Of a stretch of 64,000 bases of DNA, positions 1 through 64,000 are shown piece by piece. Position numbers and translations under genes: made by a program. The notes beneath the pieces were generated by a model, which was given only the letters and a program-made list of their open reading frames with translations, was not told the DNA's origin and ran no database searches. Numbering within the stretch: position 1 is the stretch's first letter; each line of letters starts with the position of its first letter. The stretch spans positions 2,356,001 through 2,420,000 of the forward strand of contig NZ_LT670848.1 in NCBI RefSeq assembly GCF_900142975.1, in the 5' to 3' direction. Source of the stretch: Salegentibacter salegens. GTDB taxonomy: Bacteria > Bacteroidota > Bacteroidia > Flavobacteriales > Flavobacteriaceae.

Positions 1-391
1 AAGCGTCGGGATAAGTAACGATTATCGCCGGTTTTTTACGGGAGTTAATTCGGTTTAAAACCTCGGCCCGTAATAATACATTCGCATTATCGGTTTCTTC
101 AATTTGATAAGGGCGGCGATAACTACCTGGATAGAAAAGCACATTTTTTTCCCCTACCAATTGCTCAAGGTCGTTTAGGTAGTAAGCCGCTTCTTCTTTA
201 TCGTTAAAAATCAGCAAAAAGGGTTTTTCCGCTTCTTTAAATGCATTGGCTGCAACAAAAGAAAAAGCAGAACCAACAAGGCCTTTTAGTTGAATTTTAG
301 TACGATTTTTTTCAGAAGAGACAAGGGAATCCCTCAATTCCTGCTGTTGCGGGGATTGTGCAAAGCTTTGGGCGATAATAGTTTTACTCAT
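1..391 (-). CDS. mfd: Mfd transcription-repair coupling factor, N-terminal fragment
   Basis: Partial gene running off the left edge; about 130 codons are visible, starting at ATG 391. The translation begins MSKTIIAQSF and contains LKGLVGSAFSFVAANAF, then VLFYPGSYRRPYQIEETDN. This matches the N-terminal UvrB-homology region of Mfd, the ATPase that removes RNA polymerase stalled at lesions and recruits UvrA. The helicase domains lie outside the window. The gene is divergent from the toxin-antitoxin pair at 577, with about 185 bp between. Identity rests on recognised N-terminal motifs, so I am fairly sure but cannot check the rest of the gene. Confidence 0.85.
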   Translation of the reverse strand, partial: MSKTIIAQSFAQSPQQQELRDSLVSSEKNRTKIQLKGLVGSAFSFVAANAFKEAEKPFLLIFNDKEEAAYYLNDLEQLVGEKNVLFYPGSYRRPYQIEETDNANVLLRAEVLNRINSRKKPAIIVTYPDA

Positions 392-576
392 TGGCGCAAA
401 GATAATTGCAGAAATATTGTCCCGCAACCCCTCAACATTTTTTTAACGTTAGTTGATTTATACTTTTTTCTTTGCGGGATATTTCCAAGAATTAAATAGG
501 GGATAAATTAGCACCTGACTCAAAATTTATTCATTACTGAAATGAAAAATAATGCTTAGCTTTACGAAAAGAGGAA

Positions 577-792
577 ATGGAAACTTTTCAAATTGACATA
601 TTAAATCCAAAAGCCAAGAAACTACTTAAAGATTTGGCCGATCTTAATTTGATAAAAATTAAGCCTTCGCAAAAAACCGATTTCTCTACTCTTCTTACTA
701 AACTAAGATCTAAATCGACCGAAAAATTAAGTCTGGAAGACATAACTAAAGAGGTAGAAGCCTTGAGAAGATCACGCTATGAAAGCCCATAA
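577..792 (+). CDS. Putative antitoxin of a PIN-family toxin-antitoxin pair
   Basis: Encodes 71 residues, rich in Lys, Glu and Leu and without membrane segments. The centre (about 33-60) reads like the small Bacteroidota antitoxins that precede PIN toxins: a linker, then SLEDITKEVEALRRSRY, an amphipathic helix that could occupy a toxin groove. An AGAGGAA stretch just before ATG 577 is a better ribosome site than most genes here have, and it supports this start. The PIN gene follows after 73 bp in the same direction. The antitoxin role is inferred mainly from size and position, because such proteins diverge quickly. Confidence 0.65.
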   Translation: METFQIDILNPKAKKLLKDLADLNLIKIKPSQKTDFSTLLTKLRSKSTEKLSLEDITKEVEALRRSRYESP

Positions 793-865
793 TGGGCATT
801 TAAAAAGAATGGCAATACCAACTAACATAAAAAACCATATCAATGGTTTATGAATTTATGCATAG

Positions 866-1291
866 ATGAAGAGTAAAAGAATAATCCTCGATACAAATCT
901 CTGGATTAGCTTTTTGATTTCAAAAAATCACATGGAAATTGATCAATTGATTAAAACCGAAAAAGTGGTTTTAATCTTTTCAAATGAATTACTAGAAGAA
1001 TTTATAGAAGTTGTAAAACGACCAAAATTCAAGAAATTCTTTGCTAAAAAAGATGTTGAAAAGCTCTTAAATATGTTTGATCAATTTGCTGATTTGATTA
1101 ATATTACTTCAAAATCAAAAATTTGTCGGGACGAGAAGGATGATTTTCTATTAAATCTCGCGATAGATGGAAATGCAGACTATTTAGTTACGGGAGATAA
1201 AGATTTACTAATTCTCAAGAAAGTAAATAAAACAAAGATCCTGACTTACTCTGAATTGCTCGAAATACTTCTTAAAACTAATATCTCCTAG
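866..1291 (+). CDS. PIN-domain ribonuclease toxin (COG1569-type)
   Basis: 141 residues covering one PIN domain. Candidate acidic metal ligands are visible in order: D9 in ILDTNLWIS, E44/E45 in NELLEEF, D92/D93 in CRDEKDDFLLNLA and D111 in VTGDKDLL. The last two blocks are typical of the 'PIN family toxin component' group, which cut RNA with Mg2+ or Mn2+. It follows the likely antitoxin gene at 577-792. The ATG at 866 is preceded by only a weak ribosome site. Family assignment is strong; the RNA target cannot be read from sequence. Confidence 0.85.
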   Translation: MKSKRIILDTNLWISFLISKNHMEIDQLIKTEKVVLIFSNELLEEFIEVVKRPKFKKFFAKKDVEKLLNMFDQFADLINITSKSKICRDEKDDFLLNLAIDGNADYLVTGDKDLLILKKVNKTKILTYSELLEILLKTNIS

Positions 1292-1399
1292 GATTCATAG
1301 GAATTCTTCTTCAAGTATCCTTTTATGGTTAGAATTTACCATTTCCATAACAGCAAAAACGCGTTTGGTTGGCTAATTTGCTGATAGAAACAATTTATT

Positions 1400-2758
1400 A
1401 TGGGATTTGAGCATTTTGATGTATTTGTAATAGGAACCGGTACCGCCGGGAAAGGTGTTGCCAAAGACTGCGCTAGCGCGGGATGGAAAGTTGCCATCGC
1501 CGATAATAGAGAGTATGGCGGCACCTGCCCAAATCGTGGTTGTGATCCCAAAAAAGTATTGGTTGGTTTTACCGAAATTATAGATCGCTCCACTAAAATG
1601 CAGGGCAAGGGAATTACCAGAATGCCCGAGGCAAATTGGAGCGATCTAATGACTTTTAAAAAAACTTTTGTAGATGCCATTCCCGCCGCTACCGAAAAAG
1701 ACCTTGCAGCGCTGGATATCAAAATGTACCACCAGTCTCCCAAATTTTTAGATGAAAATACGCTCTCTGTAGAAGGCAAAACGGTAACTGCCGATAAGAT
1801 CGTGATCGCTACCGGGCAAAAAGCTATGCCTTTAAAAATACCTGGCGAAGAGTACGCCCTTTTAAGCGAAGATTTTCTGGATTTAAAAGAACTACCAGAA
1901 ACTATGATTTTTATAGGTGCCGGTTATATTGGAATGGAGTTCGCCCATATCGCAGCCCGTTTTGGAGTAAAGGTAACGATGATGGATTTCGCGCCGCGCT
2001 CACTTTCCAATTTTGATGAAGATATGGTAAACTACATCCAGCAGGTTTCGGAAGAAGAATTAGGTATCGATTTTATTTTTAATGCCGAAGTAAATGAAAT
2101 TGAAAAACTGCAAAAAAACTTTAGGGTAAAAGCTATTCAGGACGGGAAAGAAGTTTCGGCAAAAGCTGAAATGGTTTTTAATACCGCAGGGCGTGTCCCT
2201 TCCATTGAAGATCTGGAGCTGGAAAAAGGTAATGTGGCTTTTTCTAAAAAAGGAATTACTGTTAACGAATTTCTTCAAAACACTACGAACAAAAATGTAT
2301 ATGCCTGTGGCGATGTTTCAGACAGTGAAGGTCTGCCTTTAACCCCGCTTTCTTCACAGGAATCTAAAGTGGTTTCAGCAAACTTATTAAACAGAAAAGA
2401 ACCTAAAAAAGCCGAATATCCACCTCAACCCACCGTTGTCTATACCTTACCAAAATTGGCTTCCGTAGGACTTTCAGAAAAAGAAGCTAAGGAGAAAGGA
2501 TACGACTATACCTTAGAACATAAATTGGTTCCCGATTGGTTTAATGCAAAACATATAAATGAAAAGATTTATGCTTATAAGACGCTGGTAGATAAAAAAA
2601 CCGGACTCGTACTCGGTGCTCATTTGGTAGGCCCGGAAGCTTCAGAGATCATTAATATGTTTGTGATGGCTATGTGTGGAAAGCTGGATTGCGAGACTTT
2701 AAAAAAGATGATCTTTACTTATCCCAGCTGGGCAAGTGATATTAAGGGAATGGTTTAA
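1400..2758 (+). CDS. Class I FAD/NAD(P) disulfide oxidoreductase, atypical C-terminus
   Basis: 452 residues with the usual order of an FAD-binding Rossmann motif (GTGTAG at 12-17), a redox disulfide GGTCPNRGCDPKK (C43 and C48), a second nucleotide-binding motif FIGAGYIGMEFA, the ACGDVSDSEGLPLTP FAD motif and a dimerisation domain. This is the architecture of glutathione reductase, mercuric reductase and lipoamide dehydrogenase. The C-terminal block where these enzymes carry the His-Pro-Thr active-site histidine reads IFTYPSWASDIKGM, so Tyr replaces His. It is therefore probably not a standard member, and its substrate is unknown. It stands alone between the toxin gene and a convergent membrane-protein gene. 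Confidence 0.85.
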   Translation: MGFEHFDVFVIGTGTAGKGVAKDCASAGWKVAIADNREYGGTCPNRGCDPKKVLVGFTEIIDRSTKMQGKGITRMPEANWSDLMTFKKTFVDAIPAATEKDLAALDIKMYHQSPKFLDENTLSVEGKTVTADKIVIATGQKAMPLKIPGEEYALLSEDFLDLKELPETMIFIGAGYIGMEFAHIAARFGVKVTMMDFAPRSLSNFDEDMVNYIQQVSEEELGIDFIFNAEVNEIEKLQKNFRVKAIQDGKEVSAKAEMVFNTAGRVPSIEDLELEKGNVAFSKKGITVNEFLQNTTNKNVYACGDVSDSEGLPLTPLSSQESKVVSANLLNRKEPKKAEYPPQPTVVYTLPKLASVGLSEKEAKEKGYDYTLEHKLVPDWFNAKHINEKIYAYKTLVDKKTGLVLGAHLVGPEASEIINMFVMAMCGKLDCETLKKMIFTYPSWASDIKGMV

Positions 2759-2794
2759 AAGTCTCCCCGACGTATCCTAAGAAGAGATGACAAC

Positions 2795-3586
2795 CTAGGT
2801 TTTTTTGAAGAGTCTGGTCATAGGATTTGTTTCTTTATTTAGCCAACCGTGATAAATAATATTGGAAAATATAGCAACTGCACCAATTAAGGCTGAATAT
2901 GCGATAAGCGGAATTTCACCAAAATGTCTAAAATAAATAGCGATTAGTGCCCAAACCCCAACCACAGCAAATTCACGCATATTTCTGCGCCAAATCATAG
3001 CGATATTAAGGAAAACAGCTATTGCAATCATAATTACCGTCCAAATTTCTTCACCGAAAAACGGCGCTGTCCAGCCTATTTTAGAAAGATAAGCTGAAAC
3101 ATTGGCAATACTGGCAACGGCGATCCATCCTGAATAGAGACAAATAGGCCACCAGCTAAAAGCCAGGATTTTTAATGGTGCATCCCAACGTTCCATATTG
3201 GTGTTCAGGATGATTTTTATAAGAGAGAAAAGAATTAAAAACATTAGCAATACTGAAACTCCCGTAAACTCATACAGCCACACAATAACCCAGGCAGCAT
3301 TGGCCAGGTTTGCTGTTAAAAACCAGTAACCGGAATTTCTTAAAAACTCCAGATCATTTTTTGCTGAAAATGCCTGGAAAAGTTGATAACCAGAAAAGGC
3401 CAAAAGCGCAAGAAAGATTACTCCCCAAATCGCAAAAGCATAACCGGCAGGGGTAAAAAGATTATAATATTCGGCGCTAAGGCTGCCCATAGTATTCCCG
3501 TTGATGATTCCCGTTTGGGAAATATAACTAACCGCAATGATTAAAATTACCGAGATAAAATTGAGTACCGCAAGTCGTTTTTCCAT
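2795..3586 (-). CDS. TspO/MBR-like tryptophan-rich membrane protein
   Basis: 263 residues, nearly all hydrophobic, with about seven or eight predicted membrane helices. The segments TPAGYAFAIWGVIF, ANAAWVIVWLYEF and FSWWPICLYSGWIAVASIANV recall the tryptophan-rich sensory protein (TspO/MBR) group, although classical TspO has five helices and about 160 residues. It starts 1 nt after the stop of pdeM, so the two are probably co-transcribed. The function of these long relatives is not established; a sensor or transporter for tetrapyrrole-like ligands is only a family-level guess. Confidence 0.6.
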   Translation of the reverse strand: MEKRLAVLNFISVILIIAVSYISQTGIINGNTMGSLSAEYYNLFTPAGYAFAIWGVIFLALLAFSGYQLFQAFSAKNDLEFLRNSGYWFLTANLANAAWVIVWLYEFTGVSVLLMFLILFSLIKIILNTNMERWDAPLKILAFSWWPICLYSGWIAVASIANVSAYLSKIGWTAPFFGEEIWTVIMIAIAVFLNIAMIWRRNMREFAVVGVWALIAIYFRHFGEIPLIAYSALIGAVAIFSNIIYHGWLNKETNPMTRLFKKT

Positions 3587-3587
3587 C

Positions 3588-4223
3588 TTAGATGTTTTCT
3601 ATTAAAATTACTTCATTTTGGGTAATCGCGTATGCTTTTTCCTCTTCATTTAGCTTCATCATAAAATTCCCGGTGAATTCTCCAAAAGCAGGAAAAATCA
3701 ATTGATCTTTTCTTCGAAAAAAACAAGGCAATTTAAGGCTTTGCTTTGCTTTTCCGTTTAATCGGTAACCCGGGTGAATATGTCCGCAAATATTGAAGAA
3801 CCCTTCCCGGGTTTCAGGATGATGGATTAATAAAAAACCACCTAAAATCCATTCAGAATGAATTTTTACGCCCAGTTCTTCATATTTTAAAGGAGAAATA
3901 ATATCGTGATTTCCAGCAATTAAAATGACTTCGGCTTCGACAGCATCTAGCCAATTTTCGAATAATTTCCATTCACTATTTAGATCGCTATGAAAAAGAT
4001 CGCCTAGAAAACAGACAATTTTAGGCTGAAATTTCCCCACTACTTCACTCAGTCTTAAAAAATTTGCATTGATCGCTTTATGAGGCACCGCACTTCCAAA
4101 CTTCCTGAAATGCGAGATCTTTCCTAAATGAACATCACTTATCAGCAGGATTTCTTCTTCCTTCCAGAAAGCGGCACCGCTGGGGTGAAGTTCAAAGGTT
4201 TGGTTTTGGAGGTTTATGGTCAT
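3588..4223 (-). CDS. pdeM: Ligase-associated DNA damage response endonuclease PdeM
   Basis: 211-residue calcineurin-like metallophosphoesterase. Motifs in order are ISDVHLGK (D30, H32), FLGDLFHS, AGNHD and CGHIHPGYRL, the di-metal ligand set. The short length, the opening FELHPSGAAFWKEEEILLISDVHLGK and the KFGSAVP segment match the PdeM family, which usually sits beside an ATP-dependent DNA ligase, a DEAD/H helicase and a beta-CASP exonuclease. None of these partners is visible nearby. It is immediately upstream of the TspO-like gene. Confidence 0.85.
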   Translation of the reverse strand: MTINLQNQTFELHPSGAAFWKEEEILLISDVHLGKISHFRKFGSAVPHKAINANFLRLSEVVGKFQPKIVCFLGDLFHSDLNSEWKLFENWLDAVEAEVILIAGNHDIISPLKYEELGVKIHSEWILGGFLLIHHPETREGFFNICGHIHPGYRLNGKAKQSLKLPCFFRRKDQLIFPAFGEFTGNFMMKLNEEEKAYAITQNEVILIENI

Positions 4224-4258
4224 TGGTTTATTTGAGCAACTCAGAAAAAAATTAAAAT

Positions 4259-4300
4259 CGTCATCCTGAATTTATTTCAGGATCTAAGATATTGATAACT
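4259..4300 (+). repeat. Dispersed palindromic repeat A, copy 1
   Basis: Starts CGTC and contains an 8-bp inverted repeat ATCCTGAA/TTCAGGAT at 4263-4270 and 4276-4283. Related sequences occur at 14752-14832 and, on the other strand, near 27375-27404. The tail AGATATTGATAACT at 4287-4300 recurs exactly at 13351-13364. It lies in the 457-bp gap between pdeM and the aminotransferase gene. It is too imperfect at the ends to call an insertion sequence. Confidence 0.6.
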
Positions 4301-4419
4301 AAAAACATGTTAGAAGCTGAAACGAGTTACCATTACGTATTTTTAAAATGCTAGTATCTAGGCTTATTATCTACTATAATTTAAATTGAAAATTGCCTTA
4401 TTTAGAATGTTCTTCTTTC

Positions 4420-4680
4420 ATTTTTTGCTCGCCCAAAAAACGAAACAAAAAAGGGCGTCCTATGTGGAGGTGTTTTTTTGGCTACAAGGCCAAAAAATCG
4501 CAAATCAGCAGCTAAATTTTTTCCAAGGCTTCAAAAATTATTGACGCTGCTGATTTGCTACACTCAAACACGGATTTTAAAACTCGCTAAGCTCGCCGAA
4601 CGTCTATTTCCTACACTAGTATATTTTTTTTATCACGGGTCTCAGCTTGACGAAACTAGACTTTTCAGACAACCTCGTTG
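4420..4680. repeat. Non-coding repeat-like element with a 13-bp inverted repeat
   Basis: This part of the gap is unlike ordinary intergenic DNA. GCAAATCAGCAGC at 4500-4512 is exactly inverted at 4546-4558 with a 33-nt spacer, and further AAATTTTT/AAAAATT complementarity lies inside. A reading frame of about 99 codons (4478-4777) crosses it but overlaps the 3' end of the aminotransferase gene, has no ribosome site and reads like translated repeat DNA. I recall similar GGCTACAAGGCCAAAAAATC-type blocks between flavobacterial genes, but I cannot verify this here. A transcribed structured RNA or decayed mobile element are both possible. Confidence 0.45.
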
Positions 4681-5835
4681 TTATAATTTATGCAAAATCT
4701 CCGTAGCTTTTTCCAGGGTCTCATCGTTTTTGGCAAAGCAGAAACGCAATTGCTTGTGGTCTTTTCCATCTTTATGAAATACGGAAACCGGAATGCTGGC
4801 CAGGCCGTGTTTAGTAATCAATCTTTTTGCAAAATCTACATCGTGTTCATCGGTAATTTCAGAGTAATCCATAACCTGAAAATAAGTTCCTTTTGATGGT
4901 GTTCCTTTAAATTTTGAGCCTTCCATTAGCTCAAGGAATTTATCCCGTTTTTGCTGATAAAAATCACCCAAACTCAAATAATGATCTGGATTTTTTAAAT
5001 ATTCAGCAAAAGCTCGCTGCATAGGGTGGTTTACGCAAAACACCGTAGCCTGGTGAAATTTGATGATCTCTTTCATCAAAACTTCAGGAGCCACACAGTA
5101 ACCCATTTTCCAACCGGTGTTATGAAAAGTTTTGCCGAAGGAAGCACAAACAATGGCTCTTTCGGCCAAACCAGGAAATTTAGAAGCACTTTGATGTTCT
5201 TCCTTATCAAAAATAAGATGCTCATAGACCTCATCGCTCAGCAAAATGATATTGGTGTTTTTCAGCAATTTTTCCAGGCGCTGCATATCGCTTTTCGAAA
5301 GAACAGTGCCTGTAGGATTATGTGGAGTATTGATTACGATCATCCTTGTTTTGGAAGTGATTTTTTCTTCAACTTCTTCCCAGTCAATTTTAAAATCTCT
5401 CCCTTTTAATTCAATTAAAACAGGTTTGCCACCGGCAAGTTTAATATCAGGTTCGTAAGAGTCGTAAGCCGGTTTAAAAACAATTACTTCATCTCCAGGA
5501 TGCACAAAAGCGTTAATAGCGCAATATAAGGCCTGGGTTGCTCCAGCGGTAAAAATAATCTCCGAAGCCTCATCGTATTTCTTTCCGTAGAGATTTTCAA
5601 TTTTGGAAACTATTTGTTCCCGCAATTCGGGAATGCCATTCATTGGTGGATACTGATTATACCCCTCCTTCATAGCTTTACAAACCAGCTCTTTTAAATG
5701 ATTATCGGTTTCAAAATTCGGAAAACCCTGGGAAAGATCTATCGCATCGTGTTTTCTCGCCAAACCGCTCATCACAGAAAATATACTGGTTTTACCGGCG
5801 GGAAGTTTTGAAGGAAGATTCTTGAAATCTGGCAT
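4681..5835 (-). CDS. Methionine/kynurenine-type PLP aminotransferase
   Basis: 384 residues if translation starts at ATG 5835 (MPDFKNLPSKLPAG), where family members begin. The reading frame stays open another 45 codons upstream, but that stretch runs back to the sdhB terminator and has no family similarity I can see. Class I/II fold: SQGFPNF at the N-terminus, INTPHNPTG, SDEVYEHL, and the PLP lysine in SFGKTFHNTGWKMGY. The whole pattern matches YbdL-like methionine aminotransferases, which transfer amino groups from Met or aromatic amino acids to 2-oxoacids. It follows sdhB on the same strand but a terminator separates them. The exact substrate is uncertain. Confidence 0.85.
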   Translation of the reverse strand: MPDFKNLPSKLPAGKTSIFSVMSGLARKHDAIDLSQGFPNFETDNHLKELVCKAMKEGYNQYPPMNGIPELREQIVSKIENLYGKKYDEASEIIFTAGATQALYCAINAFVHPGDEVIVFKPAYDSYEPDIKLAGGKPVLIELKGRDFKIDWEEVEEKITSKTRMIVINTPHNPTGTVLSKSDMQRLEKLLKNTNIILLSDEVYEHLIFDKEEHQSASKFPGLAERAIVCASFGKTFHNTGWKMGYCVAPEVLMKEIIKFHQATVFCVNHPMQRAFAEYLKNPDHYLSLGDFYQQKRDKFLELMEGSKFKGTPSKGTYFQVMDYSEITDEHDVDFAKRLITKHGLASIPVSVFHKDGKDHKQLRFCFAKNDETLEKATEILHKL

Positions 5836-5952
5836 CGCTTTATTTTTAAATCCCATTGAATGGGTTTTATTACCCGATATTCGAAATTGGGTAAAGTTTG
5901 TCTTTTTTAAATACCTCCTGGGCTTTCCTCGAGATAGTTGATTAATTTGCAT

Positions 5953-5985
5953 AAAAAATCCCAAATTCAAAAAGAATTTGGGATT
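5953..5985 (-). terminator. Intrinsic terminator of the sdh operon
   Basis: Read on the minus strand: 12-bp stem AATCCCAAATTC/GAATTTGGGATT (5974-5985 and 5957-5968), 5-nt loop, followed by a run of six T (5953-5958). It lies 23 bp after the sdhB stop codon. Confidence 0.85.
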
Positions 5986-6008
5986 GATTTATTTTATTTA
6001 AGGAAGTT

Positions 6009-6755
6009 TTATCCTTTTACACTAGCCGCAAGATATTCACGGTTCATTCGTGCGATATTTTCTAAAGAAATTCCTTTAGGACATTCAATTTCGCAGGCTC
6101 CTGTATTACTACAGTTTCCAAATCCTTCTTCGTCCATTTGTCTAACCATTGCCTGAACACGCTCGGTAGCTTCTACGCGACCTTGCGGAAGTAGAGCATA
6201 TTGAGAAACTTTTGCTGAAGTAAACAGCATAGCACTCGCATTTTTACAAGCAGCTACACAAGCTCCACAACCAATACAGGTTGCCGCGTTAAAAGATTCA
6301 TCGGCTTTTTCTTTTTCAATAGGCATAGTATTGGCGTCTATGGTATTCCCCGAAGTATTTACCGAAACATAGCCCCATGCTTGTTGAATCCTATCAAATG
6401 CGGTACGATCTACAATAAGGTCTTTTATAACCGGAAAAGCTTTCGCTCTAAATGGCTCTATATAAATAGTATCGCCATCTTTAAAAGAACGCATATGCAA
6501 CTGGCAGGTAGCGATTAATTTATCTGGCCCGTGTGGCTCACCGTTAATTTGCAAAGAACAGGAACCACAAATTCCTTCACGACAATCGTGATCAAATTCA
6601 ACAGTGTCTTCTCCTTTTTCTACCAACTGCTCGTTAAGTATATCCAGCATTTCAAGAAAAGACATATCTCCATCAATTCCATCTACAGGATAATCTACCA
6701 TTTTTCCTTTAGCAGTGGCATTTTCCTGACGCCATATTTTTAAGTTAAGCTTCAT
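6009..6755 (-). CDS. sdhB: Succinate dehydrogenase/fumarate reductase iron-sulfur subunit
   Basis: 248 residues. Three Fe-S centres are visible: the [2Fe-2S] ligands in [15 protein letters not shown] with ATCQ, the [4Fe-4S] motif [14 protein letters not shown], and the [3Fe-4S]/[4Fe-4S] closing motif [15 protein letters not shown]. SdhB passes electrons from the flavoprotein SdhA to quinone at SdhC on the inner face of the cytoplasmic membrane. It is the last gene of sdhC-sdhA-sdhB and is separated from sdhA by a 68-bp spacer with a repeat hairpin. A strong terminator follows. Length and motifs are normal for Bacteroidota. Confidence 0.97.
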
Positions 6756-6763
6756 ATCTTAAA

Positions 6764-6811
6764 AGTATTGAGTAGTGAGTATTTAGTATTGAGCTCTTAA
6801 TACTCAATACT
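6764..6811. repeat. Hairpin and direct repeat in the sdhA-sdhB spacer
   Basis: AGTATTGAGT at 6764-6773 is exactly inverted at 6802-6811. A second copy of AGTATTGAG at 6785-6793 can pair with the same right arm, so two alternative stems are possible. The block fills most of the space between the sdhA stop and the sdhB start. No T-run follows, so it is not a classic terminator. It could act as an mRNA stability or subunit-ratio element, or be inert repeat DNA. Confidence 0.7.
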
Positions 6812-6823
6812 TAAATCTCAATT

Positions 6824-8827
6824 CTATTTATAACTTCTTGTTTTCAATTCTATATTTTCAAATACCAGGTCTTCCTTATGAAGAATGGCATCGGCGGGTT
6901 TTCCTTTATATTCCCAGGCAGCAACATACTTAAAGTTCTCATCGTCCCTTAAAGCTTCTCCTTCTTCGGTTTGGTATTCTTCTCTAAAATGCCCTCCACA
7001 AGATTCATTTCTATGTAGTGCATCTTTAGCGAACAATTCCCCAAGTTCAAGGAAATCGGCTACTCTACCTGCTTTTTCAAGCTCGGCGTTTTTAGAAGTT
7101 GCACTTCCGGGAATTTTTACGTTTTTCCAGAAATCTTCTCTTAAAGCTGCAATTTCTTCAATTGCCTCTTTTAAGCCTTCTGCATTACGCGCCATTCCGC
7201 ATTTGTTCCACATAATCAGTCCTAATTCCTTGTGATAGGAATCTACCGATTTTTTTCCGCCCGCATTCATTAATTTATCAATACGTTCGGTTACCGCTTT
7301 TTCGGTTTCAGCAAATTCAGGAGAATCTGTAGAGATAGCACCGGTACGAATATCATCAGATAAATAATCGCCAATGGTATAAGGCAATACGAAATAACCA
7401 TCTGCCAGTCCCTGCATTAATGCAGAAGCACCAAGCCTGTTAGCGCCGTGATCTGAGAAGTTTGCTTCTCCGGCAGCATAACAACCAGGAATGGTAGTTT
7501 GCAGGTTGTAATCTACCCAAAGTCCGCCCATAGTGTAGTGAACAGCAGGGTATATCATCATAGGGGTTTCATATGGATTCTGGTCTACGATCTTCTGATA
7601 CATATCGAAGAGGTTTCCATATTTAGAAGCAACTACTTCTTTCCCAAGTTTTGTAATTTCTTCTTTTGAAGCATTTTTATTACCTGAAGTAAAAGCTTTC
7701 TCTTTTCCGTAACGCTCTATGGCACTGGCAAAATCAAGGTAAACTGCCTGTCCTGTTTTATTTACTCCATAACCGGCATCGCAACGCTCTTTAGCTGCCC
7801 TTGAAGCCACATCTCGAGGCACAAGGTTACCAAAAGCAGGATAACGACGCTCTAAATAATAATCTCTGTCTTCTTCTGAAAGTTCAGTTGGCTTTTTCTT
7901 TCCTTCTCTTATTGCTTTCGCATCTTCTTCATTCTTAGGCACCCAGATTCGGCCATCATTCCGTAGAGATTCTGACATCAACGTAAGTTTTGACTGATGA
8001 TCTCCGGAAACCGGAATACAGGTGGGGTGAATTTGTGTATAACAAGGGTTAGCGAAATATGCACCTCTACGGTGTGCTCTCCAGGCGGCCGTTACGTTAC
8101 TTCCCATCGCGTTTGTAGAAAGGAAGAAAACATTACCATAACCACCGGAAGCCAAAACCACGGCGTGAGCCGAGTGGCGTTCAATTTCACCGGTAATCAT
8201 ATTTCTCGCAATAATACCACGGGCTTTACCATCTACCAATACCAAATCCATCATTTCATGACGGTTATAAGGTTTGATTTTTCCACGGTTAATCTGGCGG
8301 TTCATTGCTGAATATGCTCCCAGTAATAACTGCTGTCCTGTTTGTCCTTTGGCATAAAAAGTACGGGATACTAAAACCCCACCAAAAGAACGGTTATCTA
8401 AATAACCACCATATTCGCGGGCAAAAGGTACTCCCTGAGCCACACATTGATCTATAATATTTCCGGAAACTTCAGCTAAACGATATACGTTACCTTCACG
8501 AGAACGATAATCGCCCCCTTTTACGGTATCGTAAAACAAACGGTAATCTGAATCGCCGTCTCCCTGGTAATTTTTTGAAGCATTTATACCTCCCTGGGCC
8601 GCGATAGAGTGGGCACGTCTTGGAGAATCCTGGTAGCAAAATGTTTTTACATTATAACCTAATTCCGCAAGAGTTGCAGCTGCACTACCTCCGGCAAGTC
8701 CTGTTCCTATTACAATAACGTCTATATTACGTTTGTTGGCAGGATTAACAAGATTGATATTGTTTTTATGATTGGTCCACTTTTCTGTGAGAGACCCTTT
8801 AGGTATTTTTGAATCGAAAACTGACAT
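6824..8827 (-). CDS. sdhA: Succinate dehydrogenase/fumarate reductase flavoprotein subunit
   Basis: 667 residues, the usual length of the Bacteroidota type. It shows the FAD-binding motif [19 protein letters not shown] near residue 40, the [14 protein letters not shown] block around the covalently flavinylated histidine, [11 protein letters not shown] near the active site, and the C-terminal [13 protein letters not shown] substrate-binding segment. It oxidises succinate to fumarate (or the reverse) as part of respiratory complex II. sdhC lies 12 bp upstream and sdhB downstream. Confidence 0.97.
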
Positions 8828-8839
8828 AAATCTTACGTA

Positions 8840-9502
8840 TTAAAGGTTATTAATATAGTGAAAAAGGGCTATAAAAATAAATCCTAGCGGTATGATAATC
8901 GCATAAGCCTTGGTGAATCCTCTAAGTCCTTTAGCGTATTTATTTCTCCAACCAATAGATTGAAAAGAAGAAGAAAAACCATGGTAAAGGTGAAGGGCTA
9001 AAAATACAAATGAAATTACATATAATATTGTTCTAACCGGGCTTTGGAATTTTGCTATTAACTCATCATAGTATCGGGCTACATCTTCTGGATGCGATTC
9101 TAAATATTTATGAACCATTTCCGGGAACCAGAAATCGTAAAAGTGAAGTCCTAAAAAAGCTAAAACTACAAGTCCGGAGTAAATCATATTTCTTGAAACC
9201 CAGCTTGAGTTTTCATTTCCGGCAAACTTAACATACTTTATGTTCCTTGCTCCCCGGTTTTTTGCTTCCAGGATAAACCCCATCACAAAGTGAAAAATCA
9301 CTCCAAAAATTAGAACCGGCTGCAATAAAGCCTGTACAAAAAAGTTGGTTCCCATAAAATGAGAAACTTCATTAAACAAATCTTTACTAATTACTGAAAG
9401 AAAATTAATGGTAAAATGCTGAGCTAAAAATAAGACCAGAAAAAGTCCCGATAAGGCCATAGCAACTTTTCTTGCTATGGTTGAATTTAGAAATCCACCC
9501 AT
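8840..9502 (-). CDS. sdhC: Succinate dehydrogenase cytochrome b subunit
   Basis: 220 residues from ATG 9502 (MGGFLNSTIARKVAMALSGL). An open stretch adds 17 codons upstream, but it would overlap the predicted promoter and is not like the family. Five hydrophobic segments and several His residues in or near them (QHFTIN, HFVMGF, LGLHFYDF, LHLYHGF) fit the single-polypeptide di-haem-type membrane anchor of Bacteroidota complex II, which replaces separate SdhC and SdhD. It anchors SdhAB and exchanges electrons with menaquinone. It is the first gene of the operon. Confidence 0.95.
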   Translation of the reverse strand: MGGFLNSTIARKVAMALSGLFLVLFLAQHFTINFLSVISKDLFNEVSHFMGTNFFVQALLQPVLIFGVIFHFVMGFILEAKNRGARNIKYVKFAGNENSSWVSRNMIYSGLVVLAFLGLHFYDFWFPEMVHKYLESHPEDVARYYDELIAKFQSPVRTILYVISFVFLALHLYHGFSSSFQSIGWRNKYAKGLRGFTKAYAIIIPLGFIFIALFHYINNL

Positions 9503-9532
9503 TGGTTTGATAATTTTATAGAAATTTAACAG

Positions 9533-9563
9533 CAAAAATACACTCCAAATCACTTACTGACAA
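9533..9563 (-). promoter_or_regulatory. Bacteroidota-type promoter of sdhCAB
   Basis: On the minus strand a -33 TTG (9561-9563) is followed by a 20-nt spacer and a perfect TAnnTTTG -7 box, TATTTTTG (9533-9540). The sdhC start codon is about 30 nt further on. This is the best consensus match I found in the window. The 327-bp space between sdhC and asnB holds only this promoter and the asnB terminator. Confidence 0.65.
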
Positions 9564-9765
9564 ACTTTCAAGCCTGTTTATAGGGCTATTTAGAACAAAT
9601 ATAAGTAAGCGATAATTTTGTTGAAGATAATTATTCACACATCGCCCGAGGTTAAAACCTTTACCTAACCACTATCTTTCAAAGTACTTATAGTTTTTTT
9701 TGGTGAAAATTCATATAGATTACGGTTACACAATTCACAAACCATGTTGAGAGTGAAAACTCCAT

Positions 9766-9799
9766 AAAAAAAGCTACCCATAGATTTAGGTAGCTTTTT
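9766..9799 (-). terminator. Intrinsic terminator of asnB
   Basis: 11-bp stem AAAAAGCTACC/GGTAGCTTTTT (9768-9778, 9789-9799) with a 10-nt loop, about 30 nt after the asnB stop. The A/T ends give a T-run on either strand, but the neighbouring gene reads away from it, so it serves asnB. Confidence 0.85.
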
Positions 9800-9829
9800 A
9801 ATAAAATTTAATTTTCTTAATTAGTCTTT

Positions 9830-11500
9830 CTAAAATTTTTTATAACTATCGGAATGAACATTTGCCACTGCTCTACCTGATGGATCGTTCATATTTTTAA
9901 AAGATTCATCCCACTCTAAAGCAGTTGGTGTACTACAGGCTACAGAAGGCACAGATGGTACTGACTTTGCTGCCGCATCGCTTGGGAAATGATCGGTAAA
10001 GATAGATCGGTAGTAATATTCTTCTTTGCTAGATGGTGGCTGAATTGGAAATTTGAAGTGTGCATTTTTAAGCTGTTCATCGCTCACCTCTGCATTAACC
10101 AATTCTTTAAGAGTATCTATCCAACTATAACCAACGCCATCCGAAAATTGTTCTTTCTGTCTCCAGGCTACGCTTTCTGGCAAATAATCTTCAAATGCCT
10201 TTCTTAAAACCCACTTTTCAATACGTTCGCCGGTAATCATTTTATCTTTAGGATTTATTCTCATGGCAACATCCATAAATTCTTTATCCAGGAATGGAAC
10301 ACGCCCCTCTATGCCCCAGGCACAAAGAGATTTATTAGCCCGTAAACAATCATATTGATGTAATTTATCTAGTTTTCGAACAGTCTCCTCGTGAAATTCT
10401 TTAGCATTAGGAGCTTTATGAAAGTAAAGATACCCACCAAACAATTCATCTGCACCTTCACCCGAAAGCACCATTTTGATCCCCAAAGATTTGATAGTTC
10501 TAGCCATTAAATACATAGGAGTAGACGCCCTAATCGTTGTTACATCATAAGTTTCTAAATGATAAATTACATCTTTAATCGCATCTAATCCCTCCTGTAT
10601 AGTGAATTTCACTTCGTGATGCACCGTGTCTAAGTGATTGGCCACTTTTTGTGCAGCAGCAAGATCCGGCGAACCCTCTAACCCAATGGCAAAAGAGTGC
10701 AATCTTGGGTACCAAGCCGCATCTTTATCGTCACTCTCTATTCTTTTTTCTGAATACAATTTGGCAACTGCAGAAGTAATTGAAGAATCTAAGCCACCTG
10801 AAAGTAAAACACCATAAGGCACATCACTCATTAACTGCCGGTGTACCGCTTTTTCAAGAGCTTCCTTTAAATCTTCGATACTGGTTTCATTATCCTTTAC
10901 GGCATCATATTCCATCCAGTCCCGCTCATACCATTTTTGAAAACCTTGCTTTTTACTAGATAAGTAATGCCCGGGAGGAAACAATTCAATCTTAGTACAT
11001 TTTCCTTCCAAAGCTTTAAGTTCTGAAGCTACATAAAATGTTCCGTTTTGATCCCAGCCTACATATAAAGGAATAATTCCCATATGATCTCGAGCAATAA
11101 AATACTCATCATTTTCGGCATCATAAATAGCAAAACCAAAAATTCCGTTTAATTCATCTAAAAAGCTATCTCCTTTTTCTTTATAAAGCGCAAGGATAAC
11201 TTCACAATCAGATTCTGTTTGAAAATTATAATTTGGAAACTGACTTCTTAATTCTTTATGATTATAGATTTCTCCATTTGCAGCAAGCACAAGCTGTTTA
11301 TCGTCAGATAATAAAGGTTGTCCACCAGAAATAGGATCTACAATTGCCAGGCGCTCATGCGCCAAAATCGCTTTTTCATCACTATAAATTCCACTCCAGT
11401 CTGGGCCGCGATGTCTTAAACATTTAGCCATTTCTAATACTTGAGGTCTTAAGACTTCAGACCTCTCTTTTAAATCGAAAGCACAAACAATTCCACACAC
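9830..11500 (-). CDS. asnB: Asparagine synthetase B, glutamine-hydrolysing
   Basis: 556 residues. The start codon is GTG (11498-11500), followed directly by Cys2, the N-terminal nucleophile of the glutaminase domain (CGIVCAF; RHRGPDWSG; NGEIYNH). The synthetase domain follows with the ATP-pyrophosphatase loop LLSGGLDSSI near residue 235 and SGEGADELFGGY. The C-terminal PSVACSTPTALEWD tail is like the E. coli AsnB group. It makes Asn from Asp, Gln and ATP in the cytoplasm. It is a single gene with its own terminator. Confidence 0.97.
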   Translation of the reverse strand: MCGIVCAFDLKERSEVLRPQVLEMAKCLRHRGPDWSGIYSDEKAILAHERLAIVDPISGGQPLLSDDKQLVLAANGEIYNHKELRSQFPNYNFQTESDCEVILALYKEKGDSFLDELNGIFGFAIYDAENDEYFIARDHMGIIPLYVGWDQNGTFYVASELKALEGKCTKIELFPPGHYLSSKKQGFQKWYERDWMEYDAVKDNETSIEDLKEALEKAVHRQLMSDVPYGVLLSGGLDSSITSAVAKLYSEKRIESDDKDAAWYPRLHSFAIGLEGSPDLAAAQKVANHLDTVHHEVKFTIQEGLDAIKDVIYHLETYDVTTIRASTPMYLMARTIKSLGIKMVLSGEGADELFGGYLYFHKAPNAKEFHEETVRKLDKLHQYDCLRANKSLCAWGIEGRVPFLDKEFMDVAMRINPKDKMITGERIEKWVLRKAFEDYLPESVAWRQKEQFSDGVGYSWIDTLKELVNAEVSDEQLKNAHFKFPIQPPSSKEEYYYRSIFTDHFPSDAAAKSVPSVPSVACSTPTALEWDESFKNMNDPSGRAVANVHSDSYKKF

Positions 11501-11825
11501 AGTATTAAGTTTTAAAGTTGAAACAAATATTGAATTAATATTTCATAAAAAAAGCTAATAAAGGATATTTGGTTACATATGAAAATTAAAAACTTTATAT
11601 TAACTTCTTATTAAAAATTAAATTTAATAAGAATTACGATTTAATTTCAGCAGTAAAATTTTCAGGAAGCGTTAAATAGATTATTTCCAAAATTAAAGAT
11701 CGCCGGGAAATAATCTCCATCATTTTTTCATAGTCAGCTTTCAATCAACTAAGAATCTCTCTAAAATTAAAATATTAGTCATCGCTTAATAGCCATATTT
11801 TGGGCTAATCTTAGAAAAATATATT

Positions 11826-11943
11826 ATGAAATACGATCAAATAGACAGTAAATTATTTATAAAAAACCACAAAAACTTTATGGCGGGAATGAAACCTAAC
11901 AGCCTTGCCGTTTTTAATGCTAATGATATATACCCGATTTTGC
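11826..11943 (+). pseudogene. Truncated second copy of the pepP 5' end
   Basis: Starting at ATG 11826, the first 43 nt are identical to the start of the intact pepP gene (13436), and the next 70 or so differ at about 12 positions, mostly third codon positions. Similarity ends at the codons for NDIYPI; after that comes unrelated DNA with a stop at 11961. Most differences are synonymous, which suggests it was once translated. It sits in the 519-bp gap between asnB and cbpA. Apart from this fragment I see no gene in that gap, only AT-rich DNA that must hold the divergent promoters. Confidence 0.85.
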
Positions 11944-12019
11944 ATAAACTTAACGGGAATTGAGCCAGCTTTTTAGTAATTTCAGGAGTTAGAATTTCAA
12001 CACTAATTCATAAGTTTTC

Positions 12020-12949
12020 ATGGCTTTTATAGACTACTACAAATTGCTGGAAATAGATAAATCTGCCAGCCAGGCCGATATCAAAAAAGCCTACCGCAAA
12101 CTGGCCAGGAAATATCATCCAGATCTTAACCCTAACGACAAAGAAGCGCAGCTCAGGTTTCAGCAAATTAATGAAGCCAACGAGGTTTTAAGCGATCCTG
12201 AAAAACGAAAAAAATACGACCAATACGGAAAAGACTGGCAACACGCCGATGCTTACGAAGAAGCCAAAAAACAACAGCAAGCTTCTGGCGGTAGAGCTTA
12301 TTCGGGCGGCGGATTTGGGGGTGGCCAAACTGGCTATTCTTATTCAGGAAATTTTGAGGACGATACTTTTTCAGACTTTTTTGAAGAGATGTTTGGAAGC
12401 GGTGCCAGGGCTCACGGCTCGGGCCGCGGGCGGCATTTTAAAGGCCAGGATTTTAATGCTGAACTTCAGCTAAACCTAAGCGATGTTTACACCAGTCACA
12501 AACAAACCCTTACGGTAAACGGAAAAAATATTCGACTTACTATTCCGGCGGGCGTTGAAAACGGGCAAACCATTAAAATAAAAAGTCACGGTGGGCCGGG
12601 CGTTCAGGGCGGGCCAAAGGGCGATCTTTTTATCACTTTTAATATTATAAACAACACAAAATTCAAAAGAGAAAAAGAAAACTTATTCAGTACGATAGAC
12701 CTTGACTTTTACACTGCTTTACTCGGTGGAGAAATTACCGCAGAGACCTTTGGCGGGAAAGTAAAGTTAAAGGTGAAACCTGAAACCCAACCCGGAACCA
12801 AAGTGAAATTAAAAGGCAAAGGTTTTCCGAAATACAAAAAAGAAAACCAGTTTGGGGATTTAATTATCACTTATGATGTAAAAATGCCAACAAACTTAAA
12901 CGCCCGGGAAAAAGAACTGTTTCAAGAACTTCAAAAATTACGCTCATGA
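12020..12949 (+). CDS. cbpA: CbpA-like type II J-domain co-chaperone
   Basis: 309 residues. The J domain occupies about 1-70 with the HPD motif at 33-35, then a Gly/Phe-rich linker (about 88-135) and two beta-sandwich substrate-binding domains. There is no Cys-rich zinc domain, which separates it from DnaJ proper. It stimulates DnaK ATP hydrolysis and delivers clients. The stop overlaps the start of cbpM in ATGA, the classic CbpA-CbpM arrangement. The module is inserted between the truncated and the full copy of pepP. Confidence 0.92.
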   Translation: MAFIDYYKLLEIDKSASQADIKKAYRKLARKYHPDLNPNDKEAQLRFQQINEANEVLSDPEKRKKYDQYGKDWQHADAYEEAKKQQQASGGRAYSGGGFGGGQTGYSYSGNFEDDTFSDFFEEMFGSGARAHGSGRGRHFKGQDFNAELQLNLSDVYTSHKQTLTVNGKNIRLTIPAGVENGQTIKIKSHGGPGVQGGPKGDLFITFNIINNTKFKREKENLFSTIDLDFYTALLGGEITAETFGGKVKLKVKPETQPGTKVKLKGKGFPKYKKENQFGDLIITYDVKMPTNLNAREKELFQELQKLRS

Positions 12950-13236
12950 ATTTAGAAGATTTAATTCCCACCGATGAGATTTGCACCCGATATAAGATTG
13001 AACGAACTTTTGTAAGCTCACTTTACGAAAGCGGTTTAATTGAAATTGTAACCGTAGAAGAAACTGAATATGTGCATTGCGATGAGATTTCAGAATTTGA
13101 AAGATTAAGGCGGTTGCATTACGATCTGGATATTAATGTGGAAGGATTGGAAGCGATTCAGCACTTAATTGGGCAGGTAAAGAAATTACAGAAGCAGAAT
13201 CAAAAGCTTAAAAATCGTCTTGGTTTATATGAATAA
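12946..13236 (+). CDS. cbpM: Chaperone modulator CbpM, MerR-like
   Basis: 96 residues with an N-terminal MerR-like helix-turn-helix fold (about 1-60; LIPTDEICTRYKIERTFVSSLYESGLI) and a C-terminal coiled coil (about 68-94; GQVKKLQKQNQKLKNRL). CbpM binds the J domain of CbpA and blocks its contact with DnaK. The start overlaps the cbpA stop by 4 bp, so the two are translationally coupled. A repeat-rich spacer follows. Confidence 0.88.
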   Translation: MNLEDLIPTDEICTRYKIERTFVSSLYESGLIEIVTVEETEYVHCDEISEFERLRRLHYDLDINVEGLEAIQHLIGQVKKLQKQNQKLKNRLGLYE

Positions 13237-13245
13237 GTCAGGAAC

Positions 13246-13336
13246 TTTTACTCGATAATCGAGATTAAATGCACTAAAACTTGTCTCGAAATCAAATTAT
13301 AGTTCTCAGATAATAACTTATAGGCTTGCCGAGAGG
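13246..13336 (+). repeat. Dispersed repeat B, copy 1
   Basis: Begins ACTTTTACTCGATAATCGAG, with the 13-bp palindrome CTCGATAATCGAG at 13251-13263, and ends near GGCTTGCCGAGAGG at 13323-13336. The same order of blocks (CTCGATAATCGAG, AAATGC, CTCGAAATCAAA, GGCTTGCC..GAGG) appears on the minus strand at 28621-28711. The middle is degenerate. It may be a miniature mobile or REP-like element; no coding capacity is seen. Confidence 0.65.
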
Positions 13337-13389
13337 TTTTTTCCTCTGTTAGATATTGATAACTTTGCGACACAACACTTTTAACGAAC

Positions 13390-13422
13390 AAACCTCACAG
13401 GTTTTGAAAACCTGTGAGGTTT
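13390..13422. repeat. Perfect 16-bp palindrome directly before pepP
   Basis: AAACCTCACAGGTTTT at 13390-13405 is exactly inverted at 13407-13422 around a single G. It ends 13 nt before the pepP ATG, where a ribosome site or leader should lie. Half of the same motif (AAACCTGTGAG) recurs near 47653 beside pgi. I recall this ACCTCACAGG palindrome as common between Bacteroidota genes. It could fold in the pepP mRNA and hinder or protect its 5' end. Confidence 0.75.
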
Positions 13423-13435
13423 TAAATAAAACCAC

Positions 13436-14728
13436 ATGAAATACGATCAAATAGACAGTAAATTATTTATAAAAAACCGAAAGAGCTTTACGGCGGGAAT
13501 GAAACCCAACAGTCTTGCGGTTTTTAACGCTAACGATATTTACCCTATTGGTGCAGATAGCACCATGCCTTTTCAGCAAAATCGGGATTTATTTTATTTA
13601 AGCGGTGTTGACCAGGAAGAGGCAATTCTAGTACTTTTCCCGGACGCTCCAAAACCAGAACATCGTGAAATTTTATTTCTTACCGAAACCAATCCGCATA
13701 TCGCAGTTTGGGAAGGCGCAAAATTAGACAAGGAAAAAGCACTCGAAGTTAGTGGTATAGAAACCGTTTACTGGCTCCAGGATTTTGAGAAGATCTTTTT
13801 TGAAGTAATGTCGCAATGTGAAACAATATATTTCAATACCAACGAACACTACCGAGCGAATGTACAAACCGAAACCCGCGACGAAAGATTTATAAAATGG
13901 TGCAAAGATAAATATCCGGCGCACCAGGTGGCAAAAAGCAACCCTATTTTGCAGCGCCTACGTTCCGTAAAAGATCCTATTGAGCTGGATTTGATGCAAA
14001 AAGCCTGCGATATTACCGAAAAAGCTTTTCGCAGAGCTTTAAAATTTACCAAACCCGGAGTTTGGGAACACGAGATTGAAGCCGAATACTGGCACGAAAT
14101 GATAAGAAACCGTAGCCGCGGATTTTCATACACCCCAATTATTGCCAGCGGAAATAACGCAAATGTGCTTCATTACACCGAGAATAACCAGCAGTGTAAA
14201 GAAGGAGAGTTAATCCTTATAGACACGGGTGCAGAATACGCTAATTATTCAAGCGATATGACCAGGACAATTCCGGTTTCAGGAAAGTTTTCCGATCGTC
14301 AGAAACAGATTTACAATACGGTAAATAAGGTAAAGAAAGAAGCCACAAAATGGTTGGTTCCAGGAACTATTTGGGCAGAATACCATAAGGAAGTCGGTAA
14401 ATTAATGACTTCTGAATTATTAGATCTAGGATTGCTGGACAAAGCCGATGTTCAAAATGAAGATCCAAAATGGCCTGCTTATAAAAAATATTTTATGCAC
14501 GGTACCGCACATAATATCGGATTAGATACTCACGATTACGGGATTCTAACCGAACCCATGAAACCCAACCAGGTTTTCACGGTAGAACCGGGAATTTATC
14601 TACCCGATGAAGGTTTCGGAATTCGTTTGGAAGACGATGTGGTAATTCAGCCAGAAGGAGAACCTTTTAACCTGATGCGCAATATCCCTATTGAAGTTGA
14701 GGAGATTGAAGAGATTATGAATTCTTAA
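13436..14728 (+). CDS. pepP: Aminopeptidase P family protein (Xaa-Pro aminopeptidase)
   Basis: 430 residues. The N-terminal creatinase-like domain is about 1-180, followed by the M24 'pita-bread' catalytic domain. The five metal ligands are visible in order: two Asp in LIDTGAEYANYSSDMTR, His in MHGTAHNIGLDTHD, Glu in TVEPGIYLPD and Glu in IRLEDDVVI. It removes an N-terminal residue that precedes proline and is cytoplasmic by lack of a signal peptide. A truncated copy of the 5' end lies 1.6 kb upstream, and a perfect palindrome abuts the start. Confidence 0.93.
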   Translation: MKYDQIDSKLFIKNRKSFTAGMKPNSLAVFNANDIYPIGADSTMPFQQNRDLFYLSGVDQEEAILVLFPDAPKPEHREILFLTETNPHIAVWEGAKLDKEKALEVSGIETVYWLQDFEKIFFEVMSQCETIYFNTNEHYRANVQTETRDERFIKWCKDKYPAHQVAKSNPILQRLRSVKDPIELDLMQKACDITEKAFRRALKFTKPGVWEHEIEAEYWHEMIRNRSRGFSYTPIIASGNNANVLHYTENNQQCKEGELILIDTGAEYANYSSDMTRTIPVSGKFSDRQKQIYNTVNKVKKEATKWLVPGTIWAEYHKEVGKLMTSELLDLGLLDKADVQNEDPKWPAYKKYFMHGTAHNIGLDTHDYGILTEPMKPNQVFTVEPGIYLPDEGFGIRLEDDVVIQPEGEPFNLMRNIPIEVEEIEEIMNS

Positions 14729-14751
14729 TAGAATAGGTTAACTATTTTTTA

Positions 14752-14832
14752 CGTCAATCTGAACTTGTTTCAGATTCTAGTATGAGACCTTTGATAATGA
14801 AATTAGATCCTGAAATAAATTCAGGAAGACGT
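14752..14832 (+). repeat. Dispersed palindromic repeat A, full-length copy
   Basis: About 81 bp bounded by CGTCAATCTGAA on the left and TTCAGGAAGACG on the right, an imperfect terminal inversion (CGTCAATCTGAA versus CGTCTTCCTGAA). Each half has its own small hairpin: ATCTGAA/TTCAGAT (14757-14775) and TCCTGAA/TTCAGGA (14808-14826). It carries no gene. Shorter relatives lie at 4259-4300 and 27375-27404. The layout of terminal inverted repeats without coding capacity resembles a small non-autonomous element. Confidence 0.65.
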
Positions 14833-14839
14833 TTTTTTA

Positions 14840-14876
14840 AAGCCACGAATTATTTTGTGAATTCGTGGCTTTTTCT
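14840..14876 (+). terminator. Terminator-like hairpin between pepP and the hydrolase gene
   Basis: 12-bp stem AAGCCACGAATT/AATTCGTGGCTT (14840-14851, 14860-14871), 8-nt loop, then TTTT. It would end the pepP transcript but sits only 18 nt before ATG 14890. The hydrolase gene would then need read-through or a start of transcription inside the hairpin region, so a regulatory role is also possible. Confidence 0.65.
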
Positions 14877-14889
14877 ATTTTAAATAACA

Positions 14890-15660
14890 ATGAAAGCAAC
14901 TTATAAAAACACACCTATTTCTTATACCTCACAGGGAACAGGAAATCCCCTAGTTCTCTTGCACGGCTTTTTAGAATCTAAAGAGATATGGAAAGATTTT
15001 ACTGAAGAACTTTCAGCAAAGCGACAGGTTATTTGTATAGACCTCCCCGGGCACGGAGGATCTGGAAATTTCGCAGAAATTCACACTATGGCTGATATGG
15101 CCGAAGCCGTAAAAGCGGTCTTAGATGAACTAGATATTAAAAAAGCTTCATTCGCAGGCCATTCTATGGGTGGTTATGTAAGTTTGGAATTCCAAAATAT
15201 TTTTCCTACTATAGTCAATAGCTTGGTATTGGTAAATTCTACCCCACAGGCAGATTCTGAGGAACGCAAAGTTAACCGCGATCGCGCGGCAGCTTTGGTT
15301 CTAAAAAATAAAAGGGCTTTTGTAAGTATGGCGATTTCCAATTTATTGACGCCTGAAAACAATAAGATCTTCAAATCCCAAATTGAAGAATTAAAAAATC
15401 GCGCCCTTAAGTTTTCGTCTGAAGGAATCTACGCTGCTATTATGGGTATGAAAATTCGTACAGATCACTCCGGGCTTTTTGCAAAATTTAATGGTCAAAA
15501 AATTATCGTAGCAGGACAACAGGATCCTGTTATGGATTTTAACACAATAAAAGTAATAGCTAAACGTTGTGAAAGTGAGTTTGAAGGTTTTCCTGGCGGG
15601 CACTTAGCCTTTATGGAAAATAAAATGGAACTCCTAAGAATTTTGCATTTTATCGATTAA
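14890..15660 (+). CDS. Alpha/beta-fold hydrolase
   Basis: 256 residues with an intact alpha/beta-hydrolase triad: VVLLHGF-type oxyanion region near residue 24 (LVLLHGFLESKEIW), nucleophile Ser in AGHSMGGYVSLEF near 97, Asp in AGQQDPVMDF and His in PGGHLAFMEN. There is no signal peptide, so it is cytoplasmic. The family includes esterases, MenH-like and BioH-like enzymes; I see nothing that fixes the substrate. A terminator-like hairpin stands right before the start. Confidence 0.88.
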   Translation: MKATYKNTPISYTSQGTGNPLVLLHGFLESKEIWKDFTEELSAKRQVICIDLPGHGGSGNFAEIHTMADMAEAVKAVLDELDIKKASFAGHSMGGYVSLEFQNIFPTIVNSLVLVNSTPQADSEERKVNRDRAAALVLKNKRAFVSMAISNLLTPENNKIFKSQIEELKNRALKFSSEGIYAAIMGMKIRTDHSGLFAKFNGQKIIVAGQQDPVMDFNTIKVIAKRCESEFEGFPGGHLAFMENKMELLRILHFID

Positions 15661-15732
15661 TTTTAACTTTTTGTCGAAAGTTTAACTTTTTTTTATACTT
15701 TAGACTTTCAGAAACAAGAAAATCAAGCTTTT

Positions 15733-15984
15733 ATGAAAGAAAAACACCCTACAAGATTTTCATTCGCTAAAGTTTTTTGTAACATTTTTGGACACAAACT
15801 AAGAGTTTCCAAAAATGTAACAGATCACGTACACGAATATAAATGCGAGAAATGCGGCATGGAAATGACTGATACCGCAAATGGTTTTTTGGCTCGCTTA
15901 ACCCCAAAATTTAAAGAAACCAACGATTATATTTCTAAAATTCACCAAAAAAGAAAGCGCAAGCATTACGCTCACGCCTCTTAA
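15733..15984 (+). CDS. Small conserved Cys/His protein, possible zinc binder
   Basis: 83 basic residues. CNIFGH near residue 17 and CEKCGMEMTDTANG near 37 could form a small zinc ribbon (one Cys plus His, then Cys-x2-Cys). The C-terminus is Lys/Arg rich (HQKRKRKHYAHAS). I recognise the pattern as a short flavobacterial hypothetical protein but know no function. It lies alone between the hydrolase gene and the convergent thiL, about 70 bp after the former. Confidence 0.65.
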   Translation: MKEKHPTRFSFAKVFCNIFGHKLRVSKNVTDHVHEYKCEKCGMEMTDTANGFLARLTPKFKETNDYISKIHQKRKRKHYAHAS

Positions 15985-16015
15985 TCATTTAATTTGGAAT
16001 TAATTTTCCGAAACT

Positions 16016-17080
16016 TTATTTTTCTTCAGAATCCTTAGCATCCATAGAATTCCAACCTCGCGCAATAAGTGGTAGTTTCTGGTTGGCGCGTGTAATTAGA
16101 TGCATCCCTTCTTTTTCCTCGGTCATATGCCCAATTATACTTAAATTAGGATTCGCCTTTATCTTTTCGAAATCATCTTGCGAAATAGTAAAAAGTAGTT
16201 CATAGTCTTCACCTCCGCTCAACGCGATAGTGGTACTATCTATATCAAACTCTTCACACACTGAAATCACGGCAGGATCTAACGGAATTTTCTCTTCAAA
16301 TAAATTCGCTCCAACTTCTGAGTTTTTACATAAATGGATGATTTCAGAAGAAAGTCCGTCACTTATATCTATCATCGAAGTTGGTTTCACCCCGAGTTCT
16401 TTCAACAAAGGCGCGATATCTTTCCTGGCTTCTGGTTTTAACTGTCTTTCAATCAAATAAGTATAAGGATCAAGATCTGGTTGTGCATTTGGGTTTGCCT
16501 TAAAAACTTCTTTTTCACGTTCTAAAATTTGCAAGCCCATATAGGCCGCACCAAGATCGCCGGTAACCACTAAAAGATCGTTGGGTTTTGCTCCGCTTCG
16601 GTAAACAACATCTTCTTTTTCAGCAACACCAAGGGCGGTAATACTTATAAATAATCCAGAAGTTGAAGAGGTGGTATCGCCGCCAACAACATCAATATTG
16701 TATAGTTTAGCAGCGAGTTCAATACCTGAGTATAATTCTTCCAAAGCCTCTACCGGAAATCGGTTGGAAGCAGCTATAGAAACGGTGATTTGAGTAGCCT
16801 TGGCATTCATTGCATAAACATCAGACAAATTTACCATTACGGCTTTATAACCAAGGTGTTTCAAGGGCATATATGCCAGGTCAAAATGCACGCCTTCAAC
16901 CAAAAGATCTGTAGTAACTACAGTGTGCATATTTTCAAAATTTAATACCGCGGCATCATCGCCAATCGCCTTTACGGTTGAAGAAAGTTTGGGTTCAAAA
17001 CCTTTGGTGAGGTGATCTATTAATCCAAATTCACCCAATTCTGAAAGGTTTGTACGCATATCCTGACTATCCTGAAACAT
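16016..17080 (-). CDS. thiL: Thiamine-monophosphate kinase
   Basis: 354 residues. PurM/ThiL fold: GDDAAVLNF near residue 41 for ATP and metal, TTDLLVEGVHFD, VNLSDVYAMNA, DVVGGDTTSS, VTGDLGAAYMGLQILER, and MIDISDGLSSEI with SGGEDYELLFT near the C-terminus. It phosphorylates thiamine monophosphate to the active diphosphate, in the cytoplasm. Family members often start nearer MRTNLSELGEFGLI, so ATG 17059 is an alternative start. No other thi genes are nearby. Confidence 0.93.
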   Translation of the reverse strand: MFQDSQDMRTNLSELGEFGLIDHLTKGFEPKLSSTVKAIGDDAAVLNFENMHTVVTTDLLVEGVHFDLAYMPLKHLGYKAVMVNLSDVYAMNAKATQITVSIAASNRFPVEALEELYSGIELAAKLYNIDVVGGDTTSSTSGLFISITALGVAEKEDVVYRSGAKPNDLLVVTGDLGAAYMGLQILEREKEVFKANPNAQPDLDPYTYLIERQLKPEARKDIAPLLKELGVKPTSMIDISDGLSSEIIHLCKNSEVGANLFEEKIPLDPAVISVCEEFDIDSTTIALSGGEDYELLFTISQDDFEKIKANPNLSIIGHMTEEKEGMHLITRANQKLPLIARGWNSMDAKDSEEK

Positions 17081-17316
17081 AACTAATTATTTTATTTTGC
17101 AAAATAACTGAATATTATTCAACTGCCATTATAAAGATGAGCATAGATTAAAAAAACGCTGGTTTGCCTATTTAATCAGAAGCATAAAACAATGCTAAAG
17201 TAATTAAACCTCAGTTATTTAGAAGTTCTTAGCTCTTATAGAATTAGAATTGGCAGAACTTATCAATGTATTCTTAAAACATATACCAGTGCTATGGTAA
17301 ACCGCTTGTTTTATAG

Positions 17317-17324
17317 TATATTTG
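17317..17324 (+). promoter_or_regulatory. Candidate -7 box of the suf operon
   Basis: TATATTTG is a perfect match to the Bacteroidota -7 consensus TAnnTTTG, 30 nt before the sufA start. I see no clear TTG at the expected -33 spacing, so the call is tentative. The 274-bp space between thiL and sufA holds nothing else that I can identify. Confidence 0.45.
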
Positions 17325-17354
17325 TATCCAATTTAGAATTAATCTTTTTAAGCT

Positions 17355-17684
17355 ATGATAAAAGTAAGCGAAAGCGCTAAAAAAAAGATTGCCGCACTTA
17401 TGAGTGAAGGGGGTTTTGATAATATGCAAGACTTTGTTCGCGTGGGTGTAAAAAGCGGAGGCTGTTCTGGTTTGTCTTACGAATTAAATTTTGACAAATC
17501 TAAAGCTGAAGACGACAAACTTTTTGAAGACAACGATATAAAAATAGTAGTAGATAAACGCAGTGTTTTATACCTGGCCGGAACGGTTTTAGAATTTTCT
17601 GGCGGCTTAAACGGCAAGGGATTTGTATTCAACAATCCCAACGCCCAAAGAACCTGCGGATGCGGAGAAAGTTTTTCTCTGTAA
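17355..17684 (+). CDS. sufA: A-type iron-sulfur carrier SufA/HesB
   Basis: 109 residues. The three Cys ligands of A-type carriers are present: C37 in KSGGCSGLSYEL and C101/C103 in RTCGCGESF near the C-terminus. It accepts Fe-S clusters from the SufBCD scaffold and passes them to target proteins. It is the first gene of the suf cluster, with sufB starting 90 bp later. Confidence 0.93.
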   Translation: MIKVSESAKKKIAALMSEGGFDNMQDFVRVGVKSGGCSGLSYELNFDKSKAEDDKLFEDNDIKIVVDKRSVLYLAGTVLEFSGGLNGKGFVFNNPNAQRTCGCGESFSL

Positions 17685-17774
17685 AATAATTTAAAAGGGA
17701 CAAAGTTTAAAAACAGAAATTAAACCTTGAATTTTTAGACGTTGAACCTTAAATAATTTTAGAATAAAATTGAG

Positions 17775-19220
17775 ATGGCATATACTGAAGATGATTTAAA
17801 AAAAGAGCTCGAAACTAAAGAATATGAGTACGGGTTTTATACCGATATTGAATCGGATACATTTCCCGTGGGATTAAATGAAGATATTGTTAGAGCAATC
17901 TCTAAAAAGAAAGAAGAACCAGAATGGATGACTGAATGGCGACTGGAAGCATACCGCCACTGGAAAACCATGAAAGAACCTGAATGGGCGAACGTACATT
18001 ATGAAAAGCCTAATTTTCAGAATATTTCATATTATTCGGCTCCTAATAAAAAACCTAAGTACGATAGCTTAGACGAAGTAGATCCAGAATTACTGGATAC
18101 TTTCAAAAAGCTGGGAATTTCTGTAGATGAACAGAAAAAACTTGCAGGAGTTGCAGTTGATATCGTTATGGATTCTGTTTCGGTAACAACTACTTTTAAG
18201 AAAACGCTAGCCGAAAAGGGAATTATTTTTTGTTCTATTTCCGAAGCGATAAGAGAACATCCGGAACTTGTTAAAAAATATATTGGCTCGGTAGTACCCA
18301 CAACCGATAACTTTTACGCGGCATTAAATTCCGCAGTATTTAGTGATGGTTCATTTTGCTACATTCCAAAAGGTGTTAGATGCCCAATGGAACTTTCTAC
18401 ATATTTTAGGATCAACCAGGCCGGTACCGGCCAATTTGAGCGTACACTTGTAGTTGCAGAACCTGGAAGTTACGTAAGTTACCTTGAAGGTTGTACTGCA
18501 CCAACCCGTGATGAAAATCAATTGCACGCGGCTGTTGTAGAACTGGTTGCTTTAGACGAGGCTGAAATTAAATACAGTACCGTTCAAAACTGGTTCCCGG
18601 GAAGTAAAGAAGGAAAAGGTGGCGTTTACAATTTTGTGACCAAACGTGGAATTTGTGAAAAAGCAGCTAAGATCTCCTGGACTCAAGTTGAGACAGGGTC
18701 TGCAGTAACCTGGAAATATCCATCCTGTATTTTAAAAGGAGATAATTCTATTGGTGAATTTTATTCTATCGCGGTTACCAATAATTTCCAGCAAGCAGAT
18801 ACCGGAACAAAAATGATTCACCTTGGTAAAAACACCAAGAGTACCATTATTTCTAAAGGTATTTCTGCGGGTGAATCGCAAAATTCCTATCGCGGACTTG
18901 TACAAATAAACGGCAGAGCCGAAAATGCCCGTAATTTTTCTCAATGTGATTCTCTTTTAATGGGGAATAAATGTGGCGCGCATACCTTCCCGTATATTGA
19001 AGTTAAAAATAAAACCGGGCAGGTAGAACACGAAGCTACCACCAGTAAAATTGGTGAAGACCAGATTTTCTACTGTAATCAACGTGGAATTGATACCGAA
19101 AAAGCTATCGCCCTTATTGTTAATGGTTTTAGCAAAGAAGTATTGAATAAATTACCTATGGAGTTTGCAGTGGAGGCACAAAAACTATTAGAAATTTCTC
19201 TTGAAGGATCTGTAGGATAA
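17775..19220 (+). CDS. sufB: Fe-S cluster assembly scaffold SufB
   Basis: 481 residues, the usual size. Diagnostic segments are [45 protein letters not shown] and [24 protein letters not shown], ending in a right-handed beta-helix and a C-terminal helical domain ([17 protein letters not shown]). Together with SufC and SufD it builds clusters de novo using sulfur delivered by SufS-SufE. An outer-membrane or periplasmic lipoprotein gene follows after only 9 bp, before sufC. Confidence 0.97.
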
Positions 19221-19244
19221 GAAGGGAAAATGAAGATTGAAAAA

Positions 19245-19631
19245 ATGAAGAAGTTTTTGCTAATTCTTGCTCTTGCTGTTACGGCTTTTTCCTGCCAGGA
19301 CGAAGGCCGCCAGGATCTCATGAATCAAAACGAAACAGAAAAAGTTCCCGATAGCATTCAAACGCTAACAGGGGAATTTATCTATGCTGGGGATGCAGCA
19401 ATATTAAGAGGAAGTGATTTTGTTTATGGGGTAACTATAGACTCTATGTCTAAAGTATTGGCAAAGCAGGTAGAAGCATTTCAAAAAGAAGAATTTGATA
19501 TGGTTCCTGTAAGAGTAAGAGGAAAAATTGTTCCCAACCCAAGACAGGAAGGCTGGCACGAGAATATAGAAATAAGAGAAATTATAGAGATTCTGGAGTC
19601 TGAGAAGGCTTTAGACCAACAAGAAGAATAA
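19245..19631 (+). CDS. Small lipoprotein of unknown function inside the suf cluster
   Basis: About 128 residues from ATG 19245 (MKKFLLILALAVTAFSCQDE); five more codons are open to ATG 19230. A signal sequence ends in a lipobox with the lipidated Cys in TAFSC. The mature part has GEFIYAGDAAILRGSDFVYGVTIDSM and ends in an acidic helix (EIREIIEILESEKALDQQEE). I do not recognise a family. It lies between sufB and sufC on the same strand, so it is probably co-transcribed with them, but a lipoprotein has no obvious role in cytoplasmic cluster assembly. Confidence 0.75.
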   Translation: MKKFLLILALAVTAFSCQDEGRQDLMNQNETEKVPDSIQTLTGEFIYAGDAAILRGSDFVYGVTIDSMSKVLAKQVEAFQKEEFDMVPVRVRGKIVPNPRQEGWHENIEIREIIEILESEKALDQQEE

Positions 19632-19674
19632 TAAACCAATCCCAATATTAATTCGGGATGCATACAGATAATTT

Positions 19675-20427
19675 ATGCTAAAAATAAAGAATTTACACGC
19701 GAGTATAGAAGATAAAGAAATCCTAAAAGGAATTAATCTTGAAATTAATCCGGGAGAAGTTCACGCGATTATGGGACCAAACGGTTCAGGTAAAAGCACA
19801 CTTTCTTCGGTAATTGCAGGGAAAGAGGAATTTGAACAAACCCAGGGAGAAATACTTTTTGAAAATACAGAGATCTCAGAAATGGATCCTGAAGAAAGAG
19901 CGCATAAAGGTATCTTTCTTTCTTTTCAATATCCGGTGGAAATTCCGGGGGTTTCAGTTACAAATTTCATGAGAACTTCGATCAACGCGCATAGAAAAGC
20001 TAACGGACTGGAAGATATGCCCGCAAATGAAATGCTGAAAAAGATTCGCGAAAAATCTGAAAGCCTGGAAATTGACCGTAAATTTTTGTCAAGATCTTTA
20101 AACGATGGGTTTTCTGGCGGAGAGAAGAAAAGAAACGAGATCTTCCAAATGGCCATGTTAGAGCCAAAACTAGCTATTCTTGATGAAACCGATTCAGGTT
20201 TAGATATTGATGCGCTTAAAATTGTGGCCGATGGTGTGAACAAACTAAGAAGCAAAGACAATGCGGTATTGCTAATTACGCACTACCAGCGTTTGCTTAA
20301 CTATATTGTACCAGATGTGGTTCACGTAATGATAGACGGTAAAATAGTGAAATCTGGCGGCAAAGAACTTGCACTCGAGCTAGAAGAAAGAGGTTACGAA
20401 TGGGTGAAGGCCGAGAAAGCGGTTTAA
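19675..20427 (+). CDS. sufC: Fe-S assembly ATPase SufC
   Basis: 250 residues, an ABC-type ATPase without membrane segments. Walker A is GPNGSGKST near residue 36, the Q-loop lies in SFQYPVEIPGVSV, the signature is FSGGEKKRNEIFQM, and Walker B is LAILDETDSGLDIDA. It drives conformational changes in the SufBC2D scaffold. It lies between the small lipoprotein gene and sufD. Confidence 0.97.
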   Translation: MLKIKNLHASIEDKEILKGINLEINPGEVHAIMGPNGSGKSTLSSVIAGKEEFEQTQGEILFENTEISEMDPEERAHKGIFLSFQYPVEIPGVSVTNFMRTSINAHRKANGLEDMPANEMLKKIREKSESLEIDRKFLSRSLNDGFSGGEKKRNEIFQMAMLEPKLAILDETDSGLDIDALKIVADGVNKLRSKDNAVLLITHYQRLLNYIVPDVVHVMIDGKIVKSGGKELALELEERGYEWVKAEKAV

Positions 20428-20518
20428 GGTTTTCAGATTAAGGTTTAAAAACTTTAGAATGAAAACTGAAAAGAATAATTAAGCCTTTTCAAATAAGAAG
20501 ATTTTCGCCTTTGCGGAA

Positions 20519-21853
20519 ATGACAAAAGAATTAAAGATGGAATTAAAAGAAAAATTAGTATCATCATTCCTGGCTTTTGAAGAAGAGTACACAGGAGCTA
20601 ATGATGATCTTCATAAAATAAGAAACCAGGCGATTAAGGACTTTGAAACTATGGGTTTCCCAAGTCGAAAAGAAGAAGATTATAAATACACTTCTTTGAA
20701 ATCGATTTTGAAAGAAGACTACAGTCTTTTTCCGAAGAAGGAAAACGCTATAGAATACAAAGACATTAAAAAATACCTTATCCACGAGATAGACACTTAC
20801 GATCTGGTATTTATAGATGGTATTTACTCCTCTCACTTATCCAGCACCACGCACGATAAGATTGATGTTTGCCTTATGTCTTCAGCACTAAACAAAGACC
20901 TTTACAAGCCGGTAATTGATAATTATTTCAACAAACTGGCTCCAAAAAATGGTCTAAATTCGTTGAATACGGCTTTTACCAAGGAAGGTGCTTTTATTCA
21001 TATTAACAAGAATACGCTGGCCGATAAGCCAATCCAGATCATTAATTTCTCTACCGGAAATGAATCTTCTTTGTTGGTACAGCCTCGTAATTTAATCGTG
21101 GTAGACGAGAATTCACACTGCCAAATTATTGAGCGCCACCAGAGTTTAACAGATCAGCCGGTGCTTACCAATTCGGTTACTGAAATTTTTGCTGATAAAC
21201 GCGCAATCATAGATTATTACAAAATTCAGAATGATAAACTTTCAGCGTCTTTAATTGACAATACTTACATAGAACAAAAATCTGAAAGTTTCTGCTCGGT
21301 ACATACGTTTTCCCTTGGCGGAAAATTAACCCGAAACAACCTCAACTTTTATCAACGAGGAGAGCGCATAGATTCTACCATGAAGGGCATTACTATAATT
21401 GAGGGAAAACAACATGTAGACCACAACACGCTAGTGCATCATATTGAACCAAATTGCGAATCTCACCAGGATTACAAAGGTATTTTTGATGAAAGATCGG
21501 TTGGTGTTTTTAATGGGAAAGTAGTTGTAGAAAAAGAAGCCCAAAAAACAAACGCTTATCAATCTAACAATAACGTTCTTTTAAACGATAAGGCGACAAT
21601 CAATTCAAAACCCCAGCTGGAGATTTTTGCAGACGATGTAAAATGTAGCCACGGTTGTACAATTGGCCAGTTAAATGAAGAAGCTTTATTTTACCTTCAA
21701 TCACGCGGAATTCCAAGAAAAGAGGCCAGCGGACTTTTAATGTACGCTTTCGCCAACAACGTTTTGGAAAGTGTAAAAATTCCGGAAATCAAAAAGAGAA
21801 TCAACAAACTTATAGCCCATAAATTGGGTGTAGAATTAGGATTCAACCTGTAA
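20519..21853 (+). CDS. sufD: Fe-S cluster assembly protein SufD
   Basis: 444 residues from ATG 20519; ATG 20537 (MELKEKLVSSFLAFEE) is an equally plausible start. The N-terminal helical domain contains GFPSRKEEDYKYTSLKSI, typical of SufD, followed by the beta-helix, DERSVGVFNGKVVVEKEAQKTNAYQ and CSHGCTIGQLNEEALFYLQSRGI near the C-terminus. It pairs with SufB in the scaffold. sufS follows after 48 bp. Confidence 0.96.
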   Translation: MTKELKMELKEKLVSSFLAFEEEYTGANDDLHKIRNQAIKDFETMGFPSRKEEDYKYTSLKSILKEDYSLFPKKENAIEYKDIKKYLIHEIDTYDLVFIDGIYSSHLSSTTHDKIDVCLMSSALNKDLYKPVIDNYFNKLAPKNGLNSLNTAFTKEGAFIHINKNTLADKPIQIINFSTGNESSLLVQPRNLIVVDENSHCQIIERHQSLTDQPVLTNSVTEIFADKRAIIDYYKIQNDKLSASLIDNTYIEQKSESFCSVHTFSLGGKLTRNNLNFYQRGERIDSTMKGITIIEGKQHVDHNTLVHHIEPNCESHQDYKGIFDERSVGVFNGKVVVEKEAQKTNAYQSNNNVLLNDKATINSKPQLEIFADDVKCSHGCTIGQLNEEALFYLQSRGIPRKEASGLLMYAFANNVLESVKIPEIKKRINKLIAHKLGVELGFNL

Positions 21854-21901
21854 ATTGCTATCTAAAGTAGCATTAAAAAGAATCCTCAAATCAGTATAAA
21901 A

Positions 21902-23140
21902 ATGAGCATTGCTACTAATAATATAGCTTTTAACGTTGACGAAATTAGAAAAGACTTCCCTATTCTAAATAGGGAAGTTAATGGTTATCCCCTGGTTTAC
22001 CTGGATAATGCGGCAACTTCGCAAACGCCAAAGCAGGTAATGGATGCTATTGTAGAATATTACTCTAATTATAACGCGAATATCCACCGCGGTGTACATA
22101 GTCTTTCCCAGGAAGCTACCGATAAATATGAAGGTGCGAGAAAGAAAATTCAGCAACATTTTAATGCTGAAAAAGCGCACGAAATCATCTTTACTTCAGG
22201 CACCACACACGGCATTAACCTTGTGGCAAGCGGTTTTGCTTCTATTCTAAAAAAAGGAGATGAAATCCTTGTTTCAGCATTAGAGCATCATTCCAATATT
22301 GTGCCCTGGCAAATGCTTTGCGAAAAAACAGGAGCAATTTTGAAGGTGATTCCCATGAATCAGGAAGGCGAACTTATTTATGAAGCCTTCGAGGATTTAC
22401 TTTCAGAAAACACAAAAATGGTTTTCCTAAATCACGTTTCAAACGCTTTGGGAACCATTAATCCTATTAAAAAAATTATAGATAAAGCCCACGAAAAAGG
22501 CGCAGCGGTTTTAATAGATGGCGCACAAGCCGCCCCGCATATTAAAGCCGATGTACAGGCACTGGATGTTGATTTTTACGTGGTTTCTGCTCATAAAATG
22601 TGCGGCCCAACAGGAGTTGGCGTTTTATATGGAAAAGAAGAATGGCTCAACAAACTTCCGCCTTACCAGGGTGGTGGTGAAATGATAGCAACAGTAAGTT
22701 TTGAAAAAACAACTTATGCTGAACTCCCGCATAAATTTGAAGCCGGCACGCCTAATATTTGTGGCGGTATTGCTTTTGGTGCGGCTATAGATTATATGAA
22801 CGCTATAGGTTTTGAAGCCATTTCCCGCTACGAAGAGGAATTGCTGGATTACGCTACTTTAAAACTTCAGGAGATTGAGGGAATGAAACTCTACGGAACT
22901 TCGAGAGAAAAAACCGCTGTGATTTCTTTTAATATTGAAGGGCTGCATCCGTATGATATTGGCACGCTTGTAGACAAAATGGGAATTGCAGTTAGAACCG
23001 GCCATCATTGCGCACAGCCTATTATGGATTTTTACAAAATCCCGGGTACGGTAAGGGCTTCTTTTTCGTTTTATAACACAAAAGATGAAATTGAACGGTT
23101 TATTGAAGCTGTTAAAAAAGCTAAAATGATGCTTTCTTAA
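21902..23140 (+). CDS. sufS: Cysteine desulfurase SufS
   Basis: 412 residues. Group II PLP cysteine desulfurase: YLDNAATSQTPKQV, HHSNIVPWQ, the PLP-binding Lys in VVSAHKMCGPTGVGVLYG, and the catalytic Cys in RTGHHCAQPIM near residue 367. It takes sulfur from cysteine as a persulfide and hands it to SufE. The next gene, a META-domain lipoprotein, starts after 10 bp. Confidence 0.97.
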   Translation: MSIATNNIAFNVDEIRKDFPILNREVNGYPLVYLDNAATSQTPKQVMDAIVEYYSNYNANIHRGVHSLSQEATDKYEGARKKIQQHFNAEKAHEIIFTSGTTHGINLVASGFASILKKGDEILVSALEHHSNIVPWQMLCEKTGAILKVIPMNQEGELIYEAFEDLLSENTKMVFLNHVSNALGTINPIKKIIDKAHEKGAAVLIDGAQAAPHIKADVQALDVDFYVVSAHKMCGPTGVGVLYGKEEWLNKLPPYQGGGEMIATVSFEKTTYAELPHKFEAGTPNICGGIAFGAAIDYMNAIGFEAISRYEEELLDYATLKLQEIEGMKLYGTSREKTAVISFNIEGLHPYDIGTLVDKMGIAVRTGHHCAQPIMDFYKIPGTVRASFSFYNTKDEIERFIEAVKKAKMMLS

Positions 23141-23150
23141 ATAATAAAGA

Positions 23151-23579
23151 ATGAAAAAGATCTTATTTATATTCAGCGTATTTTTAATGATTTCCTGCGG
23201 AAATTCAGAAGATAAAATTTCAGAAGATCCTGCAGATCTAAAATCCCTTAACGGCAATTACGAATTGCTGGAATTGGATGGGGAAGATATTTCTGCTCAA
23301 GGTTTTATTTTAAATTTTAATGGTACAGAACAACGACTTTCTGGAAAAACCGGTTGCAACAATTTTGTAGCAACTTATAAAATTGAAGATTCCATAGTGA
23401 AATTCAATCCGCCGTTGGGAACAAAAATGTACTGTGAAGGGCAGATGGAATATGAAGAGATTTTGAATGAACTAATTCCGGAGATTCGAAATGTTAGAAT
23501 TAGCGATAAAGATTTAATATTTTTATCTGGAGAAAATCAGGAGCTTTTAAACCTGCAAAAAACAGAAGACAGTGAGTAA
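23151..23579 (+). CDS. META-domain lipoprotein in the suf cluster
   Basis: 142 residues. Signal peptide with a lipidated Cys at residue 16 (VFLMISCGNSE). The mature part has the META/HslJ pattern: LNGNYELLELDG, LSGKTGCNNFVATYKI, and GTKMYCEGQMEYEEILNEL. META proteins are small periplasmic or outer-membrane proteins of mostly unknown function, some stress related. The last 8 bp overlap the sufE start, so the pair is translationally coupled. This is the second lipoprotein gene in the suf cluster. Confidence 0.85.
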   Translation: MKKILFIFSVFLMISCGNSEDKISEDPADLKSLNGNYELLELDGEDISAQGFILNFNGTEQRLSGKTGCNNFVATYKIEDSIVKFNPPLGTKMYCEGQMEYEEILNELIPEIRNVRISDKDLIFLSGENQELLNLQKTEDSE

Positions 23580-24000
23580 GACGATACAGGAAATACAGGA
23601 AGAAATTGTAGACGAGTTCGCAATGTTCGAGGACTGGATGCAGCGTTATGAGTATATGATAGAGCTTGGAAAAGCACTTCCGCTTATAGACGAAAAATAT
23701 AAAATAGACGAAAACCTAATTAAAGGTTGCCAAAGTAGAGTGTGGGTACACGCCGAACTTGAAGATGAAAAACTGGTTTTTACGGCAGATAGCGATGCGA
23801 TAATAACCAAAGGAATTGTGGCTATTTTAATTAGAGCATTTTCAAATCATCATCCTTCAGCAATTATTGAAGCCGACACTAAATTTATTGATGAAATTGG
23901 GCTGAAAGAGCACTTATCTCCTAACCGCGCCAATGGTTTGGTGAGTATGATCAAACAACTTAAAATGTATGCTGTGGCATACCAAACACAACTTAATTAA
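23572..24000 (+). CDS. sufE: Sulfur acceptor SufE
   Basis: 142 residues with a GTG start at 23572 inside the end of the META-domain gene (8-bp overlap). The acceptor Cys is C53 in IKGCQSRVWVHAEL, and ITKGIVAILIRAFSNH is typical of the SufE fold. It takes persulfide sulfur from SufS and carries it to SufB. The DUF59 gene begins 1 bp after its stop. Confidence 0.93.
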   Translation: MSKTIQEIQEEIVDEFAMFEDWMQRYEYMIELGKALPLIDEKYKIDENLIKGCQSRVWVHAELEDEKLVFTADSDAIITKGIVAILIRAFSNHHPSAIIEADTKFIDEIGLKEHLSPNRANGLVSMIKQLKMYAVAYQTQLN

Positions 24001-24001
24001 A

Positions 24002-24325
24002 ATGGAACAAGAAATAGACACTCAGGAATTAGGAGAAAAGATAGTAAAGGTTTTAAAAACCATTTATGATCCTGAAATTCCAGTAGATATATATGAATTA
24101 GGCCTTATTTACGACGTAATGGTGAATACCGAACAGGAAGTAAAAATACTAATGACCCTAACTACACCAAACTGCCCGGTAGCCGAAAGCTTACCGCAGG
24201 AAGTAAAGGAAAGAGTAGCATCTATAGATACGGTAAAAGACGCCGAAGTAGAAATTACTTTCGATCCGCCGTGGAACCAGGATCTTATTAGCGAAGAAGC
24301 AAAACTAGAATTGGGACTTTTATAG
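24002..24325 (+). CDS. DUF59/MIP18-like SUF-associated Fe-S assembly protein
   Basis: 107 residues from ATG 24002. The frame is open 11 codons upstream, but that stretch lies within sufE and ATG 24002 sits directly after the sufE stop. DPEIPVDIYELGLIYDV and LTTPNCPVAESLPQEV are the DUF59 (MIP18/PaaD-like) hallmark, and WNQDLISEEAKLELGLL closes the protein. Relatives linked to suf operons (SufT-type) help mature Fe-S proteins. A short TCCCC/GGGGA hairpin at 24334-24347 follows the stop. Confidence 0.9.
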   Translation: MEQEIDTQELGEKIVKVLKTIYDPEIPVDIYELGLIYDVMVNTEQEVKILMTLTTPNCPVAESLPQEVKERVASIDTVKDAEVEITFDPPWNQDLISEEAKLELGLL

Positions 24326-24414
24326 AGCCCCTATCCCCCGAAGGGGAAATCAGAACATTTCCTTTAAATGTTTATTGCCAATTAACTTTTAAACCATTAA
24401 CACTTAACTTAATT

Positions 24415-24927
24415 ATGGCTGAAGAAATTGTAAACCGGATAGCCAACAGCAAACTTATCACTTTTAACCTTGAGGATTATTATCCTGAAGGAGAACGCGT
24501 TGTGTTTGATGTTAAAGACTGGCTTCTGGAAGGTTTTGTTTTGCGAGAAGGAGAATTTAGAGAACAGGCCAAAAATCACAATTGGAGCCAATATGAAGGT
24601 AAATTTATAGCCCTCACCTGCTCCAGCGATGCAATAATCCCCGCCTGGGCATATATGTTATTGGCCACTTATTTACAGCCTTTTGCCAAAAAAGTAATTA
24701 CCGGCAACCTGGAAACCCTGGAAACAGTTCTTTACACAGACGCTATCAACAAAATGGATGTTAGTGATCTTACAGATAAACCCGTAATTATTAAAGGTTG
24801 TTCCCACAAACCGGTACCTAAAAATGCCTATTTGCTTTTAATAGAAAAACTGCAACCCGTAGTTAAAAGTTTAATGTATGGTGAGGCCTGCTCATCAGTG
24901 CCTTTGTATAAAAAACCAAAAAAATAA
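24415..24927 (+). CDS. DUF2480 family protein
   Basis: 170 residues, soluble. It begins MAEEIVNRIANSKLITFNLEDYYPEGERVVFD, which I recognise as the Bacteroidota DUF2480 family; function unknown. Cys residues occur in LTCSSDAIIP, KGCSHKPVP and EACSSVPL. Relatives are often found at the end of suf clusters, as here, which hints at an Fe-S link, but that is guilt by association. The nearest upstream gene is the DUF59 factor, 90 bp away. Confidence 0.82.
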   Translation: MAEEIVNRIANSKLITFNLEDYYPEGERVVFDVKDWLLEGFVLREGEFREQAKNHNWSQYEGKFIALTCSSDAIIPAWAYMLLATYLQPFAKKVITGNLETLETVLYTDAINKMDVSDLTDKPVIIKGCSHKPVPKNAYLLLIEKLQPVVKSLMYGEACSSVPLYKKPKK

Positions 24928-25026
24928 GATGAACCAGCGTTATGCTGGGCGCCAAAATTAGCATCACTCAGGAAATGATTATATACCTGTGAAGAGCGTC
25001 CAGGTTGGGATTTAAAATTTTAAATA

Positions 25027-25920
25027 ATGAAAAAATTAGTACTTGCCCTCGCTTTGATCAGCGGGGTTTTTAGCGTTAATGCCCAGGAAGAAGAGGAAGA
25101 ACAAAAACAAGGATGGACTAAAGAAGGAAACATTTCGTTACTTTTTAATCAGTCGGCTTTTAATGAAGAATGGACCGGCGGAGGAACATCCAATATTGCA
25201 GGAAATCTTCTTTTTAATTACGATTTTAATTATTTGAAAGATGATTTTACCTGGGATAATAAATTCCTTCTTGATTACGGAATGACAAAACAACGCAGCG
25301 ACGAGTTTGCAAGAAAAACAAGTGACCGATTAGAGTTTAATTCAATCGCAGGGAAACAAGTACAGGATTCAAACTGGTTTTATTCCCTTTTTCTTAATTT
25401 CAGAACACAAATTACTAAAGGGTATAAGTTTGGGGAAGATGCTGAAACCGGTCAGACTACCCGAACAGAGTATACTAACTTTTTATCTCCTGCATACCTT
25501 CAATTTGGCCCTGGGATGATGTGGAAAAAAAGTGAAAATTTCTATGTAAATATTGCACCGGCTACAGGCAGAATGGTTTTCGTAGATAAAGAATTCACAT
25601 CAGGACCAGGTTATGTAGATGGAGATTATTTTGGTGTAGATGCCAATAAAGCGATGCGCTTTGAGCTTGGGGCCTCGGTTTCAGGATATGCAAAATTTGA
25701 CATTCTTGAAAATGTAAAGATGGAGAACTTAATTAACCTTTACTCCAATTACCTTGAAGATCCGCAGAATGTAGATATAGATTATACTATGAACGTGAAA
25801 ATGAAAATTAACGATTATCTTTCTACCAATCTTATTTTCCAGGCTATTTATGATGATAATGCTGTAAAAGGATTTCAAATAAGAGAAGTATTCGGACTGG
25901 GAATTAATTATGGCTTTTAG
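25027..25920 (+). CDS. DUF3078 family outer-membrane protein
   Basis: 297 residues. Signal peptide (1-19, MKKLVLALALISGVFSVNA/Q), an acidic stretch EEEEEQKQ, then repeated amphipathic beta-strands (ISLLFNQSAFNEEWTGGGTSNIAGNLLFNYDFNY) and a C-terminal strand ending in Phe (GLGINYGF), as expected of a beta-barrel. The N-terminal FNQSAFNEEWTGGG motif is typical of DUF3078. Function unknown. A strong terminator follows. It may be the last gene of the suf transcript or transcribed separately. Confidence 0.85.
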   Translation: MKKLVLALALISGVFSVNAQEEEEEQKQGWTKEGNISLLFNQSAFNEEWTGGGTSNIAGNLLFNYDFNYLKDDFTWDNKFLLDYGMTKQRSDEFARKTSDRLEFNSIAGKQVQDSNWFYSLFLNFRTQITKGYKFGEDAETGQTTRTEYTNFLSPAYLQFGPGMMWKKSENFYVNIAPATGRMVFVDKEFTSGPGYVDGDYFGVDANKAMRFELGASVSGYAKFDILENVKMENLINLYSNYLEDPQNVDIDYTMNVKMKINDYLSTNLIFQAIYDDNAVKGFQIREVFGLGINYGF

Positions 25921-25973
25921 TTCAATTTAAGAACGGCGAGCTGAGCTCGTTTCAGAATCAATAAATTACATAC

Positions 25974-26000
25974 AACCTGCCAATTACCGGCAGGTTTTTT
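25974..26000 (+). terminator. Intrinsic terminator after the DUF3078 gene
   Basis: 8-bp stem AACCTGCC/GGCAGGTT (25974-25981, 25989-25996), 7-nt loop, then a T-run to 26000, about 54 nt after the stop codon. Confidence 0.88.
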
Positions 26001-26084
26001 ATTTTATGAGTTTTTTAGTTAAATATATGTTGAAATGAATTCAGCAAAAATCGCAGTAGCAATCTATTATGTAACTTTGTAGTT

Positions 26085-27305
26085 ATGATTGAAAAAACCG
26101 ACCTAACCCACGAAAAAGCTGTTCTAATTGGTATCGTTACCAAAGAGCAGGGGCAAGATAAATTAAAAGAATACCTGGACGAACTAGAATTCCTTACCTA
26201 CACCGCCGGTGGGGAAGTGATTAAGCGTTTTAGCCAGAATATGGATAGAGCTAATCCCAAAACTTTTATCGGGACCGGGAAGATGAACGAATTAAAAGAA
26301 TTCGTTGATGAAAATGATGTAGGTACCGCTATTTTTGATGATGAACTTTCTCCTGCACAGCAAAAAAATATAGAAAAGATCCTAAAGTGTAAAGTCCTGG
26401 ATAGGACTACGCTTATTCTCGATATTTTTGCACAAAGAGCACAAACCAGTTACGCCAGGACACAGGTAGAACTGGCACAATATGAATATTTACTCCCCAG
26501 ATTGGCGGGTATGTGGACTCACCTTGAACGCCAACGTGGAGGTATTGGAATGCGTGGTCCCGGGGAGACAGAAATTGAAACTGACCGTAGGATCGTTAGA
26601 GATAAAATTTCGCTTTTAAAGAAAAAACTCGAAACCATAGACAAACAAATGGAAGTGCAGCGTGGCAATCGCGGGCAATTGGTTAGAGTAGCTCTTGTAG
26701 GTTATACCAATGTGGGAAAATCTACTTTAATGAATACCATTAGTAAAAGCCAGGTCTTTGCCGAAAATAAACTTTTTGCAACTTTAGATACTACGGTTAG
26801 AAAAGTAGTAATTCGCAATTTACCATTCCTATTAACCGATACAGTAGGATTTATAAGGAAGCTACCTACACAATTGGTAGAGTCTTTTAAATCTACCTTA
26901 GATGAAGTTAGAGAGGCCGATTTACTACTACATGTGGTAGATATTTCTCATCCCAATTTTGAAGATCATATAGAATCTGTAAACCAGATTATGAGTGAGA
27001 TTAAAAGCAATGATAAGCCAACTATAATGGTTTTCAATAAAATAGATCAATACGAAGCTGAAGAAATTGAAGATGACGATTTAATGACCGAAAGAACCGA
27101 AGCACACTACACTTTAAAAGAGTGGAAGCAAACCTGGATGAACAAAATGGGAGATAATGTGTTGTTCATCTCAGCTTTGAATAAAGAAAATATGGAAGAT
27201 TTTAGAAGAAAAGTTTACGAAGCAGTTCGTGAAATTCATGTAACTCGTTTTCCTTACAACAGTTTCCTTTATCCGGAATACGATAAATACGGAGAAGAAA
27301 AATAA
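26085..27305 (+). CDS. hflX: Ribosome-associated GTPase HflX
   Basis: 406 residues. The N-terminal HflX domain shows TFIGTGKMNELKEF and the linker block QRGGIGMRGPGETEIETDRR. The G domain shows GYTNVGKSTLMN (G1) near residue 207, TLDTT (G2), DTVGFI (G3) and NKID (G4). HflX splits stalled or heat-damaged ribosomes. A TAACTTTG -7 box match at 26072-26079 is only 5 nt before the ATG, which would make the mRNA leaderless if used. It is flanked by a terminator before and repeat A after. Confidence 0.95.
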   Translation: MIEKTDLTHEKAVLIGIVTKEQGQDKLKEYLDELEFLTYTAGGEVIKRFSQNMDRANPKTFIGTGKMNELKEFVDENDVGTAIFDDELSPAQQKNIEKILKCKVLDRTTLILDIFAQRAQTSYARTQVELAQYEYLLPRLAGMWTHLERQRGGIGMRGPGETEIETDRRIVRDKISLLKKKLETIDKQMEVQRGNRGQLVRVALVGYTNVGKSTLMNTISKSQVFAENKLFATLDTTVRKVVIRNLPFLLTDTVGFIRKLPTQLVESFKSTLDEVREADLLLHVVDISHPNFEDHIESVNQIMSEIKSNDKPTIMVFNKIDQYEAEEIEDDDLMTERTEAHYTLKEWKQTWMNKMGDNVLFISALNKENMEDFRRKVYEAVREIHVTRFPYNSFLYPEYDKYGEEK

Positions 27306-27374
27306 GAAAAAGAACTTTGTTACTTCAAACTGAATTAATTTTAGGTTCTATTTTGCTATAATAGCTAAATACTT

Positions 27375-27404
27375 AAACCCTGGAATAAATTCAGGGTCAC
27401 GACC
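27375..27404 (-). repeat. Dispersed palindromic repeat A, copy 3
   Basis: On the minus strand this reads CGTGACCCTGAATTTATTCC, closely matching copy 1 (CGTCATCCTGAATTTATTTC). The stem is CCCTG/CAGGG around an AT-rich centre. It lies in the 160-bp gap between hflX and the following secreted-protein gene. Confidence 0.55.
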
Positions 27405-27465
27405 TAGAATCTTCACAAACCGATATGTTTTTTTAGTAAATTAGAGGGAATCAAAATTTACTGAA

Positions 27466-28194
27466 ATGAAAAAACTAATCTTATTACCCTTGCTTTTTTT
27501 CTTCGGAATAATGACAGCTCAGGAACTGGATGGAGCCTGGAAATTAACCCAAAAAGATGGTAAAGCTGTTAATGACCGTGAAGTGATTAAAATAGTTCAG
27601 GATGGTTATTTTGCATTGGGTTCCAAAAATTTAAGCGACGATAAATTTTTAGGCGCCGCAGGAGGAGAACTTAGCCTGGAAGATGAAACCCTTACCGAAA
27701 TAAGGGATTTTGACACCTATAATGCTGAAAACATCGGGACTGAGCATGAATATAATATTTCCTGGGAAGGGGAAAACAAGATGGAAATCTCTGACGGAAT
27801 TACTACAAAAGTATGGGAACGGGTTTCAGACAAATCTGATGCGCTAACCGGTACCTGGGTAATAACAGGTCGTGAGAGAAAAGACGAAATGAATACGATG
27901 ACACCCGGCGACAGGCGCACGGCGAAAATTCTAAGCGGCGGTAGATTTCAATGGATTGCTTTTAATTCGGCTACCAAAGAATTTAACGGAACCGGCGGAG
28001 GAACTTATTCTGCAGAAAACGGCACATATACTGAGAACATTGAATTCTTTTCCAGAGATGCCAGCCGTGTAGGCGCCAGTTTGGAATTTCAATATGAAGT
28101 AAAAGATGGCAATTGGCATCATAAAGGAAAAAGTTCTAAAGGCGATCCTATTTATGAAATCTGGTCACCATATAGTGAAGCTTATCAAAAATAG
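27466..28194 (+). CDS. Secreted protein with two lipocalin-like halves
   Basis: 242 residues with a signal peptide (cleavage after about residue 18, IMTAQ). Two similar halves are visible: LDGAWKLTQKDGK...TTKVWERVSD (about 20-120) and LTGTWVITGRER...PIYEIWSPY (about 125-238). Each starts with a G-x-W motif and ends with a strand containing W, as in small lipocalin-like barrels. I recognise the type ('membrane or secreted protein') but know no function. It converges with the next gene. Confidence 0.7.
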   Translation: MKKLILLPLLFFFGIMTAQELDGAWKLTQKDGKAVNDREVIKIVQDGYFALGSKNLSDDKFLGAAGGELSLEDETLTEIRDFDTYNAENIGTEHEYNISWEGENKMEISDGITTKVWERVSDKSDALTGTWVITGRERKDEMNTMTPGDRRTAKILSGGRFQWIAFNSATKEFNGTGGGTYSAENGTYTENIEFFSRDASRVGASLEFQYEVKDGNWHHKGKSSKGDPIYEIWSPYSEAYQK

Positions 28195-28220
28195 TTGTCT
28201 AAAACTATTATATTTCAAAA

Positions 28221-28721
28221 TCATCTCACTAAAAAAGCCTCCTTGGGCATATAGAATTCTCCGGGAGGAACTTCTTTTAGATAAAACCGGATGGCTTTTT
28301 CGCTGTCTATATACTGCAAACGTATTTTTCCTGAAGTAAAACTCACAGCACTTTCTATAGTGCCATCGTAAACTCCTTCTGCAATTTTCACAAGATTAAG
28401 GGTGAAAGCATTTCCATTCTTTCTTTTACAATCGGTATTTTCTCCCTGGGAGAAGATCACACAGTGATTCCCTTTTATACTTCCCTGGCTTTCATACTCC
28501 AGCTCCAACTCCATAGAGTTTTGTCCGTCTGGAGATTGCCAAAACCAATTCCCGGCAAAATCCTGGGAATGTTGAGCAAAACCTAAAGATGTAGAAAATA
28601 GAAAAAGAAAGAGTAAACTACCTCGGGGCAAGCCCACGAGGCATTTTAAAAGAAAAATATTTTGATTCGAGGCAAGCCTCGGAGCATTTGAATCTCGATT
28701 ATCGAGTAAAGTTTGCTTCAT
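28221..28721 (-). CDS. Conserved secreted protein with a repeat-derived N-terminus
   Basis: The open frame from ATG 28721 gives 166 residues. A clear signal peptide (SLLFLFLFSTSLGFAQ) begins only at about residue 35; the preceding part is encoded by dispersed repeat B. A usual start Met is missing at the signal peptide, so translation may start at a GTG or TTG near 28622-28630, or at ATG 28721 with an unusual extension. The mature part (DFAGNWFWQSPDGQNSMELELEY...FTSGKIRLQYI) looks like a small secreted beta protein. Family and function unknown. Confidence 0.6.
   Translation of the reverse strand: MKQTLLDNRDSNAPRLASNQNIFLLKCLVGLPRGSLLFLFLFSTSLGFAQHSQDFAGNWFWQSPDGQNSMELELEYESQGSIKGNHCVIFSQGENTDCKRKNGNAFTLNLVKIAEGVYDGTIESAVSFTSGKIRLQYIDSEKAIRFYLKEVPPGEFYMPKEAFLVR
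28621..28711 (-). repeat. Dispersed repeat B, copy 2, within a coding region
   Basis: Shares the block order of 13246-13336 in the opposite orientation: the palindrome CTCGATTATCGAG (28694-28706), AAATGC, then two GGCTTGCC..GAGG-type arms, one being the perfect palindrome CGAGGCAAGCCTCG at 28668-28681. It overlaps the first 34 codons of the secreted-protein frame at 28221-28721. Confidence 0.65.
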
Positions 28722-28752
28722 TCTACAGTTTTAAAATAGTATTCCAATTTAC

Positions 28753-30135
28753 TCAATTCCCGCTTACGCGTATGTTATCAATATCATAAGTCGTGCTTTT
28801 ATCTGGGGCAGCCCCTAAATATCTAAAGGCAAAACGAATATCACCTTTTAAACAGGAAATATCTATTTCACTTTTCTCGAAGCGTTTTCCGTATTGATTA
28901 GTAGGGCCAATAGGGATTACAGCGTCTAAAGGAGTCCAGTTTGTGGTTAGTACATTTCCGGTAAATTCTTCAGTAACTAATACACTTAGGATGGTTGCGT
29001 TATCGTAAGAAGACATAATCTCAAAAGATAATAGTGCTCCTGAAGTACTATCTAAATCTATGGATGGACTTACCAGCCAGGCTTCCATAGGTGCTTCTTC
29101 AGTATTAAATGCTGAAACCCTAATATACCGGTTACCATCAAAAGTTCCCGGTTCAAATGCTTTGCCGCCGTTTACATTTAAGTTTGTCCAACCTTTTTCT
29201 TTCAATGCGGTTTGGCTTGTGATTCCAGTAAAGTCTTCTTCAAATATTACGATACTGCCTCTATCATTATTATTTCCGCAGTTTAAAAAGTCGGGATCAC
29301 AACGTTCTCCATCAAAGTTGAAATCGTCTGGAGAATTTACCGCGATCACAAAATAGTCGTCGTAAAAATTACGACTTAAAACGCCTTTTACACTTCCTGA
29401 ATTTTGAGGTAAATACAAAGATTTAAACCCTGAAAAAGTACTGGTGCTTAACATCGCACTGGCGCCGGTACTACAACTCTCCAACTGCCGCTCTCCATCA
29501 TATTCATCGGTAACTTCTCCCGCAAAAGTATAATGATGTTGTTCCCTAAGCAGGTTTCGATTGAACTGGACATTTTTAACTTCAATAAATAAGTTTTCGT
29601 GCCTTTCATTAAATTCTGAAATTTCTAATTGTAGTGGAACAATTTCAGCGGCTTCCATAGTTCTAATTATATGATCGTCTATCCTGGAAGGGGGGATGGC
29701 TACCACGTCTCCCCTATTTCGAACTCCTAATTGGTGCACCCCGTTATTAGACCATAATGCGAGCCCGTCTAACTTCACATAGATTTTTCTACCGAAATTA
29801 TAAGTTTCAAAAAGTGAATTATCATCCACCAGAAGCAATATTCCCGCTGTTGGGTTTTCGGGTTTATCCTGTAACACGAGTTCTTTATAAAAATTTCCGC
29901 CCTCATCGCTGGAGACCACATAGGCCTCCATTAAAGTATTGGTTTCAGAAAAAACATAGATTTCTTCAGTTTCAGGATTAAAATTGCTTTTAACCGCTGA
30001 AATACCCGTAATATCTCCTTCAATATTTATCTCTTGATATTTAGATTCAGGCAGCTGAAAATCTTCAGTTTTCACACAGGAATTTAATACCAAACAGCCT
30101 GAAATTAGGATTAGTAATACGTTGAAATTTTTCAT
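28753..30135 (-). CDS. DUF5689 surface lipoprotein with choice-of-anchor J domain
   Basis: 460 residues from ATG 30135; 56 further upstream codons are open but lie in the 3' end of the receptor gene. The signal peptide MKNFNVLLILISGCLVLNSC ends in a lipidated Cys. A DUF5689 domain (about 30-290; includes EEIYVFSETNTLMEAYVVSSDEGGNFYKELVLQD and an OB-fold-like middle) is followed by a jelly-roll choice-of-anchor J domain (about 300-460; IVIFEEDFTGI, WLVSPSIDLD, FRYLG). DUF5689 resembles nucleic-acid-binding OB folds of YhcR-type nucleases. It starts 10 bp after the TonB-dependent receptor gene, so it is probably that receptor's surface partner. Confidence 0.85.
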   Translation of the reverse strand: MKNFNVLLILISGCLVLNSCVKTEDFQLPESKYQEINIEGDITGISAVKSNFNPETEEIYVFSETNTLMEAYVVSSDEGGNFYKELVLQDKPENPTAGILLLVDDNSLFETYNFGRKIYVKLDGLALWSNNGVHQLGVRNRGDVVAIPPSRIDDHIIRTMEAAEIVPLQLEISEFNERHENLFIEVKNVQFNRNLLREQHHYTFAGEVTDEYDGERQLESCSTGASAMLSTSTFSGFKSLYLPQNSGSVKGVLSRNFYDDYFVIAVNSPDDFNFDGERCDPDFLNCGNNNDRGSIVIFEEDFTGITSQTALKEKGWTNLNVNGGKAFEPGTFDGNRYIRVSAFNTEEAPMEAWLVSPSIDLDSTSGALLSFEIMSSYDNATILSVLVTEEFTGNVLTTNWTPLDAVIPIGPTNQYGKRFEKSEIDISCLKGDIRFAFRYLGAAPDKSTTYDIDNIRVSGN

Positions 30136-30145
30136 TGAGTTTGTT

Positions 30146-32959
30146 TTAAAATCTAACATAAACCATAGCAAAATAGGAAGCTCCGGTGCCATACCAGTAT
30201 TTAGGACCAAAAATGGGGGTTTCCCTCTCTCGATCGTGTTTAAGGGTGCGGTAGTTAGCATTTCGGGACTGTTTAAAACCGCCGGTTTTATAGAGTTTAT
30301 CAAAAATATTATTGAGGCTAATAAAAAAACCGATAAACTTACCTTTTACTAACCAGGACTTACCGCCAATAGCATTTACCAGCATATAATCTTGAAATTG
30401 TTCCTGTTTTAGAAGTTTTGCGGCAGTACTCTCATCATAATCAAGAATAGGCAAGCCATCGGTATCGCTGCGAAAATTTGAAGTTCTGGTCAACGGACTA
30501 ATGTCTAAAAAAGCCTGGGAGAAAAAATTTAGCGTAGTTCCAAACCACCAGTAATCGGGATCTCGATATTCAAACCCAATTTGAGCCGCCCTTTGCGGAC
30601 CACCGGCTATTCGATAATTTTCAAGATAAGAAGTTCCATAATCTACTATCTCGTTAAAATCGTCGGAAGTTAAATAGAGTTCTGGGTTATTGTTATAGGT
30701 GAATTGCCCCAATGCTGCAGCGGCTTTTATTTTTATGGCGGAAGTTAATTGCGCTTCAATTCCCATTTCCACCCCAAGATGTTGTTTATCGATTCCACTT
30801 AAAACCTCCTGAACAAAAGCAGTAGTACTATTTCTACCCAAGCCTGAAAGGCCATCGGCATAATAAAAAGAGATTTCGGTAGCATCTTTAATTTGGGTAT
30901 AATATGCCGAAAACCTGGCTTTAATATTTGAAGACCTATACCGGTAACTTAAATCTACATTTTGAATTTGCTCACTTGTAAGTCCAATTACTACTTCATT
31001 ATTCTGGCGGGAATTAGAAAAGGAATTTCGCAGGTTCGGCGGTTTAGTAAACCAGGCTGCATTAAAACCCAATAAATGTTTTGCGGTTAACTTATAATTT
31101 GCTCCAATTTTTCCTCCAAAATCGGTGAAATTTAATTGCTCGCTTTTCCCGAGAGAGTTATCGAGATAATTTCCATTTTGAAATAATCCGTCTCTATGAT
31201 AAGCCGTTTGAGAAGCAGTAATTCCGGAATAAAAATCAAGTCTGTCGTAATCGAAATTCACCTGGCCAAAAGTTTTGATGGTGTTGGCATATAGCCGAAA
31301 ATTATATTTGTAAGGCTCATTTTCTGAAACACTTCTATTTGGATTTCGCAAATCACTCTGCGCTCTTTGTTCCAGGGAAGTTTCCTCATCGCCTTCAGCA
31401 AAAAAATCGATATCGAGATAAGTATTTCCTCCCAGCATATCTTTAATGGAAGCAAAATTATGAGAGTTTAAATAGGAAAATGCCAACTTTCCATCCAGAT
31501 CTATATTGTCATTAATTTTGGCTGAAACGATGGAATTCAAATCAAATTTGAGGTCGTCGTTGCGGTCTTCGGCTAAGGCATAAACCGTATAGCCCGCTGC
31601 ATTATTAGCATTGTATAGCTGCTGCCAGTTTAATTGCCCCTTTTCTTTGAAATCCTGTTGGGCGAGATAAGCCGCTTCATAATTTGGATTGTCTGCAAAG
31701 CGCAAATAATAGCTGGGTAGTTTTTGATAGTAGGTTGGATCTGGATTCGTGCCACCACCCACATAACTATTCTGATCATTAATTTCAGCCATTCGGGTTC
31801 CTCCGAAATCAATCCTGGAATTTCCTGTTTTTCCAAATTGAAAAGCGAAATTATTACTAATACTTACTTTTTCTGAAAACTTCCAAAAGTGATTCAGCAT
31901 TAATATTGGTTCTTTAATCTCCCTTATTCGGGAATTTCTCAATTTCCCATCCTGATAGCCCCAATAAGCATTGTATTTTCTTCCTTTTAACTCAAAGACT
32001 TCCGCCGTATTTGGAGATGATTTTCCGCGGATATTTGGCGTATAAAAGCCGGTAAAGTTTAGACTATGCTTTTCACTAAAGGTTTTTTCAACAGAAAGAA
32101 AAAATCCATTTGCATCGTATAAAGTGCCTTCCACATAGGCCTCTTTCGCAAACCTTCGGGAAGCTGAAATTGCATAAGCCCAACCATTATTTAATTCCCC
32201 GGAACCATAAGTGGCCATTAACCGGCCGTTATAACTTCGGTTGGCGGCGGCAATAGATGCCTTTCCTCCTTTAGCATATTTTGAAGCGCGCATAATGATA
32301 TTTGTAGTGCCCGCCAAACCTCCAAAACTAACCTGAGACGGACTTAAACCCATAGAGAAAACCTGGTTTCGCTGCACATCGTTTAGCCCGCCCCAGGCAC
32401 TCCATTGCGGCCGGCCGGTATAAGTTTTATTCATTTCTACACCGTTAATCAAAACCTTTCCATGTTCGCTGTCTAGCCCCCGTGGTCTAAAGAACGTCTG
32501 ACTAAAATCGAAAGCAGCGGCGTTAAGAAAAACATCACGCGAGGCCTGCAGAAGGCCAGAAAGATTATCAATATGCGCTTCATCATCATCCAGTTCAGCA
32601 TCTGAAAGGCTAATGGTGCTTATTTGGTTCGCATATTCTGTTAAAATAGGTTGCATAAGAATCAACCCGAGATCTTTGTTGGTTTTGGCTTCAATAACTA
32701 CCGGAAGCCTGAGTTCTTTATAATTGGGAAGGGAAATTTTTAAAACCTGTTCTCCCAGCGGAAGCTCTTCTAAAGTAAAAATGAAATCACCGTTTTCATT
32801 AGAAATTGTTTCAAAAACGCTTCCTTCAATAAGCAATTTAGCCCCGGATAATTCTTTATAGGTTTGGGCATCTACCAATTTTCCACTCAGGGAAATTTCC
32901 TGGGCAAATGAGGCTGAGAATTCCAGTCCCACAACGAGAAGAAAAAAGAAAAATTTCAT
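30146..32959 (-). CDS. TonB-dependent outer-membrane receptor
   Basis: 937 residues. Signal peptide 1-19, CarboxypepD_reg-like domain about 21-105 (ISLSGKLVDAQTYKELSGAKLLIEG), plug domain about 125-235 (LNAAAFDFSQTFFRPRGLDSEHGKVLINGVEM), then a long beta-barrel ending in the aromatic YFAMVYVRF. It imports a ligand across the outer membrane using TonB energy. It is transcribed with the DUF5689 lipoprotein and divergent, with a 99-bp shared promoter region, from the secreted phosphodiesterase-fold gene disrupted by an IS. The ligand is not readable; nucleic-acid fragments are my inference from the neighbours. Confidence 0.92.
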   Translation of the reverse strand: MKFFFFLLVVGLEFSASFAQEISLSGKLVDAQTYKELSGAKLLIEGSVFETISNENGDFIFTLEELPLGEQVLKISLPNYKELRLPVVIEAKTNKDLGLILMQPILTEYANQISTISLSDAELDDDEAHIDNLSGLLQASRDVFLNAAAFDFSQTFFRPRGLDSEHGKVLINGVEMNKTYTGRPQWSAWGGLNDVQRNQVFSMGLSPSQVSFGGLAGTTNIIMRASKYAKGGKASIAAANRSYNGRLMATYGSGELNNGWAYAISASRRFAKEAYVEGTLYDANGFFLSVEKTFSEKHSLNFTGFYTPNIRGKSSPNTAEVFELKGRKYNAYWGYQDGKLRNSRIREIKEPILMLNHFWKFSEKVSISNNFAFQFGKTGNSRIDFGGTRMAEINDQNSYVGGGTNPDPTYYQKLPSYYLRFADNPNYEAAYLAQQDFKEKGQLNWQQLYNANNAAGYTVYALAEDRNDDLKFDLNSIVSAKINDNIDLDGKLAFSYLNSHNFASIKDMLGGNTYLDIDFFAEGDEETSLEQRAQSDLRNPNRSVSENEPYKYNFRLYANTIKTFGQVNFDYDRLDFYSGITASQTAYHRDGLFQNGNYLDNSLGKSEQLNFTDFGGKIGANYKLTAKHLLGFNAAWFTKPPNLRNSFSNSRQNNEVVIGLTSEQIQNVDLSYRYRSSNIKARFSAYYTQIKDATEISFYYADGLSGLGRNSTTAFVQEVLSGIDKQHLGVEMGIEAQLTSAIKIKAAAALGQFTYNNNPELYLTSDDFNEIVDYGTSYLENYRIAGGPQRAAQIGFEYRDPDYWWFGTTLNFFSQAFLDISPLTRTSNFRSDTDGLPILDYDESTAAKLLKQEQFQDYMLVNAIGGKSWLVKGKFIGFFISLNNIFDKLYKTGGFKQSRNANYRTLKHDRERETPIFGPKYWYGTGASYFAMVYVRF

Positions 32960-33698
32960 CGAGTTTTATTTCCATATTTATTATAAGTTTAGATAAATTA
33001 GCTATAAGAAGCAAATAATCAGTATTTTATGTGAATATTTTAAAGAATTTGTAAGATTATGATTACCCGTATTTTTCCCTTTTTATGCGTTTATCTTTTA
33101 TTTCTGTTGAGTACTGAAAGTGTTTTCTCACAGGTAAAAAAAGAATATAAAATTGTGAGTATTGCATTTTATAATGTTGAGAATCTATTTGACACAGAAA
33201 ATAATCCGTTCACTTTTGATGACGATCGTACGCCTGAAGGAGACGATGTCTGGACCCAGGAAAAATACCGCGATAAACTGCAAAAACTGGCTGGAGTTAT
33301 TGCTGAAATAGGTTCTGAAACCACACAACAACCTCCTGCAATTGTAGGTGTTTGTGAAATTGAAAACCGGAAGGTATTAGAAGATCTAATAAATGAACCC
33401 AAACTGAAACCATACAACTACGGTATAGTGCATTATGACTCTCCCGATCGCCGTGGTATTGATGTGGCCTTATTATATAGAAAAGATGTTTTTAGACTGG
33501 AAAACTCGGTTTCTCACGAGTTATTGATTTATAACAGTAAAGAACCCGATAAGCGTGTTTACACCCGAGATCAATTGGTAGTGAGTGGAGAAATAGATGG
33601 AGAGAAACTTCATTTTATTATTAACCATTGGCCATCCAGGAGTGGCGGTGAAGCAGCCAGCAGCTATAAAAGAGAAAAAGCAGCAACCCTTAATAAAA

Positions 33699-34747
33699 GG
33701 CTAAGTTCTAATTAGCATATTGAATAGTTGTTGTTTGTACTCGTACCATGCGCTATTTGAAGCAAAGGCAATGGCTGTAACTGTTGCCATTTTACTGGTT
33801 GAGTTCTTGATTTTTTCAAGTACCAAGAACCAATTCAAGTAATTCTGTAAGTATTTTGTAGCTACCCCATTGAAAGAATCCATGAACTTTCTCAATCTCA
33901 TATCCATATTGTTTACATTCTGGACATGGTACACCTTATCTACGGTTCGCTGTCCCTTTGAGGTGTTGAACTTTTTATGGGCAATTGTGTTGGCTTTTGC
34001 AAAAGCACCATAACTTCTATGGCTGTCGCTGCAGAGTACGTCAGCTTTATCAAGTTTCCCTTTAAGTATTCTATTCAGATCCTCTTTACTGATACGACCT
34101 CTTGTGGCCACTTTAAAGTCTTTGTTTCCAGATCTATCACAAGTTGCCACTACAGCTACTTTTTCATCACTTATGCCTGCTTTGCTTGCTTTTTCTCCTC
34201 GCATTTTCGGTTTTCTACCTAAATGACGTCCTCCTTTTTCTGAGTAGGCAAAGAACAGGTCATCGCTTTCGACTATGCCCTGAAACTCTTCTACCGAAAC
34301 ACTGGAAAATGACGTGAGCAATTTATGTCTCCAATCAAAGGACGTTTGAATTGATATCTCCGTCTCTTCTGCACTTTTCCTGATACTGTAGCCCGACAAC
34401 AAACAGTATAAATACCGATTTAACTTCTCTTTCTTTTTTATATTATACCAAAACTTACCTGTGGTCTCACTGAAATTCTTCTTACAGCCATTGCAAACAT
34501 AGCGTTGAACGCCTTTGAGCTTGCCATTGGCACGAACACGCTTTTCTGAGCAATGAGGACAGGTAACTGCTTTTGCCTCGTTGCTGTCCTTTACTTCACT
34601 TTCTTGCAAAGACAATGATAGCAACGAAGCCACTATCTCTTGTTGAACAGTCGCTGGACTATTAACGAAAAAATCCCTGAAATCTGAAGGTATCATATCT
34701 ATATAGTTTTACACAAATATAAGACATATTCATCTTAGAACAAAGCT
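33699..34747 (-). mobile_element. IS1595-family insertion sequence, 1049 bp
   Basis: The ends are GGCTAAGTTCTAA (33699-33711) and TTAGAACAAAGCT (34735-34747), imperfect inverted repeats that match at 10 of 13 positions. An 8-bp direct duplication TAATAAAA flanks it (33691-33698 and 34748-34755). Size and 8-bp duplication fit IS1595. It contains one transposase gene on the minus strand, whose stop codon lies in the left inverted repeat. The exact duplication and full-length transposase indicate a recent insertion. Confidence 0.93.
33701..34696 (-). CDS. IS1595-family (ISXO2-like) transposase
   Basis: 331 residues. An N-terminal zinc ribbon (CPHCSEKRVRANGKLKGV, then CNGCKKNF) is followed by a helix-turn-helix and the ISXO2-like DDE-type nuclease: Asp in GIVESDDLFFAYSEKGGRHLG, Asp in DVLCSDSHRSYGAF, and the Asn-containing third motif in YHVQNVNNMDMRLRKFMDSFNGVATKYLQNYLNWF. 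The length is normal and the frame is intact, so the enzyme may be active. The stop codon TAG (33701-33703) is part of the IS end. Confidence 0.93.
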   Translation of the reverse strand: MIPSDFRDFFVNSPATVQQEIVASLLSLSLQESEVKDSNEAKAVTCPHCSEKRVRANGKLKGVQRYVCNGCKKNFSETTGKFWYNIKKKEKLNRYLYCLLSGYSIRKSAEETEISIQTSFDWRHKLLTSFSSVSVEEFQGIVESDDLFFAYSEKGGRHLGRKPKMRGEKASKAGISDEKVAVVATCDRSGNKDFKVATRGRISKEDLNRILKGKLDKADVLCSDSHRSYGAFAKANTIAHKKFNTSKGQRTVDKVYHVQNVNNMDMRLRKFMDSFNGVATKYLQNYLNWFLVLEKIKNSTSKMATVTAIAFASNSAWYEYKQQLFNMLIRT

Positions 34748-35236
34748 TAATAAAACTATCCTGGATTCTATATTTAAACGTGAACCTTTAGCCAGGGTAA
34801 TAAGTATGGGAGATTTTAATGACGATCCTATCAACAGAAGTTTCAAAGAGATACTAAAAACAGCCGCAAATCTAAAGGATCTAAATCCGCATCAATTATA
34901 TAATCCTATGGAGCGTATGTTGAAAAAAGGAATGGGTACACTGGCGTATCGTGATGGCTGGAATTTATTTGATCAAATCCTGGTTTCAGGAATTTTAACT
35001 GGGAAAGATTATTCCAGGTTTCAATTTTATAAAGCAGGAATCTTTAATAAGAAATACCTCATCACTGAAGACGGCCAATATAAAGGTTATCCTTTCCGAA
35101 GTTATGGTTATTCGGGTTACCAGGGTGGCTACAGTGACCATTTTCCGGTATATATTTACCTGGTCAAGGAAGTCTCTTTAAACTCCCACGATGCCGGAGA
35201 GTAAAACCATCAAAATTTAAATTTATTACGCCTTTT

Positions 35237-35674
35237 TTAGAACCAGGCGTTCCAAGGTATACGAGATAACATAACTAATAAACCAAGGGTATAAAATATA
35301 GCAAGGATTTTAAATTTTGGTTTTGAAGTAAGTTTACTCTTATGTTTTGAATAGCCAATAGTAATTAGAGCTAGAGCAATAATCATCATTAGTGGATGTT
35401 CCAGAATGTAAAGCCTTAGTGTTGGATCTGGCATTACTGTACCCATTCCTTCTTCCAGAAGTACCGAAAAATAAGGAGATACAAAATATAAAACAATTCC
35501 TATTAAAAGCTGAATGTGCGAGGTGATAAGTGTGAAAAGTGCAATCCTAAAATTAGTCGCTCCATATTCTTTATTAGAAGCATAACCAATAATTGAATTT
35601 ATAGAGGCCACGAATAAAACTATTAATACTAAATAAGCCCAATAAGAATGTATGAATTGTATAGTTGGATACAT
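35237..35674 (-). CDS. Conserved four-helix membrane protein
   Basis: 145 residues with four predicted membrane helices (about 10-30, 43-67, 88-108, 122-140). The sequence IQFIHSYWAYLVLIVLFVASINSIIGY and a His-containing second helix (TSHIQLLIGIVLYFVSP) are typical of a Bacteroidota family sometimes mislabelled as ribosomal protein L27 or cytochrome b. His residues in three helices could bind haem, but that is speculation. It converges with the 3' end of the interrupted nuclease gene. Confidence 0.7.
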   Translation of the reverse strand: MYPTIQFIHSYWAYLVLIVLFVASINSIIGYASNKEYGATNFRIALFTLITSHIQLLIGIVLYFVSPYFSVLLEEGMGTVMPDPTLRLYILEHPLMMIIALALITIGYSKHKSKLTSKPKFKILAIFYTLGLLVMLSRIPWNAWF

Positions 35675-35897
35675 AAAAGTAAATTTTTAGTAAAGATAGG
35701 ATTTTCTATAAAAATGCAGCTGCATTGTACTTTTAAGTTTGTAACAGGTATAATTTCACGCCTTATACTTTTTCTCACACCATATATAATATATGTATTT
35801 TTCTGAATTTTGGCATTTTAATTGATAGTTATTCAAAATACCAACCATTTTATTAAGTTTTTAAATATTTAATTACTAACTATTAATCTAATATCTT

Positions 35898-36614
35898 ATG
35901 AAACCTAAGAAAAATGTCAAAGCCGATCTTCGGAAAAAATCGAACTTATTTTTATCATTCGGACTTATTGTAGCCTTGCTGGCCAGCTTAATTTTAATAG
36001 AATGGAAAACCTATGACAAGGAAGAATTTAAAGAAGAGCAGGTTTATTTAGATGCTCCTGAAGAAGAAGTAATTCCCATTACTGAATTGGTAAACACACC
36101 GCCCCCTAAACCTCCGGTAATTCCAGATGCAATAGATATCATTAAAGATGATCCAGATCTTGAAGAAGACGAAATTGAGTCTACCGAAATAAACCTTGAC
36201 AACATTGTGGAACCAGATGAAATAATTGATCATAAACCCGATGAAGAACCAGAAACAGTACCCTTTACCTTAATTGAAGATGTGCCTATATTTCCCGGTT
36301 GTGAGCAGCTAAATGATAATGCAGCGAGAAAAACCTGTATGAGCGAAAAAATTACCGCTTACGTGAACAAAAACTTTAATAAAGAGTTAGGAAGTGAATT
36401 AGGACTATCAGGCGTTAACCGCATTAATATCCTTTTTCAAATAAATACTGAAGGAGAAATTGTAAATATTCAGGCAAGAGCACCGCATCCTAAGCTTGAA
36501 GAAGAAGCTAAAAACCTCATTAAAGCTTTACCAAAAATGCAACCAGGGAAACAACGCGGAAAGCCCGTTAATGTAAACTATGCTCTACCCATAATTTTCC
36601 AGGTTCAGGAATAA
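35898..36614 (+). CDS. tonB: Energy transducer TonB
   Basis: 238 residues. One N-terminal membrane helix (about 18-35), a Pro- and acid-rich periplasmic spacer (TPPPKPPVIPDAI...DEIIDHKPDEEPE), and a C-terminal TonB_C domain (about 155-238; INILFQINTEGEIVNIQARAPHPKLEEEA). It transmits proton-motive force from ExbBD to outer-membrane receptors. No exbB/exbD are nearby. The vWA fusion gene follows after 34 bp, and two receptor genes lie within 8 kb. The 223-bp upstream gap is AT-rich without a clear consensus promoter. Confidence 0.93.
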   Translation: MKPKKNVKADLRKKSNLFLSFGLIVALLASLILIEWKTYDKEEFKEEQVYLDAPEEEVIPITELVNTPPPKPPVIPDAIDIIKDDPDLEEDEIESTEINLDNIVEPDEIIDHKPDEEPETVPFTLIEDVPIFPGCEQLNDNAARKTCMSEKITAYVNKNFNKELGSELGLSGVNRINILFQINTEGEIVNIQARAPHPKLEEEAKNLIKALPKMQPGKQRGKPVNVNYALPIIFQVQE

Positions 36615-36648
36615 AAATCGACTTCTTCAACACCTATAAATTCAATTT

Positions 36649-38427
36649 ATGAAGTATAATTTACTATTTATTTTAAGCCTATTTCTCTGCAACTCGATTT
36701 CGGCACAAACAATAACCGGAACAGTAAGCAATGAAAATTCTACACCACTTCCCGGCGTTAACATCCTTAATAAGAGCACAAATTCCGGGACACAAACCGA
36801 TTTCGATGGAAATTATAGCATTAAAGCTGAAAAAGGAGATCTTCTTACATTCAGCTATATTGGTTATAAAACCAAAGAGATTAAGGTAAAGGATAAGAAA
36901 GTAATTAACGTCTCTTTAGAGCCAGACAATGTTTCTTTGGACGAAGAAGTAGTTGCGGTTTCAGAAACGATAAGAATTCGAGGAACTTCAAGTTTACAGA
37001 CTGGCTATGGCTATAACAATAGAACTAACAAAGAAGCTTATAAAGAACGAAACGAGAATATTTTTAAAAGTGTTAAGACCGCACCACTTTCTACCTTTTC
37101 TATAGATGTAGACCGCGCTTCCTACAGCAATATTAGGAGAATGATTAACAATGGGCAGGAGATCCCAAAAGATGCCGTTAAAATAGAAGAAATGGTAAAT
37201 TATTTCAACTATGATTATGCGGGGCCTAAAGATGAACATCCATTTGCGATACATACAGAGGTAGCCAAATCTCCGTGGAACCACCAGACAAAACTCGCCA
37301 AAATAGCGTTGCAGGGTAAAAACATTCCTACTGAAGATATCCCTGCATCTAATCTTACATTCCTATTAGATGTATCAGGCTCTATGAATTCCCCCAACAA
37401 ATTACCTTTATTAAAATCTTCTTTTAAAATTCTGGTTAACCAGTTACGGGAAAAAGATCGAGTAGCCATAGTGGTTTACGCAGGTGCTGCGGGGGTAGTT
37501 TTAGAATCCACACAGGGCAGTGAAAAAATAAAGATTTTGGAAGCTATTAATAATCTAAATGCCGGAGGTTCCACAGCCGGAGGTGAAGGCATAGAATTAG
37601 CTTATAAAATTGCAAAAGAGAACTTTATTGAAGGGGGAAACAACAGGGTGATTCTCGCAACAGATGGTGATTTTAATATTGGCGCCAGCAGTGATAGCGC
37701 AATGAAGGAATTAATTGAAGAAAAAAGGGAAAGCGGTGTATTTTTAACCGCTTTAGGTTTTGGAATGGGGAATTATAAAGATTCAAAACTGGAAAGCCTT
37801 GCCCAGTCCGGGAATGGCAACCACGCTTATATAGATAGCATGCAGGAATCCAGACGAGTGCTGGGAACCGAGTTTGGCGGAACACTTCACACCATTGCCA
37901 AAGATGTAAAAATCCAGGTAGAATTCAATCCCGCAAAAATCCAAGCTTACCGCTTAATTGGATACGAAAACCGACTGCTGAATGCAGAAGATTTTAATGA
38001 TGATGAAAAGGACGCCGGCGAACTTGGAAGTGGCCACACCGTTACAGCTCTTTATGAATTAATTCCTGTAGGAGTGGAAAGTGAATATTTAAAAGGAATA
38101 GACTCACTGAAGTATACTAACACCGAAATAAAAAATAATAGCGATGAGTTATTTACGGTGAAATTCAGGTATAAGGATCCAGAGGGTGCAAAAAGCAAGC
38201 TTATTACAAAGACGGTACAGGATACAGAAAAGGATTTTGAAGAAGTCAGCACCGATTTTAAGTTTGTTGCTGCTGTAGCACTTTATGGAATGAAATTAAC
38301 CGATTCAGAATTTGTGAAAAATCATAATACTGAATTGATTTTGGAACTCGCCGAAAAAGGTCGTGGAAATGATAAGGAAGGTTACAGAGCAGAATTTATA
38401 AGACTCGTAAAAAGTACGGTGCAGTAG
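36649..38427 (+). CDS. von Willebrand A domain protein with CarboxypepD_reg N-terminus
   Basis: 592 residues. Signal peptide (1-20), CarboxypepD_reg-like domain (about 21-100; ITGTVSNENSTPLPGVNILNKST) with a receptor-like DEEVVAVSETIRIRG tail, a YfbK-type N-terminal block (FSIDVDRASYSNIRRMI), a vWA domain with the metal site DVSGSM and the later Thr/Asp positions (STAGGEG; ATDGDFNIG), and the YfbK-type C-terminal domain. vWA domains bind proteins through a metal ion. It follows tonB closely, so it is probably periplasmic or outer-membrane attached and co-expressed. Function unknown. Confidence 0.88.
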   Translation: MKYNLLFILSLFLCNSISAQTITGTVSNENSTPLPGVNILNKSTNSGTQTDFDGNYSIKAEKGDLLTFSYIGYKTKEIKVKDKKVINVSLEPDNVSLDEEVVAVSETIRIRGTSSLQTGYGYNNRTNKEAYKERNENIFKSVKTAPLSTFSIDVDRASYSNIRRMINNGQEIPKDAVKIEEMVNYFNYDYAGPKDEHPFAIHTEVAKSPWNHQTKLAKIALQGKNIPTEDIPASNLTFLLDVSGSMNSPNKLPLLKSSFKILVNQLREKDRVAIVVYAGAAGVVLESTQGSEKIKILEAINNLNAGGSTAGGEGIELAYKIAKENFIEGGNNRVILATDGDFNIGASSDSAMKELIEEKRESGVFLTALGFGMGNYKDSKLESLAQSGNGNHAYIDSMQESRRVLGTEFGGTLHTIAKDVKIQVEFNPAKIQAYRLIGYENRLLNAEDFNDDEKDAGELGSGHTVTALYELIPVGVESEYLKGIDSLKYTNTEIKNNSDELFTVKFRYKDPEGAKSKLITKTVQDTEKDFEEVSTDFKFVAAVALYGMKLTDSEFVKNHNTELILELAEKGRGNDKEGYRAEFIRLVKSTVQ

Positions 38428-38477
38428 CTCTAAGGTTTTTGTATTGATTCAAAACAATTAATTAGGTTTCATTAGCT

Positions 38478-38609
38478 ATGGAACCTAATTTTATTCCTAT
38501 AATTTTTGGAGCCTCTAAATTTAAAGACAAAACACTCATATCCGGCAAAAAAGCCAGGGCCAGAGAACTTAAAAATAGCAACAAGCAATTAGAAAACATA
38601 AACTTCTAA
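38478..38609 (+). CDS. Possible 43-residue small protein
   Basis: An open frame ATG 38478 to TAA 38607-38609 in the 247-bp gap after the vWA gene. The product starts MEPNFIPIIFGASKF and ends in a basic, helical part (KKARARELKNSNKQLENI). Codon use looks like nearby genes, but there is no recognised family and no clear ribosome site. It could be a real small protein or the remnant of a larger gene. Confidence 0.3.
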   Translation: MEPNFIPIIFGASKFKDKTLISGKKARARELKNSNKQLENINF

Positions 38610-38674
38610 ATAATATAAAAAATACAGAAATTAGTTTATCTTTTATTGATACATAGTCATATAAATGAATTCTT

Positions 38675-39436
38675 ATGATTGCCGCTGTTACGCTATTTTT
38701 TATTATCACACTTTCAGCCTTGATTACACGGGTTGCGGCCATAGCTTTGGCTCACACGGGACTTTCTACCCAAAGCGCAAGGTTCCAGGCTCGTTCTGCA
38801 TATACCGGCTCAGGCTATACTTCTTCTGAAACTGAAAAAATAATGAACCACCCGGTTCGTAGAAAAATTATATACAGCCTTATGCTTATAGGTAATGCCG
38901 GTATAGTAACCGCTATGTCTTCTTTAATTCTAACTTTTGTGCTGCCAGATAGCAATGCAGCTAAGCTGTATGGGTTGCTTATAGTTGTGGTAGGACTTGC
39001 CATATTATGGTGGGCCATTAGAAGTGATTGGGTAGACCGCGGACTGTCAAAATTGATTAGCAAAATGCTAAAAAAATATACCGATATAAATGTACAGGAT
39101 TATGCCGCTGTATTGCACTTACACGACAATTACCATGTAAGTGAAATGCGGGTAGAGAAAGACAGTTGGCTGGCCAATAAGACTTTAATAGAATTAGATC
39201 TTAGAAAAGAAGGCATAACTGTACTGGGAATAGACAGAAAAGGTGAAGACTATTTGGGTTCTCCTTCGGGAAATTCAAAAATTTTGCCCCACGATGTCAT
39301 CACGCTTTATGGCAAAGCAGAGGTTTTTGAAAGTATTTACAAGAGAACCAGTGATTTTGGCGGGGAAGTACAACATAAAAAATTTGTTGAAAAAGAAGCC
39401 GAGAGAAAAAAAGATCAGTCCAAAACAGAGAAATAA
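38675..39436 (+). CDS. Membrane protein with TrkA-C (RCK_C) domain
   Basis: 253 residues. Three hydrophobic segments (about 1-25, 67-90, 96-115), the first followed by a conserved-looking loop ALAHTGLSTQSARFQARSAYTGSGYTSSETE, then a cytosolic TrkA-C domain (about 165-235; WLANKTLIELDLRKEGITVLGIDRKGEDYLGSP and LPHDVITLYGKAEVFE). TrkA-C domains bind small ligands and gate K+ or other ion transport. The C-terminus is highly charged. Probably a ligand-regulated membrane protein; transported ion unknown. Confidence 0.8.
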   Translation: MIAAVTLFFIITLSALITRVAAIALAHTGLSTQSARFQARSAYTGSGYTSSETEKIMNHPVRRKIIYSLMLIGNAGIVTAMSSLILTFVLPDSNAAKLYGLLIVVVGLAILWWAIRSDWVDRGLSKLISKMLKKYTDINVQDYAAVLHLHDNYHVSEMRVEKDSWLANKTLIELDLRKEGITVLGIDRKGEDYLGSPSGNSKILPHDVITLYGKAEVFESIYKRTSDFGGEVQHKKFVEKEAERKKDQSKTEK

Positions 39437-39560
39437 AAATGAATTAATTTATTATTTTCAAATTAAATTTTTCGATACGCCCCATGAGGCTTTTATCCTT
39501 TAGATATATTCTACCTATCGGTGGAGTTAGTAGATTTTTGATTTCAATAGTTTAAAACGC

Positions 39561-39587
39561 AAAAAACCACCCCGAATTGAGGTGGTT
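39561..39587 (-). terminator. Intrinsic terminator of the NucM-like nuclease gene
   Basis: Stem AACCACC/GGTGGTT (39565-39571, 39581-39587) with a 9-nt loop; on the minus strand it is followed by a T-run (complement of A 39561-39566). It lies 26 nt after the stop codon at 39613. Confidence 0.8.
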
Positions 39588-39612
39588 ATTTCTTTCATTT
39601 TTTGAGATAAAA

Positions 39613-41253
39613 TTATTCCCAGGTATTTTCTGCAGCTTCACCACCCCAAATTAAACTAATTAAGTATGGATTATCAATAAACGGGTTACGGTTTCCCTGA
39701 GCCCCTTCAATTACATTATTTCGCTGGATTTCAAAAGCTGATACTGGATCTTCTCTATTCCATTTAAGGAAAAGTTCTACGTTACCAACTTTGGTGATAT
39801 CTTCATTATATCGCACATTTAAATAAAGGATCATACGTGCTACATCTCCCTTCCACTCATCGCCAGGGAAGAACGCGCTATCGTCTACAGATTCGTAGTC
39901 TCCGCTACCATCTGTGTAAGGGTTGTTAGAACGCAGCTCATTTACATCAGCATCTGCAACTCTTAGGTGATGTAAATCTGTTCTTGCCTCTTCACTTGAT
40001 AGAAGTGACTGCGGAAAAACATGCTCTGTATTAAAAGTTTGAGGTGAATAAGAATTACTTCCAGATGTATACTCTTCCCAATACCTGCTTTCTCCAGAAT
40101 ACATAAGAATTACATTGTCAGCATTTTCCAAATCTTCATCGGCATTGTAAAGATATTCGTGACGCTGGCCATAAGAAAGAATAGTAGTATGCATTTCTCT
40201 GGTAAGGTCTGATACTACCTTATAATTAAGATCTTCGTTCTGGGAAATCGCAAGACCATCATAATAATCTTCCAGTTCTGAAGGAATATTAAAACTAACC
40301 GGGTCTACAAGCGTTACTGTTACCGTAGCGGTAGAACAAGTTGCATCAGGCTGGTCGTCATCACAAAGGGAATAGGTAAAAGTATCTTCTCCCATATAAC
40401 CACTCTCGGGAGTATAAGAAATACTTCCGTCTTCCTTTAGAACAATAGTGCCGCGACTATCGGTATCATCTATTGAAGAAATTACGGCATCGTCTATAAC
40501 CTCATCGTTACTCAACAAACTATTAATGGTAAATGCTGAAGTGTTCATATCTATCACCAAAGTATCATCATTGGCTACCGGCGAACCTTCATCTATTACA
40601 TTAATAGTTATTGTAGCCGTGGCACATTCGGGCTCTTCGTCTTTATCACAAATAGTATAAGTAAAAGTATCTTCTCCCGAAAAACTTTCAGCTGGGGTAT
40701 ATACTATGTTATTTTCGTCGTCTAATTCTACTGTTGCATTAGGACTTTCTGAATTAACCGAAGAAATTTCGGCATTATCAATCATATCGTCATTATCCCC
40801 ATAGTTGCGAATCACCAGCACTTCATCTTCATCAGTTTCATAAGCATCGTCTTGGGCAACGGGCGCACCGGCATCGCCAACATTAATGGTTACTACTGCT
40901 GAAGCACAGCGGCCCTCACTAGCGGGCACACAAAGCTCGTAGGAAAAACTGTCTTCCCCTTCAAAACCTTCAGCAGGAAAATAAGATAAAGTACCATCAC
41001 GGTTATCTTTTATTTGTCCCCCTTCAGCAGTTTCTGAATCGAAAGAACTAATACGGGAATGGTCTACAACCTCATCGTTCTCCAGCAAAAAATCTTTTGA
41101 AATCTTTAACTCCTGATTTTCTGAAGTTGTTACCGCATCAGCTACGGCAACAGGGTTTTTTATTTCGGGAATTTCCGGGTTTACACTGTCGTCATCACTA
41201 CTACATCCTGCAAAAAGCAAAATGGTCAAAGCAGAAAAAAGAAACTTTTTCAT
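39613..41253 (-). CDS. Endonuclease I (NucM) lipoprotein with three Ig/cadherin-like repeats
   Basis: 546 residues. Lipobox LFAGCSSDDD (Cys 17). Three related repeats of about 95 residues (about 35-125, 128-217, 220-315), each with a GEDSFSYELC/GEDTFTYTIC/GEDTFTYSLC strand near its end and conserved Cys pairs. The C-terminal part (about 330-546) is an endonuclease I domain: FNTEHVFPQSLL, TDLHHLRVADADVNELRSNNPY, EWKGDVARMILYLNVRY. It should cut DNA or RNA at the cell surface. No sorting domain for type IX secretion is seen; export is through lipidation. Confidence 0.9.
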   Translation of the reverse strand: MKKFLFSALTILLFAGCSSDDDSVNPEIPEIKNPVAVADAVTTSENQELKISKDFLLENDEVVDHSRISSFDSETAEGGQIKDNRDGTLSYFPAEGFEGEDSFSYELCVPASEGRCASAVVTINVGDAGAPVAQDDAYETDEDEVLVIRNYGDNDDMIDNAEISSVNSESPNATVELDDENNIVYTPAESFSGEDTFTYTICDKDEEPECATATITINVIDEGSPVANDDTLVIDMNTSAFTINSLLSNDEVIDDAVISSIDDTDSRGTIVLKEDGSISYTPESGYMGEDTFTYSLCDDDQPDATCSTATVTVTLVDPVSFNIPSELEDYYDGLAISQNEDLNYKVVSDLTREMHTTILSYGQRHEYLYNADEDLENADNVILMYSGESRYWEEYTSGSNSYSPQTFNTEHVFPQSLLSSEEARTDLHHLRVADADVNELRSNNPYTDGSGDYESVDDSAFFPGDEWKGDVARMILYLNVRYNEDITKVGNVELFLKWNREDPVSAFEIQRNNVIEGAQGNRNPFIDNPYLISLIWGGEAAENTWE

Positions 41254-41442
41254 TTATAAATTTTAAAAATTGAAATTAGGTAATTAATTATTTATCTGTA
41301 AGATGCCTAAAAGGAGGAATTTAACTAAAAATGTTACTTTACCTCTTAGTTGAGACTTTTTGGTTTAACCCTTAGACTTTGCCCAGGAGACAAAAACCTC
41401 TTTTGTTATTTAAACGGTTAAGCATAATTATTATACTAAAAT

Positions 41443-41484
41443 AAAAACCCCCTTACCGATTTTAAGATCGATAAGAGGTTTTTT
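41443..41484 (-). terminator. Terminator after the modular lipoprotein gene
   Basis: An interrupted inverted repeat AAAACC..TTA..GAT / ATC..TAA..GGTTTT around 41445-41484 with T-runs on both strands, 22 nt beyond the stop codon at 41506 when read on the minus strand. The mismatched bulges make it weaker than the others. Confidence 0.6.
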
Positions 41485-41505
41485 ATTTACTATGAAACTT
41501 GAAAT

Positions 41506-43221
41506 TTATTCTTCATCTTCATCACTAGGAACCACCCAGGCCCCGCTTTCATCTTTAATAAGGCTTAATGATTCTGTAGTATTCGTACCATTGTAGATAT
41601 CGAATGTTAAGACATACGGCTGACCAACTTCTGCATCTGGGGCAATTTCATTTAGAAGTGCCTGCATTGCTTCCACAAGCATTTCATCACTCCAGAAAGC
41701 TGAATTTCCTTCCCTGCGATCAAAGTTGTTGTATTGTTCCATACTACCTACTTGAGTTGGATACTGATCTTCCAAAACTGAAGCAATAATACCATAATCA
41801 CTACCACTTAAGGTATATCTAATTGTATTATCTGGCACCCACTCTGTTCCATTATTCCCAAACTGAAGGCTTCGTTCAGCAACTTTTGGGACATAATTGA
41901 ATTCCCCATCTTCGAAAACGAAAATTCCATAGGCAGTGTTTGTAGAAGTACCATTGTAAAAATCAAAAGCTACAGGTACCATAAACCCTTCTACTGCATA
42001 AGGAAACTGAGGTTCTAAAAAAGTTGAAAGTTTATAAGCCAATTCTTCTTCATCATCGAAGTTTGGATAGCTTTGTCCCATTTCAGTATAATCGTCTTCC
42101 TCCAGGGTTATTGGCATAGCCCAGGTCCCGTTGGTAAGGGCGAATACATTTGTTACTTCAATAGTTGATACGGCAGCTTCGGTATCCACAACATAAGAAC
42201 CGTTTTCTAAAACCAGCGCCTGTACCCTGGTAGAAACACCACCACTGTAAACATCATAAGTTAATTCAAACTTATCACCATCTACAGCATCAGGATAGTT
42301 TTCCATCAACGCAATATTAAAAGCTTCTAAAAGCATATCCATGCTCCAAAAATTATCGCTGCCTTCACCAACATCAAAACTGTGGTACTGTGCCGTATTT
42401 CCTGCTGGTCCTGAATAAGTTTCACTTAATTCTGCACCTACTAAATCGTAATCATCGGTAGTTAGCTCATAAGCAGTACCGCCCACGCTTACGTAAGCAT
42501 TGCCATTAAACTGAACAGTCATACTTTCTGTTCCTGGATTCCCATTATAGATATCATAAGAAACATTGTATTTTTGTCCCTCTACACCTTCTTGATTCTC
42601 TAAGAGCACAATATTGATTGCTTCAAGGATCATTTCGTTGCTCCAGTATGCATTATTACCTTCCCTTCTTTCAAAATTCCCGTGCTGGTTCATATTACCG
42701 GTTTGTGCCGGATAAATATCTTCAAGCTCCTCAACTACAAAATTAAAATGTGAATCGTTAAATGTAAATGATTCCTCATTGGCAACAGTATTATAGGTAA
42801 GCCCAACAAACTTTCCCTCTTCTGCCCTTGGAAATTTAACATCAAGAAAATCCTGGATATCATCTAATCCTGAAAAATAATCTTCAGATGGGTAATCATC
42901 GGCAGTAACCATATATTCCTCTACCCTGATAGAGTCGAAAACATTAAAAGTTACATTTACCGAAGAATTTTCGCCCAGAGCAGGGTAAACTTCTGATAAC
43001 AATACAGGAATTAGTTCGCGCGCCTCATCTTCTGTATCAAATTCATACTGATCTTCCGGCAGGTCCAAAAATTCATAATCTTCCTCTTGTAAAGTATATT
43101 GTTCGGCTGCCTGAATATTGCTGATTTTTTCATCAATGTCGTCATGGATGTCCTCCATAGGCTCACAACCTGTGATGGCAATCCCTATGAAAAGCATTAA
43201 AAGGTAAAAAGTATTTTTCAT
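41506..43221 (-). CDS. Acidic lipoprotein built from six related modules
   Basis: 571 residues, rich in Asp and Glu. Signal peptide with lipidated Cys 19 (GIAITGCEP). Six tandem modules are visible, most closing with a strand like FDIYNG or YDVYSG (the first two with variants such as VTFNVFD and LTYNTV). Three are short (about 50 residues, with xFPYAVEG-type centres) and three are long (about 75, with an insert containing NFERREGNNAYWSNEM or a variant). I recognise no named family. It starts 10 bp after a TonB-dependent receptor gene on the same strand, so it is probably that receptor's surface-exposed ligand-binding partner, as in SusCD-like pairs, though it does not resemble SusD. Confidence 0.8.
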   Translation of the reverse strand: MKNTFYLLMLFIGIAITGCEPMEDIHDDIDEKISNIQAAEQYTLQEEDYEFLDLPEDQYEFDTEDEARELIPVLLSEVYPALGENSSVNVTFNVFDSIRVEEYMVTADDYPSEDYFSGLDDIQDFLDVKFPRAEEGKFVGLTYNTVANEESFTFNDSHFNFVVEELEDIYPAQTGNMNQHGNFERREGNNAYWSNEMILEAINIVLLENQEGVEGQKYNVSYDIYNGNPGTESMTVQFNGNAYVSVGGTAYELTTDDYDLVGAELSETYSGPAGNTAQYHSFDVGEGSDNFWSMDMLLEAFNIALMENYPDAVDGDKFELTYDVYSGGVSTRVQALVLENGSYVVDTEAAVSTIEVTNVFALTNGTWAMPITLEEDDYTEMGQSYPNFDDEEELAYKLSTFLEPQFPYAVEGFMVPVAFDFYNGTSTNTAYGIFVFEDGEFNYVPKVAERSLQFGNNGTEWVPDNTIRYTLSGSDYGIIASVLEDQYPTQVGSMEQYNNFDRREGNSAFWSDEMLVEAMQALLNEIAPDAEVGQPYVLTFDIYNGTNTTESLSLIKDESGAWVVPSDEDEE

Positions 43222-43231
43222 CTTTATATTT

Positions 43232-45778
43232 TTAAAAATTTATTTTCATTCCTACCGTATAGGTGCGTCCAAACCCATACCATACTGAAGCAGTTCCTGC
43301 ATTAGAGCCAGAACCATCAAAACCGAAACTTACATATTCTGTATCCAGCACATTATTCACGTTACTGTTTAATGTAGCTTCAAAACCTCCAAATTCAAAT
43401 TTGTGAGTAAGACCTGCATCTAACAAACCATAAGATGGGATTTCCCAAGGGCTATAGTCATCACCTGAGCTTACCCCAAGTATATCAAATTGAGTGTATA
43501 ATTTATCTATATATGTCCAGTTGGCACGGATAGTAGTCCCAGCAAGTACTTCATAATCTCCACCAAGAGCAAATGTATTTTGCGCACTACCTCCTACCGG
43601 GATATCTTTAAGGAAAAGATCTATACCTTCTTCTAAAATTGGGTTTTGCTCTTCATCAAAGATCATTACATCCTGTACGTTACTATCCCATTTCCAGTCT
43701 CCAATAGAAGCCATACCATTAATAGTAAGATTATCTATAGGTTTATAGCTAAAATCGAATTCAATACCCTGGTGCAATGCATCAACCCCAAGAATATTAG
43801 CAGTGTAATTTTCTCCTGATTCAGTATCAAAAATAGTTTGTGTAAAGGGCTTATCTTGCCAGCTTGTTCTATACACGTTAAGGTTAGCTCTAAATTTTGA
43901 ACTTCTAATTCCGTAACCAATCTCGGCACTAAATATCTTTTGATTTTCAGCATCCTCATTAACATCGTTAACAAAGTTTAGGAAAACCTGGTCAAAGAAA
44001 GGAGCTCTTTCAAAATAACCAGTATTTACAAAAACATTGTGTGTGTCGTTAATGTTATAGTTTGCCCCACCTTTTATACTTGGTGCAAAAAAGCTTACCC
44101 AATCTGTTTTCTGCAAATCATCAGAGTCAAGATAGTTAAAGTAATCAACTCTTTTATAAGAAGTATTTGAAGCAGCACCTGAAATAAATGCAGAAAGATC
44201 GTTCTTAGAATACTCTGCCTGAAGGAATCCACCTTCCCAATGTACTAAACCATCATTGTGATAGTTAATTTTATCTCCTACTCGTGCAACATTTACCGGG
44301 TTGTTCGCATCACTATCATCTAACCAGTAAGTACCACCTAGAAGATTTTTCACTTCCTGGAAGTGCTCTCCTTTATAGTACCTAAGATCTATACCGGCTA
44401 ACAAATCGATATCCTCAGTAATTTCTGTAGTTAAAGTAGAAAGGGCACCATACCAGTTATGGTCATTTCTTGAATTATATAGAATGGTTTCAGAACCAAG
44501 AGCGCCGTTTGCAACGTTTTCATCTACTACCAGGTCTAAATTAAAAGGCTGTAGGTATCCATTTCTATATGGAGAATCAATACTTCTTAAGTTAGCAGCA
44601 CCATCGTAGCCACCGCCACCACCTGTACCGAAAGATGCATACAAAGCTGTAGACAATTCAGTCTTATCTGAAATATCCCAGTAGTGATTTAAAGACATCT
44701 GGGGCTTGTGGTAGAAGTTATCCTGTACGTGAGTAACCTCACCGTTTAAATAACCCCAATCCCCGTTAAATTTTCTTCCTCTTTCACTCTGACGGAAAGT
44801 TTCAATTAAATGAGAAGTTTCTCTTTGCCCGTGTCTTTGTGGCGCTCCAAAAGCTGTAAAAGACAATTCGTGATTATCGTTGAATCTTTTTGCAAGGTTT
44901 ACAAAATAAGAATAACCTTCAAACTCAGTTCCATCTACATATCCATTACCTGTAGTTTTAGATAAAGAAACCGTAGCAGCAAAACCATTATCTAACAAGC
45001 CTGTAGAAACCGTTCCACCATATTTTTGATACCCATCATTACCGGTAGTAGCAAAGATGCTTCCACCTTCTTCAGAATCGGTAGATTTTGTAACAATGTT
45101 TATAGTTCCTCCAATAGAAGGTACAGCTACTTTAGAAGCTCCAAGACCTCTTTGTACCTGCATAGTTTGAGTAACATCAGAAAGTCCTGCCCAGTTACTC
45201 CAGTAAACGTTACCGTTTTCCATATCATTTACAGGGACACCGTTAATCATTACCGCAACATTTTCAGAATCAAAACCTCTTAATCTAAGTTCTGCATCAC
45301 CAAATCCACCACCTTGTTTGTGAACAAAAATACCAGGAGTAGATTGTAAGATTTCAGGGAATTCCTTGTTACCTAATTTCAATTCAATTTCTTCAGCTTT
45401 AATAGTAGAAACCGCAACTGGCGTTTTTCTATCTATTGCTAAAGAAAAACTTGTAATAACAATTTCTTCTAAAGCTCCAGCATCAGCATTAAGGACTATT
45501 TCACCTAAATTCTGCGTACCATTGGTAAGGTTAAAATCTAAAGTTTTTGTTGTGTACCCAACGAAGCTAACTTTTACTTTTCCAGAATTTGAATTTACAT
45601 TCAAAGAAAAGTTACCATCAAAGTCTGTTGTGGTTCCATTGTTTGTTCCTTCTACCATTACAGTTGCACCTGGCAGGGGTCCATCCATTTCAGAATCAAT
45701 CACCGTACCGGTAAGAGTTCCTTGAGCAAAAATCGTAGCCGATGTTAAAAACAGGGCCAGAAGTAATAATTTCCTCAT
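43232..45778 (-). CDS. TonB-dependent outer-membrane receptor
   Basis: 848 residues. Signal peptide 1-18, CarboxypepD_reg-like domain about 20-105 (GTLTGTVIDSEMDGPLPGATVMVEGTNNGTTTDFDGNF), plug about 115-235 (LQSTPGIFVHKQGGGFGDAELRLRGFDSENVAVMINGVPVND), and a barrel ending in FGRTYTVGMKINF. It is shorter than SusC-type receptors and lacks a SusD neighbour. The lipoprotein of six modules is the next gene. Ligand unknown. The 190-bp gap to pgi is AT-rich with no motif I trust. Confidence 0.93.
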   Translation of the reverse strand: MRKLLLLALFLTSATIFAQGTLTGTVIDSEMDGPLPGATVMVEGTNNGTTTDFDGNFSLNVNSNSGKVKVSFVGYTTKTLDFNLTNGTQNLGEIVLNADAGALEEIVITSFSLAIDRKTPVAVSTIKAEEIELKLGNKEFPEILQSTPGIFVHKQGGGFGDAELRLRGFDSENVAVMINGVPVNDMENGNVYWSNWAGLSDVTQTMQVQRGLGASKVAVPSIGGTINIVTKSTDSEEGGSIFATTGNDGYQKYGGTVSTGLLDNGFAATVSLSKTTGNGYVDGTEFEGYSYFVNLAKRFNDNHELSFTAFGAPQRHGQRETSHLIETFRQSERGRKFNGDWGYLNGEVTHVQDNFYHKPQMSLNHYWDISDKTELSTALYASFGTGGGGGYDGAANLRSIDSPYRNGYLQPFNLDLVVDENVANGALGSETILYNSRNDHNWYGALSTLTTEITEDIDLLAGIDLRYYKGEHFQEVKNLLGGTYWLDDSDANNPVNVARVGDKINYHNDGLVHWEGGFLQAEYSKNDLSAFISGAASNTSYKRVDYFNYLDSDDLQKTDWVSFFAPSIKGGANYNINDTHNVFVNTGYFERAPFFDQVFLNFVNDVNEDAENQKIFSAEIGYGIRSSKFRANLNVYRTSWQDKPFTQTIFDTESGENYTANILGVDALHQGIEFDFSYKPIDNLTINGMASIGDWKWDSNVQDVMIFDEEQNPILEEGIDLFLKDIPVGGSAQNTFALGGDYEVLAGTTIRANWTYIDKLYTQFDILGVSSGDDYSPWEIPSYGLLDAGLTHKFEFGGFEATLNSNVNNVLDTEYVSFGFDGSGSNAGTASVWYGFGRTYTVGMKINF

Positions 45779-45968
45779 GTTTAAAATTTGTTTGTTTTGA
45801 GTTTAATTTTCGATGCAAATGAAGCTAAATACTACTTCCCAGAGTTTACCGGAATGTTAAGAAATTTAACTTTAACACCTTGTTCGCTGCAAAACTAAAA
45901 CAAATTTTTAACTAATTGATTTCCTGCTCACTATTCATTTTCACAGGTTGTTAACAAAATGTCTATTT

Positions 45969-47600
45969 TTACTTTAAAAAGAATTCTAAAAGACTTTTAG
46001 TAGAAGAATCGTGGTTATTTATCGATTTATTTTCGATTTCAGCAAGAATATTGCTAGCAAGTTGCTTACCTAATTCTACACCCCATTGATCGTAGCTAAA
46101 AATATTCCAAATCACACCCTGCACAAAGATCTTATGCTCATACATCGCGATAAGCTTCCCTAAACTTTCAGGAGTAAGTTTGTTTACAAGCAGTGTATTC
46201 GTAGGTTTATTACCGTCAAATTCTTTAAATGCTGATAACTTCCGAACCGCATCTTTAGACAATCCCTGGGTCTCAAGCTCCTGCTTCACTTCCACTTTAG
46301 ATTTCCCCTGAAGCAAGGCCTCAGTTTGCGCAAAGAAATTTGCCATCAATTTATTATGATGATCCTGGTCTTGATGTAGTGATGTTTTATATCCTATAAA
46401 ATCTGCGGGAATTAATTTGGTTCCCTGGTGAATTAACTGAAAAAAAGCATGTTGGGAATTGGTTCCCGGCTCACCCCAAATAAGGGTTCCGGTTTGATAA
46501 TCTACTTTATTCCCATTTCTATCTACGCTTTTCCCATTGCTTTCCATAATTGCCTGTTGCAAATATGCCGGAAGCCTGTGCAAATATTGCGTGTAGGGAA
46601 TTACCGCTTCACTTTCAGCTTTAAAAAAATTATTGTACCAAATACTTAGTAAAGCCAGTTGTACCGGAATATTTTCTTTAAAATCTGACGTTTTAAAATG
46701 TTCGTCCATTTTATGGGCGCCAGTTAATAGCGCTTCAAAATTATTATAACCTACCGCCAGGCTTATAGAAAGTCCAACCGCACTCCATAGGGAAAAACGA
46801 CCGCCAACCCAATCCCACATAGGGAACACATTTTCTATGGCAATACCAAATTCTTCAACATTTTTTAAATTGCTGGAAACTGCCGCAAAATGCTCGGCAA
46901 CTGCTTCCTGGGGAGCTGTTTTTCTAAACCAGTTTCTTATTGTTGTAGCGTTTGTAAGTGTCTCCTGGGTGGTAAAAGTTTTGGAAACTACAAGAAATAA
47001 AGTGGTTTCAGGATTTAAATGTTTTAGGATTTCTTGAACGTGATCACCATCTACATTGGAAACATAATGAACATTTAAATGGTTTTGATAATACTGAAGT
47101 GATTCTGTGACCATCACCGGGCCAAGATCTGAACCTCCAATGCCAATATTTACAACATCGGTAAACGCTTTACCAGTGAAACCTTTTTTCTCCCCGCTGA
47201 TTATCTTTTCAGAAAATTTCTTAATCTTTTCTTTTGCCTCCTGTACTTCAGGCACAACGTTTTCGCCGTCTAGCGTAATTTTTGCATCGGCGGGAGCTCT
47301 TAGGGCCGTGTGTAGAACAGCACGATTTTCGGTTTGATTAATCGCATCTCCATTAAAATAAGAGTCTATTGCCGATTTTAAATCACATTCTTCAGCAAGC
47401 TCGAGAAGTAAATCACGGGTTTCTTTAGTAATTCGGTTTTTGCTGTAATCCAGGTAGAAATCCTCCCAGGCAATGGTAAATGCAGAAGCCCTTTCAGAAT
47501 CTTTTTTAAAAAGATCTTTAAGCTGCAATTTTTGCACTTCGTTAAAATGCTTTTCTAATTTTTTCCAGGCTGTTGTTTGGGTTGGATTAATACTTTTCAT
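45969..47600 (-). CDS. pgi: Glucose-6-phosphate isomerase
   Basis: 543 residues. Contains [20 protein letters not shown], the signature [35 protein letters not shown] and the C-terminal [22 protein letters not shown] with the conserved Gln/Lys region. It interconverts glucose 6-phosphate and fructose 6-phosphate in the cytoplasm. It follows the M23 peptidase gene by 122 bp, a gap that contains half of the ACCTCACAGG palindrome. Confidence 0.97.
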
Positions 47601-47722
47601 TTAATTTTTTCTTTTCCTGGCCTTGGCCTAAAACTTATAATTCTTTTTTATTAAACCTGTGAGATTTCAAGATCTAATGAATCTTTTCTCAACTAAAAAT
47701 TTTGTGTGCTCCCTTTTGGAGT

Positions 47723-48967
47723 TTAATTTTTATAGTCCTTATACGGAATATCATCCAACGAAGTTCTTAAATCTTCTATCGCAGCAAAATACTGTTCCTT
47801 ATGCTCTGGTTCTATATGTTTTGCTGTGGGTAAATTTTGGCGATAAGGATCTACCTGCTTCCCGTGAACCCAAAAGCGATAGCAAACGTGCGGACCTGTT
47901 GCCAGTCCCGTACTTCCTACATAGCCAATTACATCCCCTTGTTTTATGCGCTGGCCGCTACGTACATTTCGCTTACTCATATGTAAATACTGCGTGGTGT
48001 ATTTATCGTTATGCCTAACTTTTACATAATTTCCGTTTCCAGAAGTGTAACTGGAAGCGATTACGGTTCCATCGGCAGTGCTTACAATTGGCGTTCCGTG
48101 GGCAGCAGCATAATCGGTTCCCAGGTGAGCTTTCCATCGTTTTTGAACCGGATGAAATCTTCTTTTGGTATATCTAGATGAAATTCGGCTATAATTTAAT
48201 GGTGCTTTTAAAAAGAAACTTTGTAGTGCCTTTGCCTCTTCATCATAAAAACTGGGTTGCCCGGTTAGTGAATCGGTTTCGTATTCAAAAGCATAAAAAG
48301 GTTTATCTCCATGCTTAAAAACCGCGGCTTCAACATTTTCAATCCCAACGAAGGTAGTGTCATCTATATATTTTTCAGAATAAATCATTTTAAACTGATC
48401 TCCCTTCTGAAGTTTAAAAAAATCGATACTCCATTGATAAATATCTGAAAGTTCATAAACCAAAAGATTGCTCAAACCTTGCGCCTGCACAGCTTCTGAA
48501 AGTGAAGAAGTAATTACTCCCGAAACTTCCCTTCTTTTTACACTTACCGGCTTCTTTTTTCGCTCTACACTTATGCTATCTCCAATTCCCAGCACAGTAT
48601 AGTTCACCCTGTCATTTTGATAAATGAAAAATTGCGGCGTATTAGCCGAATCTCTTGCTTTAAGAATTTTGTATTTCTTCCCGGCAGTAATTCTAGCAGG
48701 GTTAAATGTATCTTTTACTTTTTCTGAAATCTGGTAGATCTTACCACGATCTACCCCGTGTTGATCCAGAATATAGCCAAAACTATCTCCAGATTCAACC
48801 GTCCCCTCTACAACCTTAAAATCATCCAGAATAAAACCGAATTCCTTTTTAACAGGTTTAGGCACTTTCTTTTCTACCTTTTCTTTATTAAGAGCGGTTT
48901 CTTTTGCGTCATCTTCACAGGCTACGAAAGCCAACATCAATACCAGTAGGAAACTTATTTTCTTCAA
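47723..48967 (-). CDS. M23 family peptidoglycan endopeptidase, lipoprotein
   Basis: 414 residues. The only in-frame start before the preceding gene is TTG 48967, 4 nt after the TDO stop, giving MKKISFLLVLMLAFVACEDD with a lipidated Cys 17. The C-terminal M23 domain (about 270-390) has HLGTDYAAAHGTPI (first His and Asp), TTQYLHMSKRN and TGPHVCYRFWVHGK. The usual His-x-His is His-x-Cys here, so Cys may be a zinc ligand. It probably cuts peptidoglycan cross-links in the periplasm. Confidence 0.9.
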   Translation of the reverse strand: MKKISFLLVLMLAFVACEDDAKETALNKEKVEKKVPKPVKKEFGFILDDFKVVEGTVESGDSFGYILDQHGVDRGKIYQISEKVKDTFNPARITAGKKYKILKARDSANTPQFFIYQNDRVNYTVLGIGDSISVERKKKPVSVKRREVSGVITSSLSEAVQAQGLSNLLVYELSDIYQWSIDFFKLQKGDQFKMIYSEKYIDDTTFVGIENVEAAVFKHGDKPFYAFEYETDSLTGQPSFYDEEAKALQSFFLKAPLNYSRISSRYTKRRFHPVQKRWKAHLGTDYAAAHGTPIVSTADGTVIASSYTSGNGNYVKVRHNDKYTTQYLHMSKRNVRSGQRIKQGDVIGYVGSTGLATGPHVCYRFWVHGKQVDPYRQNLPTAKHIEPEHKEQYFAAIEDLRTSLDDIPYKDYKN

Positions 48968-48971
48968 TTTT

Positions 48972-49940
48972 TTAGCAATTTTCTTTCTGTGTGTTAAACA
49001 TATGGTTTACCCATTCTTTGCCCCAATTCTCTAATTCTTCTTCATTCCATACATAAGGGAAAAAACTAATTCTTTGAAATCCGGAGGGTAAAAATTCTTT
49101 CCAATTCGTTCCTCCCGTCGCTGCAATAGTTTCTTTATCCTTATTTAAATACCTGTAAGCAGCACCCATATGCATAAGGGGCCAATTTATATTTACATTG
49201 GCGTCAAAATTACGTAATGCTTCTTTTAATACCTTATTATTTTTAACCGAATCTGGAAGTTGTTGATATTTATGAAAAAGGGTTCTTCCTTTATATTCTG
49301 AAGCTATTCTTAGAAAACGCGCTGTATAGCGTTTTTCAAACTGTTTTAAGGTTAAAGTTTTTTCCCCGGTTTTTAAGTCTATCCCGCCTTTTTTCCAGTA
49401 AATATTTTCGTACAAGTCTTCCAGCCGATTCTCTTCTGAAAATTGATCTCTTATTTTAAATGAAACCAAATTTTCTAAAGGGGTTGAATAAATCTCTATC
49501 ATTCTAAACTGCGCAGATTGGAATCCGCTTGCAGGCAATAAAGACATTCGGAATTTAAGAAATTGCTCTCTTTCCATTCCTTTTATCATCACATCAAAAG
49601 AATCGGTTAGAATTCTAAAATAACGATTTAAACGATTGTATTTTTCAATTAAAAAGTTGGCATCAGGAGCTTCAGCCTCAATTATTTGTTTCTGCTCATG
49701 GATAATGAGCTTAAAATAAAGCTCGGTTATTTGATGGTAGGAAATAAAGATTTTTTCGTCTGGAAAATGAGTCAGGGTTTTCTGCAGACTTAATAAGGTA
49801 TCGATACTCAAATAATCCCAATACGTGAGATACCTATCATATAAAAGTCCGTCTAAATAGGAAGCCAGATCCTGACCTGAATTTTTAAACTTTTCCTCTA
49901 ATGCAAAAATACGTTCTGCAATTTCCGGCTTTATTTCCAT
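48972..49940 (-). CDS. kynA: Tryptophan 2,3-dioxygenase family protein
   Basis: 322 residues, all-helical haem dioxygenase. Family blocks are YWDYLSIDTLLSLQ, DEKIFISYHQITELYFKLIIHEQKQI, LLPASGFQSAQFRMIE, the haem-binding region NINWPLMHMGAAYRYL and ATGGTNWKEFLP. It opens the indole ring of tryptophan to N-formylkynurenine. It starts 4 bp after the DUF3108 gene and ends 4 bp before the M23 peptidase gene, so the three are one transcript. Other kyn genes are not in the window; the nearby aromatic catabolic genes act on tyrosine. Confidence 0.9.
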   Translation of the reverse strand: MEIKPEIAERIFALEEKFKNSGQDLASYLDGLLYDRYLTYWDYLSIDTLLSLQKTLTHFPDEKIFISYHQITELYFKLIIHEQKQIIEAEAPDANFLIEKYNRLNRYFRILTDSFDVMIKGMEREQFLKFRMSLLPASGFQSAQFRMIEIYSTPLENLVSFKIRDQFSEENRLEDLYENIYWKKGGIDLKTGEKTLTLKQFEKRYTARFLRIASEYKGRTLFHKYQQLPDSVKNNKVLKEALRNFDANVNINWPLMHMGAAYRYLNKDKETIAATGGTNWKEFLPSGFQRISFFPYVWNEEELENWGKEWVNHMFNTQKENC

Positions 49941-49944
49941 GTAT

Positions 49945-50724
49945 TTATTCCATAATTATTTTAAACGGATGCTTCAGGCCTTTATACTCGTCTAAATCGG
50001 CATCTAAAGATCCCACAGTGAGATTTGCTTCAATTTTAATTGGTAGTTTATTAGCATCGTCACTTACCCAAAAAGTAAGACTTTCTTTTTCTTTAAAAAC
50101 CCTTCCGGCCATAACATACGGCCTAAATTTTAAAGTCGCAACTTTACCAAACTTGGTTTTTATCACTTCCCTTCCTAAAAACTTCAATTTAAAATCCATG
50201 TTCTCATCATCTATAAATAGATTGAGACGCATTTCATCTCCCGGGCTAAGCTCATCGGTTTTTATATTGTTGCGAATATAATAAAATGCCGATAACATGT
50301 CGTGCACATTCGGCTTGGTGGTATAGGTATGATTTTCGTTGTGTTTTTTATCAAAAACGTAAGCTTTATTATCGCTGTGATCAAAGTCTATTTCCAGGTC
50401 TTTGGTATAGCCGCCTTCATCTATTTTTCTAATAAATTTATAAGGTTTTCCATCCTGTTTATCAATATAAGTACGATACGTATCATCTACCTTAAAAAAC
50501 CAATGTAGTAACCCGGTAGATTTTCCTTTACCTTCAATATGATAAACCGGTGTCCCGTTTATACTGGTTTCATCTACCTCTAACGTGGCAAAACTGGCAT
50601 TAAAAGGACCATAATGTATGCGGAATTTAAACCATTCTCCCGCACTAAATGCTTTTTGAGATTGAGCCTGAAGCGCGAAACCGGTTAAAAGAAGAAGAAA
50701 TATTGTAAATACACTTTTTTTCAT
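49945..50724 (-). CDS. DUF3108 family secreted protein
   Basis: 259 residues with a signal peptide (1-20, LLLLTGFALQAQ). The mature part begins KAFSAGEWFKFRIHYGPFNASFATLEVDE and contains LLHWFFKVDDTYRTYID, typical of DUF3108, a periplasmic beta-rich family of unknown function. It is the first gene of a tight cluster with the TDO and M23 genes. A terminator lies upstream, between it and hpd, so it probably has its own promoter. Confidence 0.85.
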   Translation of the reverse strand: MKKSVFTIFLLLLTGFALQAQSQKAFSAGEWFKFRIHYGPFNASFATLEVDETSINGTPVYHIEGKGKSTGLLHWFFKVDDTYRTYIDKQDGKPYKFIRKIDEGGYTKDLEIDFDHSDNKAYVFDKKHNENHTYTTKPNVHDMLSAFYYIRNNIKTDELSPGDEMRLNLFIDDENMDFKLKFLGREVIKTKFGKVATLKFRPYVMAGRVFKEKESLTFWVSDDANKLPIKIEANLTVGSLDADLDEYKGLKHPFKIIME

Positions 50725-50802
50725 ACCAAATTTTTAAATACTGATTTACAGAATGCTTGGGCTATGGATATTTACAATTTCTATTCCAAATGTATTAAAA
50801 CA

Positions 50803-50834
50803 AAAAACCCCATCAAATTAATGAAGGGGTTTTT
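50803..50834 (-). terminator. Intrinsic terminator downstream of hpd
   Basis: 9-bp stem AAAAACCCC/GGGGTTTTT (50803-50811, 50826-50834) with a 14-nt loop; usable in either direction. It is about 190 nt after the hpd stop. The rest of this 299-bp gap is AT-rich and holds no gene I can support. Confidence 0.75.
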
Positions 50835-51023
50835 GTCTTATTAACCAACTAAAACTTAAATTATGAAAAATTAAATACATTATTGGTAACCACTCCAAAA
50901 ATGCGAGCGCAAAATTCTGCATTTAATAGAGTTATTACAATCATAAAATTGACTTTAACACAATAATTTTCAGTAATTTAATTTTTTAACTATATGATTT
51001 AGTTTATTTAATTATTTTGAAAC

Positions 51024-52166
51024 TTATTGCAAGGTTCCTCGCAAATCCTGTTCTCTCTCAATAGCTTCAAAAAGCGCTTTAAAGTTTCCTTTTCCAAAAG
51101 ATTGTGCTCCTTTTCGCTGAATTATCTCAAAGAACATTGTAGGACGGTCTAAAACCGGCTTGGTAAATATCTGTAATAAGTAACCTTCGTCGTCACGATC
51201 TACCAATACTCCAAGCTCTCTTAAAGGTTCAAGATCTTCATCTATTTTTCCTACTCTATCCAATAACGTATCATAATAAGTCTCTGGCACATATAAAAAT
51301 TCCACCCCGCGATCTCTAAGCTGAGTTACGGTTTCAATAATATTATCTGTTGCCAGTGCGATATGCTGCACACCAGCGCCGTTATAAAAATCTATATATT
51401 CTTCTATTTGAGATTTTTTCTTTCCTTCAGCAGGTTCGTTGATCGGGAATTTAATTCTACCATTTCCGTTACTCATTACTTTACTCATTAGAGCCGTGTA
51501 ATCTGTAGAAATATCTTTATCGTCAAAAGACACCATTTGCGCAAAGCCCATGACTTTGCCATAGAATTCTACCCATTTATTCATTTCGTTCCATCCTACA
51601 TTTCCAACCATATGGTCTATAAATTTTAGACCGGTATCTTTAGCCTGTACTTTGGTAGCATAGGTTTTATAACCGGGAAGAAATGGCCCTTCGTAATCTT
51701 TTCGCTCAACAAACAGGTGAATGGTTTCCCCGTAAGTATGAATTCCCGAAATCACAGCTTTCCCATGTTCGTCTTCCATTTCGTAAGGCGCTACGTAAGA
51801 TTCAGCACCACGTTTTGTGGTTTCTTCGTAACTCTTCCTGGCATCATCTACCCAAAGCGCTACCATTTTCACACCGTCTCCGTGCTTGTTGATGTGGGCA
51901 TTAATATCACCTTCTGGCTGAAGCGGAGAAGTAAGCACAATTCTAATCTTGCCTTGTTGCAAAACGTAAGAAACACTATCCTTTCTTCCGGTTTCCAATC
52001 CTGCATAGGCTACAGGCTGAAAACCCCAGGCGTGTTGGTAATAATATGCTGCCTGCTTGGCATTGCCTACATAAAGTTCTACGAAATCGGTACCCAGAAT
52101 TGGAAGAAAATCTTCAGCATCCTGCATTACCTTTTCTAATTTTAGTGATGTATTATCAGTACTCAT
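51024..52166 (-). CDS. hpd: 4-Hydroxyphenylpyruvate dioxygenase
   Basis: 380 residues with two vicinal-oxygen-chelate domains. The iron ligands are visible: His in KFIDHMVGNV near 181, His in VQHIALATDN near 265, and Glu in MFFEIIQRKG near 344. FNxALF-like NFKALFEAIEREQDLRGTL closes the active site. It converts 4-hydroxyphenylpyruvate to homogentisate in tyrosine breakdown. hmgA, the next step, lies 37 bp upstream on the same strand, so they form an operon. Confidence 0.96.
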   Translation of the reverse strand: MSTDNTSLKLEKVMQDAEDFLPILGTDFVELYVGNAKQAAYYYQHAWGFQPVAYAGLETGRKDSVSYVLQQGKIRIVLTSPLQPEGDINAHINKHGDGVKMVALWVDDARKSYEETTKRGAESYVAPYEMEDEHGKAVISGIHTYGETIHLFVERKDYEGPFLPGYKTYATKVQAKDTGLKFIDHMVGNVGWNEMNKWVEFYGKVMGFAQMVSFDDKDISTDYTALMSKVMSNGNGRIKFPINEPAEGKKKSQIEEYIDFYNGAGVQHIALATDNIIETVTQLRDRGVEFLYVPETYYDTLLDRVGKIDEDLEPLRELGVLVDRDDEGYLLQIFTKPVLDRPTMFFEIIQRKGAQSFGKGNFKALFEAIEREQDLRGTLQ

Positions 52167-52203
52167 TTTAATATTTTTTATTGCTAATTTTTAATTATAA
52201 GTT

Positions 52204-53370
52204 TTAATGATTTTCATCCAACCAGGATGTATGGTAGGTTTCATCGGCAATTTCCATCGCGTCTTCAGTAAGCATTAACGGCTTAAATGTATCTACCATA
52301 ACCGCTAATTCTTCGGTTTCTACCTGGCCAATACTACGTTCTACAGCTCCCGGGTGCGGCCCGTGCGGAATTCCCGCCGGATGCAAAGAAATATGGCCGG
52401 CTTCAATATCGTTCCTGCTCATAAAATCGCCATCCACATAATACAATACCTCATCACTATCAATATTACTGTGGCTGTATGGTGCCGGAATACTCTCTGG
52501 ATGGTAATCGTATTTACGCGGACAAAAACTGCAAACCACAAAAGCATCGGTCTCAAAAGTTTGGTGCACCGGTGGTGGTTGGTGAATTCTACCGGTAATA
52601 GGTTCAAAATCGTGAATAGAGAATGCATACGGATAATTATATCCATCGTAACCTACCACATCAAAAGGATGCGTAGCGTATACCATATCAAATATTTCGC
52701 CCTGCTTTTTTATTTTAATCAGGAAATCACCTTTTTCGTCATTGGTTTCCAATTCGTGCGGTTGCCTAAGATCGCGCTCGCAAAATGGTGAGTGCTCTAA
52801 CAATTGCCCAAACCAATTTCTATAGCGTTTAGGCGTATAAATTGGTCTTCTGGATTCCACGATAAATAAGCGATTGTCTTCGTCGTCAAAATCTATTTTA
52901 TAAATAGTTCCTCGCGGAATTAATAAATAATCGCCGTATTTAAAATCCAGATTTCCTAGATGAGTTCTTAATTTCCCGGTTCCTTTATGTATAAAAAGCA
53001 ATTCATCTGAATCTGAATTCTTATAAAAATAATCATCTGTAGAACCTTGAGGAGAAGCCAGGGTGATATCTACATCACTATTGGTTAAAACCACTTTTCG
53101 ACTTTCAAGATAATCGGGATTGGGTTTTACCTGGAATCCTTTAAAGCGATAAGATTTTATATTGTTTTCCGCAGCGATTTTCGGCTTTACGCTATAACTC
53201 CCTCTCACTTCTTTAACCTGCGTTGGGCGGTGTTCGTGATAGAGATTAGAAGACATCCCGTCAAAACCAATCGTCCCAAAAAGTTGTTCGTAATAAAGGC
53301 TGCCATCTGGCTTTTTAAAAACCGTATGGCGTTTATGGGGAATCTTACCGAGTTTATGATAAAAAGGCAT
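52204..53370 (-). CDS. hmgA: Homogentisate 1,2-dioxygenase
   Basis: 388 residues, cupin fold. Blocks are KIPHKRHTVFKKPDGSLYYEQLFGT, YLLIPRGTIYKIDF, EFxxxDGYNYPYAFSIHDFEPITGRIHQPPPVHQTF-like central region, CSFCPRKYDYHPESIPAPY and the iron site HPAGIPHGPHPGAVERSIG. It opens homogentisate to maleylacetoacetate. It is followed by hpd. The later enzymes (maleylacetoacetate isomerase, fumarylacetoacetase) are not in the window. An imperfect -7 box (GATATTTG) lies about 85 nt upstream, at 53455-53462. Confidence 0.95.
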   Translation of the reverse strand: MPFYHKLGKIPHKRHTVFKKPDGSLYYEQLFGTIGFDGMSSNLYHEHRPTQVKEVRGSYSVKPKIAAENNIKSYRFKGFQVKPNPDYLESRKVVLTNSDVDITLASPQGSTDDYFYKNSDSDELLFIHKGTGKLRTHLGNLDFKYGDYLLIPRGTIYKIDFDDEDNRLFIVESRRPIYTPKRYRNWFGQLLEHSPFCERDLRQPHELETNDEKGDFLIKIKKQGEIFDMVYATHPFDVVGYDGYNYPYAFSIHDFEPITGRIHQPPPVHQTFETDAFVVCSFCPRKYDYHPESIPAPYSHSNIDSDEVLYYVDGDFMSRNDIEAGHISLHPAGIPHGPHPGAVERSIGQVETEELAVMVDTFKPLMLTEDAMEIADETYHTSWLDENH

Positions 53371-53561
53371 AATCTGATATTTTTAATTCAACTCCCAATT
53401 TCTGAAAGAATATTGAGAATTTGTTATTTTTTTCGGTGTTATTTTACTTTAAAACAAATATCGGGAATTTTTAAGGAAACATTCTTAAAACATCTCTAAA
53501 AACCGGGAAGGAAATCTAAAACCTCCCGACGAAACCTGAGAGAATTAAAATCACTGATTTA

Positions 53562-55790
53562 CTAAAACCAAAAGCCAAGACTAAAAAACCATTGGCTGGC
53601 TTTAATCTCAGGCGAATAGGTGTATTTCACCTCTAAAGGGCCAATAAATGTATCTATGCCATAACCAAGCGCATAGCCGGTAAAATCTGGCATCGAAAGC
53701 CAAGTGCCCGATGAATATAATTTGTTCCCAACATTGGCAATATTCGCACTCGCGATCACGTGGTTTTTTCTGAAAATTTCATAATCAAATTCCACGAGTC
53801 CTTTTATATAACTATCGCCTGAAAGACTTATAAAATCGTATCCGTAAAACGGAACAAAATTATTGATAAGGTTATTACCATAACCTCCCAGGAAGAAGTC
53901 TAGCGTGTTTACTCCGTCATTTCCAATTTTAAATCCTGCTTCAGTTACAATTCGGGTAGAAAATCTATTAATGGGAGAAAAAGCATAACCTAAAGTTCCT
54001 TTTGCGATAGAAAATTCAGAAAAATCATTATTAAAATCTGAAGAAAACAAGTAAAGATGAAAATTCCCGTCAAAATAAACGCCACGGGACGGAAAGTATT
54101 TATTATCGTAAGAATCGTATTTTAAATAGCTAAAAGCGCTGTAATAATGGCTGTTTTCAAAAAGCCTGGTATCACTTATTTCCGGATTTGGATTATTTAA
54201 AGTTTCAGAAGCAATTTTTAAAAATTTATGTTCGGCTCCCAGTCCGAAGGAAAAAACCTGCTTAAATAAAGTTTCAGCATAAAACTGATTGGTAAAATCA
54301 CGGTAATCTATATCTATCCTGTTTACTCCAATATCCTGCAACTCGGCGTTTTCACTAGCAAAATCAAAAGAAACCGGGTGATCAAAATTGTTATACCTAG
54401 ATTTAACACCAATACTCCAGTAAAAACCTTTGTCTATATAATAATCAAAATTATATCGAAATTGATCTCCAACCACAACATCTAAAGATGTTACATCGTT
54501 AGAAAACAACAAACTTTTGTGGGTATAATTAATAAGAGCCCCAATTTGATAAAGCTCGTCATAATGCACTCCTAATCGCAGCAGGCTCTTATTTTCGCTT
54601 TCTTCTATTTGCAGGCTTAACGTGTAAAGGCGATCATCATTATTGGGAATTAACCTGTAATTAATTCGGTTAAAGTTTCCGGTGGCAGAAAGATTGTTTA
54701 TGCCTTCGTTTAGATCTTTAAAAGTGAAATCTGTAAAGTAATTTAACCTTAATTTTCCCAAAATATAGGAACGCGGATAGGTATTATTGCCCTCTAAAGT
54801 AAGGGTACTTATTTGCAAGGTATCCATTTCTGGAATTACAATATTTCGGGGAGCGCTGTTTTGGCGGGCCGCAAGATTTTCAAGATCATCTTTCCTTTTT
54901 AGCGAAGCAACCCTTCCCGAATCTATAATTGCTTCTCCTTCTTCAAATGATAACACCGAAAACGGACTAATATCGGGTTTGATATAAATATCGGTTTTAG
55001 GAATTTTTTCCTTCATATCACTAATTGTCCGGAAATTGCTTATTTGAGCAAGAATATCAAAAACGTTCCGCAAATTGTCTTTATTTACAAGACTGTCCTG
55101 CACATCTACGCCAATAATTACCTCAGCGCCTCTTTTTCTAAGTTCTTCTACCGGGTAGTTGTTAGCGACTCCGCCATCGGTAAGCAGTCTTCCGTTTAAA
55201 CTCACGGGGCTAAAAATAGAAGGAATTGCTCCACTGGCAGAAACAGCTTGTGCAAGGGAACCTTCATCTAAAATCACTTCTTCCCCGGTTTCCACATCGG
55301 CAGCAACACAAAAAAATGGAATAGGCAATTCTTTAAAATCATCTACATTTCCCAGGTGCATGGTAAGTTGGGACATTAAATTATAAATATTTTGGCCCCT
55401 GGAAAGTCCTGCGGGAAAGCCAATTTTAAAATCATCAAAAGGCAGGCTAATTGCATATTTTTCGGCATCTTCCTTTTCGTAAAAAGATTTTGCGCTACGC
55501 GGAATATTATCTTGAATTAAAATATTGAAATTGGTCTCGTGAAAAATCGAATCCAACTCATGCGCGGTATACCCGGAAGCATACAAACCGCCAATAATCG
55601 CGCCCATACTACTCCCTCCAATATAATCTATTCTAATTCCTGCTTCTTCAATTACTTTTAGCGCACCAATATGAGCAAGGCCTTTTGCACCACCTCCACT
55701 TAAAACGAGGCCCACTTTTAAATCTTCCTGCTCCTGGGAAATACCCGGAACCATTACAAACAGAAAAAGTAAAAGCAGTAGTTTTTTCAT
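53562..55790 (-). CDS. Patatin-like phospholipase fused to an outer-membrane barrel
   Basis: 742 residues. Signal peptide (1-18), patatin domain about 25-300 with the oxyanion motif LSGGGAKGLAHIGALKVIEE, nucleophile Ser in GGSSMGAIIGG and catalytic Asp in LLTDGGVANN; a POTRA-like region about 320-400 (LTLEGNNTYPRSYILGKLRLNYFTDFTFKDLNEGI); and a BamA-type 16-strand barrel ending in Phe (WFFSLGFWF). The layout is that of type Vd PlpD-like proteins. It should be anchored in the outer membrane and release or display a lipase. It starts 21 bp after the uvrC stop. Confidence 0.92.
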   Translation of the reverse strand: MKKLLLLLFLFVMVPGISQEQEDLKVGLVLSGGGAKGLAHIGALKVIEEAGIRIDYIGGSSMGAIIGGLYASGYTAHELDSIFHETNFNILIQDNIPRSAKSFYEKEDAEKYAISLPFDDFKIGFPAGLSRGQNIYNLMSQLTMHLGNVDDFKELPIPFFCVAADVETGEEVILDEGSLAQAVSASGAIPSIFSPVSLNGRLLTDGGVANNYPVEELRKRGAEVIIGVDVQDSLVNKDNLRNVFDILAQISNFRTISDMKEKIPKTDIYIKPDISPFSVLSFEEGEAIIDSGRVASLKRKDDLENLAARQNSAPRNIVIPEMDTLQISTLTLEGNNTYPRSYILGKLRLNYFTDFTFKDLNEGINNLSATGNFNRINYRLIPNNDDRLYTLSLQIEESENKSLLRLGVHYDELYQIGALINYTHKSLLFSNDVTSLDVVVGDQFRYNFDYYIDKGFYWSIGVKSRYNNFDHPVSFDFASENAELQDIGVNRIDIDYRDFTNQFYAETLFKQVFSFGLGAEHKFLKIASETLNNPNPEISDTRLFENSHYYSAFSYLKYDSYDNKYFPSRGVYFDGNFHLYLFSSDFNNDFSEFSIAKGTLGYAFSPINRFSTRIVTEAGFKIGNDGVNTLDFFLGGYGNNLINNFVPFYGYDFISLSGDSYIKGLVEFDYEIFRKNHVIASANIANVGNKLYSSGTWLSMPDFTGYALGYGIDTFIGPLEVKYTYSPEIKASQWFFSLGFWF

Positions 55791-55811
55791 TTATTCATAA
55801 TTTTTGAGAGC

Positions 55812-57617
55812 TTATTCCGGTGTATTCTCTGATTTATAATGATTGAAAATTATTCCCGCTTTAGAAACTCCAATAACCTCGGTGAGTTCTTTTTCTGAAG
55901 CTTCTTTTATTCGTTTTACCGATCGAAATTGTTTTAATAATTCTACCACAGTTTTTTCGCCAATCCCAGTAATCTCTTCCAGCTCTGTATTTAACGCGGT
56001 TTTAGTTCTTTTGTTACGATGAAAAGTAATCCCGAACCTATGCGCTTCATTTCTAAGCTGCTGGATAATTTTTAAAGTTTCAGATTTTTTATCTAAATAA
56101 AGCGGAATAGTATCTCCCGGATAAAAAATCTCTTCCAGGCGTTTCGCAATCCCAATAATGGCTATTTTTCCTCGTAAATCCAAAGCCTCCAATGCTTTTA
56201 CTCCTGAAGAAAGCTGGCCTTTCCCGCCATCTACAATTATTAACTGAGGCAGGTCTTCCCCTTCATTCAGCAAACGTTTGTAGCGTCTAAAAACCACTTC
56301 TTCCATAGATGCGAAATCATCGGGCCCTTCAACGGTTTTGATATTAAATTTACGATAATCTTTCTTGCTTGGTTTTCCGTTTTTAAAAACCACACAAGCC
56401 GCCACCGGGTTTGTTCCCTGAATATTAGAATTATCAAAACATTCTATATGCCTGGGTTCTACATTTAGTCGAAGATCTTCTTTCATTTGTGCCATTATAC
56501 GCTTCACGTGCCTGTCTGGATCTACGATCTTCATTTGCTTAAAACGTTCCTGGCGGTAATATTTCGCATTCCGAAGTGATAAGTCTACAATCTTCTTTTT
56601 ATCGCCCAACTTTGGGATAATCACTTTCACTTCTTCGCCGGCATCAACCTTAAAAGGCACATAAATTTCTTTTGAATTCGAACTAAAGCGCTGCCGTATC
56701 TCGGTAATTGCCAGTTCCAGCAATTCCTCATCGGTTTCTTCCAGCTTTTTCTTCATTTCTATGGTATGCGACCTAATAATGGCGCCGTGGGATAGTTGAA
56801 GAAAATTTACATAGCCATAGCCTTCATCTGAAACTATAGAAAACACATCTACATTGGTGATTTTTGGATTAACCACGGTAGATTTAGACTGGTAATTCTC
56901 GAGAACATCAATCTTATTTTTAATACGCTGAGCATCTTCAAACTCCATTTTTTCGGCGTGCGTCTTCATCTGCTCTCTAAATTGCTGTAAAGAATCTTTA
57001 AAATTCCCTTTCACAATTTGCCGAATTGCTTCAATATTGCTGTTGTACTCTGCTTCAGGCTGCTTTGCTTCGCAGGGGCCTTTACAATTGCCTAAATGAT
57101 ATTCCAGACAAACCTTATATTTCCCATTCCTTATTTTTTCTTCGGAAAGATCATAATTACAGGTTCTAAGCTTATAAAGACCTTTTATTAGATCAAGCAG
57201 CGTATTTACCGTTTTAAAACTGGTAAACGGGCCATAATATTCGCTGCCGTCTTTTATTAATTTACGGGTAGGAAAAACCCTTGGAAAGCGTTCATTTTTA
57301 ATACAAATCCAGGGATAGGTTTTATCATCTTTAAGCATCACGTTAAAACGCGGCTGATGCTTTTTAATAAGATTGTTCTCTAAAAGTAAAGCATCGGTCT
57401 CTGACTCTACTACAATGTGTTTTATCTCCTTTATCTTTTTTACCATTACGCCAATCCTGTGACTGTCGTGGCGTTTGGTAAAATAGGAAGTCACCCTTTT
57501 TTTAAGGTTTTTGGCTTTCCCTACATATAAGATTTTCCCGTTTTTATCGTAATACTGGTATACTCCAGGACTATTTGGGAGGGTTTGTACTTGTACTTCT
57601 AAAGCTGGCGTTTCCAT
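55812..57617 (-). CDS. uvrC: Excinuclease ABC subunit C
   Basis: 601 residues. GIY-YIG nuclease domain at the start (SPGVYQYYDKNGKILYVGKAKNLKKRVTSYF), a Cys-containing region (CLEYHLGNCKGPCEA), a UVR motif (MEFEDAQRIKNKIDVLENY), the RNase H-like endonuclease domain (IECFDNSNIQGTNPVAACVVFKNG; LIIVDGGKGQLSSG) and a C-terminal helix-hairpin-helix (EEITGIGEKTVVELLKQF). It makes both cuts in nucleotide excision repair. It is divergent from the rimB-like gene. Confidence 0.97.
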   Translation of the reverse strand: METPALEVQVQTLPNSPGVYQYYDKNGKILYVGKAKNLKKRVTSYFTKRHDSHRIGVMVKKIKEIKHIVVESETDALLLENNLIKKHQPRFNVMLKDDKTYPWICIKNERFPRVFPTRKLIKDGSEYYGPFTSFKTVNTLLDLIKGLYKLRTCNYDLSEEKIRNGKYKVCLEYHLGNCKGPCEAKQPEAEYNSNIEAIRQIVKGNFKDSLQQFREQMKTHAEKMEFEDAQRIKNKIDVLENYQSKSTVVNPKITNVDVFSIVSDEGYGYVNFLQLSHGAIIRSHTIEMKKKLEETDEELLELAITEIRQRFSSNSKEIYVPFKVDAGEEVKVIIPKLGDKKKIVDLSLRNAKYYRQERFKQMKIVDPDRHVKRIMAQMKEDLRLNVEPRHIECFDNSNIQGTNPVAACVVFKNGKPSKKDYRKFNIKTVEGPDDFASMEEVVFRRYKRLLNEGEDLPQLIIVDGGKGQLSSGVKALEALDLRGKIAIIGIAKRLEEIFYPGDTIPLYLDKKSETLKIIQQLRNEAHRFGITFHRNKRTKTALNTELEEITGIGEKTVVELLKQFRSVKRIKEASEKELTEVIGVSKAGIIFNHYKSENTPE

Positions 57618-57795
57618 TTCCCCAAAGGTAGAATTTATTATGCGGAGCTGTAAAAATTGATAGCGCCAGTAAATGTTAAATTTATATTAATTTGAATCCT
57701 AAAATTTGGTCTACTAGCTTAGCTATGGGCTTAACACGCTTTAAATTTTATAATTTCTATAAAAAAATTAGATAGGTATTTTACTACCTTGCAGT

Positions 57796-58221
57796 ATGGA
57801 GAAAACAGTAATTGGGCGTTTTGATAAAGCAGATTTCCCTGCACTACATTTAAATGATATAGCTATTAAAATTGATACCGGTGCCTATACTTCATCTATT
57901 CACTGTGAAAATATTGTTGAAAAAGATGGGATTTTAGAATGTACCTTTCTCGATGAAGAGCATCCTTTATACAACGGAAAAAAATTTACTTTTACGGATT
58001 ATGATATCGTTTTTGTGCGCAGCAGTAACGGAATTATTCAAAAAAGATATCAGGTAATATCTACTATTAAAATTTTTAATAAGGTCTATAAAATTTCCCT
58101 TTCTTTGTCCTCCCGACAGGAGATGAGGTTTCCGGTACTAATTGGCCGAAAATTCCTTACCAAAAAATTTATCGTGGACACCGAATTAACTGACGTTTCT
58201 TACAATCTTAAACAAAAATGA
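57796..58221 (+). CDS. RimB-like retropepsin-type protein (PF05618)
   Basis: 141 residues. [16 protein letters not shown] near residue 28 is the retroviral-type aspartic protease motif (Asp-Thr-Gly-Ala), and [12 protein letters not shown] matches the C-terminal motif of the 'ATP-dependent zinc protease'/RimB family. RimB relatives are genetically tied to RimK and can trim glutamate tails on ribosomal protein S6 in Pseudomonas. The stop overlaps the rimK start by 4 bp. Confidence 0.88.
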
Positions 58222-59090
58222 AAATAAAAATCCTTTCGCGTAATAGTCATCTTTATTCTACAAAAAGACTTGTAGAAGCCGCTACCAAACGCAAACATGA
58301 AGTAGAAGTAATAGATCCTTTAAAGTGTGATATCGTTATTGAGAAGCGTAAACCAAATATCTATTATAAAGGCGGTTATATAGAAGGCGTAGATGCAGTA
58401 ATCCCAAGAATTGGGGCTTCGGTAACTTTTTATGGTACCGCGGTGGTGCGACAGTTTGAGATGATGGGAGCATTTACCACTACAGAATCTGAATCTTTGG
58501 TAAGAAGCCGAGATAAACTGAGAAGTTTACAGGTACTTTCCCGCGCAAAAATCGGGTTGCCAAAAACAGTTTTCACCAATTACTCCAGGGATGTTTCCGG
58601 AGTTATAAAACAAGTGGGCGGGACACCTTTAGTAATAAAATTATTAGAAGGAACACAGGGAGTAGGCGTTGTACTTGCTGAAACCAACAACGCTGCCGAA
58701 TCTGTAATTGAAGCTTTTAATGGTCTACAAGCTCGCGTAATTGTTCAGGAGTTTATTAAAGAAGCTAAAGGTGCCGATATTAGAGCGTTTGTTGTAGATG
58801 GCCACGTAGTTGGTGCGATGAAAAGGCAGGGTAAAGAAGGCGAGTTTAGATCTAATCTTCACCGAGGAGGGACTGCTGAAGTTTTTGAACTTACCGATGA
58901 AGAGGAAATTGCAGCAGTAAAAGCTACTAAAGCAATGGGACTTGGTGTTGCCGGGGTAGATATGCTACAGAGTGCCCGCGGGCCGTTAATTCTTGAAGTA
59001 AATTCTTCTCCGGGATTAGAAGGCATTGAAAAAGCTACAGGTAAAGATATTGCCAAATCCATCATAAGATATATAGAACGGAACATTTAG
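58218..59090 (+). CDS. rimK: RimK-type ATP-grasp alpha-L-glutamate ligase
   Basis: 290 residues. N-terminal pre-ATP-grasp domain (about 1-95; [22 protein letters not shown]), then ATP-grasp: [75 protein letters not shown] and [24 protein letters not shown] with the metal-binding Glu and Asn. E. coli RimK adds glutamates to the C-terminus of ribosomal protein S6; the substrate here is inferred. It is translationally coupled to the rimB-like gene and 3 bp from the deacylase gene. Confidence 0.93.
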
Positions 59091-59093
59091 CCT

Positions 59094-60074
59094 ATGGCAA
59101 AAATAACCAGTGACAATGTTCTGGAAATACTCGGTGAAAAGGTAAAACCGGGAAAAAGCGCCACTATTAATTTTAATATGGCTAAACTTTACACCACCAC
59201 CTCGGTGGAGGTACCAGTAATTATTGAACGTTCTAAAAGGCCCGGCCCCGTAGTGTTAATAACTGCAGGAATTCACGGCGATGAAATTAACGGGGTAGAA
59301 ATTGTTAGGCAAATTATCTCTAAAGGAATTAACAGACCTCAAAAAGGAACTGTTATTTGTATTCCCGTGGTTAATATTTTCGGATTTCTAAATTTACGCC
59401 GGGAATTTCCAGATGGTCGTGACCTTAACCGAATGTTTCCCGGAACAAAACACGGTTCCCTGGCCAGCCGATTTGCATTTCAGTTTGTAAAGAAAATATT
59501 GCCACTGGCTAATTTCTGTTTAGACTTTCATACCGGCGGTGCCAGCAGGTTTAACGCACCACAAATTAGGGTGAAACGCGGTGACGAACAAAGTCTTAAA
59601 TACGCTAGAATTTTTAGTGCGCCGTTTACTATTTACTCCAAAACAATCACCAAATCTTATCGCGAAACCTGTGCTAAAAATGGTGTTCCCGTATTGCTTT
59701 TTGAAGGCGGAAAATCTATGAATAGCAATCGCGATATAGCTAAACATGGCGTTGAAGGCACGATGCGTATTTTAAGCTTTTTGGAAATGCTCAATCCAAA
59801 ATTCGAATATCCAGATGCCATTACTGAAACGGTAGTGATTGAAAATACCAACTGGATGCGCGCAAAATATAGCGGACTCCTGCATATAAAAATTCCCTGC
59901 GGAAAACACGTGGAAAAAGGAGAATATATTGGCACTATTACCGATCCCTACGGAAAATTCAGGCATAAGATTAAAGCAGTGAATACCGGTTATGTGATCA
60001 ACATAAACGAATCTCCTATTGTTTACCAGGGCGATGCAATTTTTCATATTTCAGCACCACCAAAAGATGAATAA
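59094..60074 (+). CDS. AstE/AspA-like zinc deacylase
   Basis: 326 residues, M14-like carboxypeptidase fold. Zinc ligands are in AGIHGDEINGVE (His and Glu), and LDFHTGGA (His); DLNRMFPG provides the substrate-binding Arg, and LLFEGGKSM the catalytic Glu region. A C-terminal beta domain (about 245-326; SGLLHIKIPCGKHVEKGEYIGTI) resembles a barrel-sandwich hybrid. The family hydrolyses N-acyl amino acids such as succinylglutamate or N-acetylaspartate. The linked RimK and RimB genes suggest a glutamyl-linked substrate, which is inference. Confidence 0.88.
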   Translation: MAKITSDNVLEILGEKVKPGKSATINFNMAKLYTTTSVEVPVIIERSKRPGPVVLITAGIHGDEINGVEIVRQIISKGINRPQKGTVICIPVVNIFGFLNLRREFPDGRDLNRMFPGTKHGSLASRFAFQFVKKILPLANFCLDFHTGGASRFNAPQIRVKRGDEQSLKYARIFSAPFTIYSKTITKSYRETCAKNGVPVLLFEGGKSMNSNRDIAKHGVEGTMRILSFLEMLNPKFEYPDAITETVVIENTNWMRAKYSGLLHIKIPCGKHVEKGEYIGTITDPYGKFRHKIKAVNTGYVININESPIVYQGDAIFHISAPPKDE

Positions 60075-60636
60075 AGCCGAATTAAGAAAAAAATACAAAG
60101 CTTTACGTCTAGAACTTTCCGAAGAAAAAATAGAAGCGCTTAGCCTGGAAATTGCAAATCAGTTACTACAACTCCCGGTTTGGGAAAAAGAATTCTACCA
60201 TCTTTTTTTAAGCATTGCCGAGCAAAAAGAAATTGATACCGAAAATATTTTGCATATTCTCCAGGGCAAAGACAAGAATGTGGTACTGTCTAAAACCAAT
60301 ATCAAGGAACATAAACTGGAACATTTTTTACTTACCGATACCAGCGTAATTAGAAAAAATAGATGGAATATTCCTGAACCCGAAGGTGGTATTCCAATCC
60401 CGCCCCAACAAATAGATGTGGTTTTTGTTCCGCTTCTGGCATTTGACGAGCACGGTCATCGTATTGGCTATGGCAAGGGTTTTTACGATAATTTTCTTAA
60501 TGAATGTAATGCCGATGTGGTTAAGATTGGTCTTTCATTTTTTGAGGCCGAGCCCAAATTTAAAGAAGTTTTTAGCAGTGATATTCCATTAGATTTCTGC
60601 GTTACACCAAATAAAATATATAGCTTTAAAAATTAG
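60067..60636 (+). CDS. 5-Formyltetrahydrofolate cyclo-ligase
   Basis: 189 residues from ATG 60067 (MNKAELRKKYKALRLELS), overlapping the deacylase stop by 8 bp; the frame is open upstream but inside that gene. The signature is VDVVFVPLLAFDEHGHRIGYGKGFYDNFL (near residue 120), with EPEGG earlier. It converts 5-formyl- to 5,10-methenyltetrahydrofolate with ATP. It is the last gene of the rimB-rimK-deacylase operon. Confidence 0.93.
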   Translation: MNKAELRKKYKALRLELSEEKIEALSLEIANQLLQLPVWEKEFYHLFLSIAEQKEIDTENILHILQGKDKNVVLSKTNIKEHKLEHFLLTDTSVIRKNRWNIPEPEGGIPIPPQQIDVVFVPLLAFDEHGHRIGYGKGFYDNFLNECNADVVKIGLSFFEAEPKFKEVFSSDIPLDFCVTPNKIYSFKN

Positions 60637-60684
60637 GGAATTAGGAAGTATTCTGTTATTTTTAACAAAACTTTCGCCCCTTTA

Positions 60685-62133
60685 ATGCTAAACGACCTTC
60701 AATTAAACAGCATTCTTGAAGATTTTGATATCGCCTACTGGAAGATCAATCTTCTGAACAAAGAGGTGAGCTGGTCAGAACATTTTGACACCCTTGTGGG
60801 TACACCCGAATTTTCTGAATCCCATTTTGAATATTTTCTAAAAGAAATTCTGCACCAGGATTATCGCTACGATTTCAGGCTTTATTTTGATAAACTTACC
60901 GAAGAAAATGAAGCTTTCAGCATTGAACTTAAATTAAAGCTGAACAATGGAAAATACCGTTGGTTTGAATGTCGCAACTTAAAGAATAAAGAAAATAATA
61001 AGGAAATCGCAGTGCTTCTTTTCGTTAATATTCATCAGAATAAACGCGATCAGTACACCATTGAAGAAAACTTCTTTTATTATCGCGAAACCGCGCAAAT
61101 GACCAATACCGGGGGTTGGTACATAGACACACAGAATAAAAATATTTATTGGGACAATGTGACCAAAAAAATAATTGGGTGCCCCCTGGACTATCAACCA
61201 CCCTATGACGAACATTTACGATTTTATGCTCCCGAGGATCACCCAGAAGTCACCTCGGCTTTCAGTAAATGTGAGAATTACGGTATTCCGTTTAAGGTTG
61301 AATTAAAAATGAGAAATCTTTACAATAAAGATTTTTGGGTACGAGCCACCGGAAAACCCGTTTATGACGAAGAGCAAAATATTGTAGGAATCAGGGGAGT
61401 CTTTCAGGATATTAATGACCAGAAAATAAATGAATTGAACTTACAGAATTCCCTGGATATTATTGCCACTCAAAATTCCCGCTTATTTAATTTCGCACAT
61501 ATTGTCTCCCACCATTTACGCTCCCACAGCAGCAACCTTTGTCTAATTGTAGATCTATTAAAAGACGCCAAAACCGATAGAGATAAAATTGAATTAATCC
61601 CCAATGTAGCCGATATTTCTGAAAATCTGGATTTGGCTATAAATCAACTGAATGATATTGTAAATAAACAATCAATTTTACGCAAAGAACGCAGAATTGT
61701 TTCCTTTGAAAATGCATTAAGTGGGGTAATGGCTTCAACTTCATCTTTAATTAATCGAGAAAATGCAAAAATTGTAGCTGAATTTCACGCCCTAAAAGAA
61801 ATTAGCTATATCCCTGAGTATCTTGAAAGTATTTTACTAAATTTAATTACAAATGCCATTAAATATAAACATCCGGGTAGAAAACCGGTAATTTATATTC
61901 AGACCTATGTGAAGAATGACACTCCATTTTTGGAAGTTAGTGATAACGGTTTGGGCATTGACCTGGATCAATATGGTGACAAGATGTTTGGGATGTATAA
62001 AACCTTTCATGAGAACCTGGATTCCCGTGGAATTGGACTTTTTATTACTAAAAATCAAGTGGAAACACTTGGAGGTTCAATTTCGGTAACCAGCACTGTA
62101 GATGTAGGCACTACATTTAAAATTAAATTTTAA
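60685..62133 (+). CDS. PAS-domain sensor histidine kinase, soluble
   Basis: 482 residues without membrane helices. Two PAS domains (about 5-118 and 130-250; the second with VGIRGVFQDINDQK) precede the histidine kinase core. The H-box is FAHIVSHHLRSHSSNL with His 276 as the likely phosphate acceptor; the usual acidic residue after it is His. N-box NLITNAIKYKH, G1 SDNGLGIDL and G2 SRGIGLFITK are intact. It senses a cytoplasmic signal of unknown kind. The response regulator gene starts 20 bp later. Confidence 0.92.
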   Translation: MLNDLQLNSILEDFDIAYWKINLLNKEVSWSEHFDTLVGTPEFSESHFEYFLKEILHQDYRYDFRLYFDKLTEENEAFSIELKLKLNNGKYRWFECRNLKNKENNKEIAVLLFVNIHQNKRDQYTIEENFFYYRETAQMTNTGGWYIDTQNKNIYWDNVTKKIIGCPLDYQPPYDEHLRFYAPEDHPEVTSAFSKCENYGIPFKVELKMRNLYNKDFWVRATGKPVYDEEQNIVGIRGVFQDINDQKINELNLQNSLDIIATQNSRLFNFAHIVSHHLRSHSSNLCLIVDLLKDAKTDRDKIELIPNVADISENLDLAINQLNDIVNKQSILRKERRIVSFENALSGVMASTSSLINRENAKIVAEFHALKEISYIPEYLESILLNLITNAIKYKHPGRKPVIYIQTYVKNDTPFLEVSDNGLGIDLDQYGDKMFGMYKTFHENLDSRGIGLFITKNQVETLGGSISVTSTVDVGTTFKIKF

Positions 62134-62153
62134 AAAACAAAACACTAATTCTC

Positions 62154-62576
62154 ATGGGGCAAAAAGTAGAATTGGCGTGTATTATTGACGATGACAAAAT
62201 ATACGTGAACCTGGTTAAGAAGATTATTGAAATTAAAAAACTTTCTAACAATCTTCTCATTTTTAAAAACGGTATGGAAGCCTTAGATCATTTTAAATTG
62301 ATCCTGGAAAATGCTTCCGAAGAAAAACTTCCAGACATTATCTTTCTTGATATTAATATGCCGGTTATGGATGGCTGGGAATTTCTAAATGAATTTATTA
62401 AGATAAAGAATAACTTCGAAAAGAAAATCACGCTTTACGTGGTGAGTTCCTCTATAGATCCACGAGATCTGGAACGCGCAAAATCTTTTAATTTGGTTAC
62501 CGATTACCTAATTAAACCAATAGAATTGAAGAAATTTGAAAAGATTTTTGACCGGAACGGTCATGCAGCCGCTTAA
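62154..62576 (+). CDS. Single-domain response regulator
   Basis: 140 residues, receiver domain only. Acidic pocket D12-D14 (IIDDDK), phosphate acceptor D66 in IIFLDINMPVMDGW, signalling Ser in VVSSSID and Lys 121 in YLIKPIEL. No DNA-binding or enzymatic output domain, so it acts through protein contact, as CheY does. It is paired with the PAS histidine kinase. The 3' end overlaps convergent lspA by 4 bp. Confidence 0.93.
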   Translation: MGQKVELACIIDDDKIYVNLVKKIIEIKKLSNNLLIFKNGMEALDHFKLILENASEEKLPDIIFLDINMPVMDGWEFLNEFIKIKNNFEKKITLYVVSSSIDPRDLERAKSFNLVTDYLIKPIELKKFEKIFDRNGHAAA

Positions 62577-63196
62577 TTATTTTCTTTAGTGTTTTCCTCT
62601 TCTTTGGGGAAAGCACGCTTATTAAAAAGCAGCAGTAAAATCACACCCGCGCTAATTGCGGTATCGGCTATATTGAAGACCGGTTCAAAGAATGTGAAAT
62701 AATTACCACCCCAGAAAGGAATCCATTCGGGTAAATTGCCCTGCCATAGCGGGAAGTAAAGCATATCTACCACCTTACCGTGAAATAAGGTGCCGTAGCC
62801 GCCGTGTGCCGGCATGAACTCAGCTATTTGACCATAACTATCGTTAAATACAATTCCGTAGAAAACAGAGTCTATAATATTTCCAAAAGCACCTGCGAAA
62901 ATTAAGGCTATCGCGGTTATTAAAATCCTGGAACCATTTTTTCTAACCGAATCCCATAACCAGTAGCCAATACCAACTATTGCTACCAATCTAAAGAGCG
63001 TAAGAAAAAGTTTTCCATATTCGCCAGGGATCTTGGTTCCCCAGGCCATGCCTTCATTCTCTACAAATAAAATCCTGAACCAATCAAAAACCGGTACTTC
63101 CTCGCCAAGCGAAAAATTTGTTTTGATATAAAATTTTGAAATTTGGTCTATTAAAAGTACCAAAACGATTATAACACTCGCTTTTTTTAAGGACAT
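62573..63196 (-). CDS. lspA: Lipoprotein signal peptidase (signal peptidase II)
   Basis: 207 residues with four membrane helices. The catalytic Asp pair is in GKVVDMLYFP and FNIADTAISAGV; DQISKFYI near the start and FAGAFGNIIDSVFYG are further family blocks. It cleaves signal peptides of the many lipoproteins in this window, in the inner membrane. An insertion before the second Asp (WQGNLPEWIPFWGGNYFTFFEP) is usual in Bacteroidota. ileS, the dksA-like gene and lspA are in the same direction, a common arrangement. Confidence 0.95.
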   Translation of the reverse strand: MSLKKASVIIVLVLLIDQISKFYIKTNFSLGEEVPVFDWFRILFVENEGMAWGTKIPGEYGKLFLTLFRLVAIVGIGYWLWDSVRKNGSRILITAIALIFAGAFGNIIDSVFYGIVFNDSYGQIAEFMPAHGGYGTLFHGKVVDMLYFPLWQGNLPEWIPFWGGNYFTFFEPVFNIADTAISAGVILLLLFNKRAFPKEEENTKENN

Positions 63197-63356
63197 GAAC
63201 TCTGTGGAATTTAAGAACGCCGCTAAAATACTAATATTATTTAGTTTTTACGCGGCTAAAAATCAGCTTATCGTAAGCAAATTCATTAATTATTCAAATA
63301 AAAACGCCCCAAAGCATAAGCAAAGGGACGCTGTATACATAAAATCCAGAAAGCTA

Positions 63357-63740
63357 TTATTTCTGCATATTTTTAGCTTCAATACTTAAGGTAGCGTGCG
63401 GTACCAGTTTTAAACGCTCTTTAGCGATTAATTTCCCGGTTACACGGCATATTCCGTAGGTTTTATTCTCAATACGGTTTAATGCATTTTTGAGGTCACG
63501 AATAAATTTTTCCTGCCTAATAGCCAATTGAGAGTTCGCTTCCTTACTCATCGTTTCACTACCTTCTTCAAAAGCCTTAAATGTGGGTGCGGTATCGTCT
63601 GTACCGTTGTTTCCATCATTTTTATAAGCATTCTGGTAAATTTCCAATTGCTCCTGCGCCTTCGCGATTTTGCCTTTAATCAGGGCCTTAAACTCAGCTA
63701 ATTCGGCATCGCTATACCGTTCTTTTACTTCAGTTGCCAT
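63357..63740 (-). CDS. TraR/DksA-family protein with a degenerate zinc finger
   Basis: 127 residues from ATG 63740 (MATEVKERYSDAELAEFK). The frame is open 27 codons upstream but inside ileS. A long coiled-coil region (about 10-85) is followed by a DksA-like C-terminus, YGICRVTGKLIAKERLKLVPHATL. In DksA this region has four zinc-binding Cys; only one remains. Such forms are usual in Bacteroidota. DksA relatives bind RNA polymerase through its secondary channel. It starts 4 bp after the ileS stop. Confidence 0.85.
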   Translation of the reverse strand: MATEVKERYSDAELAEFKALIKGKIAKAQEQLEIYQNAYKNDGNNGTDDTAPTFKAFEEGSETMSKEANSQLAIRQEKFIRDLKNALNRIENKTYGICRVTGKLIAKERLKLVPHATLSIEAKNMQK

Positions 63741-63744
63741 AATT

Positions 63745-64000
63745 CTAATGTTTTTTAATAAACATTTTGGTGGTAATATCGTCAAAAGCCACCTCGGCTC
63801 CTTCAGTAACCACCTCCGCAAATTCGAGACTTGCAGTTAATGTTTCATTCTTAATATAGGTTATATTTTGGTTAACGGCATCCTCGACAATACCGTCTCT
63901 TTGTAGGGTCACTTCAATAGTATCGGTAACTTCAAAGCCAGAATCTTTTCTCATATTCTGTATTCTGTTTACCAATTCCCTGGCAATTCCTTCTTTTTTC
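63745..64000 (-). CDS. ileS: Isoleucyl-tRNA synthetase, C-terminal fragment
   Basis: Partial gene running off the right edge; 84 residues plus stop are visible. The reading KKEGIARELVNRIQNMRKDSGFEVTD is the typical C-terminal segment of IleS, followed by a beta-rich tail ending DITTKMFIKKH. The link to a dksA-like gene and lspA supports the call. The catalytic domain lies outside the window. Confidence 0.88.
   Translation of the reverse strand, partial: KKEGIARELVNRIQNMRKDSGFEVTDTIEVTLQRDGIVEDAVNQNITYIKNETLTASLEFAEVVTEGAEVAFDDITTKMFIKKH

What the first reader, a model, noticed from the sequence alone, without database searches (positions are those of the whole stretch)
33059..35204. Fresh IS1595 insertion splits a secreted phosphodiesterase-fold gene; exact excision would restore it
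The IS (33699-34747) is flanked by the exact 8-bp duplication TAATAAAA. Deleting the IS plus one duplication joins 33698 to 34756 and gives 1089 nt, a multiple of three, encoding 362 residues with all EEP-fold motifs in order (N-terminal metal Glu region before, GDFND and SDH after). No other frameshift or stop is present in either half, so the loss of function is recent and may be reversible or polymorphic in the population.
Basis: seen in the sequence. Interest (0 to 1): 0.7.

Follow-up and report, generated by a model that had tools for sequence, protein, structure and literature searches.

The report
Mobile element breaks likely DNA-uptake gene
In a bacterium of the Salegentibacter group a recently multiplied mobile element has cut in two a gene for an exported DNase-like enzyme; the gene sits beside genes that a distant relative needs for taking up DNA, and four of thirteen related genomes have lost the same genes together with other DNA-uptake genes.

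Summary
A 1049-bp IS1595-family element (33699-34747) with an exact 8-bp duplication splits one PF19580 (endonuclease/exonuclease/phosphatase, EEP) gene. The halves match profile columns 1-173 and 175-311; 80 of 80 relatives examined carry both as one continuous gene; there is no PF19580 paralogue. The contig holds 22 identical IS copies, one probably an assembly artefact; 0 of 14 same-genus genomes match it.

The context changes the meaning. The gene is divergent from a TonB-type receptor and a DUF5689 lipoprotein; the Riemerella anatipestifer counterparts are indispensable for natural transformation (PMC8459023). Of 13 Salegentibacter relatives, 9 have EEP intact, all with intact dprA and comEC; 4 have it destroyed by different lesions, and in those 4 dprA and comEC are broken or missing too. 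The window's own genome keeps receptor, lipoprotein, dprA and comEC intact: only EEP is hit. Its ComEC has no recognisable nuclease domain, so EEP is a candidate for the missing DNA-processing nuclease.

Shown: split, recent IS spread, synteny, co-loss. Inferred: DNA-uptake role and nuclease step. Not shown: reversibility, polymorphism.

The parts
33059..33698 (+). 5' part of the split PF19580 (EEP-fold) gene: signal peptide, first metal-site residues and NHWPSR motif; 213 codons plus one base
   Evidence: PF19580 profile 1-173, 240 bits; 49-89% identity to the best 80 of 119 relatives
34756..35204 (+). 3' part of the split gene: GDFND and SDH motifs, stop at 35202-35204
   Evidence: PF19580 profile 175-311, 144 bits; follows the 5' part after one codon in 80 of 80 relatives
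33699..34747 (.). IS1595-family insertion sequence, 1049 bp, 22 identical copies in the contig (21 likely real)
33701..34696 (-). transposase, 331 aa; its stop codon lies inside the terminal repeat
   Evidence: NCBIfam NF033547 transpos_IS1595 168 bits, cut-off 75; Pfam PF12762 37.9 bits, cut-off 27
33691..33698 (.). left copy of the 8-bp target duplication
34748..34755 (.). right copy of the 8-bp target duplication
30146..32959 (-). intact TonB-dependent-receptor-like outer-membrane protein, 937 aa, divergent from the split gene; counterpart by architecture and position of Riemerella RA0C_RS04915
   Evidence: CarbopepD_reg_2 37.6 bits, Plug 20.9 bits which is below its cut-off of 23.9; EEP beside it in 44 of 59 testable receptor-anchored loci, this one counted
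28753..30126 (-). intact DUF5689 / choice-of-anchor-J lipoprotein, 457 aa; counterpart by domains of Riemerella RA0C_RS04920
   Evidence: PF18942 175 bits; NF038128 73 bits, NF052645 235 bits, below its cut-off of 475
35237..35674 (-). conserved neighbour used as synteny anchor (145 aa, no Pfam or NCBIfam hit at E 1e-3); not part of the system
   Evidence: found in 14 of 15 genus genomes

Best explanation
A newly acquired IS1595-family element that multiplied to about 21 identical copies landed in the single PF19580 gene of a Salegentibacter genome and inactivated it. That gene belongs to the Bacteroidota-type DNA-uptake locus: a DUF5689 surface lipoprotein and a TonB-dependent receptor bring double-stranded DNA through the outer membrane, and the exported EEP enzyme most likely cuts or strips that DNA before ComEC passes one strand inward. 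The insertion is therefore most likely a first knock-out of natural transformation in this lineage, the rest of the tested set (receptor, lipoprotein, comEC, dprA) being still intact. Shown here: the split, the recent spread of the IS, the conserved locus, the co-loss with dprA and comEC. Taken from the literature: need for receptor, lipoprotein, DprA, ComEC and TonB in Riemerella. Inferred: that EEP is required for uptake (about 0.65), and that its step is DNA processing (about 0.4).
Confidence: 0.62

Rival explanations
1. Ordinary IS hit in a phosphorus- or nucleotide-scavenging locus: the EEP enzyme and the TonB receptor feed on extracellular DNA or phosphoesters, and loss of the gene has nothing to do with transformation.
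For: EEP enzymes include phosphatases, with a Bacteroides sugar phosphatase among the tied structural matches; EEP occurs without a detected receptor and lipoprotein nearby in 13 of 69 loci; TonB receptors normally import nutrients (general knowledge).
Against: Riemerella deletions of the receptor and lipoprotein abolish transformation (PMC8459023), and the locus decays together with dprA and comEC, which lie elsewhere on the chromosome, in 4 of 4 genomes. In the three where I looked at the dprA neighbours (G004, G009, G010) these are kept at 70-98% identity; G007 was not looked at there. One machine could serve both uses.
Confidence: 0.25
2. Selected knock-out: disabling DNA uptake protects the multiplying IS from being replaced by empty-site DNA (intragenomic conflict), so the insertion in a DNA-uptake gene is not chance.
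For: Mobile elements repeatedly disrupt competence genes (PMC4774983, passages; PMC12955456, abstract), and transformability is negatively associated with mobile elements (PMC11472951, abstract). The four relatives without the locus have larger genomes (4.2-4.7 versus 3.3-4.2 Mb, rounded; Mann-Whitney p = 0.008, not corrected for kinship).
Against: One hit; about 20 insertion sites against roughly 10 kb of uptake genes in 4 Mb gives about a 5% chance (worked by hand, after the fact). The element prefers A+T-rich 8-mers (88% A+T in 18 duplications against 63% in the window) rather than a named gene. The four relatives lost the locus by deletion, and no copy of this IS was found in them.
Confidence: 0.12
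3. Assembly artefact: the IS was placed in the EEP gene by misjoining at a repeat.
For: The contig has an untrimmed 13.3-kb end overlap and a duplicated tip, and the IS is a 22-fold repeat.
Against: The exact 8-bp duplication, and both halves at the syntenic place with intact neighbours, are what a real insertion gives and a misjoin would not.
Confidence: 0.01

Closest known systems
IS1595-family insertion sequences
   Same: Transposase matches NF033547 above its cut-off; 8-bp duplication in 19 of 22 copies; imperfect terminal repeats
   Different: Only <60% protein identity to plasmid-borne relatives (118 of 118 records); no match in 14 same-genus genomes; not compared with a catalogue of named IS elements
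Riemerella anatipestifer natural-transformation locus RA0C_RS04915/RS04920 (PMC8459023, passages)
   Same: Receptor-type outer-membrane protein followed by a DUF5689 / anchor-J lipoprotein, in Flavobacteriales
   Different: In the passages I saw, no EEP gene is named there; its gene RS04910 on the upstream side was not identified by me
Competence genes disrupted by mobile elements (comYC, comFA, comK, comM, comEC; PMC4774983 passages, PMC12955456 abstract)
   Same: A mobile element splits one gene of a DNA-uptake set while the other tested genes stay intact
   Different: Here the target lies in the TonB-type uptake locus of Bacteroidota and its role in uptake is not yet proven
EndA of pneumococcus and the ComEC metallo-beta-lactamase domain (PMC8579336, passages)
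   Same: Proposed job: an exported nuclease working on incoming DNA before ComEC
   Different: Different protein (EEP fold, PF19580); job inferred, not shown

Membership tests
IS1595-family insertion sequence | IS1595 (ISXO2-like) transposase | tested here: met
   NF033547 168 bits against cut-off 75; PF12762 37.9 against 27
IS1595-family insertion sequence | 8-bp target duplication (recalled as typical of the family) | tested here: met
   exact in 19 of 22 copies; the 3 exceptions include one hybrid copy inside a tandem duplication
IS1595-family insertion sequence | terminal inverted repeats | tested here: met
   imperfect, 15 of 25 end bases
PF19580 EEP-fold protein | full profile in one open frame | tested here: not met
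   split by the IS: columns 1-173 and 175-311; full length in 9 same-genus genomes
PF19580 EEP-fold protein | catalytic residues present | tested here: met
   the metal- and phosphate-site residues among the invariant ones are present in the two halves taken together, never in one half (sequences)
Bacteroidota TonB-type natural-transformation locus | receptor plus DUF5689 lipoprotein side by side | tested here: met
Bacteroidota TonB-type natural-transformation locus | rest of the uptake set in the genome (ComEC, DprA, DUF1343) | tested here: met
   ComEC 681 aa, DprA 366 aa, PF07075 present; ComF, RecA and the helix-hairpin-helix protein not searched
Bacteroidota TonB-type natural-transformation locus | orthology to RA0C_RS04915/RS04920 by sequence | not tested
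   the Riemerella sequences were not fetched; match is by domains, order and family distribution
Bacteroidota TonB-type natural-transformation locus | EEP required for transformation | not testable with these tools
   needs a deletion mutant
ExeM/NucH extracellular DNase | NF033681 over cut-off | tested here: not met
   28 bits for the 5' half and 26 bits for the intact S. holothuriorum relative against 300

The most novel reading that the evidence does not exclude
The PF19580 enzyme is the unidentified nuclease of Bacteroidota DNA uptake: it stands in for the nuclease domain that their ComEC lacks, converting DNA delivered by the TonB receptor into the single strand that ComEC imports. The IS insertion in this genome is a natural knock-out of that step, caught before the rest of the uptake set decays as it has in four sister genomes.
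Probability: 0.35. Interest if true: 0.8.

Novelty: new variant of a known kind. Interest (0 to 1): 0.6.

Why it matters
How bacteria whose ComEC has no nuclease domain deal with the second DNA strand is stated to be open (PMC8579336, passages), and the Riemerella model leaves the same step blank (PMC8459023, passages). A conserved exported DNase-fold gene beside the receptor, decaying with dprA and comEC, gives one named gene to delete and assay. The genus also offers a natural series (intact, one gene hit, locus partly deleted, locus gone) for studying how transformation is lost and whether mobile elements profit. In six searches of the open-access library no listed title or abstract start links this EEP family to transformation; only the listings and a few papers' passages were seen, and subscription papers and preprints are not held.

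Tried and rejected
Rfam scan of the window: 0 hits. PDB sequence search with the EEP profile: 0 hits at E 1e-3. Donor of the IS: no near match in plasmids (118 of 118 records under 60% protein identity); in 397 family genomes the best outside match is 82% over 827 bases. A second PF19580 gene as back-up: none; nine PF03372 matches exist in the contig, one of them on the duplicated tip, so other EEP-type enzymes remain. Considered and dropped: that the halves are two genes (80 of 80 relatives say no; 2 of the 80, L040 and L076, have a stop in the aligned stretch); that the insertion is old (identical copies with intact duplications); that G004's deletion, whose breakpoint falls inside the same 8-bp target, was made by this IS (no IS DNA in G004; none at the junction), left unexplained. 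dN/dS as a clock: weak, because dS is near saturation and G004 remnants score like working genes. Fold as proof of DNase activity: rejected, the list includes phosphatases. Dropped from the co-loss count: G008 (61% complete, no match for EEP, the anchor gene, ComEC or DprA) and the window's own genome; with the latter counted as EEP-broken and dprA-intact the chance becomes 5/1001 (by hand). Counting the two small receptor lesions as broken loci gives p = 0.021. EEP-anchored counts use the best 80 of 119 loci; the profile and model use 70 of those 80. The receptor and lipoprotein were sought with the window's own sequences, so distant ones may be missed.

Full report
What is there. The window lies in a 4.01-Mb single-contig genome whose nearest named relatives by the 5' half of the gene are four Salegentibacter species at 84-89% identity, the next genus at 65%. 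At 33059-35204 a PF19580 gene is cut by a 1049-bp element. The element is an IS1595-family IS (NF033547) with an exact 8-bp duplication. The two halves match PF19580 columns 1-173 and 175-311, the single missing column being the split codon. In 80 of 80 relatives (the best 80 of 119) the halves follow one another in frame with exactly one codon between; 78 of 80 have no stop in the stretch. The active-site residues that are invariant in 70 intact relatives are shared out between the halves, so function is almost certainly lost.

How recent. All 22 IS copies in the contig are identical over 1049 bp and 19 have exact 8-bp duplications, at 18 different sites. None of 14 same-genus genomes matches the element. 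Both halves show dN/dS of 0.04-0.10 against six relatives with the gene intact, the same range as the intact receptor and lipoprotein; remnants in G009 show 0.21-0.32, but those in G004 only 0.05-0.10, so this measure cannot date the event. One of the 22 copies (6662) lies on a contig tip that repeats 230423-246189, and the contig ends overlap by 13.3 kb, so about 21 copies are real.

The locus. Divergently transcribed from the split gene are a 937-aa receptor-type protein and a 457-aa DUF5689 / anchor-J lipoprotein, both intact. Starting from EEP, 56 of 69 loci with at least 5.5 kb upstream carry both partners. Starting from the receptor in 196 genomes of the order, 60 genomes have it at E 1e-40; of 59 testable loci, the own one counted, 44 have EEP divergently adjacent, and 58 of 60 have the lipoprotein. 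The exceptions cluster: 13 of 15 are genus g146, and in 12 of those 13 a membrane-transporter-like ORF lies where EEP would be (the label transporter is my reading of the sequence).

Link to natural transformation. In Riemerella anatipestifer ATCC 11845, deletion of RA0C_RS04915 (carboxypeptidase-regulatory domain, predicted outer membrane) or RS04920 (DUF5689, anchor J) puts transformation below detection, like insertions in comEC and dprA (PMC8459023, passages read). tonBA and tonBB mutants are impaired (PMC8383284, passages). The first paper reports both homologues widely in Flavobacteriaceae and leaves the conversion of dsDNA to ssDNA open. I matched the two proteins by domains and order, not by direct alignment with the Riemerella sequences.

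Co-loss in the genus. The syntenic place could be read in 13 relatives through a conserved neighbour. EEP is intact in nine (G001, G002, G003, G005, G006, G011-G014). In G004 one deletion removes the EEP 5' half and the first 673 receptor residues; G009 and G010 keep only scraps of EEP and lipoprotein; in G007 the flanking genes are neighbours and the whole locus is gone. dprA is intact in all nine; in the four it carries an internal stop (G004), is fragmented (G009), frameshifted (G010) or gives no match (G007). comEC is intact in all nine; it is frameshifted (G004, G010), fragmented (G009) or gives no match (G007). For G004, G009 and G010 the dprA flanking genes are present at 70-98% identity, so this is local decay, not missing sequence; for G007 that check was not made. 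EEP against dprA: 9/0/0/4, Fisher p 0.0014. G008 (61% complete) was left out. The four genomes do not form one clade on rpoB or a four-gene alignment (several inner supports 0.67-0.98), and their lesions differ. The window's genome has intact ComEC (681 aa) and DprA (366 aa): it looks like the earliest stage, with only EEP hit.

Results against. DUF1343/NamZ, another gene the Riemerella screen found necessary, is kept in 15 of 15 genomes; it may have another main role. G002 has a frameshift and G001 an in-frame stop in the receptor although EEP, dprA and comEC are intact; with those counted as broken the association is p = 0.021. In the four losses EEP and receptor were hit as neighbours, so the co-loss speaks for the locus rather than for EEP by itself; the separate support for EEP is conserved adjacency and plausibility.

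The sequence reading was accurate in every point that I could check. The stress on reversibility is not supported by anything measurable here. The more interesting point is which gene was hit. Mobile elements in competence genes are a known theme (PMC4774983, passages; PMC12955456, abstract; PMC11472951, abstract); this adds a likely case in the TonB-type system of Bacteroidota and a candidate new component. Whether the IS profits cannot be told from one insertion: about 20 sites and some 10 kb of uptake genes in 4 Mb give roughly a 5% chance (by hand).

Noticed in passing
L121:9093-20000 and L122:1-10127 (own contig 1887092-1905126): Two identical 8493-bp units in tandem, bounded by three IS copies; the middle copy has hybrid flanks as expected from unequal crossing-over between two IS copies. 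The unit carries Wzi, Wzc-like and Wza-like polysaccharide-export genes and a universal stress protein. An assembly loop could look the same.
   Followed up: partly
L123:1-15753 versus L124:2424-18189; L123 with L137 versus L136: Contig start repeats 230423-246189 at 99.85% with 22-23 small gaps and then overlaps the contig end by 13.3 kb: an untrimmed, partly chimeric end.
   Followed up: yes
L149:1911-1922: In relative G004 the deletion breakpoint in EEP falls inside the same 8-bp site into which the IS inserted in the window's genome, with no IS left there; coincidence or a fragile A+T-rich site.
   Followed up: partly
L013, L025, L026, L027, L028: Other IS copies interrupt ORFs with SusD-like, DUF3492 glycosyltransferase, PfkB kinase, TonB-receptor and GH130 matches; 11 of 22 copies have a mechanical ORF of 60 aa or more crossing an IS edge.
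   Followed up: partly
L029:2611-3659: IS copy without a target duplication (flanks ATTAAAAA and TTTCTACA), possibly the product of a deletion between two IS copies.
   Followed up: no
L239, L241: dprA of G004 and G009 has decayed (68.6% identity, or in pieces) between neighbours that are 96-98% identical to the window's genome.
   Followed up: yes
L200:4870-5031: In G007 the EEP/receptor/lipoprotein locus is cleanly missing, the two flanking genes lying about 160 bp apart; comEC and dprA gave no match either.
   Followed up: partly
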